Below, piece after piece: positions 1 to 42,584 of a DNA stretch of 42,584 bases. The notes under the pieces were generated by a model. It ran no database searches and was not told where the DNA came from. It saw nothing but the letters and a program-made list of their open reading frames with translations. Source of the DNA: Cellulomonas fimi (GTDB taxonomy: Bacteria > Actinomycetota > Actinomycetes > Actinomycetales > Cellulomonadaceae). The stretch covers positions 1 to 42,584 of the forward strand of contig NZ_JABCJJ010000022.1 in NCBI RefSeq assembly GCF_012952065.1, written 5' to 3'. How positions within the stretch are numbered: the stretch's first letter is position 1; the number at the start of each line of letters is the position of its first letter. The translations under genes were made by a program, and so were the position numbers.

Positions 1-113
1 CGCGCCTCGCGCAGGTGCACCGGCGGAACGTCGCTGCCTGCGTCGGAAGGGGTGTCCCACGCGGCGAGCTCGAAGCGGTCGCGGCCCGCGGCCTTGGCGG
101 CGTAGAGCGCGGA
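1..113 (-). CDS. Fragment: C-terminal tail of a GGDEF (diguanylate cyclase-like) protein
   Basis: The minus strand reads without a stop from about 113 to base 1. It begins with SALYAAKAAGRDRFE, which matches the end of GGDEF domains (consensus ALYxAKxxGRNR), followed by a low-complexity tail that runs off the window. GGDEF proteins make cyclic di-GMP. The rest of the domain should lie upstream on the minus strand, above position 113, but that DNA reads as a different protein on the plus strand. The fragment therefore has no start and no catalytic GGDEF motif. It is either the scar of a rearrangement or an assembly chimera. The family match rests on about 15 residues. Confidence 0.45.
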
Positions 114-669
114 CGCCGCAGCGGCGGTCGCCGGCGTCGCGCTGGACCACGCGCCCGAGCGGCTGCCGGCGCTCGTCGGGCCGGCCGAGGCCAGGGTGGT
201 CCACGCCGACGACGCCGCGGTCGCGCCCGCGCCGATGTGGCTCCAGCGCACGGACCTCGCCGCGCTCGTGCCCGCACCCGGCGCCGGCGCCGAGCGCCTC
301 GCGTCCCTGCTCGACCTCCCGCTCGCCGACGAGCTCGGCGACGACGACGCCCGGGGCGGCCCCCACGCTCCCGCGCCCGACGACGACGGCGCCCCCGGCC
401 CGACGCCCGACGCCGCGCTCGCCCTCCTCCCCGGCCTCCCCCGCACGTGGCACGAGCACGAGGACCTGCACGTCGGCGGAGCACCGGTCGACTGGTGGGT
501 CGAGGGGGAGGGGAGCGACGCCGTCGTGCACGCGACGCAGCTCGCGGGACTCGCGCGTGGCCTTGCGCAGGCCGCCGGCCGGTGGGAGCTGCGGCACGCG
601 CTCGAGGTCGTGCTCACGGAGCCGGAACGCGTCGCGGAGCTCCGGGCCGAGGCGGGGTTCGACCGGTGA
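106..669 (+). CDS. C-terminal fragment of a large Hsp90/sacsin-like ATPase protein
   Basis: This frame is open from just after a stop at 103-105 to the TGA at 667-669. The 187 codons have strong coding character but no convincing start; the first ATG or GTG is well inside. Readable parts are DHAPERLPALVGP, WLQRTDLAALVP and VDWWVEGEGSDAVVHATQLA. The last two resemble, from memory, the C-terminus of actinobacterial proteins with a sacsin-type GHKL ATPase domain. The ATPase domain itself would lie upstream and is absent, because the sequence switches to a minus-strand GGDEF tail near 113. The protein is thus 5'-truncated here. The family assignment is moderate and no catalytic motif is visible. 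Confidence 0.5.
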   Translation, partial: SADAAAAVAGVALDHAPERLPALVGPAEARVVHADDAAVAPAPMWLQRTDLAALVPAPGAGAERLASLLDLPLADELGDDDARGGPHAPAPDDDGAPGPTPDAALALLPGLPRTWHEHEDLHVGGAPVDWWVEGEGSDAVVHATQLAGLARGLAQAAGRWELRHALEVVLTEPERVAELRAEAGFDR

Positions 670-676
670 GGCGACC

Positions 677-1942
677 ATGACGCGCTCCGTCGTGCGCCAG
701 ATCACCCTGGGCGTCTACGCACCCGCGCTCGTGTTCGAGATCGGGATCGGCGCGATCATGCCGATCATCCCGCTGTCCGCGACGGCGCTCGGCGGCTCGC
801 TCGCGACGGCCGGGCTGCTGGTCGCGCTGCTCGGCGTCGGGCAGATCATCGGGGACGTGCCCGCGGGCGCGCTCGCCGCCCGGCTCGGTGAGCGGAACGC
901 GATGCTCGTCGCGGCGTCGACGTCGGTCGTGGCGCTGGCGGCGTGCGCGCTCGCCCCGAACCTGGGGGTGCTGGGCGCGGGGGTGCTCGCGGTCGGGGCG
1001 ACCAACGCCGTGTTCCTCCTCGCGCGGCAGGCGTACCTCACGGAGGTGACCTCGGCGCTGCAGCGCGCCCGTGCGCTGTCCACGCTCGGCGGGGTCCAGC
1101 GGATCGGCGCGTTCATCGGGCCGTTCCTCGGCGCCGGGATCGTGTACCTGTTCGACCTGCGCGGCGTCTACTGGCTCGCCGTCGCGACGAGCCTGGCGGC
1201 GGGCGTGGTGGTGCTGGTCGTGCCCGACATCGCGGGTGCCGACACGCGCCTGCGCCGCGACCGGGCGCCCGTGAGCCTCCGGCGCGTGCTGCGCGACAAC
1301 GCCCCGGTGTTCCGCACGCTGGGCTTCGCGGTGCTCGCCGTGAGCGCGGTGCGGGCGAGCCGGCAGGTCGTGCTGCCGCTGTGGAGCGAGCACCTGGGCT
1401 TCAGCCCCGCGACGACGAGCCTCGTCTTCGCGGTCTCGGGCGCCGTCGACATGCTCCTGTTCTACCCCGCGGGCTACGTCATGGACCGCCGCGGCCGGCT
1501 CTGGATCGGCATCCCGTCCATGCTCGTGCTCGGCGGCGCGATCCTCGCGCTGCCGTTCGGCACGACGCTCGCCGCGGTGACCGCTGCGGCGATCGTCATG
1601 GGCCTCGGCAACGGGATCGGCTCGGGGATCCTCATGACGCTCGGGGCCGACGTCGCGCCGGCGCCCGTGCGCGCGCAGTTCCTCGGGATCTGGCGCGTCT
1701 TCGCCGACGTGGGCAACGCGGCGGGGCCGCTGGTCGTCGCCGCGGGCGCGGCGCTCGGCAGCCTCGCGGCCGGGATCGGCGCGATGGGCGTGGTCGGGCT
1801 GCTCGCTGCCGGCGGGCTCGGCCGGTGGGCGCCGCGCTGGTCGGACCACGCGAACCGGACCACGCGGCGTCGGGCCGCGGAGCGCGCCGCGGCGGTCGCC
1901 GCCGCGCGGGGAGCCGAGGCTGCGCCGGAGCAGGGCGGCTGA
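677..1942 (+). CDS. Major facilitator superfamily (MFS) transporter
   Basis: A 421-residue integral membrane protein with about twelve hydrophobic segments, probably an exporter or drug/H+ antiporter. The MFS loop 2-3 motif appears as DVPAGALAARLGER near residues 60-73, and a related motif follows TM8 (PAGYVMDRRGR). The central loop carries basic and acidic residues (DTRLRRDRAPVSLRR). The C-terminus is a cytoplasmic Arg/Ala-rich tail. The ATG at 677 has a GTGAGG ribosome site 6 bases upstream and lies 7 bases after the stop of the preceding gene, so the two may be cotranscribed. The substrate cannot be read from the sequence. It is convergent with the DUF2530 gene, with only 4 bases between the stops. 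Confidence 0.85.
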   Translation: MTRSVVRQITLGVYAPALVFEIGIGAIMPIIPLSATALGGSLATAGLLVALLGVGQIIGDVPAGALAARLGERNAMLVAASTSVVALAACALAPNLGVLGAGVLAVGATNAVFLLARQAYLTEVTSALQRARALSTLGGVQRIGAFIGPFLGAGIVYLFDLRGVYWLAVATSLAAGVVVLVVPDIAGADTRLRRDRAPVSLRRVLRDNAPVFRTLGFAVLAVSAVRASRQVVLPLWSEHLGFSPATTSLVFAVSGAVDMLLFYPAGYVMDRRGRLWIGIPSMLVLGGAILALPFGTTLAAVTAAAIVMGLGNGIGSGILMTLGADVAPAPVRAQFLGIWRVFADVGNAAGPLVVAAGAALGSLAAGIGAMGVVGLLAAGGLGRWAPRWSDHANRTTRRRAAERAAAVAAARGAEAAPEQGG

Positions 1943-1946
1943 CGGC

Positions 1947-2255
1947 TCAGGCGGCGGGGCCGGGGAGGTCGACGTCCGCGGGCCGGTCGACGACCCCGGG
2001 CAGATCGAGGTCCTCGGGCCGCCGGTAGTGCTCCCACACGAGCGCGACGACGCCCAGCCCGACCCCGGCGACACAGGTCCAGACGGCCTCCGTCGGACCG
2101 TTGCCGTCGCCGCGCGCGAGCGCCCAGGTCACCACGAGCGCGACGACCCACGCGGCCAGGCCGGCCGAGAAGACGATGCGCAGGTCGACCCGCACGGGGG
2201 CCGGGTCGGGGCGGCGCCGGTCCGGGTGCAGGACCAGGTCGAGGACGGAGGGCAC
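1947..2255 (-). CDS. DUF2530-like small membrane protein
   Basis: A 102-residue protein starting at GTG. Residues 1-25 are polar (HPDRRRPDPAPVRVD). Two hydrophobic helices follow (about 30-47 and 60-77), then the stretch WEHYRRPEDLDLPG. This layout, with N-terminal PDPxPVRVD and a C-terminal WxxYRRP, matches DUF2530, an actinobacterial family of unknown function. It lies just downstream of the EAL-HDOD gene on the same strand, 15 bases after its stop in genome order but transcribed separately or by read-through from upstream. No enzymatic motif is visible. Confidence 0.65.
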   Translation of the reverse strand: MPSVLDLVLHPDRRRPDPAPVRVDLRIVFSAGLAAWVVALVVTWALARGDGNGPTEAVWTCVAGVGLGVVALVWEHYRRPEDLDLPGVVDRPADVDLPGPAA

Positions 2256-2270
2256 CGGCTCAGCGTACGG

Positions 2271-3503
2271 CTAGCGTCGCGCCGGACCCGCGAGCAGCGT
2301 CGCCGTGCCGAGGGCCTCGCTCACCGCGGCGAGGTAGGCGTGCGCGACCTCGAACGGGACGAGCCCGGTGGCCTCGACCGCGGCCACGTCGTTCTCCTCG
2401 TGCGCGAGCACGGCGGCGAGCACCGGGCCGTACGGGCCGGAGAGGTCGCACAGGGCGCTGCCGACCTCGTCGGACACCCCGGTGCGCGCGACCAGGTCGC
2501 TGGCCGGGACGCGGAGCTGCGCGGCGGCGGCGGAGAGCAGGCCGACCGTGTACCCGGCGTCGTCCCCGGCGAGCGTGGCGCACGCGATCGCGCGCGTGAG
2601 GACGGACCAGAGCGAGGCGATCGTGGCGCGCTCCGCGCCGGCGAGCGCCGACGTCGCGAGCGCGCCGAGCTGCCGCGGGCCGAGGAGGACCACGGCCTGA
2701 CGCACCGAGTCGACCTCGTGCCGCACGGGGACCGCGCTCGAGTTGACGAGCCGCAGGACGCGCATCGCGAGCTCGGGGTCCGAGCCGACGACGCGGACGA
2801 CGGCCTCCTGGTCGGGGGCGGGCGCGCTCAGCAGCTGCATGAGCTCGAGGCACTGGAGCTCGCCGGTCGTGTACTCGCGCTCGACGGTCGGGGCGTCGCG
2901 CTGGAACATCGGCCCCTGCTGCAGGTCGACGCCGGCCGACGTGCAGTACCCGACGCGGGCGTCGGTGTCGACGCGCATCGCGATCGTGGCGCGGGCCGCG
3001 GCCTGCGCCGCGCGGATCGCCGTCGTCGCGAGCTCCTGGCCGCGGCCGAGGTCGACCTTGACGAAGTGCACGATCGGCAGCAGCGGGTCCTGCCCGCCGC
3101 CAGGGACGTAGTCGTTCAGCGCGAGCCCGTACCCAGCGGCACGCAGGCGGCTCAGGTGCGCGCCCGCGCCCGGCAGGTCGGCGAAGTGCCGGGGCACCTC
3201 GAGCACGATGAGGTCGCGGTTCCCCGCGATCGGCTCGTCGCGCAGCAGCATGCCCTGGGTGGCCTGGACGAACACGGGCGAGCCGCCGCCGACCGCCTCG
3301 AGGTCGAGCCGCTCGTACTGCGCCTCGACCAGGGCGTCGAGCCGCTCGGTGAGGTGCGCGTGGGCGAGCGACGTCCGGACGACGACGCCGACCGCGTACC
3401 CGTGCACCGAGCCGTCGCGCCGGATGAGCGGCTGCCGATGGACGGTCACGTCGACGCCGGTCAGGGCAGCCGAGTCGGCGGGGCGGGTACCGGGGCTGGT
3501 CAT
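2271..3503 (-). CDS. EAL-HDOD (YuxH-type) signalling protein
   Basis: A 410-residue protein with two domains. Residues about 15-195 form a degenerate EAL domain: it retains HRQPLIRRDGSVHGY, the LEVPRHF strand and the VKVDLG strand. The catalytic EAL signature is replaced (YAVGVVV in place of YELLxR), so cyclic di-GMP hydrolysis is not expected. Residues about 205-390 are an HDOD domain (LLSAPAPDQEAVVRVVGSDPELAMRVLRLVNS region and QAVVLLGPRQL). Such proteins act in bacterial signalling, often linked to motility. The ATG at 3503 is preferred to one at 3548 because AGGA lies 8 bases ahead of it. The gene is last in the flgN-flgK-flgL-fliW unit, 83 bases after fliW, which suggests a motility role. 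Confidence 0.8.
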   Translation of the reverse strand: MTSPGTRPADSAALTGVDVTVHRQPLIRRDGSVHGYAVGVVVRTSLAHAHLTERLDALVEAQYERLDLEAVGGGSPVFVQATQGMLLRDEPIAGNRDLIVLEVPRHFADLPGAGAHLSRLRAAGYGLALNDYVPGGGQDPLLPIVHFVKVDLGRGQELATTAIRAAQAAARATIAMRVDTDARVGYCTSAGVDLQQGPMFQRDAPTVEREYTTGELQCLELMQLLSAPAPDQEAVVRVVGSDPELAMRVLRLVNSSAVPVRHEVDSVRQAVVLLGPRQLGALATSALAGAERATIASLWSVLTRAIACATLAGDDAGYTVGLLSAAAAQLRVPASDLVARTGVSDEVGSALCDLSGPYGPVLAAVLAHEENDVAAVEATGLVPFEVAHAYLAAVSEALGTATLLAGPARR

Positions 3504-3586
3504 CGAGGCTGTCCTGGTGGCGCGGGGGAGGGGGATCGTCCCTCCCATCGGCAGGACGCCGCGCCGGATGAGGCGTTCGCCGGCGG

Positions 3587-3997
3587 TCAGCCGAGCGGCG
3601 CGCGCAGGGGCCAGTCGCCGTCGAGCACGACCTGCGCCGCGGCGCCCGTCGCGGCGTTCACGACGACCGGGGCGAGGAGGTTCGCCGTCGTCGGCCGCTC
3701 GCCCTCCCCGGGGTGCACGACGACGAGGAGCAGCGCCGCGTCGTCGTCCCCGAGGGCGAGGGCCGAGCGGGTCGCGTCGTCGACGCGGGGCGTGTACCCG
3801 TCGAAGAAGGCCTCCGGGCGCACGACGAACAGGCGCACCGCGGGGTCGCTCAGGCTGCGCAGGGCGTAGAGGATGCCGGAGTCGTCCAGGCCGTCGAGCG
3901 AGTAGTCGACGTGACCCGGGAGACCGGGCAGCGGGGCCACGGCGTGCAGGGCGTGCGGGGCGGGGTGCGCGGCGGCGGGGGCGGGGGCGGTGCTCAT
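3587..3997 (-). CDS. fliW: Flagellar assembly factor FliW
   Basis: A 136-residue cytoplasmic protein with the FliW core: LPGLPGHVDYSLDGL, LFVVRPEAFFDGYTP, and TANLLAPVVVNAATG followed by QVVLDGDWPLRAPL at the end. In other bacteria FliW binds flagellin and the translational repressor CsrA, coupling flagellin synthesis to secretion. The start codon overlaps the flgL stop by 4 bases (ATGA), so the two are translationally coupled. FliW is normally followed by csrA. Here the next gene is an EAL-HDOD gene and no CsrA-like reading frame is visible in the window. The first 20 residues are Ala/Pro/His-rich and are probably a lineage-specific extension. Confidence 0.9.
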   Translation of the reverse strand: MSTAPAPAAAHPAPHALHAVAPLPGLPGHVDYSLDGLDDSGILYALRSLSDPAVRLFVVRPEAFFDGYTPRVDDATRSALALGDDDAALLLVVVHPGEGERPTTANLLAPVVVNAATGAAAQVVLDGDWPLRAPLG

Positions 3998-4920
3998 CGC
4001 AGGTAGTCCATCAGACTCGGCTGGAGGACGCGGGACGCGGCGCCGAGGGCGGACTTGTACGCGACCTCCTGCATCTGGAGCTCGATGATCGTGCCCGGCA
4101 GGTCGACGTCCTCGATCGTGCTGAGGCGGCCCGCGAGCTCGGTCTTCGTGTCGAGGGCGCGCAGCTTCGCGGTCTGGACCTGGCTCTGGCGCGCGCCGAC
4201 GGCGGTGAGCTGGCCGAGCATCGCGTCGCGGTGCTCGTCGAGCGTGGTGAGCTCGCCCGAGACCGGCTCGTTCGCGCGGAGCTTCGCGGCGATGCGGTCG
4301 AGGGTCGAGAAGACAGAGCCGGTTCCGGTGACGGGGTCGTCCTCGCCGAACGCGAGGGCGCCGTCGACGTCCACCCTCACCAGGGTGTTCGCGTCGATGC
4401 GGCGCTCGACGCTCGCACCGGTCACGCTGGTCGAGGTGTAGCTCGGCGGCGTGGTGGTCGTGTCCACCGTGACGGCGCTCGCCGCGTCGGAGGTCCCCGC
4501 GAAGACCGACCGGCCGAGGTAGCTCGTGTTGGCCTGGTTGAGCAGCGCGTCGCGCAGACCCTCGATCTCCACCGCGAGGGCCTCGCGGGCCTGTGCGTTG
4601 AGCACCCCCTGGTTCGAGCCCTGCACCGTGAGGTCGCGCGCCTGCCGCAGGGCGTCGAGCGAGCCCCGCAGCGCCGAGTCGACGTTGGTGAGCCAGCCGT
4701 CGCCGTCCGAGATGTTGCGCGCGTGCTGCTCGTTGGCGCGCAGCGCGCTGCGCAGGGCGATCGCGGAGCTCGTGCCGGCCGGGTCGTCCGACGGCCTGGT
4801 GATGTTCTTGGTGCTCGAGAGCTTGCCCTGCAGCGCGGCCATGGCGCTGAGGTTGGTCTGCAGGTTGGCGAGCGTGGAGCGCTGGACCGTCTGCTGGGTG
4901 ACGCGGCCGATCATGGTCAT
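3994..4920 (-). CDS. flgL: Flagellar hook-associated protein 3 (FlgL)
   Basis: A 308-residue flagellin-like junction protein between hook and filament. The N-terminal D0/D1 helices read GRVTQQTVQRSTLANLQTNL and include the conserved RPSDDPAGTSSAIALR segment near residues 42-57. The middle (about 145-215) is variable. The C-terminal helix ends in LQPSLMDYLR. It is a typical short actinobacterial length. The start overlaps the flgK stop by 4 bases and the end overlaps the fliW start, giving a tightly coupled flgK-flgL-fliW block. FlgL is exported by the flagellar type III apparatus with FlgN-type chaperone help, consistent with flgN lying upstream. Confidence 0.93.
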   Translation of the reverse strand: MTMIGRVTQQTVQRSTLANLQTNLSAMAALQGKLSSTKNITRPSDDPAGTSSAIALRSALRANEQHARNISDGDGWLTNVDSALRGSLDALRQARDLTVQGSNQGVLNAQAREALAVEIEGLRDALLNQANTSYLGRSVFAGTSDAASAVTVDTTTTPPSYTSTSVTGASVERRIDANTLVRVDVDGALAFGEDDPVTGTGSVFSTLDRIAAKLRANEPVSGELTTLDEHRDAMLGQLTAVGARQSQVQTAKLRALDTKTELAGRLSTIEDVDLPGTIIELQMQEVAYKSALGAASRVLQPSLMDYLR

Positions 4921-6329
4921 CTCCCTACGACGCCGGTGCGGTTGATCAGGGTGTCGAGCATCTCGTCGATCGCCGTGAGCACCCGGGCCGCGCCCTCGTA
5001 GGCGCGCTGGTAGGCGAGCATGTTGACCGACTCCTCGTCGATGTCGACGCTCGCGTTCGAGAGCTGGAGGCGCTCGGCCGTGGTGCGGGTCGCCTCGGTG
5101 ACGGATGCGCGCTGCGCGGCCGAGCGGGAGGTGACGCCGAGGTCGACGACGAACGACGACCAGGTCCGGTCGGGGCCGCCGGTCGCGGTGGCGATCGCCG
5201 ACATCGGGTCAGCGCGCGAGCCGTCGAGCGGGCCCAGGCCGTCCGCCGCCACCGCGATGTCCTTGACGTCGGTGATCGCCACCGCGAGCGTCGCGGCGGT
5301 GACGCCCGTGGCCGGCTCGGTGAAGAACACGCCGCCTTGGGCCTGCGGGTCGCCGGCGGTGTACGACCCGGTGTGGATCCCGTTGACCTGGCCGACGAGG
5401 GCCTGCGCGAGCTTGTCGTACGACGCCGCCGCCTTGGCGAGGATCCCGCCGTCGGCCTCGGGCGCGAGGGCCGTGACCAGGCCGGCGACGCGACCGGCGT
5501 CGGCCCCGAGGGCGTAACCCGTGCCGGCCCAGCGCAGGGCGACGGGGGAGCCCATCGTCCACGTGCCGGGCGTCACCTCGACCGCGTGCGCCTTGTCGCC
5601 GCGGACCAGCGCGTTGCCGCCGACCATCACGTCGAGCGTGCCGTCCTCGCGCTCGACCGCGCTCGCGCCGACGAGCCCGGCGAGCCGGGTGACCTTCGAG
5701 CTGCGCGTGTCGATCAGCTCGTTGGCCGAGCCGCCCGAGACGAGCACACCGCGGATCCGCTCGTTGAGGTCGGCGACGGCGGCCGCGGTCGCGTTCACGT
5801 CGACCACGGCGGCGTCCAGCTCGGTGCGCGCCTGGTCCCACTGCGTGACGACGGCCGCGTAGCCCGACGAGATGCGCTGCGTGAGGGCCGACGCGTTCTC
5901 GAGCACGACCTTGCGGGCCGCGTCCGAGTCCGGCGTGTTGCCGAGCTCCTGCCACGCCGACCAGAACTCGCCGAGGGCCTGCGAGACGCCCTTGTCACCG
6001 GGCTCCGCGACGGTCGACTCGAGACGCAGGTAGGTCTCGCTGCGCGTGGCGGCGAACGAGGCGCTGCCGGTCTCCGCGCGCAGGCGCGCGTCGAGGAAGA
6101 GGTCGCCGAGCCGCTCGATGCCCGTGACCCGCGTCCCGTTGCCCGCGACGCGCCCGGCCGAGTACATCGACGGCGCGGAGAGCGCCTCGACCGAGGCGAG
6201 GTCCGCGCGCTGACGCGTGTAGCCGACCGTGTTGGCGTTGGCGACGTTCTGACCCGCGACGTCGAGCGCCTGCCGCTGCGCGATCAGCGAGCTGAGGGCG
6301 GTCGAGAGGCCGGAGAAGCTGCTGCTCAT
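4917..6329 (-). CDS. flgK: Flagellar hook-associated protein 1 (FlgK)
   Basis: A 470-residue hook-filament junction protein. The N-terminus begins MSSSFSGLSTALSS and contains NVANANTVGYTRQ, the axial-protein signature shared with rod and hook proteins. The C-terminal helix includes SVNMLAYQRAYEGAARVL, the matching axial motif. The ATG at 6329 was chosen because AGGAG lies 10 bases upstream and the reading matches the family N-terminus; the frame stays open upstream but is antisense to flgN. It follows flgN with a 14-base gap and overlaps flgL by 4 bases. It is probably transcribed with flgN from the FliA-type promoter at 6880-6908. Confidence 0.93.
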   Translation of the reverse strand: MSSSFSGLSTALSSLIAQRQALDVAGQNVANANTVGYTRQRADLASVEALSAPSMYSAGRVAGNGTRVTGIERLGDLFLDARLRAETGSASFAATRSETYLRLESTVAEPGDKGVSQALGEFWSAWQELGNTPDSDAARKVVLENASALTQRISSGYAAVVTQWDQARTELDAAVVDVNATAAAVADLNERIRGVLVSGGSANELIDTRSSKVTRLAGLVGASAVEREDGTLDVMVGGNALVRGDKAHAVEVTPGTWTMGSPVALRWAGTGYALGADAGRVAGLVTALAPEADGGILAKAAASYDKLAQALVGQVNGIHTGSYTAGDPQAQGGVFFTEPATGVTAATLAVAITDVKDIAVAADGLGPLDGSRADPMSAIATATGGPDRTWSSFVVDLGVTSRSAAQRASVTEATRTTAERLQLSNASVDIDEESVNMLAYQRAYEGAARVLTAIDEMLDTLINRTGVVGR

Positions 6330-6343
6330 GGGTGTCGGGGCTC

Positions 6344-6826
6344 CTAGAAGGACTCGTCGATGAGCTGGGCGGCGGCGGTGCCGACCGAGGTCGCGCCGCG
6401 GGGGTCGTACGTGTGGACGGTCTCCTGGAGGCCGAGGATCGTCTCCTGCGCGGCGCGGTGCGAGCTGGTGAGGAGCTCGCGGTTGCCCTGCGCGACGCCC
6501 TGGATCTCGGACGTCAGCGTGACGAAGGCCTCGCGGTGGCTCGCGAGCAGCTCGTCCCACGGCTCGGGGGCCGCGTTCGCCAGCGCGAGCAGACCGCTGC
6601 CGGGCTCGATGCCGACCTCGCGCGCGGCGTCGTCGGCCTCCATCGAGCGGCCGAGCTCGGCCGAGCGGATCTGGTCGAGGACCTGCTCGACCTCGCGGGT
6701 CGCGTGGCCGAGCCAGCGGGTGCGGCCGCTCGAGAGCACCAGCTGCTCCTCCTCGAGCTTGAACAGCAGGAGCTCGAGCAGCTGCCGTTCGTGCCACAGC
6801 ACGGCGGAGAGCTCTGCCAGTCCCAT
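6344..6826 (-). CDS. flgN: FlgN-type flagellar export chaperone
   Basis: A 160-residue, mostly helical protein starting MGLAELSAVLWHERQLLELLLFK, with a heptad-like leucine pattern in the first 35 residues typical of FlgN. FlgN keeps the hook-associated proteins FlgK and FlgL unfolded and delivers them to the export gate. Its position directly before flgK and flgL supports this role. AGGAG lies 7 bases before the ATG. It is the first gene of the minus-strand block and lies about 50 bases downstream of a predicted FliA-type promoter. Sequence identity within this family is low, so the call leans on position and helical pattern. Confidence 0.85.
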   Translation of the reverse strand: MGLAELSAVLWHERQLLELLLFKLEEEQLVLSSGRTRWLGHATREVEQVLDQIRSAELGRSMEADDAAREVGIEPGSGLLALANAAPEPWDELLASHREAFVTLTSEIQGVAQGNRELLTSSHRAAQETILGLQETVHTYDPRGATSVGTAAAQLIDESF

Positions 6827-6879
6827 GAGGTCTCCTGTCCTTATGGTGCGTGTGCGGCACGTCGCGGCCGTTCAGGAGA

Positions 6880-6908
6880 TGGATCGGACGGACACGCGCC
6901 GATGTGAC
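6880..6908 (-). promoter_or_regulatory. Predicted FliA-type promoter of flgN-flgK-flgL-fliW
   Basis: Read on the minus strand, GTCA (6908-6905), 16 bases, then TCCGATCCA (6888-6880). It fits the pattern shared with the fliC, flgB, flbD and fliM upstream regions (CTCA-N15/16-nCCGAT), with one mismatch in the -35 tetramer. The -10 lies about 54 bases upstream of the flgN ATG. Confidence 0.5.
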
Positions 6909-6933
6909 GATTCCGCCCGAACGAGCGACGGGA

Positions 6934-6949
6934 TGTGACCTCCGTCACA
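6934..6949. promoter_or_regulatory. CRP/GlxR-family operator palindrome
   Basis: TGTGACCTCCGTCACA is a perfect 16-base palindrome of the form TGTGA-N6-TCACA, the consensus bound by cAMP-receptor proteins, including actinobacterial GlxR. It lies in the 261-base space between the divergent flgN and fliA genes, about 140 bases before the chosen fliA start and 26 bases beyond the flgN -35. It could therefore influence either gene. Confidence 0.6.
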
Positions 6950-7087
6950 CCCGTAAGGTCATGCGTTCAACAAAACCGCAGGCCGGAGGCTCTCGGCACC
7001 GTTGCGATCGGCCCGGCGTCGGGCAGATCAAGAACTTCGCATGGATCTCCCCCTCAAGCCGCGTCGGCGCTGCGCCGAAGGGATGGG

Positions 7088-8005
7088 GTGCGCAACTCTC
7101 CCGCTGAAGTAGACGCCCTCGTCACGGCCAACCTGCCGCTGGTCGGGTACCGCGTGTCCGAGCTCCTCGGCCGCGTCCCGGCCTACGTGTCGCGGGACGA
7201 GCTGGCCTCGGCCGGCTCGCTCGCCCTGGTCCAGGCGGCCCAGGCCTACGACGCCGAGACCGGGGTCCCGTTCGCCCGGTACGCCTCGCTCCGCATCCGG
7301 GGCGCGCTGCTCGACGAGCTGCGCGCGATGGACTGGGTCTCCCGGGGCGCCCGCCAGCGGGCCCGCCGCGTGAGCACGACGTCCGACGAGATGACGTCGC
7401 AGCTCGGCCGCACTCCGACGCGCGAGGAGCTCGCGACCGCGCTCGGCACCGACGTCGCCGAGGTCGACGCCGCCCGCGGCGACGCCGAGCGCCGCATCCT
7501 CAGCATCGAGGCGTTCGACAGCGCGATCGCCGACACGGTCACCGAGCCCGGCATGGGCCCGGAGGAGAGCCTGCTCGTCAACGAGAAGCTCCAGCACCTC
7601 AAGGCGGCCGTCACGGCCCTGCCCGAGCGGCTGCGCCACGTCGTCGAGCAGCTGTTCTTCCACGACCGCCCGGTCGTCGAGCTGGCCGAGGAGCTGGGCG
7701 TCACCCAGTCCCGCATCAGCCAGCTGCGCACCGAGGCGCTCGCGCTGATGAAGGACGGCATGAACGCGAGCCTCGAGCCCTCGCTGGTCCCGGTGGCCGA
7801 GCGGCCCGACGGCGTCGCCGAGCGTCGTCGCAAGGCGTACTTCGACCTCGTGGCGCAGCAGGCGTCGTTCCTGGCGCGGGCCTCGCAGCTCGCGGCGCCC
7901 GGGCCCGGCGTGCTTCCGCAGCAGCGCGACGAGGCGAAGGAGCTGGCCGCGGCGAAGGCCAAGGCGCGGTCCCGCGCCGGGGCCGCGTACGCCACGACGG
8001 CCTGA
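7088..8005 (+). CDS. fliA: Sigma-28 family RNA polymerase sigma factor (FliA/WhiG-like)
   Basis: About 305 residues with sigma-70 regions 2, 3 and 4. Region 2 includes VSRDELASAGSLALVQAA, FARYASLRIRGALLDELRAMDW and VSRGARQRARR, diagnostic of the FliA/WhiG/SigD group. Region 4 includes LPERLRHVVEQLFFHDRPV and ELAEELGVTQSRISQLRTEAL. It should direct RNA polymerase to late flagellar promoters. GTG at 7088 was chosen because GAAGGG lies just upstream and the alternative GTG at 6935 falls inside the CRP-type palindrome. After region 4 (about residue 228) there is an unusual extra 75 residues, rich in Ala, Lys and Arg; FliA proteins normally end soon after region 4. The gene is divergent from flgN and followed by a strong hairpin. 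Confidence 0.88.
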   Translation: MRNSPAEVDALVTANLPLVGYRVSELLGRVPAYVSRDELASAGSLALVQAAQAYDAETGVPFARYASLRIRGALLDELRAMDWVSRGARQRARRVSTTSDEMTSQLGRTPTREELATALGTDVAEVDAARGDAERRILSIEAFDSAIADTVTEPGMGPEESLLVNEKLQHLKAAVTALPERLRHVVEQLFFHDRPVVELAEELGVTQSRISQLRTEALALMKDGMNASLEPSLVPVAERPDGVAERRRKAYFDLVAQQASFLARASQLAAPGPGVLPQQRDEAKELAAAKAKARSRAGAAYATTA

Positions 8006-8046
8006 CCGCAGGGCTCTTCACTACCGCACAGCAGCGCACATCGCCG

Positions 8047-8085
8047 AGGGCGACGCTCTTCCGGATCACCGGGGAGCGTCGCCCT
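8047..8085 (+). terminator. Strong hairpin after fliA
   Basis: AGGGCGACGCTC (8047-8058) pairs perfectly with GAGCGTCGCCCT (8074-8085) around a 15-base loop. It lies 42 bases after the fliA stop and upstream of the fliC promoter. There is no T tract, as is usual in high-GC actinobacteria. Confidence 0.7.
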
Positions 8086-8132
8086 TCGCGTTGGCGCAGG
8101 TGCGGCGCCAGAAAAGATCTTCGGCGGAATCC

Positions 8133-8160
8133 TTCACAACCCGGCGGGGTGACCGATGAG
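8133..8160 (+). promoter_or_regulatory. Predicted FliA-type promoter of fliC
   Basis: TTCA (8133-8136), 15 bases, ACCGATGAG (8152-8160). The -10 block is nearly identical to that upstream of flgB (ACCGATGAA). It lies about 63 bases before the fliC ATG, which leaves room for a leader carrying the strong AAGGAGGAG ribosome site at 8207-8215. Confidence 0.6.
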
Positions 8161-8222
8161 GGTGCTGTCAGCCCATGGATGGGCGTCAGCAGGTCCGACC
8201 CGAATCAAGGAGGAGTTCCATC

Positions 8223-9395
8223 ATGGGTCTCTCGATCAACCAGAACATCGCGGCGGTCAACAGCTACCGCAACCTCTCCAACACGCAGAACGACCTCTCG
8301 AAGTCGCTCGAGAAGCTCTCGTCGGGCTTCCGCATCAACCGGGCGGCGGACGACGCTGCCGGCCTCGCCATCTCCGAGGGCCTGCGCTCGCAGGTCGGCG
8401 GTCTGAAGGTCGCGGCCCGCAACGCCCAGGACGGCATCTCGGTGGTGCAGACCGCTGAGGGCGCCCTGACCGAGGTGACCTCGATCCTCCAGCGTGTGCG
8501 TGACCTGGCCGTGCAGGCGGGCAACGACTCGAACAACGCCGATGCCCGCAAGAACATCGACACCGAGGCGACGCAGCTCGTCTCGGAGCTGGACCGGATC
8601 GCCGCGTCGACCAACTTCAACGGCACGAACCTGCTCGACGGTTCGGCCGGCGCAAACACCGGCAAGCTGAAGTTCCAGGTCGGTGCCGACGGCGACGCCA
8701 ACAGCCAGATCGAGGTCGACCTGTCCAAGGCGAACATCAAGGCGATCGCCGCCGACCTCACCACGGGCTCGCTCGCGGTCGGCGGGACGAAGTTCGCCGT
8801 GGCGGCGACTGCCCTCGACGACGGCACGTACACGTTCTCCGTCGACAACGGCTCCGGTGTCACCTCGGACGTGGTCGTCACCGGCGTGGCTGCGCAGACG
8901 TCGGTCCAGGGCCTCGCGGACGCGCTCGCGGCGGACACGAACTTCGCGGCCAACTTCTCCGTGAGCGTCGACAAGGACGCCGACGGCGCCGCGACCGGCA
9001 TCACGGTCAAGGCGCTCAACGGCGGGTCGGTGGCCGACACCGCGCCCAGCACCGACATCGCGGCCGGCACCGTCGTGGCGAACACGACCGCGGGACTCGA
9101 CTTCTCCTCGGCCACCGCCGCCCAGGCGTCCATCGTCAAGATCGACGAGAAGATCTCGTCCGTGTCCACCGCTCGTGCGGGTCTCGGTGCCCTGCAGAAC
9201 CGCTTCGAGTACACCATCAAGAACGTCAACGTCGCGGTGGAGAACCTGTCCGCGTCGGAGAGCCGGATCCGTGACACTGACATGGCCTCGGAGATGGTGC
9301 AGTTCACGCGGGCGCAGATCCTGTCGCAGGCCGGCACGGCCATGCTCGCGCAGGCCAACCAGATCCCGCAGGGCGTCCTGTCGCTCCTCCGCTGA
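8223..9395 (+). CDS. fliC: Flagellin (FliC)
   Basis: A 390-residue filament subunit. The N-terminal D0/D1 region reads INQNIAAVNSYRNLSNTQ, with SSGFRINRAADDAAGLAISE and LQRVRDLAVQAGNDSNNAD; the LQRVRDLAVQ stretch matches the conserved site recognised by TLR5 in other flagellins. Residues about 140-300 form a variable, surface-exposed region rich in Ala, Thr, Asp and Val. The C-terminal D1/D0 region includes RAGLGALQNRFEYTIKN and ends IPQGVLSLLR. The ATG at 8223 is preceded by AAGGAGGAG with 7 to 9 base spacing, a very strong site that fits an abundant protein. It is monocistronic in appearance: its own promoter upstream and two hairpins downstream. Confidence 0.97.
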   Translation: MGLSINQNIAAVNSYRNLSNTQNDLSKSLEKLSSGFRINRAADDAAGLAISEGLRSQVGGLKVAARNAQDGISVVQTAEGALTEVTSILQRVRDLAVQAGNDSNNADARKNIDTEATQLVSELDRIAASTNFNGTNLLDGSAGANTGKLKFQVGADGDANSQIEVDLSKANIKAIAADLTTGSLAVGGTKFAVAATALDDGTYTFSVDNGSGVTSDVVVTGVAAQTSVQGLADALAADTNFAANFSVSVDKDADGAATGITVKALNGGSVADTAPSTDIAAGTVVANTTAGLDFSSATAAQASIVKIDEKISSVSTARAGLGALQNRFEYTIKNVNVAVENLSASESRIRDTDMASEMVQFTRAQILSQAGTAMLAQANQIPQGVLSLLR

Positions 9396-9400
9396 TCTGA

Positions 9401-9415
9401 GCGGGCGAAGCCCGC
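9401..9415 (+). terminator. Short hairpin immediately after fliC
   Basis: GCGGGC-GAA-GCCCGC, a 6-base stem with a stable GAA triloop, begins 5 bases after the fliC stop. It may stabilise the 3' end of the fliC mRNA together with the larger hairpin at 9446-9483. Confidence 0.45.
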
Positions 9416-9420
9416 GCACG

Positions 9421-9444
9421 GCATGACCGCATGACCGCATGACC
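9421..9444 (+). repeat. Three tandem copies of GCATGACC
   Basis: The octamer GCATGACC occurs three times without interruption between the two hairpins downstream of fliC. It is non-coding, and copy number may vary between strains by slippage. Confidence 0.8.
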
Positions 9445-9445
9445 G

Positions 9446-9483
9446 ACCGGCGGTGGGTTGACCTCGCGTCGCCCACCGCCGGT
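9446..9483 (+). terminator. Main fliC terminator hairpin
   Basis: ACCGGCGGTGGG (9446-9457) pairs perfectly with CCCACCGCCGGT (9472-9483) around a 14-base loop, followed by TCGCATT. It separates the highly expressed fliC from fliD. Confidence 0.75.
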
Positions 9484-9548
9484 TCGCATTCCGGCCGCAG
9501 ACCCCGCGGCCGCCCCGCACGAGATCGAGCACGGGACGGAGCAACCTG

Positions 9549-10943
9549 ATGGCCGTGATGGGCATCGACGGGCTGGCGAGCGGCCTCGACACGACCGGGC
9601 TGATCAACAGCCTCATGAAGGTCGAGGCGATGCCGCAGACCCTCCTCAAGGCCAAGGTCACCACCACCCAGTCCTACATCTCGGCCCTGCAGTCCCTCAA
9701 CACCAAGGTCTCCTCGCTGGCCGAGGCCGCGAAGACCGCCGCGACCCCCGCGAAGTGGGACGCCGTCACCGCGAATTCGTCCGCGAAGACCGTCACCGCG
9801 ACGACCTCGGCCGGCGCTCAGGCCTCGTCCCTCAGCTTCACGGTCGACGCGCTCGCCACCGGCCAGACCTCGGTCAGCGCGGCCGTCACCGACCTCGCCG
9901 GCTTCTTCGGCCCGGGCACCGTCCCGGGGAGCGTCACGCTCGTGAGCGGATCCGGACCCGACGCGACGCTCACCGCGGTCGACCTCGACGGTGTCACCGA
10001 CCTCGCCGGCTTCGCCCGAGCGGTCAACGAGGCCGACGCCGGCATCACCGCCACCGTCGTCAAGGTCTCCGACACGCAGTCGCGGCTCCAGCTCACCTCG
10101 AAGGCGACCGGAGAGCCGGCGGCGTTCGACGTCTACCGCGACACGGTCACCGCGGACACGCTCGCGACCGGCACGAAGGTCGTCGACCGCGCTGCCGCCA
10201 TCACCTCCGCGGCAAACGCCCGGATCACCCTCTGGAAGGGCACCGCAGCCGAGCAGTCCGTGACGTCGGCGACCAACACCTTCAGCGGCGTGCTCACCGG
10301 GGTGGACCTCACGGTCACCGCCAAGGAGGCCGACCCGGTCACGCTGACGATCGCGCGCGACGACGCCGCCGTGAAGAAGCTCGCCTCCGGCCTGGTCGGC
10401 GCGCTCGGCGTCGTGCTCTCGGAGGTCAGGTCCCGCACCGCGACGACGACCACGACCTCCGAGGACGGCCGGACCGTCATCAGCGGCGGCGTCCTCTCGG
10501 GCGACAGCGCCACGCGCGCGCTCCAGCAGTCGGTCCTCAACGCCGCGTCCTACCCGGTGGACGGCGTCTCCCCGTCGGAGGTCGGCATCGTGCTGGGCCG
10601 CGACGGGACCGTGACGTTCGACGAGGCCAAGTTCAGCGCCGCGATGGCGGCGGACCCCGCGAAGGTGCAGGGCGTCGTCGTCGGCCTCGCTGCTCGCGTC
10701 GAGACGGCCGCGAAGACGGTCTCGGACCCGATCGACGGGACGCTCTCGCTGCAGATCAAGAACCAGGAGAGCTTCAGCAAGAGCCTCTCGGAGCAGGTGT
10801 CGGACTGGGAGCGCCGCCTCGAGCAGCGGCGCGAGGGCCTCCAGCGCACCTACGCGGCGCTCGAGGTCACGCTCAGCGGCCTCAACTCGCAGTCCAACTG
10901 GCTCGCCGGGCAGCTCGCCGGCCTCTCGTCCAGCTCCGCCTGA
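9549..10943 (+). CDS. fliD: Flagellar filament cap protein FliD
   Basis: A 464-residue hook-associated protein 2 that caps the filament and folds flagellin into place. The N-terminus reads GIDGLASGLDTTGLINSLMKVE, the family signature. The C-terminal region contains the coiled segment SDPIDGTLSLQIKNQES and a helix with VSDWERRLEQRREGLQ, then FGLE-like AALEVTLSGLNSQSNWL. The centre is Thr/Ala/Val-rich and variable. GGAG lies about 11 bases before the ATG. It is followed after 29 bases by fliS, the usual order. No obvious FliA-type motif was found in the 65 bases between the fliC terminator and the ATG. Confidence 0.93.
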   Translation: MAVMGIDGLASGLDTTGLINSLMKVEAMPQTLLKAKVTTTQSYISALQSLNTKVSSLAEAAKTAATPAKWDAVTANSSAKTVTATTSAGAQASSLSFTVDALATGQTSVSAAVTDLAGFFGPGTVPGSVTLVSGSGPDATLTAVDLDGVTDLAGFARAVNEADAGITATVVKVSDTQSRLQLTSKATGEPAAFDVYRDTVTADTLATGTKVVDRAAAITSAANARITLWKGTAAEQSVTSATNTFSGVLTGVDLTVTAKEADPVTLTIARDDAAVKKLASGLVGALGVVLSEVRSRTATTTTTSEDGRTVISGGVLSGDSATRALQQSVLNAASYPVDGVSPSEVGIVLGRDGTVTFDEAKFSAAMAADPAKVQGVVVGLAARVETAAKTVSDPIDGTLSLQIKNQESFSKSLSEQVSDWERRLEQRREGLQRTYAALEVTLSGLNSQSNWLAGQLAGLSSSSA

Positions 10944-10972
10944 CGGCGTCGACCCGACCGATCGGAGACCCC

Positions 10973-11431
10973 ATGAACCTCGCCCTGACCCGCAGCCGGT
11001 TCCTCGACAACGCCGTCGCGACCGCCGGTCCGCAGCAGATCCTCACGATGCTCTACGACCGCCTGGTGCTCGACATCGACCGCGCGGAGGCGGCGCAGCG
11101 CGAGGGCAACCGCTCCGCCGCGGCCGACCAGCTCGACCACGCGCAGGACGTCGTCTCCGCGCTCGCCTCGACCCTCGACGTCGACGCCTGGGCCGGCGGC
11201 AAGGGCCTCATGGAGCTGTACATGTACCTGCTGCGCGAGCTGATCGGCTGCTCGATCGCCGGCGACCCCGAGCGCACCGCCAAGGCCCGCGAGCTCGTCG
11301 CCCCCCTGCGCGACGCGTGGCACGAGGCTGCCGCGACGGTGGCCGCGTCGTCGGCCCCGGTCGTCCCGACCCAGCGCACCGTGGCCGCCTTCGGCGAGCG
11401 CGCGGTGGGCGGTGAGCTCGGCGTCGGATGA
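10973..11431 (+). CDS. fliS: Flagellin export chaperone FliS
   Basis: A 152-residue helical chaperone that binds the flagellin C-terminus and prevents premature polymerisation in the cytoplasm. Family features are TAGPQQILTMLYDRLVLDI near residues 17-35, the helix DQLDHAQDVVSALASTLD and GGKGLMELYMYLLRELI. The last 30 residues (after DAWHEAAATV) are an Ala/Pro/Thr-rich extension beyond the usual length of about 125-130. ATG at 10973 is preceded by GGAGA at a suitable distance. The stop overlaps the start of the next gene by 4 bases, so the small downstream protein is coupled to it. Confidence 0.92.
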   Translation: MNLALTRSRFLDNAVATAGPQQILTMLYDRLVLDIDRAEAAQREGNRSAAADQLDHAQDVVSALASTLDVDAWAGGKGLMELYMYLLRELIGCSIAGDPERTAKARELVAPLRDAWHEAAATVAASSAPVVPTQRTVAAFGERAVGGELGVG

Positions 11432-11769
11432 CGACCGCGCTGGTCGGGCCCACTGGCGCGGCTCCAGGCTGGGACGTCGCGTGGTCGGACGCGCTCGCTG
11501 ACCTCGAGCTGAGCGTGGCCGACGCCGAGGCGCTCCTCCGTGCCGGGCACGCGACCGGACCGGTGGGGCCGGGCTGGGTTCCACCGTCCCACCTCGGACA
11601 GCTCCCCGCGCCCCTGGTCGAGCGGGCCCAGGCACTGCTGGACCGGCAGGTGCGGGTCGCACGCGGACTCGCGGCAGCCGCCGCGCAGAGCCGTCGCGAG
11701 CTGCGCGCCGTCGAGCAGCTGCGCGCGACCCCCGAGGCCACCCCGGTCTACCTCGACACCGCCGGCTGA
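11428..11769 (+). CDS. Small helical protein in the fliT position
   Basis: A 113-residue protein coupled to fliS by an ATGA overlap. It starts MTTALVGPTGAAPGWDVAWSD, then has alanine- and leucine-rich helices (ALADLELSVADAEALLR, QALLDRQVRVARGL) and ends in VYLDTAG. No enzymatic motif is visible. In many flagellar clusters the gene after fliS is fliT, a small helical chaperone for FliD, so a FliT-like role is possible from position and size only. Sequence similarity to FliT cannot be claimed by eye. A non-coding gap of 136 bases separates it from the hydrolase gene. Confidence 0.65.
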   Translation: MTTALVGPTGAAPGWDVAWSDALADLELSVADAEALLRAGHATGPVGPGWVPPSHLGQLPAPLVERAQALLDRQVRVARGLAAAAAQSRRELRAVEQLRATPEATPVYLDTAG

Positions 11770-11777
11770 CCCCGCCC

Positions 11778-11884
11778 GCGCGTCGTCGCCGGCGAGGCAC
11801 GTCGTCGCAGGCGAGGCGCAACCCGGGCGCGGCGGTATCCAGCCGACCGCCCGCCGGCACCTTCCCCCAGGCGCGACGACGCGC
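11778..11884. repeat. Inverted 12-mers and direct 18-mers before the hydrolase gene
   Basis: GCGCGTCGTCGC (11778-11789) is the exact inverse of GCGACGACGCGC (11873-11884). Overlapping the left arm, the 18-mer CGTCGTCGCCGGCGAGGC (11781-11798) is repeated with one mismatch at 11800-11817. These mark the border where flagellar genes give way to the non-flagellar cassette. Confidence 0.5.
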
Positions 11885-11905
11885 CGCCTCGGGAAGGTCG
11901 CCGCC

Positions 11906-13390
11906 ATGTCCCTCACGCTCACCCGGTTCGACGGCATGGTGGACGCCCAGGTCGAGGGCCCGCTGGATCCGACGCTGCCGCTGGTGATCCTGCTGCACGG
12001 GTTGTCCGGCACGAGCGGCGACATGACGTCACCGCTGACCGCGCGCCCCGGAACCGCGTTCGACCGCACCGCCAACCCCGGCGGGTACATGGACCGCGGG
12101 TTCGCCCCCACCCCACCCCTGCTCCCGGCGGACAGCTTCTTCCTCGACCCGACGCCCGCGAGCCTGACGAGCTGGCAGGACGCGCTCCTCACGAGCGGGC
12201 TCAGCACCGTGGTGTACAGCCAGTCGGGACCGCTCATCGCGAACGACGCCGCCCAGCTCACCGCCCTCGCGCTGGCAATCGACGCGCACCCCCAGCTCAT
12301 GGGTCTGCGGGTGGCGATCGTCGCGCACAGCCGCGGCGGGCTCGTCGCGCACAGCCGCGGCGGGCTCGTCGCGCGCACGTTCCTCCGCGGCGCCGTGGGG
12401 AACCCCGCACTGGCTCGATTCATGGGCCGGATGACGACGCTGGTCACCCTGCACTCGCCCCACCTCGGCTCGGGAGTCGCCTCGCTCGCGGCGAGCATCG
12501 ACGGGCTGCTCGCCGGCGTGCAGGGGTCGGTCGCGGCGCTCGGGGCGCCACCGCCCGGCTTCCTCGCGATGATGCGCGGGATGGTGCTCAACCCGGCGAT
12601 CGCGGAGCTGGTGATCGGCACCCCGACCGCGTCGATCGCGCCGGGCGAGCCGGTGCCGGGCGTCACGTACCACACGTTCGGCGGGACCAGCACGGTGTTC
12701 TCGCGGCTGTGGGCCACCATGTACACGCCCGACTCGTACCTCCCGTGGCCGGTGCCATGGCCCTTCTTCCACTGGGGCGTCGTGCCGGTCCCGGTCGGGG
12801 CGCCGCTCGACGCCGTGAGCTTCGGCCCGCTCGCCCTCGCGCTCGCGCCGTTCCCCCCGGTGACGCACCTCATCGCCGCCCTGACGGCTCTGGTGGGCTC
12901 TACACCGGAGCTCGCGCCCGGCGTCGGCGACGTGCTCGTGACAGACGCGCGATCGCGGCTGCCGTTCGCGGCGTCGCACACGACCAACCCCCTGAACCAC
13001 GCCGAGGCCCTGTGGGACGCGACCCTCCAGGCGCAGGTGGCCGCCCTCCTGCTGCGGCTGCGTACCGCGCCGGCTCCCGTCCCCGGTCAGGCGGAGGCGC
13101 GCATCAACCCGTACCCGGCACGGTTGACCCCGGCCTCGCACACCGTCACGGCGAAGGACTCGGCCACCGGCGCCGCGATCACGAGCGGCACGGTGACGGT
13201 GTTCGACACCTACGGCAACGTCGCGCTCCAGGGCCAGGTGGGCGTGCCGGTCACCTACTCGTTCAAGGCCCGCAGGCTCATCCGGTTCGACGACAACGGC
13301 GACCGGGTCGTCGAGCTCCTGTATCCCACGGCGGAGGCGACCCTGCCGGCGCCCTACGGACTGGTCCCGGTCGACACCGGCCGGTTCTGA
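11906..13390 (+). CDS. Alpha/beta hydrolase (lipase/esterase-like) with duplicated nucleophile elbow
   Basis: A 494-residue protein. An early strand and oxyanion loop, LPLVILLHGLSGTSGDM (about 21-37), match alpha/beta hydrolases. The nucleophile elbow AHSRGG (GxSxG-like, with His in the first position) occurs twice in a row because of a perfect 24-base duplication at 12320-12367. Then come HSPHLGSGVASLA, typical of lipases, and later a His in ASHTTNPLNHAEALW that could complete a Ser-Asp-His triad. The last 100 residues (from about ARINPYPARLTPASHTVTA) look like an Ig-like beta domain. No signal peptide is visible at the ATG chosen. It is not a known flagellar gene, and it is first of a three-gene cassette inside the flagellar cluster. 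Confidence 0.72.
   Translation: MSLTLTRFDGMVDAQVEGPLDPTLPLVILLHGLSGTSGDMTSPLTARPGTAFDRTANPGGYMDRGFAPTPPLLPADSFFLDPTPASLTSWQDALLTSGLSTVVYSQSGPLIANDAAQLTALALAIDAHPQLMGLRVAIVAHSRGGLVAHSRGGLVARTFLRGAVGNPALARFMGRMTTLVTLHSPHLGSGVASLAASIDGLLAGVQGSVAALGAPPPGFLAMMRGMVLNPAIAELVIGTPTASIAPGEPVPGVTYHTFGGTSTVFSRLWATMYTPDSYLPWPVPWPFFHWGVVPVPVGAPLDAVSFGPLALALAPFPPVTHLIAALTALVGSTPELAPGVGDVLVTDARSRLPFAASHTTNPLNHAEALWDATLQAQVAALLLRLRTAPAPVPGQAEARINPYPARLTPASHTVTAKDSATGAAITSGTVTVFDTYGNVALQGQVGVPVTYSFKARRLIRFDDNGDRVVELLYPTAEATLPAPYGLVPVDTGRF
12320..12367 (+). repeat. Perfect 24-base tandem duplication in the hydrolase gene
   Basis: Two identical copies (12320-12343 and 12344-12367), each encoding VAHSRGGL, followed by a partial third repeat (GTCGCGC). 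The duplication is in frame and duplicates the predicted catalytic serine motif. Confidence 0.95.
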
Positions 13391-13412
13391 ACGCCGGACA
13401 CTCCTGGTTTCG

Positions 13413-13442
13413 TTGACACGGCCACCGGGGCGGCCCTACAAC
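13413..13442 (+). promoter_or_regulatory. Candidate housekeeping-sigma promoter
   Basis: TTGACA (13413-13418), an 18-base spacer, then TACAAC (13437-13442). It lies 23 bases after the hydrolase stop and about 60 bases before the next start. The -35 is a perfect consensus hexamer. It would give the two downstream genes a promoter independent of the flagellar sigma factor. Confidence 0.5.
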
Positions 13443-13502
13443 AGGAGACCTGACGGCCTCCGCCCCTCCGGCGGGGACTCACCGATCAAGACGGTGAATG
13501 CC

Positions 13503-14174
13503 ATGGACGAGCGCTCGGGTCTCGGGCCTCCGTCGTCGCGCCTGGTCGTCCGGTTCTCCGACGACGAGTCGCGGCCCGTCCGCACGCTCCTCGCGGGGTT
13601 CGAGGACGAGCGGGCCGTCGACGAGCGACGCCTGCGCGCCGCCGAGGCGGTGCTCGAGCACGAGGGCGAGCTCCGCGAGTGGCTGCACGCCGACCCGGGG
13701 AACCCGCGCCGGCTGCTCACCGACCCCGGAGCCGTGCTGCGTGAGCTGCTCCCCGAGATCGAGCCGGTCGACCTCCCGCTCACGGGCCGGCACCTGGTCG
13801 AGCGGCTGCTCGCGTCGGCCGGGATGCTCGACGCCGGGATCGTGGTCTACAGCCCGCCCGAGGTGCTCGCGATCGAGCTCCTGCGTGACGTCGCGGTGCA
13901 GGCCGGGACCCAGCCCGACGGCTACGCGTCGCTCTTCGCGGACATCGAGGGCACGGTCGGTGCCGTGGCCGCCGGCCGGTACGGCCCCGACGTCGTCGCC
14001 CTCGTGGTGGCGGGCGTCAAGCGCGCGGTGCTCGGGCCACCGACGCCGGCGTCGCCCGCGGTGCCGATCGCCGTGCCCTCGGCGCTGCTCGCGTTCCTCG
14101 CGCGCGATCCGAACTCCTCGGTGCAGCTGGCCGCGGGAACGGTCGGGGAGGTGGGCGGCGATGACCTTCGCTGA
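13503..14174 (+). CDS. Hypothetical helical protein of the accessory cassette
   Basis: A 223-residue protein that I do not recognise. The first half is charged and helical (DDESRPVRTLLAGFEDERAV, RRLRAAEAVLEHEGELREWL). The middle has ELLPEIEPVDLPLTGRHLVE and an alanine-rich helix around VEGTVGAVAAGRY-like residues. No signal peptide, transmembrane segment or metal-binding motif is evident. ATG 13503 was chosen over an open extension upstream because it follows GGTGA and begins an acidic, gene-like reading. The end overlaps the next gene by 14 bases, so both are probably made together. It lies in a non-flagellar cassette between fliS and flgB. Confidence 0.65.
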   Translation: MDERSGLGPPSSRLVVRFSDDESRPVRTLLAGFEDERAVDERRLRAAEAVLEHEGELREWLHADPGNPRRLLTDPGAVLRELLPEIEPVDLPLTGRHLVERLLASAGMLDAGIVVYSPPEVLAIELLRDVAVQAGTQPDGYASLFADIEGTVGAVAAGRYGPDVVALVVAGVKRAVLGPPTPASPAVPIAVPSALLAFLARDPNSSVQLAAGTVGEVGGDDLR

Positions 14175-15606
14175 CCACGGCGGGTTCGACCTCGCGCTCG
14201 ACGTGACCGAGGAGCTGCTGTCCCCGGCCCTCCTGGGCGCGGTGACCCTGCCGAACCCGCCGGACCGCGACCTCAACGACGCCGAGATGGACCTGCGGGT
14301 GCACGTCGTCTCGATCAGCGCCGCGAGCGTCGACGTGCTGGTGGGCGAGCGCGTGCTGGTCCGGGGGGACTACGTCGCGCAGATCACGGTCGTCGCGGCG
14401 CGGGTCGGGGGCTTCCCGGTGCCGATCCCGCCGGGGCTGTCGGTGGCCGACGTCCGCGGCACGTTCGCCGTGCCGCTGGCGGTCTCGGTCGGCACGGTGG
14501 GCGGCGGAGCGCGCGGCGTCGTGCTCGCCCCGGCGCCAGGGGGCGGGTCCGCGACCGTGGACCAGAACGCCCTCTTCGCCTCGCCCCCGGTCCAGCTCCT
14601 GCTCGCGATGGCGTACGTCGCGGCGGGCGGCGCGCAGGGCAACGGCGAGATGGCCTACCAGCAGCGCAGGCAGGACATCGCCGCCCGCGTGGACGGCGCC
14701 GTCGTGCAGCTGGTGCAGGGGGCCCAGGCGAGCATCACGAGGACGATGGTGATCGCCGAGCCGGCCGGCCTCACGTTCGGCGGGGTGCGCACGAGCGCCC
14801 GGTCCCTCAAGGTGCTCGCCTCGCTGCTCCTCGCGCCCGGGAACCCGGCGGCGGCCACGGCGGTCACCCTGCGGCGCAATGCTCTCGGGGCACCGCTCGA
14901 CCACGTCGCGCTCGTCCTCAACAACGGCTCGCTCCTCTCGGCGGTGCGCGCCGCCGTCAGCGCCGGCCTCGGCATCCCGCCGACGTTCCCGCCGTGGGCG
15001 CCCGGCCATCCGTCCGTCATCCTCGCGAGCACCCCGGTCCCGACGCCGCCAGGGACCATCCCGACCCTGCCCAACGGCGCGCCTGCCGCGACGGTGTCGG
15101 TCGAGTTCCTGCTGGCGCAGGTCAACGCCGCCGGGCTGCTGCAGGTCGACATCCGGATCCAGGCCGTCGCGTTCCAGAGCCTGGCGACGGTGGTCGCGAC
15201 CGCGACGGCGACGGCCCCGGTCGTGGCGACCGTGGCCGGCGGCGCGCTGACCGTCGGACTCGGCACGCCCGCGATCGCGGTGACGTCCGACGTGCAGATC
15301 AACCCGTTCCTCTACGTGATCGCCGTGCTCCTCGGCCAGTTCACGCTCTTCGCGATCCTGGCGACGCTCGACCTGTTCGCGGGCCCGTTCCTCACCTCGC
15401 TGCTGACGACGGCGCTCGGCGGTGCTGCGCTGCCGCTGCCGCCCGCGGTGGCGATCCCGCTCGCGGGGCCGTTCGCGGCGCTGACAGCGCTCTCCACGAG
15501 CGGGGTCGAGCCGGGGGCGCCGCTGCGGGTCGTCACGCTGCCGGGCCCGTTCCCGATCCCGCTGCCCCTCGACCGGGCGCAGGACGTGACCGCCCGCTTC
15601 GCCTGA
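14161..15606 (+). CDS. Hypothetical beta-rich protein, possibly TULIP-like lipid-binding fold
   Basis: A 481-residue protein starting MTFADHGGFDLALDVTEELL. It alternates short hydrophobic strands with Gly/Pro turns (RVHVVSISAASVDVLVGE, QITVVAARVGGFPVPIPPG). An amphipathic helix sits near the start, a predicted membrane-like helix at about residues 383-401 (LYVIAVLLGQFTLFAILAT) and the C-terminus is Pro/Leu-rich. There is no signal peptide. The N-terminal helix plus long curved beta pattern resembles tubular lipid-binding (TULIP/BPI) proteins, but that is a guess by eye. No catalytic residues are visible. It overlaps the preceding gene and is followed by a large hairpin, so it is the last gene of the cassette. 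Confidence 0.6.
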   Translation: MTFADHGGFDLALDVTEELLSPALLGAVTLPNPPDRDLNDAEMDLRVHVVSISAASVDVLVGERVLVRGDYVAQITVVAARVGGFPVPIPPGLSVADVRGTFAVPLAVSVGTVGGGARGVVLAPAPGGGSATVDQNALFASPPVQLLLAMAYVAAGGAQGNGEMAYQQRRQDIAARVDGAVVQLVQGAQASITRTMVIAEPAGLTFGGVRTSARSLKVLASLLLAPGNPAAATAVTLRRNALGAPLDHVALVLNNGSLLSAVRAAVSAGLGIPPTFPPWAPGHPSVILASTPVPTPPGTIPTLPNGAPAATVSVEFLLAQVNAAGLLQVDIRIQAVAFQSLATVVATATATAPVVATVAGGALTVGLGTPAIAVTSDVQINPFLYVIAVLLGQFTLFAILATLDLFAGPFLTSLLTTALGGAALPLPPAVAIPLAGPFAALTALSTSGVEPGAPLRVVTLPGPFPIPLPLDRAQDVTARFA

Positions 15607-15636
15607 ACCGGTTCTCGCGCGGCGCGCCGATCCTCG

Positions 15637-15722
15637 CAGCCGCGCGAGTGACGGGCGGGGCGGGTGGGGCCGGAGTGATGCCCCACGGGCACCGCGAGCC
15701 CCCGCAGTCACTCGCGCGGCTG
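15637..15722. repeat. Nested inverted repeat, large hairpin
   Basis: A 16-base perfect outer arm CAGCCGCGCGAGTGAC (15637-15652) pairs with GTCACTCGCGCGGCTG (15707-15722). Inside it GTGGGGC (15664-15670) pairs with GCCCCAC (15680-15686). It lies 30 bases after the stop of the last cassette gene and 135 bases before the flgB promoter. A terminator that shields the flgB operon is the simplest reading; a structured RNA is possible. Confidence 0.65.
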
Positions 15723-15793
15723 TCAGCACCGCCACCGCCCCTACGCGGGATCGCCCGTCACCCGTTCGGCCGCACGCAACCCCGGGCGCATCT

Positions 15794-15824
15794 CGGACAC
15801 ACCAGGCCCAGAAGCGGACACACC
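15794..15824 (+). promoter_or_regulatory. Direct repeats CGGACACACC upstream of flgB
   Basis: CGGACACACC occurs at 15794-15803 and again at 15815-15824, exactly 21 bases (two helix turns) apart, 33-63 bases upstream of the flgB -35. A related CCGACACACC lies at 15928-15937, between promoter and gene. This could be a regulator binding site. The remaining intergenic bases (15723-15793) show nothing recognisable. Confidence 0.35.
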
Positions 15825-15856
15825 TCACCACCTGCGGAAACGTACGACCAAGAAAC

Positions 15857-15885
15857 CTCACACCCGCCGCGGCGACACCGATGAA
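15857..15885 (+). promoter_or_regulatory. Predicted FliA-type promoter of the flgB operon
   Basis: CTCA (15857-15860), 16 bases, ACCGATGAA (15877-15885). The 14-mer CCTCACACCCGCCG that begins here recurs exactly upstream of flbD at 37325-37338, with the CCGAT block at the same spacing. The flgB start is about 80 bases downstream. Confidence 0.65.
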
Positions 15886-15966
15886 CCCCCTGAGCACGGA
15901 TCGCTCGACCCGCAGGCCAAGGATCGGCCGACACACCTGACATACGTCGCTGAGGTGATCGCTGCC

Positions 15967-16308
15967 GTGTTCGACTCCGTCGCTGCCGTCGCGCTGAACA
16001 GTGCGCTGGACGGCCTCGCGCTGCGCCAGCGCGTGATCGCCAACAACGTCGCGAACATCCAGACCCCCGGGTTCCTCGCCGGCCGCGTCGCGTTCGAGGA
16101 CAGCCTCGCCTCCGCGGTCGCGGACGGCTCCGGCGCGGTCACCCCCACGGTCGCGCGCTCCCTCGAGCCGACCCGCATGGACGGCAACAACGTGAACCTC
16201 GACGCCGAGACGCTCCTCAACGTCGACACCAACCTCCGCTACCAGCTCGCCACGCAGGCGATCGACGGCAAGTTCTCGTCCCTGCGCATCGCGATGCGGA
16301 CCGCCTGA
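15967..16308 (+). CDS. flgB: Flagellar basal-body rod protein FlgB
   Basis: A 113-residue proximal rod protein, exported by the flagellar apparatus. It starts FDSVAAVALNSALDGLALRQ and has the rod signature VIANNVANIQTPGFLAGRVAFE. The C-terminus NLRYQLATQAIDGKFSSLRIA matches the family. GTG at 15967 was chosen over GTG 15955 because GAGGTGAT then sits 7 bases upstream and FlgB proteins usually start at this point. The stop overlaps the flgC start (TGATG). It is first in the 9.5 kb flgB-to-flgE operon, in which most genes overlap by 1-8 bases. Confidence 0.93.
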   Translation: MFDSVAAVALNSALDGLALRQRVIANNVANIQTPGFLAGRVAFEDSLASAVADGSGAVTPTVARSLEPTRMDGNNVNLDAETLLNVDTNLRYQLATQAIDGKFSSLRIAMRTA

Positions 16309-16721
16309 TGGGCACCTTCGGCGCGATCGGGATCGCCGGCACCGGTCTGACCGTCTACCGCAAGTGGCTCGATGCCGTCAGCGACAACCTCGCGAACATG
16401 AACACGGTCTCGAGCACCGACGAGGCCGCCTTCCAGGCGAAGTACGTCGTCGCGCAGGCGTCCAACGACGGCAACGACACCGACGACGGCGCCGGCGTCC
16501 AGGTCCGCGGCATCGCCCTGGGCAGCGCCGAGGGCCGCCTCACGTACGAGCCCGACCACCCCCTCGCGGACGCCGACGGCTACGTCCGCTACCCCGACAT
16601 CGACATGGCCAGCCAGATGACGCAGCTGATCATGGCGCAGCGCGGCTACCAGGCGAACGCCGCGATCGTCGACCGCGCCCGCGAGACCTACCAGGCAGCC
16701 CTGCAGATCGGACGGTCCTGA
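16308..16721 (+). CDS. flgC: Flagellar basal-body rod protein FlgC
   Basis: A 137-residue rod subunit. Its N-terminus FGAIGIAGTGLTVYRKWLDAVSDNLANMNTV carries the axial-protein signature, and the C-terminus MASQMTQLIMAQRGYQANAAIVDRARETYQ carries the matching motif. Length and order (flgB-flgC-fliE) are standard. It overlaps its neighbours through TGATG junctions at both ends, so translation is coupled. It is built into the rod together with FlgB, and FlgF/FlgG homologues are not found in this window. Confidence 0.94.
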   Translation: MGTFGAIGIAGTGLTVYRKWLDAVSDNLANMNTVSSTDEAAFQAKYVVAQASNDGNDTDDGAGVQVRGIALGSAEGRLTYEPDHPLADADGYVRYPDIDMASQMTQLIMAQRGYQANAAIVDRARETYQAALQIGRS

Positions 16722-17047
16722 TGCCCATCGACGTGATCGGCGCCGTCACCGGCGTCGCACCCACCTCCTACCTGGGAGGGGCCGACGCCGTCGCCTCGGC
16801 CGGGACCGTCGCCGCACCCGCCGGCGGCCCGGGCTTCGCCACCGCGCTCACCGGCTCGATCGACCAGCTCCAGGGCCTGCAGTCGACGGCCGACGAGCTC
16901 GCGGTCCGCGCGGTCACCGGTGACCTCGACGACGTCCACGACTACACGATCGCCGCGAGCGAGGCCAAGGTCACGCTCGAGCTGACCGCGGCCGTCCGCA
17001 ACAAGGCCGTCGAGGCGTTCACCGAGATCATGAGGATGCAGGCCTGA
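16721..17047 (+). CDS. fliE: Flagellar hook-basal body protein FliE
   Basis: A 108-residue protein that links the MS ring to the rod. It begins MPIDVIGAVTGVAPTSYLGG and contains FATALTGSIDQLQGLQSTAD, a helix typical of FliE. The C-terminal part includes DDVHDYTIAASEAKVTLELTAA and VEAFTEIMRMQA, which matches the highly conserved FliE end (xKAxLxxxLxxxVRNKxxEAYxEIMRMQ). Translation is coupled to flgC and fliF by one-base overlaps (TGATG). Nothing unusual was seen. Confidence 0.93.
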   Translation: MPIDVIGAVTGVAPTSYLGGADAVASAGTVAAPAGGPGFATALTGSIDQLQGLQSTADELAVRAVTGDLDDVHDYTIAASEAKVTLELTAAVRNKAVEAFTEIMRMQA

Positions 17048-18624
17048 TGCCCACGCAGATCGCCACCGCGCTGGACCGGATGCGCACGGTCACCAACCAG
17101 TTCAGCCTCGCGCAGCGGACGCTCGCGATCATCGGCGTCGCGGGACTCGTGCTCGGGCTCGTCGCGCTGTCCGCGTTCCTGACCAAGCCGACGATGAGCC
17201 CGCTGTTCGCGGACGTCTCGCCGGCCGATGCGAGCGCGATCGTCGACCAGCTCGACGGCGAGGGCGTGCCGTACGAGCTCGCCGACGGCGGCCGGACGAT
17301 CCTCGTGCCGGCCGACCAGCTGTACGCGACGCGCCTGGCGGTCGCCGCGGCGGGCCTGCCGGCATCGTCCGACGGCGCGGGCTACTCGCTGCTCGACGAC
17401 ATGGGCATGACCGCCTCGGAGTTCCAGCAGCAGACGACGTACCAGCGTGCGATGGAGGGCGAGCTGGCCAGGACGATCGGCGCGATCAACGGCGTCGAGG
17501 CCGCGACGGTCAAGCTCGCCCTGCCCGAGGAGAGCGTGTTCGTCTCCGAGAAGGCGGACCCGACGGCGTCGGTGTTCGTCCAGACCGCGCGCGGCACGAC
17601 GCTCGAGCCGGCGCAGGTCCAGTCGATCGTGCACCTGGTCTCGGCGGGCGTGCAGGGCATGAAGCCGACCGACGTCGCGGTGATCGACTCCGAGGGCCAG
17701 GTGCTCTCGGCGGTCGGCGGTGCCCCCGCGGGTGGCCTGTCCGACCAGAAGACCGCCGAGTACGAGCAGCGGGTCTCGACCGCGGTCCAGGCGATGCTCG
17801 ACCGGGTCGTCGGTCCGGGCAAGGCCGTCGTCACCGTGAACGCGGAGCTGAACCTCGACAACACCGACCGCACGAGCGAGACGTTCGCCGCCCCGGAGGA
17901 GGTCCCCGCGCTGTCCTCCACCAGGACGACCGAGGAGTACGCCGGCACCGGCATGCCGGCGGGCGGGGTCCTCGGTCCCGACAACATCGCGGTCCCGAAC
18001 GGCGGCACGGGCGAGAGCAGCTACACCAAGTCGAGCGAGACCCTCAACCCGGCGGTCAACAAGGTCACCGAGCGCACGACGACGACGCCGGGCACGGTCC
18101 GCCGGCAGTCCGTCTCGGTCGTGGTGGACCAGGCCGCGGGCGCCGACCTCGACATGACCGACCTGTCCGCGCTCGTCACCACGGCGGCGGGCATCGACCC
18201 GGCGCGCGGCGACACGGTCGAGGTCGCGCGGATGCAGTTCGACACCCGGACCGCCGAGGAGGCGCAGGCCGCGCTCGCCGCGGCCGCCGAGGAGACGAAG
18301 GCGGCCGCGCAGGCCGAGCTGCTCCGCACCGGCATCATCGCGGGCGCGGTCCTGCTCGCCCTCGTGCTCGCGTTCCTCGTGGCCAAGGGCCGCTCGCGCA
18401 GGTCGCGGCGGGAGGCGCTCGACATCGGCGAGCTCACCATGGTCAACGAGACCCCGGCGCTCCCCTTCGACGGCGGCGACACGATCGCGATCAGCGCGCC
18501 GCGCCCCTCGGTGGACGACGCCGCGATCAAGCGCGCGGAGATCGGCGCCCTCGCGGACGAGCAGCCGGGTGAGGTCGCCGACCTGCTGCGCGGCTGGCTC
18601 GTGGGCGGCGGGGCGAAGCGATGA
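17047..18624 (+). CDS. fliF: Flagellar MS-ring protein FliF
   Basis: A 525-residue inner-membrane ring protein on which the basal body is assembled. The first transmembrane helix is LAIIGVAGLVLGLVALSAF (about residues 26-44). The ring-building domain follows with LFADVSPADASAIVDQLDG and GLPASSDGAGYSLLDD, then FQQQTTYQRAMEGELARTI and the conserved VKLALPEESVF. The second transmembrane helix is IIAGAVLLALVLAFLVAKG (about 428-446), with a cytoplasmic tail that binds FliG. It is slightly shorter than the proteobacterial protein, as in other Gram-positive bacteria. The end overlaps fliG by 4 bases. Confidence 0.95.
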   Translation: MPTQIATALDRMRTVTNQFSLAQRTLAIIGVAGLVLGLVALSAFLTKPTMSPLFADVSPADASAIVDQLDGEGVPYELADGGRTILVPADQLYATRLAVAAAGLPASSDGAGYSLLDDMGMTASEFQQQTTYQRAMEGELARTIGAINGVEAATVKLALPEESVFVSEKADPTASVFVQTARGTTLEPAQVQSIVHLVSAGVQGMKPTDVAVIDSEGQVLSAVGGAPAGGLSDQKTAEYEQRVSTAVQAMLDRVVGPGKAVVTVNAELNLDNTDRTSETFAAPEEVPALSSTRTTEEYAGTGMPAGGVLGPDNIAVPNGGTGESSYTKSSETLNPAVNKVTERTTTTPGTVRRQSVSVVVDQAAGADLDMTDLSALVTTAAGIDPARGDTVEVARMQFDTRTAEEAQAALAAAAEETKAAAQAELLRTGIIAGAVLLALVLAFLVAKGRSRRSRREALDIGELTMVNETPALPFDGGDTIAISAPRPSVDDAAIKRAEIGALADEQPGEVADLLRGWLVGGGAKR

Positions 18625-19712
18625 CCGTCGCGACCCTCCCCGCGTCGTCGGGCACCGTGACCACCGTGACGGCCCCCGCGCCGTCGACCCCCACGCTGCC
18701 CTCGGCGACCGCGGCCCTGTCCGGGACGCAGAAGGCGGCCCTGGTCCTGCTCCAGCTCGGTCGTGAGCGTGCGGCCCGCGTCATGGCGCAGCTCGACGAG
18801 CAGGAGATCGACGAGATCACCGCGGAGATCGTGCGGCTCGAGAACGTCGACCCGACGCTCGCCGACGGCGTGGTGGAGGAGTTCCACGCCGTCTCCATCA
18901 CCGGGCCCGGGCTGATCGCACGCGGCGGCCTGAGCTACGCGCACCAGCTGCTCGAGGCGTCGCTCGGCGCCGACCGGGCGCGCAGCGTCATGGAGCGGCT
19001 CACCACGGCGATGGCCCCGCAGCCGTTCGAGTTCCTCCAGAACGCCGACGCCCGTCAGGTCATGGGGCTGCTCACGGGCGAGCACCCGCAGACGGTCGCG
19101 CTCGTGCTGGCGCACCTGCGACCGGAGCACGCGTCGGCGATCCTCGCGGGTCTGCCGGCCGACACCCAGGCCGAGGTCGCGCACCGCATCGCGCTGCTCG
19201 AGCGGGCGGCCCCCGACGTCGTCGCCGTGGTGGCAGGCAACCTGCAGCGCAAGGCGTCGTCGGTCCTCACGCCCCAGGAGCTGTCGGCCGTCGGCGGCGT
19301 GCAGCCGCTCGTCGAGATCATCAACCGCGCCGACCCGGGCACCGAGAAGCTGATCCTCGAGGGCCTCCAGGTGCGGGACAAGGAGCTCGCCGAGGAGGTC
19401 CGCAGCCGCATGTTCGTGTTCGGCGACATCGTGCTGCTCGAGGACCGCGCGGTGCAGCTGGTGCTGCGCTCGGTCGACGGCGCGACCCTGGCCGTCGCGC
19501 TCAAGAGCACGAGCGAGGAGGTCCGCGACAAGATCCTCGACAACCTCTCCGAGCGTGCGCGCGAGAACCTCGTCGAGGAGATGGAGCTGCTCGGGCCGAC
19601 CCGCATGTCGACGGTCGAGGAGGCGCGCGCCGGCATCGTGCAGGGCATCCGCCGCCTCGAGGAGAGCGGGCAGATCGTCATCCGCCGCGACACCGAGGAC
19701 GAGTATGTCTGA
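18621..19712 (+). CDS. fliG: Flagellar motor switch protein FliG
   Basis: A 363-residue switch protein that transmits torque from the stator to the MS ring. The N-terminal domain has SGTQKAALVLLQLGRERAARV. The middle domain has the EHPQTVALVLAHLRPEHASAIL motif. The C-terminal torque helix includes VQLVLRSVDGATLAVALKST and the charged DNLSERARENLVEEMELLGP. All three domains are complete. Residues 1-30 are an Ala/Thr/Pro-rich extension. The start overlaps the fliF stop by 4 bases and the end overlaps the fliH start by 8. Confidence 0.95.
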   Translation: MTVATLPASSGTVTTVTAPAPSTPTLPSATAALSGTQKAALVLLQLGRERAARVMAQLDEQEIDEITAEIVRLENVDPTLADGVVEEFHAVSITGPGLIARGGLSYAHQLLEASLGADRARSVMERLTTAMAPQPFEFLQNADARQVMGLLTGEHPQTVALVLAHLRPEHASAILAGLPADTQAEVAHRIALLERAAPDVVAVVAGNLQRKASSVLTPQELSAVGGVQPLVEIINRADPGTEKLILEGLQVRDKELAEEVRSRMFVFGDIVLLEDRAVQLVLRSVDGATLAVALKSTSEEVRDKILDNLSERARENLVEEMELLGPTRMSTVEEARAGIVQGIRRLEESGQIVIRRDTEDEYV

Positions 19713-20430
19713 GCCCGTCGCGGTCTCGGCTCCGGTCGTGGCGCCCGTCGCGCGGTTCCGGCCCGCGCCGGTCGGGGGCGTGCTCGACGCACGATCCGAC
19801 CACGGCGTCGAGCAGGCGCGCGCCGCCGGCTGGGCCGCCGGGTGGGCCGCCGGGACCCGTGCTGCGTCGGAGGCGGCGCAGCACCAGCGACGCACCCTCG
19901 ACGACGCGTTCCGGGCGGCCGAGCGCGAGCGGGCCGCCGACGTCCAGGCGGCGCTGGCCGCGCTGGGCCGGGCTGCGGCGGCTGCGTCGGCCCGGGTCGA
20001 CCCCGTGCTGGCCGAGTCGTCCGCGGCGCTCGACGCCAGCGCCGTCACGCTCGCCGAGGCAGTGCTCGGTCACGAGCTCGCCGACGGCGACGCCCGTGCG
20101 CGCGCCGCGCTCGCCCGCGCGCTCAGCCTGCCCGCCGAGCCGGCGGTCCACACGATCCGCCTCCATCCCGCCGATGTGCGGGCGCTGACCGCGCTCGGAC
20201 TCGTCGACTCGCTGCCCGACGGCGTCACGGTCGTCCCCGACGCGTCGCTCGCCCCGGGCGACGCCGTGAGCGAGCTGCCCGACGGTTTCCTCGACGCGCG
20301 CATCGGGTCGGCGGTCGAGCGTGTCCGCCGCGCCCTGGCCGCGGACACCCCCGCCGCCGACGTGTCAGACCGTGCGCGTGCCCAGGCGCGCGCTGGGTCT
20401 GACACGTCGACATGGGGCGGTGCCCGTTGA
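19705..20430 (+). CDS. fliH: Flagellar export regulator FliH with repeat-derived C-terminus
   Basis: A 241-residue protein that holds the export ATPase FliI at the C-ring. A Gly/Ala helix with GxxxG-like spacing (EQARAAGWAAGWAAGTRAASEA, about residues 34-55) is characteristic of FliH, followed by a long helical stalk and a globular C-terminal domain (PAVHTIRLHPADVRALTAL). The last 23 residues, from DVSDRARAQAR to the stop, are encoded by a palindromic repeat (20358-20409) rather than conserved FliH sequence. A different frame runs on from 20412 to a TGA at 20592-20594 that overlaps the fliI GTG. That is probably where the ancestral gene ended. Start ATG overlaps fliG. Confidence 0.88.
   Translation: MSEPVAVSAPVVAPVARFRPAPVGGVLDARSDHGVEQARAAGWAAGWAAGTRAASEAAQHQRRTLDDAFRAAERERAADVQAALAALGRAAAAASARVDPVLAESSAALDASAVTLAEAVLGHELADGDARARAALARALSLPAEPAVHTIRLHPADVRALTALGLVDSLPDGVTVVPDASLAPGDAVSELPDGFLDARIGSAVERVRRALAADTPAADVSDRARAQARAGSDTSTWGGAR
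20358..20409. repeat. REP-like palindrome, copy 1
   Basis: CGACGTGTCAGACC (20358-20371) pairs perfectly with GGTCTGACACGTCG (20396-20409); the 24-base loop contains further GCGCG/CGCGC pairing. It is read within fliH as DVSDRARAQAR. Copies 2 and 3 follow within 220 bases. Confidence 0.9.
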
Positions 20431-20452
20431 CCCGCAGCACCACACTCGCCCT

Positions 20453-20500
20453 CGACGTGTCAGACCGTGCGCGTGCCCAGGCGCGCGGCATGTCTGACAG
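20453..20500. repeat. REP-like palindrome, copy 2 (degenerate right arm)
   Basis: The first 35 bases (20453-20487) are identical to copies 1 and 3. The right arm is altered, leaving TGTCAGAC (20458-20465) pairing with GTCTGACA (20492-20499). The spacing to copy 1 is 95 bases, so it is read in a different frame from fliH. Confidence 0.88.
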
Positions 20501-20524
20501 CTCGCGTCAGGAGGCGCTCGCCCT

Positions 20525-20574
20525 CGACGTGTCAGACCGTGCGCGTGCCCAGGCGCGCGCTGGGTCTGACACGT
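20525..20574. repeat. REP-like palindrome, copy 3
   Basis: ACGTGTCAGACC (20527-20538) pairs with GGTCTGACACGT (20563-20574). It is 72 bases (24 codons) after copy 2, preserving that frame, and ends 16 bases before the fliI GTG. It may interfere with, or set, the translation of fliI. Confidence 0.9.
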
Positions 20575-20590
20575 GGGTCGGGGGTGCGCG

Positions 20591-21931
20591 GTGACCGCGA
20601 CGATGACCCCCGCACGCGCGGCGCGGACGGATCGCTGGGAGCGAGCCCTCGCGGCGGCGCGGCCCGAGCGCATCGGGTCGGTCCGGACCGTCGTCGGCCT
20701 GTCGATCGAGGTCGCGGGCGTGGACTGCGCCGTCGGCGGGCTCGTCGAGATCGGCGAGCCGGGGGACACCGTGCTCGCCGAGGTCGTCGCGACCACGCGC
20801 GACGCCGCCCGCTGCATGCCGCTCGCCGCGGTGCACGGCCTGCGCGCCGGCACCCCGGCTCGCGCGCTGGGTCGCGCGATGACCGCGCCGGTCGGCCGGG
20901 GACTGCTCGGGCGCGTGCTCGACGGGCTCGGCCGGCCGATCGACGGCAAGGGCCCGCTGCGCGCCGCCGGCCAGGTGCCGGTCGACGCCTCGGCGCCGAA
21001 CGCGCTCACCCGGCGTCGCGTCGACACGCCTCTCAGCCTGGGCGTGCGCGCGATGGACACCCTCACGACCGTCGGCCGCGGCCAGCGCATGGGCCTGTTC
21101 GCCGGCTCGGGCGTCGGCAAGTCGAGCCTGCTGTCGATGATCGCGCGCGGGACGGACGCCGAGCTCACCGTCATCGCGCTCGTCGGGGAGCGCGGGCGCG
21201 AGGTCCGCGAGTTCCTCGAGGACGACCTGGGCCCGGCCGGGCTCGCGCGCTCCGTCGTCGTCGTCGCGACGTCCGACGAGCCGGCGCTGGTCCGCCTGCG
21301 CTCGGCGTTCCTCGCGACCCGGATCGCCGAGTCCTTCCGCGACCAGGGCGGCGACGTCGTGCTCATGATGGACTCGCTCACGCGCGTCGCGATGGCCCAG
21401 CGCGAGATCGGGCTGTCGGTCGGCGAGCCGCCGGCGACGCGCGGCTACCCGCCGTCGACGTTCTCCGTCCTCGCGCAGCTGCTCGAGCGTGCGGGCACGG
21501 GGGAGTCGGGCTCGGTGACCGGCCTGTACACCGTGCTCGTGGACGGCGACGACCACAACGAGCCGATCGCCGACGCCGCGCGCTCGATCCTCGACGGGCA
21601 CGTCGTGCTCGACCGCAAGCTCGCCGTCGCCGGCCACTTCCCGAGCATCGACGCGCTCGGCTCGATCTCGCGCGTCGCGTCGCGCGTGACGACCGACGAG
21701 CAGAAGCGCCTCGCGACCGTGCTGCGCCGGGTCATGGCCGCGCGTCGGCAGGCGCAGGACCTCATCGACGTCGGCGCGTACGCGGCCGGGACCAACCCGC
21801 TCGTGGACGCCGCCGTCGCGCATGCCGACCACATCGACCACTTCCTGCGTCAGGGCATGACGGAGCAGGTCCCGGCGACCGACTCGTGGCAGCGCCTCGG
21901 TGCGCTCGTCGCCCGGCTGGGGGTGGCGTGA
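20591..21931 (+). CDS. fliI: Flagellum-specific export ATPase FliI
   Basis: A 446-residue ATPase of the F1-beta-like family that energises flagellar protein export. Walker A is GSGVGKSSLL (about residue 177), and Walker B is DVVLMMDSLTRVA. Typical motifs are LVGERGREVREF, SVGEPPATRGYPPSTF and the catalytic-region GSVTGLYTVLVDGDDHNEPIAD. The domain order is complete. GTG at 20591 was chosen because the TGA of the frame running on from the fliH region overlaps it; an in-frame ATG lies 18 bases upstream. The region before it is occupied by repeats, so the ribosome site is unclear. The stop overlaps the fliJ ATG (TGATG). Confidence 0.95.
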   Translation: MTATMTPARAARTDRWERALAAARPERIGSVRTVVGLSIEVAGVDCAVGGLVEIGEPGDTVLAEVVATTRDAARCMPLAAVHGLRAGTPARALGRAMTAPVGRGLLGRVLDGLGRPIDGKGPLRAAGQVPVDASAPNALTRRRVDTPLSLGVRAMDTLTTVGRGQRMGLFAGSGVGKSSLLSMIARGTDAELTVIALVGERGREVREFLEDDLGPAGLARSVVVVATSDEPALVRLRSAFLATRIAESFRDQGGDVVLMMDSLTRVAMAQREIGLSVGEPPATRGYPPSTFSVLAQLLERAGTGESGSVTGLYTVLVDGDDHNEPIADAARSILDGHVVLDRKLAVAGHFPSIDALGSISRVASRVTTDEQKRLATVLRRVMAARRQAQDLIDVGAYAAGTNPLVDAAVAHADHIDHFLRQGMTEQVPATDSWQRLGALVARLGVA

Positions 21932-22404
21932 TGGAGCGTGCGTTCCGGCTCGCGGGCCTGCTGCGCCTGCGCAAGCTCCAGGAGGACGAGGCCGCCGGTC
22001 GCCTCGCGCTCGCCAACGCCGAGCTCCGGTCGGCAGAGGCGGTCCGCGTCGGCACGCAGGCGACGCTCGCCGCGCACTCCATGCCCGACGGCGATCGCCT
22101 CGCCTTCGCGCGTGGGGTCGCCGGTCGTGCGGCGCTCGGTGGGCTGGTGACCGAGGCCGTGACCGTCGCGGGCGCCGCCGCGGACGTGGCGCGCGTACGG
22201 ACCGGGGAGTGGTCGGCGACCCGCTCCCGGTCGGTCGCGCTCGAGAAGCTCGAGGACACGCACCGCGCCGAGGTCCGGTCGGAGGACGACCGCCAGGAGC
22301 AGCTCGCCCTCGACGAGATCGCCTCGCGCCGCGCGGCGTCGGTCGGCGTGGGTGCGGGTGGCTCGATGCTCGCCGACGGTTCGAGGAACGGAGCAGTGCG
22401 ATGA
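21931..22404 (+). CDS. fliJ: FliJ-like export chaperone/stalk protein
   Basis: A 157-residue, almost fully helical protein that starts MERAFRLAGLLRLRKLQEDEA, the usual FliJ pattern of a basic N-terminal coil. The middle alternates charged and alanine-rich helices, and a second coil contains ALEKLEDTHRAEVRSEDDRQ. FliJ forms the central stalk of the export ATPase. Sequence similarity is always weak in this family; its place between fliI and fliK, with overlapping ends, makes the call reliable. The C-terminus is Gly/Ala-rich and probably disordered. Confidence 0.85.
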   Translation: MERAFRLAGLLRLRKLQEDEAAGRLALANAELRSAEAVRVGTQATLAAHSMPDGDRLAFARGVAGRAALGGLVTEAVTVAGAAADVARVRTGEWSATRSRSVALEKLEDTHRAEVRSEDDRQEQLALDEIASRRAASVGVGAGGSMLADGSRNGAVR

Positions 22405-23732
22405 ACCTCCAGCTGGTGCTACCGCCGACGCCGCGCACGGACCCGGTCGCGGCCGCTGCGGGCGGTCGGGGGTCGGCCGACCGGGCGTCGCGGGGCGAGG
22501 CGTTCGCGTCGGCGCTCGACGCGCAGGTGGCCGACCCGCGTCCCGGGTCCGACGCGTCCTCGGCGTCGGGCGACCGGCAGCCGGACCCTGCGGTCACGGA
22601 GCGTGCGGACGACGCGCCCGACGCGCGCGCGCTGCCCGACGGCGAGACTCCGACCTCTCGGGAGACGGCGGCCACGGTCGCGCCCGAGGCGGTCGTCGCC
22701 ACGCCGGTCGTGATCGCGCTCGGCGGGACGCCCGACGCGGCCGACGTCGGAGCGGCAGGCACCGACGACGGCGCTCGCGCCGCGACCGCGACCCTCACGC
22801 CGGCGGGCGGTCCGCCGCCGACCACGGCCGCGGCGACCCCTGTCACGCAGACCCCCGCCGCGCCGACCACGGCCGCGCCGACCCCTGTCACGCAGACCCC
22901 CGCCGCGCCGACCACCGTCACGCCGAGCTCCGCGGCCCGGGACGTACCCGCACCGGGCGCGACGCCCGCCGTCGTACCCGGTGCGGCGAACGACGGGGCG
23001 ACGGACACCGACGGCACCTCGGCCGGTGGCCACGGACCGCAGGACGACAGGGGCGCCCGCCCCGGCGTCGTCGGGTCGCTGACCGCGGCCCCGGCAGCGA
23101 GCGAGGCCGTCGAGAGGCCCGTCGAGAAGGTGACGACGCCCGCGGTCCCGGCCGCGGCGTCGTCGGCGGTCGGCGAGGGCGCGGGAGGCGGCGAGCGCGT
23201 CGTGGTCGCGGTGCCCGCGGGGACCTCGAGCGCAGCCGCCGCCGCGCCGGCCGCACCGGTGGCCGCGCCGTCGAGCGCGCTGCCCGACCGTCCCGTCGCC
23301 GCCCAGCTCGCCGGCCCCCTCGCGACCCTGCGGACCGCGGCGCCGGGCGAGCACGTCATCGTCGTGCGGGTCTCGCCCGACACCATCGGACCCGTGCGCG
23401 TGCTCGCCCACATCGGCGCCGAGGGCGTGCGGATCGAGCTGCTCGGCGGCTCGGACCACGCGCGTGAGGCGCTCCGGGCGGCGCTGCCCGACCTCCGCCG
23501 CGACCTCGCGGGTGCCGGCCTCCAGGGCCAGCTCTCGCTCGGCACGGGCAAGGAGCAGGCCGGGTCCGACGCCGGGGCCGGCCTGGGCGGTCACCGTGGC
23601 GGTGCGCAGGGCGAGCCGTCGGGCGCCGGGCGCGGGTCCGAGTCAGTGCGTGCGCCGCGAGCCGGCGCGATACCGCCGACGGGACCGCCGAGATCGACGA
23701 CCGGGCTCGCCGGCCTGGACGTCACCGTCTGA
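22401..23732 (+). CDS. fliK: Flagellar hook-length control protein FliK
   Basis: A 443-residue protein that measures hook length and switches export specificity. Residues 1-290 are a disordered Ala/Pro/Thr ruler with the tandem repeat at 22818-22907. The C-terminal domain (about 298-375) is the conserved switch part: LATLRTAAPGEHVIVVRVSPDTIGPVRVLAHIGAEGVRIELLGG, followed by LRAALPDLRRDLAGAGLQGQLSLGTG, which matches the FliK Flg_hook domain pattern. The last 60 residues are Gly/Ala/Arg-rich. It overlaps fliJ by 4 bases; a 71-base gap to flgD follows. Confidence 0.88.
   Translation: MNLQLVLPPTPRTDPVAAAAGGRGSADRASRGEAFASALDAQVADPRPGSDASSASGDRQPDPAVTERADDAPDARALPDGETPTSRETAATVAPEAVVATPVVIALGGTPDAADVGAAGTDDGARAATATLTPAGGPPPTTAAATPVTQTPAAPTTAAPTPVTQTPAAPTTVTPSSAARDVPAPGATPAVVPGAANDGATDTDGTSAGGHGPQDDRGARPGVVGSLTAAPAASEAVERPVEKVTTPAVPAAASSAVGEGAGGGERVVVAVPAGTSSAAAAAPAAPVAAPSSALPDRPVAAQLAGPLATLRTAAPGEHVIVVRVSPDTIGPVRVLAHIGAEGVRIELLGGSDHAREALRAALPDLRRDLAGAGLQGQLSLGTGKEQAGSDAGAGLGGHRGGAQGEPSGAGRGSESVRAPRAGAIPPTGPPRSTTGLAGLDVTV
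22818..22907 (+). repeat. 45-base coding tandem repeat in fliK
   Basis: Two 45-base units (22818-22862, 22863-22907) with one base difference encode PTTAA(A/P)TPVTQTPAA, and a third unit starts at 22908. Unit number could change the length of the ruler domain. Confidence 0.9.
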
Positions 23733-23803
23733 TCCGCCGGACCCCGCACCACCACCCAGCCACCTCACCCGTCGACCGCACCACCACCCAGGAGCCGCAC
23801 CCC

Positions 23804-24274
23804 ATGAGCATCGAGACGATCACGTCGGCCAGCTCCGGCATGTACTCGCCGGCCGCCGTCGAGGCGAGCGCGAAGAAGGACAACGCCACGCTCGACAAGC
23901 AGGCGTTCCTCGGGCTGCTCATCGCGCAGCTCAGCAACCAGGACCCGAGCTCGCCCATGGACAGCGACTCGCTCATGACCCAGACGACGCAGATGGCGTC
24001 CATGGAGGCGCTCACCGAGCTCTCCACCACCCAGCGCGAGAGCTTCGCGCTGCAGATGCGGGCCAACGCCGCGGCGCTCGTCGGGCAGCAGGTCAGCTAC
24101 ACGGGGGCCGACGGGAAGACCGTCTCCGGCGTGGTCGCGGGCGTGTCCTACGCCGGGTCCGTGCCGACGGTGACCGTGGGCGAGGACGAGATCCCGCTCG
24201 ACGCCATCGCCTCCATCCGCTCCGCATCCACCCCCCCAGCCCCCGCGGCCCCCGCAGCTCCCGCTGCTTCCTGA
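23804..24274 (+). CDS. flgD: Flagellar hook-capping scaffold protein FlgD
   Basis: A 156-residue hook cap that guides polymerisation of FlgE. The conserved N-terminal part reads LDKQAFLGLLIAQLSNQDPS, then PMDSDSLMTQTTQMASMEALTEL, matching the family motif (DFLxLLxxQLxxQDPxxPxdnxeFxxQlaqfs). The C-terminal part is a short beta domain (about 88-140) plus a proline/alanine tail. It is a minimal Gram-positive form without the full fibronectin-like repeat. AGGAG lies 11 bases before the ATG. Confidence 0.93.
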   Translation: MSIETITSASSGMYSPAAVEASAKKDNATLDKQAFLGLLIAQLSNQDPSSPMDSDSLMTQTTQMASMEALTELSTTQRESFALQMRANAAALVGQQVSYTGADGKTVSGVVAGVSYAGSVPTVTVGEDEIPLDAIASIRSASTPPAPAAPAAPAAS

Positions 24275-24299
24275 ACCACCCCATCGAAGGGAACCGACC

Positions 24300-25481
24300 A
24301 TGCTCCGCTCGCTCTTCTCCGGCATCAGCGGCCTCCGCGCCCACCAGACCATGCTCGACGTGACCGGCAACAACATCGCCAACGTCAACACGACCGGCTT
24401 CAAGTCGTCCCAGACGCAGTTCCAGGACACGCTCTCGCAGGTCCTCACGAACGCAGGCGGCGCGCAGGAGGGCGTCGGCGGCACGAACCCCGCCCAGGTC
24501 GGTCTCGGCGTGCGCGTCGCGGGCATCACGACGAACTTCCAGCAGGGCGCCGCGCAGCTCACCAACCGCAGCACCGACATGATGATCAACGGCGACGGGT
24601 TCTTCACCGTCCGCAGCGGCAACGAGCAGCTCTACACGCGGGCGGGCTCGTTCAACTTCGACACGCTCGGGCAGCTCGTCACGCCCGACGGCGCCCTCGT
24701 CCAGGGCTGGGCCGCGGCGGGGGACGGGTCGATCGACACGAACGCGCCGCTCGTCGACCTGCAGCTGCCGATCACCACGCTGATGGGCGCGCGGGCGACG
24801 GCGGCCGTCGGGTTCCAGGGCAACGTCCCCGCCGACGCTGCTGACGGGACGATCCTGAACCGCACGATCGAGGTGTTCGACGACCTGGGCAACGCCCGCA
24901 CGCTCTCGCTCCAGCTGACCAGGTCGGCGACGGGCTGGTTGGTCGCCGGCGGCGACGGCACGGCCGCCGACGGTCCCTACGCGATGACGTTCGACGCAAC
25001 GACCGGGGCACTCACGTCGCCCGCCTCGCTCACGATCGGGGCGGTCGCGGTCGACCTGTCGACGATGACCGGCTTCGCGGGCCTCGAGACGGCCAAGGCC
25101 GCGTCGCAGGACGGGCGCGAGGCGGGCAACCTGCAGTCCTTCTCGCTCAACGCGGACGGCACGCTCATGGGCTCGTTCAGCAACGGGCTCAAGCAGGCGA
25201 TCGGCCAGATCGCGCTCGCGACGTTCGCCAACTCGACCGGGCTCGAGAAGTCGGGCAACTCGCTCTACCGGACCACGGTCAACTCGGGTGCGGCGCAGGT
25301 CGGCACGGCGGGGACGGGCGGCCGCGGCGGGCTGTCGGGCGGCGCGCTCGAGATGTCGAACGTCGACCTGTCGTCCGAGTTCACGAACCTGATCATCGCC
25401 CAGCGCGGGTTCCAGGCGAACAGCCGCGTGATCACGACGTCCGACGAGCTGCTCCAGGAGCTGGTCAACCTCAAGCGCTGA
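24300..25481 (+). CDS. flgE: Flagellar hook protein FlgE
   Basis: A 393-residue hook subunit. The N-terminus LRSLFSGISGLRAHQTMLDV and NNIANVNTTGFKSSQTQFQ carry the axial signature. The SGNEQLYTRAGSFNFDTLGQL stretch and the C-terminal SNVDLSSEFTNLIIAQRGFQANSRVI are diagnostic of FlgE. GAAGGGA lies 8 bases before the ATG. It is 25 bases after flgD and is the last gene of the operon. The usual next gene, flbD, is about 12 kb away because a cytochrome c maturation block lies between. Confidence 0.95.
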   Translation: MLRSLFSGISGLRAHQTMLDVTGNNIANVNTTGFKSSQTQFQDTLSQVLTNAGGAQEGVGGTNPAQVGLGVRVAGITTNFQQGAAQLTNRSTDMMINGDGFFTVRSGNEQLYTRAGSFNFDTLGQLVTPDGALVQGWAAAGDGSIDTNAPLVDLQLPITTLMGARATAAVGFQGNVPADAADGTILNRTIEVFDDLGNARTLSLQLTRSATGWLVAGGDGTAADGPYAMTFDATTGALTSPASLTIGAVAVDLSTMTGFAGLETAKAASQDGREAGNLQSFSLNADGTLMGSFSNGLKQAIGQIALATFANSTGLEKSGNSLYRTTVNSGAAQVGTAGTGGRGGLSGGALEMSNVDLSSEFTNLIIAQRGFQANSRVITTSDELLQELVNLKR

Positions 25482-25588
25482 TGCCGGGCACGGGGCGGTG
25501 GTCCGCGCCACAGGCCACGGATGCCAGGCCCGTCGCACCCGGGCGGTAGTGTGCCGGGACGGCACTCATCGGTCGGAGGATCGCAGTC

Positions 25589-26332
25589 TTGGAGCTCTAC
25601 GCGCTGATGTCCCTGGCGCTCGTCGCCGGGGTGATCTCGTTCACGTCGCCGTGCTGCCTGCCGATGCTGCCGGGCTACGTGTCCTACGTCTCCGGGCTGC
25701 GCCAGCCGGTCGCGGCGGCCGGCGGAACGGTTGCCGTCCAGGAGCGCACGCGGGTGATGACCGGCTCGGTGCTGTTCGTGGTCGGGTTCACGCTCGTCTT
25801 CACCGTGCTCGGGATCACGGCGTCGGCCCTGGGGTTGCTGCTGGTGCAGAACCGGCAGGTCATCAACGTCGTCGGAGGCTCGTTCGTCGTGCTGATGGGC
25901 CTGGTGATGGTGGGCGTCGTCCGGGTGCCGCTCCTGCAGCGGCGCTTCGCGATCGACACCGCACGGTTCAGCCGTGGCCCGGCCGGTGCGCTGCCGCTGG
26001 GCGCTGCGTTCGCCTTCGCGTGGACACCGTGCGTCGGCCCGGTGCTCACGGCGATCCTCGCGACCGCCGCCGGCTCGGGGACGCTAGGACGCGGCATGGC
26101 GCTCCTCGTCGCCTACAGCCTCGGCCTCGGCATCCCGTTCCTGCTGCTGGCGGCCGGGATGATCCGGGGCAAGCGGCGGCCGGAGTGGCTCGCGCGCAAC
26201 ACCCGCCGCATCGAGCTGGCCGGCGGGGTGCTGCTCGTCGTGACCGGCCTGGCGATGGCCACTGGAAGCTGGAACCAGCTCATGAGCTGGTTCCTGGCCT
26301 CGTACGCACGCATCGGCTGGCCGCCCATCTGA
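25589..26332 (+). CDS. ccdA: CcdA-type thiol:disulfide transmembrane transporter
   Basis: A 247-residue membrane protein with six hydrophobic segments. It passes reducing equivalents from cytoplasmic thioredoxin to extracytoplasmic thiol partners, including the apocytochrome c reduction pathway. Redox cysteines are in FTSPCCLPMLPGY (Cys22, Cys23) and FAWTPCVGP (Cys148); the usual proline next to each pair is present. TTG at 25589 was chosen since GGAGG lies 9 bases upstream; ATG 25607 is an alternative. It stands alone on the plus strand, convergent with ccmG, with a perfect hairpin between. It is the first gene of the non-flagellar block. Confidence 0.88.
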   Translation: MELYALMSLALVAGVISFTSPCCLPMLPGYVSYVSGLRQPVAAAGGTVAVQERTRVMTGSVLFVVGFTLVFTVLGITASALGLLLVQNRQVINVVGGSFVVLMGLVMVGVVRVPLLQRRFAIDTARFSRGPAGALPLGAAFAFAWTPCVGPVLTAILATAAGSGTLGRGMALLVAYSLGLGIPFLLLAAGMIRGKRRPEWLARNTRRIELAGGVLLVVTGLAMATGSWNQLMSWFLASYARIGWPPI

Positions 26333-26350
26333 CCTCGACCCCGGCGCTCG

Positions 26351-26374
26351 CCGCCGGAGGCCGCCCTCCGGCGG
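26351..26374. terminator. Bidirectional terminator between ccdA and ccmG
   Basis: CCGCCGGAGG (26351-26360) pairs perfectly with CCTCCGGCGG (26365-26374) around a 4-base loop, in the 45-base gap between two convergent stop codons. Confidence 0.8.
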
Positions 26375-26377
26375 GCG

Positions 26378-27121
26378 TCAGCCGCCAGGCTCCCTCTGCA
26401 CCGGACCGTTGACGACCTCGCCCGGCGACCTGCCGGCGAGCACCTGGTCGAGCGTGCTGGACAGCAGCGGAAAGTTCGAGGCACCCATGATCTTGGCCAC
26501 GATGGTGCCCTCCCGGTCGATCACGAAGGTCTCCGGGACCCCGTAGACGCCGAAGTCGACGGCACCCCGGGACCCCGAGTCGGTGACGTACTCGTAGCTC
26601 TCGCCACGCCCGAGCTCGTCGAGGAAAGCCGTCGCGGTGGACTGCCGATCCTGGTAGTTCACGCCGACGAACGTGACGCCGGCGTCGGCGTAGGCATCGG
26701 AAGCGGCGACCAGCTCCGGATGCTCGGCGCGGCACGGGACGCACCAGGACGCCCAGAAGTTGACGACCACGACCCGGCCTCGCAGGTCCGCCAGCTTCAG
26801 AGCTCCCTCCCTCTCCAGGTACGGCCACTCGATGTCGGGCGCCGGCGTGCCGATCAGGGGCGAGCGCACGAGCGTCGGATCTGTGCCGAGCCGTGCCCCG
26901 AGCACCGCGCCCAGGCCCACCACCCCGGCGAGGACGAGCACCGCGAGCCACCTGAACATGCCCGCCCGCGACCGCGGGCGTCGGTCGGCGGTGACGAGGG
27001 CCGGGACGGCCGGCTCAGCGGAGGCGCCCGGCTGCTGCGTCGAGCGATCCTGCCCCAGCGACCGCGCACGCTCATCCGGCGGCGGGCCGACCTCGGCGTC
27101 GGCCGTCTTGTGCCCGCTCAT
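26378..27121 (-). CDS. ccmG: CcmG/DsbE-type thioredoxin-like protein
   Basis: A 247-residue membrane-anchored thiol oxidoreductase. A disordered N-terminus (1-52) precedes a transmembrane anchor (FRWLAVLVLAGVVGLGAVLG, about 56-75) and a thioredoxin fold with the active site WASWCVPCRAEHPEL (Cys127, Cys130). The cis-proline segment YGVPETFVIDREG near 190-203 and the start GTPAPDIEWPYL match CcmG. It is expected to reduce apocytochrome c or CcmH cysteines outside the membrane, fed by CcdA, whose gene is next to it. It is the last gene of the minus-strand ccm operon, and its start overlaps ccmI by 4 bases. Confidence 0.9.
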   Translation of the reverse strand: MSGHKTADAEVGPPPDERARSLGQDRSTQQPGASAEPAVPALVTADRRPRSRAGMFRWLAVLVLAGVVGLGAVLGARLGTDPTLVRSPLIGTPAPDIEWPYLEREGALKLADLRGRVVVVNFWASWCVPCRAEHPELVAASDAYADAGVTFVGVNYQDRQSTATAFLDELGRGESYEYVTDSGSRGAVDFGVYGVPETFVIDREGTIVAKIMGASNFPLLSSTLDQVLAGRSPGEVVNGPVQREPGG

Positions 27122-27960
27122 CCGCCACCTCCGGCCGCCAGGCGCGCCTGGACCTCCTGCTCCAGCGCGGCCATCTGGTCCCGCACCTCCGGCTCGGCCG
27201 GCAGCTCCTGCATCCGCCGCACGGCCTCCAGCGCGCCGCCGGGGTCGTCCTGCCCGTAGAGCCGGACGTTGGCCTGCACCCACCACGCCAGGGACAGCTC
27301 GGGGTCGCTCCGGACCGCCTCGTCGGCGAAGCGTGCCGCCTGCCCGGCGTCGTCCAGCATGAGAAGGATCCAGCCCAGCGAGGCCAGCGCCTCCGCGTTC
27401 TCCGGCTGGCGGTCGAGCACCTGGCGGTAGTGCGGGACGGCCTTGTCGAACTCACCCTGGTCGCGGTAGCGCCCGGCCAGCGCCAGCCGCATGCCGATGA
27501 CGTCGGGGTTGGCCACGACGACGCGCTCCATCTCGGCGTCGCTGACCTTCGACAGGTCACGCCCCGGTGGTGCCGACGGAGACGGCCCGGGCTCCGGGTC
27601 GACCTGCATCACCTCGTTACCGCTGACGAAACCGCCGTCCGGTCGCTCCTGCAGAGCGGGAGGGAGGACGACGACGAGCGCCACGACGGCCGCGAGCGCT
27701 CCGGCGCCGTAGACCGCGGCACGCCACGTCACCCTGCGCGGTGGTTCGCCGTCGGCCGCGACGCCGTCGTCGTCGCCGTCCAGCACCGCGAGCGCCTCCG
27801 CCGCCGTGCGTTCGTAGCGCCGCCTCAGCGCCACGGCCGGGCCGGGCGGCACGTCCCCCGCGCTCACCTGCTGCTCGAGCTCGAGCAGGTCACGCAGCGC
27901 CTGGTCCCGCTGCTGCTCCATCCCGGCGCGGCTGGGGAGGCGTGGCCGCGGTGCCGTCAC
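27118..27960 (-). CDS. ccmI: CcmI-like protein with tetratricopeptide repeats
   Basis: A 280-residue protein. Residues 1-75 are a charged cytoplasmic helix (RDQALRDLLELEQQVSAG). A transmembrane helix follows (about 80-100) and then an extracytoplasmic TPR region (about 150-265): MRLALAGRYRDQGEFDKAVPHYRQ and NAEALASLGWILLMLDDAGQAARFAD. Such TPR proteins hold apocytochrome c during heme attachment by the CcmF-CcmH complex. GTG at 27960 overlaps the ccmH stop (GTGA) and was chosen for that reason. It has only one TM helix in place of the two usual in CcmI, so it resembles the CycH/NrfG half more than full CcmI. Confidence 0.8.
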   Translation of the reverse strand: MTAPRPRLPSRAGMEQQRDQALRDLLELEQQVSAGDVPPGPAVALRRRYERTAAEALAVLDGDDDGVAADGEPPRRVTWRAAVYGAGALAAVVALVVVLPPALQERPDGGFVSGNEVMQVDPEPGPSPSAPPGRDLSKVSDAEMERVVVANPDVIGMRLALAGRYRDQGEFDKAVPHYRQVLDRQPENAEALASLGWILLMLDDAGQAARFADEAVRSDPELSLAWWVQANVRLYGQDDPGGALEAVRRMQELPAEPEVRDQMAALEQEVQARLAAGGGG

Positions 27961-28430
27961 GGCTCCTCCTCCACGGTCGTGACCGACCGCAGCCGGTCGA
28001 GCTCGCGCCGGACGCGCTCGCGGTCCTCCTCCGGCAACGGCGGCACCTGCCGTCGGGGCAGGGTCGCCAGGACGCCGAGTGCGACCGCCGCAGCACCCGC
28101 CGGCAGCAGCCAGACGAGCAACGTCACGCCCTGCGCCGGCGGGTCGAGCACCACCCAGTCGCCGTAGCGGGCGCGGAAGTAGTCGAAGACCTCCTGGTCG
28201 CTGCGTCCGGCAGCGACCTGCTGGGCGACCTCGAGCCGCATGGCGGCAGCCGTCTCCGACGGGGAGTCCGCGATCGAGACGCTCTGGCACGTCGGGCAGC
28301 GCAGCAGCTGCTCCAGCGCGTAGGCGCGGTCCGCCGCAGGGCCCGGTCGGCCCAGCAGGCCCCAGGCCACGACCGCGAGCGACACCAGCAGCAGGAGGGG
28401 CAGGACGGCACGCCGGACCTGGCTACGCAC
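27957..28430 (-). CDS. ccmH: CcmH cytochrome c maturation thiol protein
   Basis: A 157-residue protein with an N-terminal membrane segment (LPLLLLVSLAVVAWGLLG, about 11-28), then the redox motif LLRCPTCQSVSIADSPS (Cys45, Cys48). The usual motif is LRCxxCQNxSIADS, here with Pro-Thr between the cysteines and Ser for Asn after CQ. A three-helix domain follows (VAAGRSDQEVFDYFRARYGD) and a C-terminal membrane segment with a basic tail. CcmH reduces apocytochrome c before heme ligation with CcmF. GTG 28430 was chosen; it overlaps the ccmF stop by 8 bases. Confidence 0.88.
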   Translation of the reverse strand: MRSQVRRAVLPLLLLVSLAVVAWGLLGRPGPAADRAYALEQLLRCPTCQSVSIADSPSETAAAMRLEVAQQVAAGRSDQEVFDYFRARYGDWVVLDPPAQGVTLLVWLLPAGAAAVALGVLATLPRRQVPPLPEEDRERVRRELDRLRSVTTVEEEP

Positions 28431-30408
28431 GTGGGGACACCTTCTCGACGGACCGGACGGACCCCGATCCCGGCGTGACGGCTGCCGGTCCTGTACGCCG
28501 CCCCACCAGAGCCCACACCCCGCCCACCGCGACCAGGGTGCCCGCTGCCCACATGAGCCACATGAACGGCTTCGTGGACACGTTGATCGCGATCGAGCCA
28601 GGCTCGAGCCGCGTGAGCGAGATGTACACGTCCTCCGAGGGCCTGGTCCACACCGCGGGCGTCGCGACCGCCTGCGGCTGGTTGCGGAAGGCCGTGAGGG
28701 CAGGCTCCATCGTCCGGACCACCTCACCGTCCCGGCTGACCTCCAGGCGGGCGGCTCGGCGCGTGCGGTCGGGCATCTCGCGCTCGACGTCCTGCACGTA
28801 GGTGACGGTGTAGCCGGCGACGGAGAGGCTGTCGCCGATCTCGAGGTCGGCGGAGTCGCGCTGGGCCAGCCCGCTCGACGTCGCGACGCTGACGGCGAAC
28901 AGCGCCACGCCGATGTGGGCGAGCTGTCCGCCCCAGTAGCCTCGGCGCCCCCGCGCGACGCGCCACACCCCGCGCAGCGAGCGCCCCGGCGCAGTGACGA
29001 GGAGCTCCCGCACGCTGGCCGCGGCGATGGTGGCGGCCAGGAGGACCGCGAGGACGACGGCCGCGTCGGTCACGCCCGCGACGACGAGGCCGACCGCGGA
29101 GAGGCTGCCCACCAGCAGCGGCCACGACACCTTCCGCCAGAGCACCCGCCCGCTCGCGCGGCGGTACGGCATGAACGGCCCGACGCCCATCGCGAGGAGC
29201 AGGGCGAAGGACAGCGGCACCGCCATCCGGTCGAAGAACGGACGGCCGACCGAGACCTGCTGCCCGGTCACCGCCTCGACGAGCACCGGGTAGAGGGTGC
29301 CGAGGAGCACCACGAACGCGTACAACGACAGCAGGACGTTGTTGACGAGGAACGCACCTTCCCTGCTGAGCAGGGACTCGGGCCGTCCGCCACCGACGAG
29401 GTCCGCCCCGCGCCAGGCGATGAGCCCGAACGAGACCACCGCCACGAGCAGGAAGAATCCCAGCAGCACCGGCCCGACCGCGGACTGGGTGAAGGCGTGG
29501 ATCGAGGCGATGACGGAGGAGCGGGTCAGGAACGTGCCGAGCAAGGTGAGCGAGAACGTCGACACCACCAGGACGAGGTTCCACAGCTGAAGCATGCCGC
29601 GCCTGAGCTGGACGACCGCGGAGTGGATGAACGCCGTCGCGACCAGCCAGGGGATGAGGGCCGCGTTCTCCACCGGGTCCCACGCCCAGTAGCCGCCCCA
29701 GCCCAGCACGTCGTACGACCACCACGCACCGAGCACGAGGCCGCCGGTGAGGCCGGTCCACGCGACGAGGTTGGCGCGGCGGGTGCGGCGCAGCCACTCC
29801 ACGCCGCCCTGCCGCAGCAGCAGCGCGGAGATGGCGAACGCGAACGGGACGGTGAAGCCCACGTACCCCAGGTAGAGCAGCGGCGGGTGGAACGCCACCA
29901 TGAGGTGGTTCTGCAGCAGCGGGTTCGCCCCTGGCCCGTCGAGCGGCGGGTCGGCCAGGATCTGGAACGGGTTGGTCACCGTGGTGACGAGCCCGAAGAA
30001 GAAGACGGACACCAGGGCCATGACGCCCAGAGCGCCCGTCCCGAGCCGATCGGCCGTGCTGGGGATGCCTCGCGCGACCGCGACGACGAAGCCGGCCAGT
30101 ACCAGCACCCAGAGCACGGAGCTGCCGTCGAGAGCCGACCAGGCCGCTGTCACCTTGAACAGCAGGGGGGTGGTGCGCGAGCCCGTCTCGGCGACGTAGG
30201 ACACCTCGAAGCTGTTCGTGAGCAGGGCCGCCACCAGGGCGCCCTGGGCGAGCAGGCCGCCCGCCAGGATGCACGCGGCAAGGACACGCAGACGTCCGAT
30301 CGGCACCGCGGCGGGACGTCGCTGGGCCCGCAGCGCCCACCACGCCAGCACGGCGGACCCGGCCAGCCCGAGCATGGCACCCGTCCAGCCGGCAGCAGCC
30401 CAGATCAC
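28423..30408 (-). CDS. ccmF: CcmF heme lyase subunit
   Basis: A 661-residue polytopic membrane protein, the heme lyase core of System I. It has the WWD-type heme-handling motif WGGYWAWDPVEN at residues 237-248, flanked by conserved histidines (FHPPLLYLGYVG near 173; FIHSAVVQL near 260). Fourteen or so hydrophobic segments are visible, and the C-terminal extracytoplasmic domain contains VAGYTVTYVQDVERE. Its length is typical (about 630-660). GTG 30408 overlaps the ccmE stop (GTGA). The presence of CcmE, CcmC and CcmH alongside sets this apart from the CcsA/ResB (System II) protein that most actinobacteria use. Confidence 0.93.
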   Translation of the reverse strand: MIWAAAGWTGAMLGLAGSAVLAWWALRAQRRPAAVPIGRLRVLAACILAGGLLAQGALVAALLTNSFEVSYVAETGSRTTPLLFKVTAAWSALDGSSVLWVLVLAGFVVAVARGIPSTADRLGTGALGVMALVSVFFFGLVTTVTNPFQILADPPLDGPGANPLLQNHLMVAFHPPLLYLGYVGFTVPFAFAISALLLRQGGVEWLRRTRRANLVAWTGLTGGLVLGAWWSYDVLGWGGYWAWDPVENAALIPWLVATAFIHSAVVQLRRGMLQLWNLVLVVSTFSLTLLGTFLTRSSVIASIHAFTQSAVGPVLLGFFLLVAVVSFGLIAWRGADLVGGGRPESLLSREGAFLVNNVLLSLYAFVVLLGTLYPVLVEAVTGQQVSVGRPFFDRMAVPLSFALLLAMGVGPFMPYRRASGRVLWRKVSWPLLVGSLSAVGLVVAGVTDAAVVLAVLLAATIAAASVRELLVTAPGRSLRGVWRVARGRRGYWGGQLAHIGVALFAVSVATSSGLAQRDSADLEIGDSLSVAGYTVTYVQDVEREMPDRTRRAARLEVSRDGEVVRTMEPALTAFRNQPQAVATPAVWTRPSEDVYISLTRLEPGSIAINVSTKPFMWLMWAAGTLVAVGGVWALVGRRTGPAAVTPGSGSVRSVEKVSPRA

Positions 30409-30818
30409 GACGTCGTCCCGCCTGCCTCCGTCGCGGGGGCACGGTACTCCTCGTCGTGCTTGACGATCATGGTGTCGGAGACGAACACGTCCGCCCGCCA
30501 CCTCCCTTCGACGACTACCCCGATGCCCTCCTGGAAGAGCTGGTTGGGCGCACCGCTGTGCTCGACCTGCACGGTGCCCCCGTCGGACTCGCCCACCACG
30601 GTGAACCGCACGCCGTCGGCGGTGGGGACGACGCTGCCGGCCTCGACGAGACCACCGAGACGGAAGCGCTCGCCGTTCGAGGCGGCCGCCCGCCCCGAGA
30701 CCGCCTCGTCGGGCGTCAGGTAGTAGACGAGGTTGTCGTTGAGGTTGCCGAACATCAGCGTCCCGGCCAGCACGGCGGCCAGCCCGACCCCCGGCACGAC
30801 GAACGCGCGCGCTCTCAT
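30405..30818 (-). CDS. ccmE: CcmE heme chaperone
   Basis: A 137-residue membrane-anchored periplasmic-type chaperone. An N-terminal anchor (AFVVPGVGLAAVLAGTLMFG) is followed by an OB-fold barrel (FRLGGLVEAGSV, DGVRFTVVGESDGGTVQVEHSG). The heme-binding motif is KHDEEYRAP, so the covalent heme ligand is predicted to be His121 with Tyr125 conserved. This is the classical His type, not the CxxxY variant found in some archaea and bacteria. It accepts heme from CcmABCD and passes it to CcmF. It overlaps ccmF and the ccmD stop. Confidence 0.92.
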   Translation of the reverse strand: MRARAFVVPGVGLAAVLAGTLMFGNLNDNLVYYLTPDEAVSGRAAASNGERFRLGGLVEAGSVVPTADGVRFTVVGESDGGTVQVEHSGAPNQLFQEGIGVVVEGRWRADVFVSDTMIVKHDEEYRAPATEAGGTTS

Positions 30819-30937
30819 CGCAGCTCCTCCAGCCGGCGCCGCGCCCGTGCCGTGCGGGCACGCAGGACGGTCAGGTAGACAGCCATGGCGCCGTACGCCA
30901 CGGAGAAGCCCAGCAGGACCCAGCCCCAGTCAGTCAC
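30815..30937 (-). CDS. ccmD: CcmD small membrane protein
   Basis: A 40-residue protein starting GTG, with an N-terminal helix WGWVLLGFSVAYGAMAVYL and a strongly basic tail (RARTARARRRLEELR). That is the classical CcmD pattern: a hydrophobic helix followed by an Arg-rich end. It is needed for release of holo-CcmE from the CcmABC complex. It sits exactly where ccmD is expected, one base after the ccmC stop and overlapping the ccmE start by 4 bases (TGATGA-type junction). Confidence 0.85.
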   Translation of the reverse strand: MTDWGWVLLGFSVAYGAMAVYLTVLRARTARARRRLEELR

Positions 30938-30938
30938 G

Positions 30939-31691
30939 TCATCCCTCTCTCTGGTCCATCTGCCTGGTCACAGCCGCGACCTGCGCGGCGGGCGCCGTGA
31001 CGGCGGACCCGGCCACCGGCCGTCCCGGTGCCTCCGTGGCGGCGGCGAGCTCGGCCTCGTCGCGCGCCAGACGCATCCGCATCCGCAGGAACACCGTGAA
31101 GACGGCGCTGAACGCCACCACGTTCACCACGAGAGCAGCGAGCATGACGTGGTCGATGGTGGGGTCGCCTGGACGCAGGACGGTCGGTGGCTGGTGCAGG
31201 CTGCGCCACCACAGCACCGAGAAGTGCACGACCGGGACCTGGACGAAGCCGACGACCCCGAAGAGGGCGCTGTTGCGGGCGCGCCGGGTCGCGTCCACCG
31301 TGGCACGGCGCAACGCGAGGTACCCCAGGTAGACGAAGAGCAGCACCGCGGTGGTCACGAGCCGTGGGTCCCAGGTCCACCACACGCCCCAGACCGGCTT
31401 GCCCCAGATGGCGCCGAGGGCGATCGCCAGTCCCGTGAAGAAGACGCCGACCTCCGCGCTCGAGGCCGCGAGGCGGTCCCACCGCTCCTGGCGCGACCGC
31501 AGCCAGGCGACGCTGCCGACCAGGGTCAGGCCGAACGACAGGTACGCGAGCCACGCAGCAGGCACGTGCACGTACATGAGCCGCTGCAGCTCCCCCTGGA
31601 GCCGATCCGGCGGAGCCGACACGGCGGCCGCCAGCCCGGCGAGCACGAGGGCGCCCGTGGCCGCCCCCAGATAGCGGTCGATCCGGGTCAT
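30939..31691 (-). CDS. ccmC: CcmC heme-handling membrane protein
   Basis: A 250-residue protein with six transmembrane segments. The heme-binding tryptophan-rich motif WGKPVWGVWWTWDPRL spans residues 96-111, and the flanking conserved histidines appear as MYVHVPAAW (His42) and VVHFSVLWWRSLHQPP. CcmC transfers heme to CcmE. The last 50 residues (LARDEAELAAATEAPGRPV onward) are an Ala-rich extension beyond the usual C-terminus. ATG 31691 overlaps the ccmB stop by 4 bases. Confidence 0.93.
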   Translation of the reverse strand: MTRIDRYLGAATGALVLAGLAAAVSAPPDRLQGELQRLMYVHVPAAWLAYLSFGLTLVGSVAWLRSRQERWDRLAASSAEVGVFFTGLAIALGAIWGKPVWGVWWTWDPRLVTTAVLLFVYLGYLALRRATVDATRRARNSALFGVVGFVQVPVVHFSVLWWRSLHQPPTVLRPGDPTIDHVMLAALVVNVVAFSAVFTVFLRMRMRLARDEAELAAATEAPGRPVAGSAVTAPAAQVAAVTRQMDQREG

Positions 31692-32365
31692 CCTGCCTCC
31701 TCCAGTGCACGCGCTGTCAGCACCGTGGCCAACAGCGCGAGCAAACCCGCCAGTCCCATGAGGACCAGCCATGGCCACGGTGCCCGAGCATACTTGGCCG
31801 CCTCGATGACCTGGGTGGCGCCCAGCAGGAGCGGCACTGCGAGCGGCACGACGAGCAGCGGACCCAGCACGGCGCGGCCGGGGACGCCGGCGGACACGGC
31901 TCCCGCCAGCGCGCCGAGCGCCGCCAGCCCGACCGCGACCAGCGGCAGCACGAGGAGAAGCGCCGGCCACCCGGGGATCCTGGGGTCGTACAGCGCGACC
32001 GCAACCGGTGCGAGGAGCAGCTGGAAGGCCAGCAGCAGCACGGCGTCCGCGACGACCCGGGCCAGAGCCCGAGCGACGGGGTCGACCCCGCACTGCGCGA
32101 GCAGCGCTCGAGGTCCGGGCCCGTCCTCCGCGCTGTGCCGCACCGTCAGCATGACCCCGAAGAGCAGGACGACGAGCCAGTAGAAGCCCGGTCCCACCTG
32201 GCGCAGGAGCGGGACGTCCGTCCCGACGGCCATCGGGAGCAGGAGCAGCGCGACCGCACCGAACGGCGCGACGACGAGCAGGGCCTCACCGGTGCGCCGC
32301 TCGAGCGCCAGCTGCAGACCCACGAGCGCCCGGACCTGCTCTCCTGCGCCGACTGCCCTGCTCAC
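31688..32365 (-). CDS. ccmB: CcmB ABC-transporter membrane subunit
   Basis: A 225-residue protein with about six hydrophobic segments (for example VAPFGAVALLLLPMAVG, GFYWLVVLLFGVML, VVADAVLLLAFQLLLAPVAVA). It pairs with CcmA and CcmC in the complex that releases holo-CcmE. The sequence after segment 2 (RHSAEDGPGPRALLAQCG) matches CcmB spacing. GTG 32365 overlaps the ccmA stop. Length and order are standard for System I. Confidence 0.9.
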   Translation of the reverse strand: MSRAVGAGEQVRALVGLQLALERRTGEALLVVAPFGAVALLLLPMAVGTDVPLLRQVGPGFYWLVVLLFGVMLTVRHSAEDGPGPRALLAQCGVDPVARALARVVADAVLLLAFQLLLAPVAVALYDPRIPGWPALLLVLPLVAVGLAALGALAGAVSAGVPGRAVLGPLLVVPLAVPLLLGATQVIEAAKYARAPWPWLVLMGLAGLLALLATVLTARALEEAG

Positions 32366-33084
32366 GGCACGCTCACGGAGGCAGGGACGACCGCGCCGTC
32401 GACGAGCTCGACCGCCCGGTCCACCATCGGTCGCAACCGGTCCCGCTCGTGCGAGACCAGCACGCAGGCACCCGACCGGGACCGCACCGCTTCGGTCAGG
32501 ACCTGGACCAGGTGCACGCTGTCGCGATCAAGACCTGCGTGGGCCTCGTCCAGGAGCAGCAGGTGAGGTTCGGTCAGCAAGGCCCGGGCGAGGTCCGCCC
32601 GGCGAAGCATGCCGTGGGAGCACTGGTCGGCCCTCCGGTGCGTCGCCGCCGCGAGCCCGACCGACTCCAGCGCGGCTGTCGCGTCGGTCTCGTCGCGACC
32701 GGTCAGCCGCGCGACCAGGCGGAGGTTCTCCCCGAGCTCGAGCTGCGGGTACAGCGCGGGCTGGTGCCCGATGAGGGTGACGGAGGTGCGGACGGCGGCG
32801 CGGGCCGCGCGCCCTGCGGCGCCGTCGGCGCTGATGTCGGCCCCCAGGACCCGGCACCGTCCCCCGGCCGGCGGGATGAGGCCCGCGAGCATCCGCAGCA
32901 GGGTGCTCTTGCCGGAGCCGTTCGGTCCGAGCAGCCCGACGACCTCGCCCGCCTCCAGCCGCAGGTCCAACCCTCGCAGCACCGGGGTGCCCGCGATGTC
33001 GACGCGGACGGACTCCACGACCGCCACGGGACCCTGCGCGGGTCTGGACGCACGCCCGGTGAGAGCATGCAGCGGCTCCGGCAT
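32362..33084 (-). CDS. ccmA: CcmA ABC-transporter ATPase
   Basis: A 240-residue ATP-binding subunit. Walker A is GPNGSGKST (residues 53-61). Walker B is LLLLDEAHAGLD with a following H-loop in CVLVSHERD. The signature motif is degenerate, CSHGMLRRADLARAL in place of LSxGQ, yet in the right place. The ATPase supports release of heme-loaded CcmE. It starts the ccm operon; the 202-base gap before it holds a palindrome at 33228-33242 and an AT-richer -10-like TACCAT near 33165. The first 20 residues are an extra leader compared with usual CcmA. Confidence 0.9.
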   Translation of the reverse strand: MPEPLHALTGRASRPAQGPVAVVESVRVDIAGTPVLRGLDLRLEAGEVVGLLGPNGSGKSTLLRMLAGLIPPAGGRCRVLGADISADGAAGRAARAAVRTSVTLIGHQPALYPQLELGENLRLVARLTGRDETDATAALESVGLAAATHRRADQCSHGMLRRADLARALLTEPHLLLLDEAHAGLDRDSVHLVQVLTEAVRSRSGACVLVSHERDRLRPMVDRAVELVDGAVVPASVSVP

Positions 33085-33227
33085 CGGCTTCCTCCGTCGG
33101 GTTCGACCCGAGGGCGGCCATCGCGACCACCTCCGCCGGACGAACGGGCATCAGGTTCTGCCTTGCATGGTAGGCCGGGTCCGCGACGACTCGATCCGGC
33201 CCGCGCGGTGTCGAGGCGACCGCAGGG

Positions 33228-33242
33228 GTCACCTGTGGTGAC
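33228..33242. promoter_or_regulatory. Operator-like palindrome upstream of ccmA
   Basis: GTCACC-TGT-GGTGAC, a perfect 6+6 palindrome, followed 3 bases later by TCACC. It lies in the gap between the multicopper oxidase stop and ccmA and could bind a regulator of the ccm operon. Confidence 0.4.
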
Positions 33243-33286
33243 AATCACCATGACCTCGCCGTGCGGCGTGCCCCGACGAGCTCGCG

Positions 33287-34885
33287 TCAGGCGAGGTACG
33301 ACAGCACGGTCATCATGCCCAGCTCACCGTGGTAGATGTTGTGGCAGTGGATCAGCCACTGGCCGGGGTTGTCGGCCTGGAGGTCCACCGAGAGGGTCTC
33401 CATCGGGAGCACGTTGACCGTGTCCTTGCGGATGCCACGCCCGCCACGGGCCGCGAGCGCGAAGGTGTGGCCGTGGACGTGCATGGGGTGGAACATCATC
33501 GACTCGTTGCGCAGGACGAGCCGGACGCGCTCGTCGCGTCGGATCTCCAGCGGCTCGTGGTCCCCGAAGGCCGCTCCGTTGATGAACCACTGCCGACCGC
33601 CGTCCACCATCTGCAGCGCCAGCTCGAGCTCCCGGTCGACCCCGCGCGGTTCCAGCGCGGCCGCCTCGGTGGCCCGCAGGTCCGCGTAGCTGAGCAGACG
33701 GCCCCCGAGCTCCGCGGGGCGCGCGACCGCGGACGGCGTCTCGCCGGAGGCGGTGCGGAGGACGGCGAAGCCGGGCGCGGCGTCCTTGCCCTCGGGGACG
33801 GCGACGACCGGGAACGCGCCGTCGCCCGCGGTGATCACCACGTCGTAGCGCTCACCCATGCCGATGATGAGCGTGTCGACCTCCACCGGCTCCACCGGGA
33901 AGCCGTCGGTGTGCGTCACGGTCAGGCGGTGGCCGCCGACCGCGAACCGGTACGCGGTGTCGCCACCGGCGTTGATGATCCGCAGGCGGAGCCGGCGCCC
34001 GGGTGCCGCGTCGATGACGAAGGGGTTCTCGGGGACCCGCCCGTTGACCAGGTGTGCGGGGTAGACGACGTCGCCGGTGTCGGCACCGAGGGGCTGGGCC
34101 GCGGACGGCATGCTGCCCTCCATGTCCATCCCGTCCATGCCCTCCATCCCGTCCATGCCCTCCATGCCTTCCATGGAGTCCATGCCAGCCATGGAGTCGT
34201 CGCCCATCACCATCCCCTCGCGGCGCATGCGCTCGAGGACGGCGTCGGGAGAGTCGCCCCACCCGTCGGTCCAGTCGTCCAGCACCAGGACGACCTCGTC
34301 GTCGTAGCGCCCGGGCTCCGCCGGGTCCTCGACGATCAGCGGCGCCTGCAGCCCCCGGTCGAGCTGCACCCCGACGTGCGGGTGGAACCAGTACGTTCCG
34401 GGGTCGGGGACCACGAACGCGTAGTCGAAGCTCGCGCCCGCGGCCACCGGGTCCTGGGTCAGGCCGGGCACGCCGTCCATGTCGTTGCGCAGCGCGAGAC
34501 CGTGCCAGTGCACGGTCGTCTCGGCGGGCAGGTCGTTGACGAGCCGGACCCGCAGCTCGTCCCCGGCCGTCACGCGGATCTCCTTGCCGGGGACGACGCC
34601 GTCGTACGCCCAGGTCTGCACCGCCCGCCCGGCGAGGTCCAGCGTCGTCGGGGCGGCGCGCAGCTCGCGGCGCACCACCGTGCCGGTGGCCCGCCGCGCC
34701 GCCTCGGTCTGGGCGACGGAGGCGGCACCTGGTCCGACGGGCGCCGCGCCGGCGAAGAGCCGGGTGCCGGCGAACGCGCCGCCGCCCACGACGACGAGCC
34801 CGGCGGCGCCGAACTGCAGGAATCGCCGCCGGCTCAGGTCCTTGCGGGCATCAGGCGTGGAACGCGGACCGGGCGTGGAAGGCAA
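33287..34885 (-). CDS. Tat-exported multicopper oxidase (CopA/laccase-like)
   Basis: A 532-residue cupredoxin oxidase, probably oxidising Cu(I) or another metal outside the cell. A twin-arginine signal SRRRFLQFGAAG lies at 18-29. All four copper motifs are present: HWHG (126-129), FHPHVG (167-172), HPMHVHGH (466-473) and HCHNIYHGELGM (513-524), with type-1 ligands Cys514 and Met524. Residues about 219-259 are Met-rich (13 methionines), like the copper-handling segment of CopA/PcoA. TTG 34885 was chosen because GGATGGAG precedes it by 7 bases and it gives a normal Tat signal; ATG 34993 would add 36 residues with no ribosome site. It is upstream of ccmA on the same strand. Confidence 0.9.
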   Translation of the reverse strand: MPSTPGPRSTPDARKDLSRRRFLQFGAAGLVVVGGGAFAGTRLFAGAAPVGPGAASVAQTEAARRATGTVVRRELRAAPTTLDLAGRAVQTWAYDGVVPGKEIRVTAGDELRVRLVNDLPAETTVHWHGLALRNDMDGVPGLTQDPVAAGASFDYAFVVPDPGTYWFHPHVGVQLDRGLQAPLIVEDPAEPGRYDDEVVLVLDDWTDGWGDSPDAVLERMRREGMVMGDDSMAGMDSMEGMEGMDGMEGMDGMDMEGSMPSAAQPLGADTGDVVYPAHLVNGRVPENPFVIDAAPGRRLRLRIINAGGDTAYRFAVGGHRLTVTHTDGFPVEPVEVDTLIIGMGERYDVVITAGDGAFPVVAVPEGKDAAPGFAVLRTASGETPSAVARPAELGGRLLSYADLRATEAAALEPRGVDRELELALQMVDGGRQWFINGAAFGDHEPLEIRRDERVRLVLRNESMMFHPMHVHGHTFALAARGGRGIRKDTVNVLPMETLSVDLQADNPGQWLIHCHNIYHGELGMMTVLSYLA

Positions 34886-35041
34886 GGGGGAGCTCCATCC
34901 GTCTCTCGGGATCGTGAAGGGTGCGCCACGGGGCGCCGGGACATCGTCACCGTGCGGCACGAAGGTTCTGCTTGGGGACGATGAAGATCTCATGAAGCCG
35001 CAGGCCCGAGCGGTCGGCGGCGTCCGGCCGACAGTGGTCGG

Positions 35042-36685
35042 TCACCCCAGCAGCAGCGGTCCCAGGGACGCGACGAGCGCGACGGCCGCTGCCACGAGGG
35101 AGACGACCCGTCCGTGCGCGGTGGCACGAGGGATGCTCCGTAGCGGGAACAGGACCTGTCGCCCGAGCACGTAGGCCGCCACCGTCGCGACCAGCACGAG
35201 ACCGCTGCCCACGCCGGGCGCCGTGAGGACGGCCAGCAGGGCGAGAGCCCCGAGGGCTGCGGAGAACCCGGACTCGAGCAGCTGCACCGGGATCCGTCGG
35301 ACCCCGACGCGTCTGTCGGAGGACCAGACGCCCCACCGCGACGACGTCGGCCGGCCCACGCAGCACCCGCCGAACAGGCAGCCGAGCCTGCCGACCGCCA
35401 TCGCGAGGAGCAAGCCGGGCGCCGTGACGTCGAGCGACGTGCCCAGGGGCAGGTCGAGGAGGAACGTGCCCGCCACGAGCGTCGCGACGGTGGTGATGAC
35501 GAAGCCCTGCACCGACAGGCCCTGCGTCACCGGACTGCGTCCTTCTCTGCGGTGCGTGAGCAGGTAGTAGAGCTTGGCACCCGCCAGCCCGAGAGCGCTC
35601 GCGATCACGGTGAGCAGGAACAGGCGCGGTCCGGCCAGGCCGACCTGGCGTGCCAGGATGCTCTGGAGCACGAGCGCGAGGACGAACCCCGTGCCGACCA
35701 GCGCGGGCCATGCGCCGAGGCGCACACCGGGCGCGAGGGCGCCGACGAAGGGCGAGAAGGCGGTGCGGCCCGAGGTCGCAGCCCGCGGCAGCAGAGGGTC
35801 GCGCACCTCCATCCACGGGCTGGGCGCGCCCGCGGGTGCAGGCCGCACCGGCGTGGCCACCACCTCCCACTGACCCGGCGCGACGTCGGGGATCCGGGTG
35901 GTGACGGCGATCCGTCCGGAGCCGGGCAGGACCTTCTCGAGCGTCGACGTCACGGCGAACTCCGTGCGGCCACCCGGTGTCGAGGAGGCGCCCTCGCCGT
36001 CGGCACCACTCTTCAGGCGACCGCGGAGATGCACGTTCAGGGTGTACGGCTCGCCGGCAGGCTCCGCGTCGAACCAGTACGTGACACCCAGGGACTGCTG
36101 GTCGGTGTTCTCGAGCGGGCTGCAGCTGAGCTCCGTGATCGCGACCGGGGAGGGCAGTGCGTGCCGCGCCAGCCTAGGCTGCGAGTCCCGCGGCTGCGTG
36201 GTGGCAGCGGGGGCCGCTTCCGCAGCGGCCGGGGTCGCCGACGGCGACGCGGGGAGGTCGGCAGCGGCGCGCGGTTCCGCTGCGCGTGGCCGAGCCGGTG
36301 ACGGCGTGGCGGCGGCGCGAGGCTGGGCGGGTGACGGCGTGGCGGCGGCGCGAGGCGTGGCGGGCGACGGCGTGGCGGCGGCGCGAGGCGTGGCGGGAGC
36401 GGCTGGACGTCCCTGTTGCCGCGCCTGAGGCGCCTTCTTGCCGCCGGGATCGGGCCGCCGTGCCGGGCGCGCGTCTCGGCGAGGGGTCCGCGTCTCGCCC
36501 GTGCGGAGGGGAGCCGGTCGGTGGGGTTGGCTCGGGGGCGGCGCAGCGGCTCGGAAGAAGGAGGCGCCGGCAGGCTTCTCGCTCGTCGCGCCGCTCGTCG
36601 TGCCGCTCGTCGTGCCGCTCTTCGCGTCGTGGTCGCCCGTCGGTGCAGCCTGCCGGTCCTTCGGCTTGTCGGATCCGGCGGACAT
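35042..36685 (-). CDS. Lgt-family membrane protein fused to a beta-sandwich and a disordered N-terminus
   Basis: A 547-residue protein in three parts. Residues 1-165 are disordered Ala/Pro-rich with 11-residue repeats. Residues about 175-285 form a predicted beta-sandwich domain (PVAITELSCSPLENTDQQSL onward). Residues about 310-545 are a polytopic domain resembling prolipoprotein diacylglyceryl transferase, with GRLGCLFGGCCVGRPTSSRW (432-451) at the place of the Lgt signature (GRxGNFxNxExxGxPT) and RIPVQLLES matching HPxQLYE. The key Asn is Cys, the Glu is Cys, and the essential His before it (HGG) is Gln (SVQG), so true Lgt activity is doubtful. ATG 36685 overlaps a 17-codon frame. Likely in one unit with the oxidase 156 bases downstream. 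Confidence 0.75.
   Translation of the reverse strand: MSAGSDKPKDRQAAPTGDHDAKSGTTSGTTSGATSEKPAGASFFRAAAPPPSQPHRPAPLRTGETRTPRRDARPARRPDPGGKKAPQARQQGRPAAPATPRAAATPSPATPRAAATPSPAQPRAAATPSPARPRAAEPRAAADLPASPSATPAAAEAAPAATTQPRDSQPRLARHALPSPVAITELSCSPLENTDQQSLGVTYWFDAEPAGEPYTLNVHLRGRLKSGADGEGASSTPGGRTEFAVTSTLEKVLPGSGRIAVTTRIPDVAPGQWEVVATPVRPAPAGAPSPWMEVRDPLLPRAATSGRTAFSPFVGALAPGVRLGAWPALVGTGFVLALVLQSILARQVGLAGPRLFLLTVIASALGLAGAKLYYLLTHRREGRSPVTQGLSVQGFVITTVATLVAGTFLLDLPLGTSLDVTAPGLLLAMAVGRLGCLFGGCCVGRPTSSRWGVWSSDRRVGVRRIPVQLLESGFSAALGALALLAVLTAPGVGSGLVLVATVAAYVLGRQVLFPLRSIPRATAHGRVVSLVAAAVALVASLGPLLLG
36300..36398. repeat. 33-base coding tandem repeats in the Lgt-like gene
   Basis: Three 33-base units starting at 36300, 36333 and 36366 on the plus strand encode, on the minus strand, about three copies of A(T/Q)PRAAATPSP. 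They lie in the disordered N-terminal part. Confidence 0.85.
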
Positions 36686-36738
36686 CAGGACTCGCGGTGG
36701 ACGCCACGGTCCACGGTGGCCAGGTTGGTGCTGCTCAT
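36685..36738 (-). CDS. Possible 17-residue leader peptide before the Lgt-like gene
   Basis: A short minus-strand frame (ATG at 36738, reading MSSTNLATVDRGVHRES) ends at a TGA that overlaps the ATG of the Lgt-like gene (TGATG). Such coupling fits a leader peptide, and the Lgt-like gene otherwise lacks a clear ribosome site. A GTGGAC/GTCCAC inverted repeat sits within it. The coding evidence is weak. Confidence 0.25.
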   Translation of the reverse strand: MSSTNLATVDRGVHRES

Positions 36739-37325
36739 CGGCACAGTGTCGCCGCCCTTCCGCGCAGTCTGCAGTTCCGAGCATGGAGAAGTGATGAAGA
36801 TGCCATGCGTGCCAGGACGACGATACCGGTCCGGCGCGCAGGCCCCAGGACCACCCCGTGATCTCGCCGCGCACCTGCTCCCGCCTGGCCCGGGCGACGA
36901 GCACGCCGCGGACCCGACGGCCGCCGAGCCGCGACCGCGCCTGGTCCAGGTGATCCACACGTGGGCAGCGGTCGCCGTCGACCAGGACGACGAGCCCGAT
37001 CGCAGCGCGAGCGCCGCGAGCGAGACGGTCCGGGCAGCAGGCGATCGTCTCCTCGTGGCTGCGCCATCGACGCGCCCATCGGGGCGGGCCGCCTCGACGA
37101 GGCGGTGGAGCTCGCGCTCGAGCTGATCGAGCACCTCGGGCGCGTGTGGAACGACTACTTCCTCGGCGCGATCCGGCGCGCGGCACTGGCGATCGAGGCG
37201 CCGTCTCGGAGTGTGACGTTTCGCCGGGGAGTCCCCGCGGATGGGCGGGTCGACGTCGCACTCGCCGGCAGGGGTGCCGGGCTCCGGTCGTGAGTGTGCC
37301 GTCTCGCCGGGACCCGTCGGAACCC
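36739..37325. other. Gene-poor junction between the ccm block and flbD
   Basis: No convincing intact gene is seen. On the plus strand, frame 1 at about 37080-37205 reads RLDEAVELALELIEHLGRVW and continues NDYFLGAIRRAALAIEA, which has normal amino-acid composition without a start, so it may be a gene remnant. It begins at a perfect palindrome CCGCCTCG-A-CGAGGCGG (37089-37105). A 20-base near-repeat, GAGTGTG(A/C)CGT(T/C)TCGCCGGG, occurs at 37209-37228 and 37292-37311. Upstream of 37060 the sequence looks like promoter or spacer DNA for the divergent Lgt-like gene. Confidence 0.4.
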
Positions 37326-37354
37326 CTCACACCCGCCGACTCCCCGCCGATCAA
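37326..37354 (+). promoter_or_regulatory. Predicted FliA-type promoter of flbD-motA-motB-fliL
   Basis: CTCA (37326-37329), 16 bases, GCCGATCAA (37346-37354). With the upstream CC it shares CCTCACACCCGCCG-N8-CCGATnAACCC with the flgB promoter. About 53 bases separate it from the flbD ATG. Confidence 0.65.
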
Positions 37355-37407
37355 CCCTGCACAGGGCTCATGGATGGGCCCGCTACTGCTCGGGACCCAC
37401 GGACGGG

Positions 37408-37704
37408 ATGGACATCGTGATCATCGTGACGCGCCTCAACGGCCCGCAGTTCGCGATCAACCCTGACCTGCTCCAGCGCATCGACAGCGCCCCGGACACG
37501 ATCCTCACGCTCGTCGACGGCACCAAGTACATCGTCCAGGAGTCGATGGCCGCGGTCATCGACCTCGTCACGACGTACCGCGCGACCCTCGTCGCTCGCA
37601 GCCAGGACGTGCAGCAGAGCTTCGGCCTGCGCGCTGCGCCGGACGAGCCCGACGACGACGCGCCGCTCGCCACCACCGTCCAGCTCTACCCGCGGAGGGG
37701 CTGA
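37408..37704 (+). CDS. flbD: FlbD family flagellar protein
   Basis: A 98-residue cytoplasmic protein. The signature IIVTRLNGPQFAINPDLLQRID is followed by LTLVDGTKYIVQESMAAVIDLV, the complete small FlbD (FlbD/DUF) domain found between flgE and motA in many Gram-positive clusters. Its function is unknown. The C-terminus adds about 30 acidic and variable residues. ATG 37408 is used; GTG 37417 (giving MIIVTRLNG) is an equally good choice from family alignment. The stop overlaps the motA ATG by one base (TGATG). Confidence 0.85.
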   Translation: MDIVIIVTRLNGPQFAINPDLLQRIDSAPDTILTLVDGTKYIVQESMAAVIDLVTTYRATLVARSQDVQQSFGLRAAPDEPDDDAPLATTVQLYPRRG

Positions 37705-38498
37705 TGGATCCCGCCTCCCTCATCGGGATCGTCGTCGCGCTCGGCGCGGTTCTCGCTGCGATCATCCTCGAGGGCTCGAGCCCGATGTCGGTGATCCTGC
37801 CCGCGCCCATGCTGCTCGTCATCGGCGGCACGCTGGGCGCCGGGCTCATGGGCAGCACCGTCATCGACGCCAAGCGCGCGTTCGGCTCGCTCGGCAAGGC
37901 GTTCACCTTCAAGCCCCCGAACCCGGAGAAGACGGTCGAGACCCTCGTCGACCTCGCCGACCGCGCCCGCCGCGAGGGCCTGCTCGCGCTCGAGGACGCC
38001 GCGCGCGAGATCGACGACGAGTTCCTGCGCAGCGGCCTCCAGGGCGCGATCGACGGCACCGACCCGGACGACCTGCGCACGATCCTCGAGGACCGGATCC
38101 AGACCAAGCGCGCCGCCGACCGGGGCGCGGCCAAGTACTTCACCGACATGGGCGGCTACGCCCCGACGATCGGCATCATCGGTACGGTCGTCTCGCTCGT
38201 GCACGTCCTCGAGAACCTCGCGAAGCCGGAGGAGCTCGGCGAGCTGATCGCGGCCGCCTTCGTCGCGACCCTGTGGGGCCTGCTCTCGGCGAACCTCATC
38301 TGGCTCCCGCTCGGCAGCCGCCTCAAGCGCGCCTCGGACCTGGAGTGCGCGCAGATGGAGGTCGCGGTCGAGGGTCTGCTGGCGGTCCAGGCGGGCGCCA
38401 ACCCGCGTCTGGTCGGCGAGCGGCTGCGCTCGCTCCTGCCGGCAGCCGATCCGAAGGCGGCCGCCAAGGCGGGCGCCGCCAAGAAGGCCGCCGCGTGA
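37704..38498 (+). CDS. motA: Flagellar stator protein MotA
   Basis: A 264-residue stator subunit with four transmembrane helices: SLIGIVVALGAVLAAIIL and the next helix MSVILPAPMLLVIGGTLGAG near the start, then PTIGIIGTVVSLVHVLENL and AAFVATLWGLLSANLIWLP. The conserved prolines and the cytoplasmic charged loop (DLADRARREGLLALEDAARE; residues that contact FliG) are present. The C-terminus is Ala/Lys-rich. The ion used cannot be told reliably from sequence. It overlaps flbD (TGATG) and motB (GTGA). Confidence 0.94.
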   Translation: MDPASLIGIVVALGAVLAAIILEGSSPMSVILPAPMLLVIGGTLGAGLMGSTVIDAKRAFGSLGKAFTFKPPNPEKTVETLVDLADRARREGLLALEDAAREIDDEFLRSGLQGAIDGTDPDDLRTILEDRIQTKRAADRGAAKYFTDMGGYAPTIGIIGTVVSLVHVLENLAKPEELGELIAAAFVATLWGLLSANLIWLPLGSRLKRASDLECAQMEVAVEGLLAVQAGANPRLVGERLRSLLPAADPKAAAKAGAAKKAAA

Positions 38499-39367
38499 GC
38501 ACCGCGCACAGGACCGGTGGCAGGCAGGGCCGCAGCCGCGGCGGCGCCCACGAGGAGGAGCACGAGAACCACGAGCGGTGGGCCGTGTCCTACGCGGACA
38601 TGATGACCGTGCTCGTCGGCCTGTTCATCGTGCTGTACGCGATGAGCCAGGTCGACCAGGTCAAGTTCGAGGCCCTCCGCGACTCGCTCGCCCAGGGCTT
38701 CGGCAACGCGTCCGCGAACGTCCTCGACGGCAGCGCCGGGGTGATGAAGGACGCCGGTGCGGTGCCGAACAGCCCGCAGGCCAGCGGTGAGACGGGGCCG
38801 ATCCAACCCGTCATCGAGGGCGTGCCGGGCAAGGACCCGAACGTCGAGCTCGCCAAGCAGGAGGTCACTCGGCTGCAGCAGATGCAGGCGGAGATCGAGG
38901 CGCGGCTCGCCGCCGTCGGCATGGCGCAGCAGGTCCGGTACCGGATCGACGAGCGGGGGCTCGTCGTCGGGCTCGTGGCGGACGACGTCTTCTTCGACCC
39001 GGCCAGCGCCGCCCTCAAGCCCGCGGCCCAGGCCGTGCTCGACGCCGCCGCGCCGCTGCTCGTCGCGATCCCCGAGGAGATCTCGGTCGAGGGCCACGCC
39101 AACATCATCCCGGTCTCCGGCCGCTACGCGAGCAACTGGGAGCTCTCGGCCGACCGCGCCACCCAGGTGCTGCGGCGCCTGGTCGAGACGGGCGGGGTCC
39201 CGGGCCGCCGCATCTCGGCGATCGGCTTCGGGGACACGCGCCCCCTGCCCGACCCCGACGGGGACCCCCTCGAGGTCAACCGCCGCGTCGACATCGTGAT
39301 CCACAGCGCCGTGCCCGAGCCCGTCCGGGCCCTGGTGCCGAGCGTCATCGCCGGAACGGAAGGATGA
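38495..39367 (+). CDS. motB: Flagellar stator protein MotB
   Basis: A 290-residue peptidoglycan-anchored stator subunit. After a short charged tail it has a single transmembrane helix SYADMMTVLVGLFIVLYAM, in which the aspartate (SYAD) is the ion-binding residue. The C-terminal OmpA-like domain (about 150-275) includes DDVFFDPASAALKPAAQAVL, SVEGHANIIPV and NWELSADRATQVLRRLVE, then FGDTRPLPDPDG and NRRVDIVI. The usual GHTD becomes GHAN. GTG 38495 overlaps the motA stop (GTGA), and ATGA at the end couples it to fliL. Confidence 0.94.
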   Translation: MSTAHRTGGRQGRSRGGAHEEEHENHERWAVSYADMMTVLVGLFIVLYAMSQVDQVKFEALRDSLAQGFGNASANVLDGSAGVMKDAGAVPNSPQASGETGPIQPVIEGVPGKDPNVELAKQEVTRLQQMQAEIEARLAAVGMAQQVRYRIDERGLVVGLVADDVFFDPASAALKPAAQAVLDAAAPLLVAIPEEISVEGHANIIPVSGRYASNWELSADRATQVLRRLVETGGVPGRRISAIGFGDTRPLPDPDGDPLEVNRRVDIVIHSAVPEPVRALVPSVIAGTEG

Positions 39368-39897
39368 CCCCGATGCCCACCGAGCAGCGCGTGATCGCCA
39401 GCACGCCCCGCCCCGCAGGCGGTATCCGGGCCGGGCGGTCCGGGATCTCCGTCGCGCCCGCGCCGGCGGAGGAGAAGGCGAAGCCGACGAGGTCGAGGAA
39501 GAAGCTGCTGCTGCTCCTCGGCGTCGTGGTCGTGCTCGTGGCGGGCGCCGCGGCGTACGTCTTCCTCCTCGCGCCCGACGACGGCGCGGCGCCTCCCCCC
39601 GAGCCGCCGCCCGTGGCGGGCGAGGTGCTGACGGTCCCCTCGATCAGCGTCAACCTCGCGGACGGCCGCTACCTGCGGCTCGGCCTCGGGCTCCAGCTCA
39701 CGGCCGACGTCGAAGAGGCCCCGGAGCCGGCGCGAGCCCTGGATCTCGCGATCGCCCTGTTCTCCGGGCGCAGCATCCAGGAGATCTCCGACCCCACGAT
39801 CCGCGCACAGCTCAAGACCGAGCTCGCGCAGCTGCTCGCCGAGGCGTACGAGGGCGAGGTGATGGACGTCTACCTGACCGACTACGTCACGCAGTGA
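39364..39897 (+). CDS. fliL: Flagellar basal body-associated protein FliL
   Basis: A 177-residue single-pass membrane protein that stabilises the stator. Residues 1-46 are a basic cytoplasmic tail, the membrane helix KLLLLLGVVVVLVAGAAAYV is at about 47-67, and the extracytoplasmic domain contains VPSISVNLADGRYLRLGLGLQL, matching the FliL core (xNLxdgryLrlxixlel). It ends VYLTDYVTQ, typical for the family. It is translationally coupled to motB and followed by a series of hairpins, so it ends this transcription unit. Confidence 0.92.
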   Translation: MTPMPTEQRVIASTPRPAGGIRAGRSGISVAPAPAEEKAKPTRSRKKLLLLLGVVVVLVAGAAAYVFLLAPDDGAAPPPEPPPVAGEVLTVPSISVNLADGRYLRLGLGLQLTADVEEAPEPARALDLAIALFSGRSIQEISDPTIRAQLKTELAQLLAEAYEGEVMDVYLTDYVTQ

Positions 39898-39945
39898 CGT
39901 GGTCCGCGTGACCACCCCGTGGTGCCACCCTGCGAGGTGACATCC

Positions 39946-39990
39946 CATCGGCACGGATGCCGATGCGTTCACGGCGCCATGGAGGGCGCC
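39946..39990 (+). terminator. Hairpin series after fliL
   Basis: CATCGGCA-CGGA-TGCCGATG (39946-39965, 8-base stem, 4-base loop) followed by GGCGCC-6-GGCGCC (39973-39990). A further GTGGTC/GACCAC pair lies just after fliL (near 39900). Together they probably end the flbD-motA-motB-fliL transcript. Confidence 0.6.
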
Positions 39991-40070
39991 ACACCGCTCG
40001 CGCCCCGCGCGAGACGAGGGGCACGGCGCGAGACGACGCGACGTGAGCCGCCACGAGTCGGAGCCGGTTC

Positions 40071-40099
40071 CTCACAACCGTGCGCCCGCCGCCGATCAC
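40071..40099 (+). promoter_or_regulatory. Predicted FliA-type promoter of fliM-fliN-fliO
   Basis: CTCA (40071-40074), 16 bases, GCCGATCAC (40091-40099). It matches the flbD promoter at all key positions. The -10 lies only 7 bases before the GTG at 40106, which would put the transcript start at or very near that codon. Confidence 0.6.
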
Positions 40100-40105
40100 C
40101 CTCTC

Positions 40106-41038
40106 GTGACGGTCCAGGATGTCCAGCGCGCCACGTCGCGCCGCCGCAAGACCGGCCCCCCCGAGGTGTACGACTTCCGGCGGCCGATGACCCTCGTGCG
40201 CGAGCACGGGCGGATCCTCGAGATGGCCTTCGAGACGTTCGCCCGCCAGTGGGGCAACCAGCTGGTCGCCCGTCTGCGCGCGAGCGCCCAGATCTCGATC
40301 GACTCCGTGACGATGAGCTCGTACGACGAGTACGTCCGGAGCCTCCCGACGCACACCGTCATGGTGATGTGCACGCTCGACCCGAGCCGCGCGACCGCCG
40401 TCGTGCAGGTGCCGACCGCGATGACGATGAGCTGGGTCGACTACCTGCTCGGCGGCCCCGGCATGGTCTACGGCGAGCCGACCCGCGAGCTCACCGAGAT
40501 CGAGTTCGAGCTGGTGCGCGACCTGCTCCAGCACTCGCTCGGCGACCTCACCTACGCGTTCGAGTCGATCCTGCCGATCAAGGTCGCGGTCCAGTCCGTG
40601 CAGTACGCACCGCAGTTCGTGCAGGCCGTCGCGGCGTCGTCGCCCGTGATCGTCGCGACGTTCACGGCCAAGGTCGGCGAGCTCGAGGACACCGCGACGA
40701 TCATGCTGCCGGCCGACGTGATCCTCGCGAACCTCCGCGCGGGCGAGGCGACCGACAGCCGCACCGCCGACGAGCGTGCCGCGCACGCCGACGCCCTCGC
40801 GCGCCTCGCGCTCGGGATGGAGGACGTCCCGGTCCCGGTGGCGGTCCGCTTCGGACCGGTCACCGTGCGCCCCGCCGACGTGGTCGGCCTCGCCGTCGGC
40901 GACGTCCTCCAGCTGAACCACCCCACCACCCGTCCTCTCGACGTCGTCGTCGACGACGTCGTGCTCGCCCAGGCTGCGGCCGGGACCCAGGGCACGCGGC
41001 TCGCGTGCCTCGTCGTGAACTCCGAGGAGACCTCCTGA
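40106..41038 (+). CDS. fliM: Flagellar motor switch protein FliM
   Basis: A 310-residue C-ring protein. It reads VYDFRRPMTLVREHGRILEM then FETFARQWGNQLVARLRA, followed by a CheC-like middle domain (MVMCTLDPSRATAVVQVPTA, LLGGPGMVYGEPTRELTEIE) and a C-terminal FliN-like (SpoA) domain (PVAVRFGPVTVRPADVVGLAVGDVL). GTG 40106 was chosen since GTG 40043 has no ribosome site and would place a predicted promoter inside the gene. The mRNA would then be leaderless. The N-terminal CheY-binding peptide (LSQxEIDALL) is absent with either start. The stop overlaps fliN (TGATG). Confidence 0.9.
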   Translation: MTVQDVQRATSRRRKTGPPEVYDFRRPMTLVREHGRILEMAFETFARQWGNQLVARLRASAQISIDSVTMSSYDEYVRSLPTHTVMVMCTLDPSRATAVVQVPTAMTMSWVDYLLGGPGMVYGEPTRELTEIEFELVRDLLQHSLGDLTYAFESILPIKVAVQSVQYAPQFVQAVAASSPVIVATFTAKVGELEDTATIMLPADVILANLRAGEATDSRTADERAAHADALARLALGMEDVPVPVAVRFGPVTVRPADVVGLAVGDVLQLNHPTTRPLDVVVDDVVLAQAAAGTQGTRLACLVVNSEETS

Positions 41039-41790
41039 TGCCCGCCACCGCTCCGCGCGCCGCGCAGACCGCCGCAGCCCCCGCGCAGACCGCCGCCGCA
41101 CCCCCCGCCGCGACCGCACGCGCCGCCGCCGACCTGCTGGTCACGCTCCTGCCGTCGACCGTGCCGCTCGCGGTCGCGCCGCTCGGCCCCGGGCAGGGTC
41201 CCTCGCCCGCGGACTCCGCCGTCGTCGCGACGTTCGTCGGCGCGACGAGCGTCGAGCTGGTGCTGGTCGCCGAGCTCGCGGTCGCGCAGGCGCTCGTCGG
41301 CGACGGCGCCGCTCCGCTGTCGCTCGCCGACGCGCTGCGCCCGGCGCTCGAGGCCGCGGCGGGCGCGTTCGGCCCCGGCGTGCTCGACGTCGCGGAGGTC
41401 CGCCCCGTGGGCGGGGACCTCGCGGGCGACGGCCTCGAGGCCTTCGCGCTCGTGGCCGACGGCGCCCCCCAGGCCTGGTTCGGCGTCCGGGCCCGCACGA
41501 AGGCCCCCGTCGTGCCGCAGCAGCGCGACGGCGTCGAGCGCGCGGACCTGCGCCTGCTCTACGACGTCGACATGACGCTCACCGCCGAGATCGGCCGCAC
41601 GAAGCTCCCCGTCCGTCAGGTGCTCGAGCTGGTGCCCGGCGCCGTGCTCGAGCTCGACCGCGCCGCGGGCGCGCCCGCCGACGTCATGGTCAACGGGCGT
41701 CTCATCGCGCGCGGCGAGGTCGTCGTCGTCGACGAGGACTACGGCATCCGCATCACCGAGATCGTCTCGGCCGACGCCGCCACCGCCTGA
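41038..41790 (+). CDS. fliN: Flagellar motor switch protein FliN (two-domain, FliY-like)
   Basis: A 250-residue C-ring protein, about twice the size of a minimal FliN. Residues 1-30 are an Ala/Pro/Thr linker. Residues about 32-165 form an extra domain (VATFVGATSVELVLVAELAVAQ, SLADALRPALEAAAGAFGPG) that resembles the CheC-like half of FliY. Residues about 170-245 are the SpoA domain: LRLLYDVDMTLTAEIGRTKLPV and VLELVPGAVLELDRAAGAP, then GRLIARGEVVVVDEDYGIRITEI. No CheC phosphatase (EX3N) motifs could be picked out by eye. It is coupled to fliM and fliO through TGATG junctions. Confidence 0.92.
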   Translation: MPATAPRAAQTAAAPAQTAAAPPAATARAAADLLVTLLPSTVPLAVAPLGPGQGPSPADSAVVATFVGATSVELVLVAELAVAQALVGDGAAPLSLADALRPALEAAAGAFGPGVLDVAEVRPVGGDLAGDGLEAFALVADGAPQAWFGVRARTKAPVVPQQRDGVERADLRLLYDVDMTLTAEIGRTKLPVRQVLELVPGAVLELDRAAGAPADVMVNGRLIARGEVVVVDEDYGIRITEIVSADAATA

Positions 41791-42416
41791 TGGACGCCCT
41801 CCTCCTCGGGCTGCGCGTGGCGCTCGCCCTCGCGTCCGTGCTCGGCCTGATCTGGTTCGCCGGGCGCAAGCTCGCGGGCACCGCCGGCGTGCGCCGCACC
41901 CGCTCGGTCCCGCTCGCCGTGATCGGCCGGCAGTCGCTGGGCAAGGGTGCGGGCGTGGCTCTCGTCGAGGTCGCGGGCCGCGTCCTGCTGCTCGGCGTGG
42001 GTGACCAGGGTGTGCGCGTGCTCACGGAGATCGACGTGCCTGCGGCCGACGGAGCCGACGACGGCGCCGCTGCGCCCGCGGCCGACGCGCCACGTGCTGT
42101 GGCTGGGCTGGGCGGCGTGCTGGTGCCGGTGACCGAGGTGCGCGAGGAGCTCGACCTGTCGGTGCTCGAGCAGGACCCGACGGCGCTCGACGACCCCGAG
42201 CGGGTCGCCGAGCTCGCGGCGCTCGCGGGCCTCGCGGCGTCCACGAGCGCGCGGCGGTCCGGCGCGCTGCAGACCGGCGCGCTGCAGACCGGCGCGCCGA
42301 CCGGCGCACGCCAGACCGGCGCACGCCAGACCGCAGCGCTGCAGGGCTCGATCCTGTCACCCGAGACGTGGCGTCGTGCGGTCGACGTGGTGCAGCAACG
42401 GACCGTGCGCCGGTGA
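41790..42416 (+). CDS. fliO: Flagellar biosynthetic protein FliO
   Basis: A 208-residue single-pass membrane protein that assists assembly of the FliP/FliQ/FliR export gate. The membrane helix is LGLRVALALASVLGLIWFAG (6-25). The cytoplasmic domain contains SVPLAVIGRQSLGKGAGVAL and LVEVAGRVLLLGVGDQGVRVL, the typical FliO pattern. Residues about 157-182 are repeat-encoded (42261-42332). Placement between fliN and fliP is standard. The stop overlaps the fliP GTG (GTGA). Confidence 0.9.
   Translation: MDALLLGLRVALALASVLGLIWFAGRKLAGTAGVRRTRSVPLAVIGRQSLGKGAGVALVEVAGRVLLLGVGDQGVRVLTEIDVPAADGADDGAAAPAADAPRAVAGLGGVLVPVTEVREELDLSVLEQDPTALDDPERVAELAALAGLAASTSARRSGALQTGALQTGAPTGARQTGARQTAALQGSILSPETWRRAVDVVQQRTVRR
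42261..42332 (+). repeat. 15-base coding tandem repeats in fliO
   Basis: GGCGCGCTGCAGACC occurs twice (42261-42275, 42276-42290), then a 12-base variant, then GGCGCACGCCAGACC twice (42303-42317, 42318-42332). They encode GALQT GALQT GAPT GARQT GARQT. Confidence 0.9.
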
Positions 42417-42456
42417 CGGCCACCCAGCGCCTCGTGCGGACCGTGCTCGCGGTCGC
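42413..42456 (+). pseudogene. fliP: Broken 5' end of fliP
   Basis: GTG at 42413 overlaps the fliO stop (GTGA), as expected for fliP. The first 14-15 codons (MTATQRLVRTVLAVA) look like the start of the FliP signal sequence. After about 42456 the frame becomes Ser/Arg/Pro-rich nonsense, and the next frame reads a different protein. FliP is essential for flagellar export, so either this copy is disrupted or the sequence was joined wrongly at the window edge. Confidence 0.5.
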
Positions 42457-42584
42457 TACTGGGACGGCCGCGACACCGTGGAGCAGATGCGCGCCGGCGG
42501 GTCGCGGAACTGGCGGCAGATGGAGTGGCCCGGGTTCCACTTCGAGGAGCAGGTCGGCGCCCTGCTCAACGTCGCCTACCCGAC
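42457..42584 (+). CDS. Fragment of an unrelated protein, possibly restriction-endonuclease-like
   Basis: This frame reads YWDGRDTVEQMRAGGSRNWR, then QMEWPGFHFEEQVGALLNVA, then YP to the end of the window with no stop. Composition and aromatic content are those of a real globular protein, unlike the neighbouring shadow frames. It has no start and begins exactly where fliP stops making sense. The WRQMEW-GF-F pattern recalls, from memory and with low certainty, ApaLI-type restriction endonucleases. The 42 residues are too few for a firm family call. Confidence 0.4.

Follow-up and report, generated by a model that had tools for sequence, protein, structure and literature searches.

Why does Cellulomonas fimi, an actinomycete from an order in which System II is the rule for attaching heme to c-type cytochromes, carry genes for the many-component System I (Ccm) pathway in the middle of its flagellar genes, and which cytochrome would they serve? 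We examined this in a window of 42,584 nucleotides, together with the rest of the 83-contig draft assembly and the genomes of relatives.

RESULTS

The interval between flgE and flbD encodes a complete System I

The interval between flgE (stop at 25481) and flbD (start at 37408) holds ccdA, the only block gene on the flagellar strand, followed by 11 genes on the minus strand: ccmGIHFEDCBA, a multicopper oxidase gene, and an Lgt-like gene. The features are as follows.

24300..25481, plus strand: flgE, left flank (Pfam Flg_bbr_C, FlgE D1 and rod domains)
25589..26332, plus strand: ccdA, starting at a TTG codon, the block's thiol-reductant carrier (DsbD_TM, 59.7 bits; next to ccm in all seven of the other distinct loci)
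26378..27121, minus strand: ccmG, DsbE-type thioredoxin, WCVPC (Redoxin, 81 bits)
27118..27921, minus strand: ccmI, TPR protein, start possibly at 27960 (TPR domains; position and counterparts)
27957..28430, minus strand: ccmH, LRCPTCQ (CcmH, 105 bits)
28423..30411, minus strand: ccmF, heme lyase, WWD-type motif GGYWAWD (CcmF_C, 224 bits; Cytochrom_C_asm, 105 bits)
30405..30818, minus strand: ccmE, heme chaperone, VKHDEEY (CcmE, 83.6 bits)
30815..30937, minus strand: ccmD, 40 aa (no HMM match; position and tblastn counterparts)
30939..31691, minus strand: ccmC, GVWWTWD (Cytochrom_C_asm, 113.9 bits)
31688..32365, minus strand: ccmB (CcmB, 59.6 bits)
32362..33084, minus strand: ccmA, ABC ATPase (ABC_tran, 107 bits; TIGR01189 ccmA, 124.9 bits, slightly below cut-off)
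33287..34993, minus strand: multicopper oxidase, twin-arginine leader SRRRFLQF, Met-rich insert (three Cu-oxidase domains; laccase-type relatives in the PDB)
35042..36685, minus strand: Lgt-like membrane protein, Ala/Pro-rich N terminus, Cys-rich GRLGCLFGGCCVG motif (LGT, 75 bits)
37361..37382, plus strand: flbD leader motif, common to five members of the genus and marking the insert's right edge
37408..37704, plus strand: flbD, right flank (FlbD, 75.9 bits)

This content agrees with a preliminary description of the window. Matches above the Pfam cut-offs were obtained for CcdA/DsbD_TM, redoxin (CcmG), the TPR protein, CcmH, CcmF (CcmF_C and Cytochrom_C_asm), CcmE, CcmC, CcmB, the ABC ATPase (CcmA), the multicopper oxidase, and the LGT-domain protein; the TPR protein was assigned as CcmI from its position. 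NCBIfam agreed in direction, with every match below the library cut-off (10 block genes; the CcmC result is void). The Pfam search gave no match for the 40-aa CcmD or for the plus-strand frame at 36961-37290. By tblastn, CcmD has counterparts in six related loci (L215, L216, L217 and its duplicate L021, L100, and L020) and none in L022. The CcmAB-CcmC-CcmD set is complete, with CcmA, CcmB, and CcmC identified by Pfam and CcmD by position and counterparts only.

The VKHDEEY motif of CcmE, with its heme-binding histidine, is that of the His type, as the preliminary description had it. CcmF keeps an intact WWD-type motif, CcmH has a CXXC, and the nine ccm/ccdA genes that we compared are under purifying selection (dN/dS of about 0.12 to 0.35). 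The block shares with the System I of Proteobacteria and Acidimicrobiia all of its parts, the order ccmABCDEFHIG, the His-type CcmE, the WWD-type motifs in CcmC and CcmF, and the CXXC of CcmH and CcmG; it differs in its actinomycete host, its linked ccdA, and its apparently single client.

The native System II locus lacks resB and ccsA

ResB is present in 35 of 39 relatives, 208 of 221 family genomes, and 191 of 196 high-quality family genomes. Here, no contig of the assembly yielded a ResB candidate. The native System II locus (C12) reads gpm-resA-ccdA and then PLDc_N-DUF4229-menA, as in congeners, with 46 bp where all four congeners have resB-ccsA; resA and ccdA are thus retained, and the synthase pair usual in the family is missing. 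For ccsA, absence refers to this locus, as compared with congeners. A CcmF search of the genome is no test for CcsA, since G001, G002, and G004, which have CcsA, also gave no match. This genome is the only one of the 39 with PF13442 and without ResB; the other three ResB-less genomes also lack PF13442. The absence of ResB by itself can have other causes, because twelve other family genomes, mostly fragmented and four of them high quality, lack it without having a comparable CcmF. The locus lies outside the window, and the missing pair had been overlooked in the earlier reading.

In a draft of 83 contigs, resB and ccsA could be present but lost to view in a gap or a collapsed region of the assembly. 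Both systems would then coexist, as they do in 9 of the 10 further CcmF carriers that we examined in this order, where ResB is found too. We judge this highly unlikely: the locus is contiguous within a 311-kb contig from which only resB-ccsA is gone, and the search of all contigs gave no ResB match. The two-protein heme attachment enzyme seems to have been lost, with a many-gene System I machine from elsewhere used in its place.

QcrC is the likely client

The preliminary description had found no c-type cytochrome in the block, which holds, and had left the client open. The latter view we set aside. A search with CxxCH spacing found 60 such sites in the assembly, and only two look c-type, both of them intact and both in QcrC, whose gene is adjoined by those for cytochrome b, the Rieske protein, and COX3. 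The bcc complex is retained, and QcrC is therefore the likely client of the heme attachment machinery.

Could System I, or parts of it, instead work in, for example, the homeostasis of metals or thiols, with QcrC matured in some other way? The block has no client gene, the oxidase and the Lgt-like gene are its neighbors, and ccm has metal-handling genes in its vicinity in three other genomes (G025, G490, and Pseudonocardia 73-21). The oxidase carries HWHG, HPH, HPMHVHGH, and HCH motifs. In the Lgt-like protein, the LGT domain spans nearly the whole profile of prolipoprotein diacylglyceryl transferase (Lgt); it differs in an invariant Cys within GRLGCLFGGCCVG, where the Lgt signature presumably has Asn and Glu, and Lgt activity is doubtful. 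This protein had no match in the PDB, by sequence or by profile. A metal-linked role for the block, suggested earlier, is conceivable. Nevertheless, a function apart from QcrC is very unlikely: the System I parts are all there and conserved, CcmF has its motif unbroken, and QcrC has been kept although no other c-type synthase turned up.

The ccm genes were probably acquired horizontally

A search for CcmF (E 1e-20) found it in 7 of 221 family genomes, five of these being of a divergent type (37 to 40% identity), and in none of four congeners; in an order-wide sample, 5 of 396 genomes had it. System I is unusual in this group, as had been proposed, and the relatives do not all carry the block at this site. 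Copies of CcmF 84% identical to ours occur in G042, from another genus, and in G025, from another family of the order, each in a genomic context that differs from the one here. In the CcmF tree, the 84% copies fall in an Actinomycetes clade beside Acidimicrobiia. Of 92 frames, two under 450 aa (G235 among them) were left out of this tree; Tersicoccus and G352 are one sequence in it, and L003 and L012 stand for a single G021 gene.

This patchy distribution, together with a tree at odds with kinship, makes the horizontal gain of the block well supported, as the preliminary description had surmised. An ancestral block lost nearly everywhere in the family would account for the two genera at 84% (G000 and G042); the scarcity of CcmF in family and order, the equally close copy in G025, the other contexts in G042 and G025, and the retention of System II by nearly all of the family leave ancient inheritance with only a slight probability, and we reject it. 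Composition carries little information either way: block genes have a GC content of 71 to 75% and GC3 of 0.87 to 0.95, against GC3 of 0.96 to 0.98 for flgE, flbD, motA, fliL, and two other window genes (motB, with a GC3 of 0.885 and a doubtful N-terminal extension, was left out), and the mean codon frequency difference is 0.057 between ccm and flagellar genes and 0.048 between halves of the flagellar set.

Whether everything arrived as one unit is less uniform than first thought. The ccdA gene adjoins ccm in all seven distinct other loci of comparable kind and fits this idea well; support is lower for the Lgt-like gene, whose homologs lie within 10 kb of ccm in four other genomes (4/7 loci), and weak for the oxidase, which lies near ccm in one (1/7). 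The loci named here come from the best 80 of at least 589 confirmed ones, and 25 of those 80 were checked for ResB. Relatives with both systems (G042, G025, G490, Tersicoccus phoenicis, and two Pseudonocardia) share the ccm-ccdA module, with CcmF 60 to 84% identical. They differ in also having ResB; a check for CcsA was positive in G042, G490, G352, and G025. Either a second swap or incompleteness of the genome (92% complete, 450 contigs) could explain G235, which has no ResB and whose 62% CcmF is interrupted by a stop codon in the match.

The insertion interrupts flagellar gene order

FlbD was found in 24 of 39 genomes, and we compared flgE-flbD spacing at 20 of the 23 other loci. The gap is about 1 kb or less in 17 and 5 kb or more in 3, where the figures for G031 and G033 are upper bounds (the flgE match stopped early) and that for G025 was taken from the ORF. 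The insert seemingly sits between transcription units, because 11 of its genes are antisense to the flagellar genes and the flbD leader motif is kept next to it; on the same two features we reject insertion inside a same-strand operon. The flagellar gene order is indeed interrupted, and the earlier statement that an operon was split goes too far: the block appears to lie at a border of transcription units. No mobility genes were found among the genes scanned, no tRNA was found, and no repeats marking the block edges were found among those listed.

A misassembled or contaminant contig could also account for this arrangement. Its probability is close to negligible: both flanks are flagellar and 71 to 82% identical to congeners, the genome has a single flbD, contamination is given as 0, and G002 and G003 carry different cargo in the same gap.

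DISCUSSION

The gene content, the missing resB-ccsA at a syntenic place, the retained QcrC, the patchy distribution of the block, and selection on the ccm genes are best explained, with high probability, by a gain of System I, its takeover of QcrC maturation, and the deletion of resB-ccsA. A complete Ccm module with its own CcdA would have entered by horizontal transfer and come to rest between flgE and flbD. Maturation of the only likely c-type cytochrome, the di-heme protein QcrC in the bcc-aa3 chain, would then have passed to this module, after which the resident resB and ccsA would have been deleted and resA and ccdA left behind. Both the maturation of QcrC by System I in vivo and the order of gain before loss are what we infer. 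If the machine works as known System I does, CcmAB and CcmCD would load heme onto the histidine of CcmE; CcmF, with CcmH and CcmI, would attach it at both CxxCH motifs in QcrC; and CcmG, CcmH, and CcdA would keep cysteines reduced, perhaps helped by the ResA and CcdA that remain from System II.

There is precedent for such exchangeability in a study reporting that CcsBA can take the place of the eight Ccm proteins in Escherichia coli (PMC6299221). Mitochondria of Archaeplastida, as treated in another report (PMC10879542), likewise replaced a whole pathway serving few clients; those switches differ in being eukaryotic, in involving another pair of systems (System I to System III), and in leading to a single enzyme.

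More tentatively, ccdA and ccmABCDEFHIG might form a mobile maturation island that travels between Actinomycetes without a client of its own and that lies, in several genomes, next to genes for metal handling. It would supply the resident QcrC with a second machine, after which System II could be displaced. The benefit would be that a sturdier step takes the place of a respiratory one that is sensitive to metals or heme, a form of tolerance by target replacement.

The evolution and bacterial distribution of Systems I and II are called unexplained in a review (PMC9145763). Here, one order shows stages side by side: System II alone, both systems, and System I alone, where the client is unchanged and the old synthase genes have been cleanly deleted. 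Because the client appears to be a single protein, this organism offers a natural setting in which to ask what advantages System I has over System II, and it suggests that the assembly pathway of a respiratory chain can be swapped whole through gene transfer.

Probable replacement of System II by System I

The evidence points to horizontal gain of the Ccm machinery (System I) by Cellulomonas fimi, loss of the resident ResB-CcsA pair (System II), and the cytochrome subunit QcrC as the likely client. The genome-wide ResB scan (PF05140) proposed in the preliminary description was run, and it gave no match and no candidate in the C. fimi genome (G000), a 3.55-Mb draft of 83 contigs with a listed completeness of 99.97% and contamination of 0, in which the window is all of contig C15. 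ResB was found in 35 of 39 genomes compared, including all 24 other family members, and in 208 of 221 family genomes (191 of 196 high-quality ones). A further 12 members of the family lack ResB, and in none of them was CcmF found at E 1e-20; four of these 12 are of high quality (G039, G053, G184, and G232), two of them in 520 and 660 contigs.

Searching with menA and the phosphatase gene gpm of the congeners placed the native System II locus well inside 311-kb contig C12. On C12, gpm, resA, and ccdA stand in the same order as in all four congeners (G001 to G004), and both ResA (CPPC) and CcdA are still present. A PLDc_N gene starts 46 bp past ccdA, followed by a DUF4229 gene and menA. The DUF4229 gene is likewise placed in 4/4 congeners and the PLDc_N gene in G001 to G003 (none was picked in G004); menA comes next in G001, G003, and G004, and the order in G002 departs beyond DUF4229. 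In the congeners, resB and ccsA (~2.8 kb) separate ccdA from these genes. Sensitive tblastn gave no credible resB-ccsA remnant at the C12 locus among the matches listed. Weak matches there labeled ResB were ccdA itself, into which the congener query frames extend.

The cytochrome c profile PF13442 matched one gene in G000, qcrC on contig C45, which adjoins genes for cytochrome b, a Rieske protein, and COX3. Its two heme sites, CATCH and CAMCH, are intact, and the protein aligns over its full length with 8 other QcrC sequences. The CxxCH DNA pattern occurs at 60 places in the assembly, one of them in the window, and all were read. Besides the two in QcrC, ten frames looked coding by base composition; a Pfam scan of nine of these plus one more returned DUF4012, a flavin oxidoreductase, UvrA/ABC, nitrate reductase beta, two radical SAM proteins, an alcohol dehydrogenase, a class II tRNA synthetase, DnaJ, and a DsbH-like protein, and two frames were named by eye (PriA-like and L31-like). 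An upstream hydrophobic segment was found in 5 of 59 CxxCH frames: the two of QcrC, the flavin protein, and two of antisense-looking composition. QcrC is therefore the only likely c-type cytochrome in G000 among CxxCH-spaced sites. Among the 39 genomes, G000 alone has PF13442 without ResB; the other three that lack ResB also lack PF13442. Nine stretches of ccm loci contained no picked ORF with CxxCH; the module thus carries no obvious client of its own. The preliminary description was thus borne out in seeing no client in the block, and the client that it left open is likely QcrC on C45.

Composition and origin of the ccm block

Twelve genes sit between flgE (stop at 25481) and flbD (start at 37408):

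Genes of the block
Plus strand: ccdA, the single member on this strand
Minus strand, ascending coordinates: ccmG, ccmI, ccmH, ccmF, ccmE, ccmD, ccmC, ccmB, ccmA, multicopper oxidase gene, Lgt-like gene

Pfam matches quoted for the block exceed the Pfam cut-offs, and NCBIfam matches lie below the NCBIfam cut-offs. CcmD had no HMM match, and CcmI is a TPR protein whose name rests on position. The translations contain VKHDEEY (CcmE), GVWWTWD (CcmC), GGYWAWD (CcmF), LRCPTCQ (CcmH), and WCVPC (CcmG). Compared with relatives G042 (same family) and G025 (another family), ccdA and eight ccm genes (A, B, C, E, F, G, H, and I) have dN/dS of ~0.12 to 0.35. The Lgt-like protein (window 35042 to 36685) has a long N terminus rich in Ala/Pro, and Cys is invariant in its GRLGCLFGGCCVG motif; it perhaps performs metal or thiol chemistry in place of lipoprotein transfer. 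Between its gene and the flbD leader, ~0.7 kb without a recognizable gene (36686 to 37360) is possibly a remnant.

At E 1e-20, CcmF was found in 7 of 221 family genomes: G000, G042 (84%), and five at 37 to 40% that form a distant clade in the CcmF tree. This divergent type occurs in G021 (locus L102, G021:C25 86000 to 105999), G191, G192, G205, and G215, all of which keep ResB; in G021 it adjoins genes resembling oxidase subunits by eye. Congener G003 gave only two weak partial matches at a looser threshold. Across 396 genomes sampled from the order, five had CcmF at E 1e-30: G000, G025 (84%), G490 (62%), Tersicoccus phoenicis (G352; 60%), and G235 (62%). The CcmF tree envisaged in the preliminary description was built from 90 rows by a quick method with SH-aLRT support and a midpoint root. 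Nearest to the G000 copy are G042 and G025; G490, Tersicoccus, and two Pseudonocardia join them in a clade of 8 rows with support 100. This clade lies next to 23 rows, mostly Acidimicrobiia, and the two groups jointly have support 100.

Apart from G000, seven distinct loci are of this type, in six tree-clade genomes and G235. The ccdA gene adjoins ccm in all seven and in one other of the best 80 of 589 loci (L089, weak; tblastn 1e-6). The ccm loci are of unequal length, and absences of neighbors are soft. Four of the seven (two Pseudonocardia, G042, and G490) have an Lgt-like gene no more than 10 kb from ccm; it was not found in G025 or Tersicoccus, the G235 contig ends early, and none of the remaining loci among the best 80 of 589 has one. 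A multicopper oxidase gene is near ccm in one of seven, Pseudonocardia 73-21, which also has DUF305 nearby. Neighbors of ccm were scanned in G025, G490, G042, and Pseudonocardia 73-21. In G025 (L100/L101), ccm neighbors two cation-efflux transporters, an ArsR-type regulator, CopD-CtaG, DUF305, a P-type ATPase, and LspA, and in G490 it neighbors LspA and what looks by eye like a P-type ATPase. In G042 the place of such genes is taken by an antiporter and NADH-dehydrogenase-like genes, which weakens a general metal link of ccm.

The flgE-flbD gap as a possible insertion site

FlbD is present in 24 of 39 genomes, and we compared the flgE-flbD gap in 20 of the 23 other loci (G035, G037, and G038 were left out). 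It is about 1 kb or less in 17 (an upper bound in G031 and G033, and taken from an ORF in G025), including congeners G001 (280 bp) and G004 (190 bp). The other three are wide:

Cargo in wide flgE-flbD gaps
G002, 6.7 kb, L118 7410 to 14086: EAL-GAF and coiled-coil proteins
G003, 14.4 kb, G003:C24 7267 to 21670 (in L120 and L141): cation-efflux transporter and ArsR-type regulator, molybdopterin oxidoreductase, PAP2, and AlkZ-like proteins
G023 (another genus), 5.0 kb, L125 11003 to 16012

Three of five genus members, G000 included, therefore carry cargo here, with contents that differ among them, and with G023 the gap resembles a site where unrelated cargo has landed repeatedly. We found no mobility genes among the scanned genes, no tRNA in the window, and no repeats marking both edges of the block among those listed (20 of 33 and 25 of 33). 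A motif ~50 bp upstream of flbD is common to all five genus members, which suggests that flbD heads its own transcription unit. Thus, the interruption of the flagellar gene order described earlier holds, but its placement inside a single operon does not fit well.

Coexistence and probable loss

ResB is present in 9 of 11 CcmF carriers examined in the order; the exceptions are G000 and G235. The two Pseudonocardia also carry it. CcsA accompanies ResB in G042, G490, G352, and G025, the last of which carries two ResB genes. The best 80 of 589 loci gave 22 other CcmF genomes, of which most are Acidimicrobiia and many are MAGs; 21 of these lack ResB, and one has a ResB match below the cut-off. In G235 (L218 and L205), CcmF is ~62% identical with a stop codon within the match, and this 92%-complete draft has no ResB; it is possibly a second swap or an artifact.

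This ResB/CcsA pattern among CcmF carriers reads as a succession from System II alone through a two-system stage to System I alone. We found no report of such a replacement in Actinomycetes in the open-licence literature. Published work describes Mycobacterium smegmatis as a System II user (PMC13170271) and Systems I and II as able to substitute for each other in Escherichia coli (PMC6299221). By analogy with mitochondrial switches, for which neutral loss after redundancy has been discussed (PMC10879542), System II may equally well have been lost by a neutral route once the two systems were redundant.
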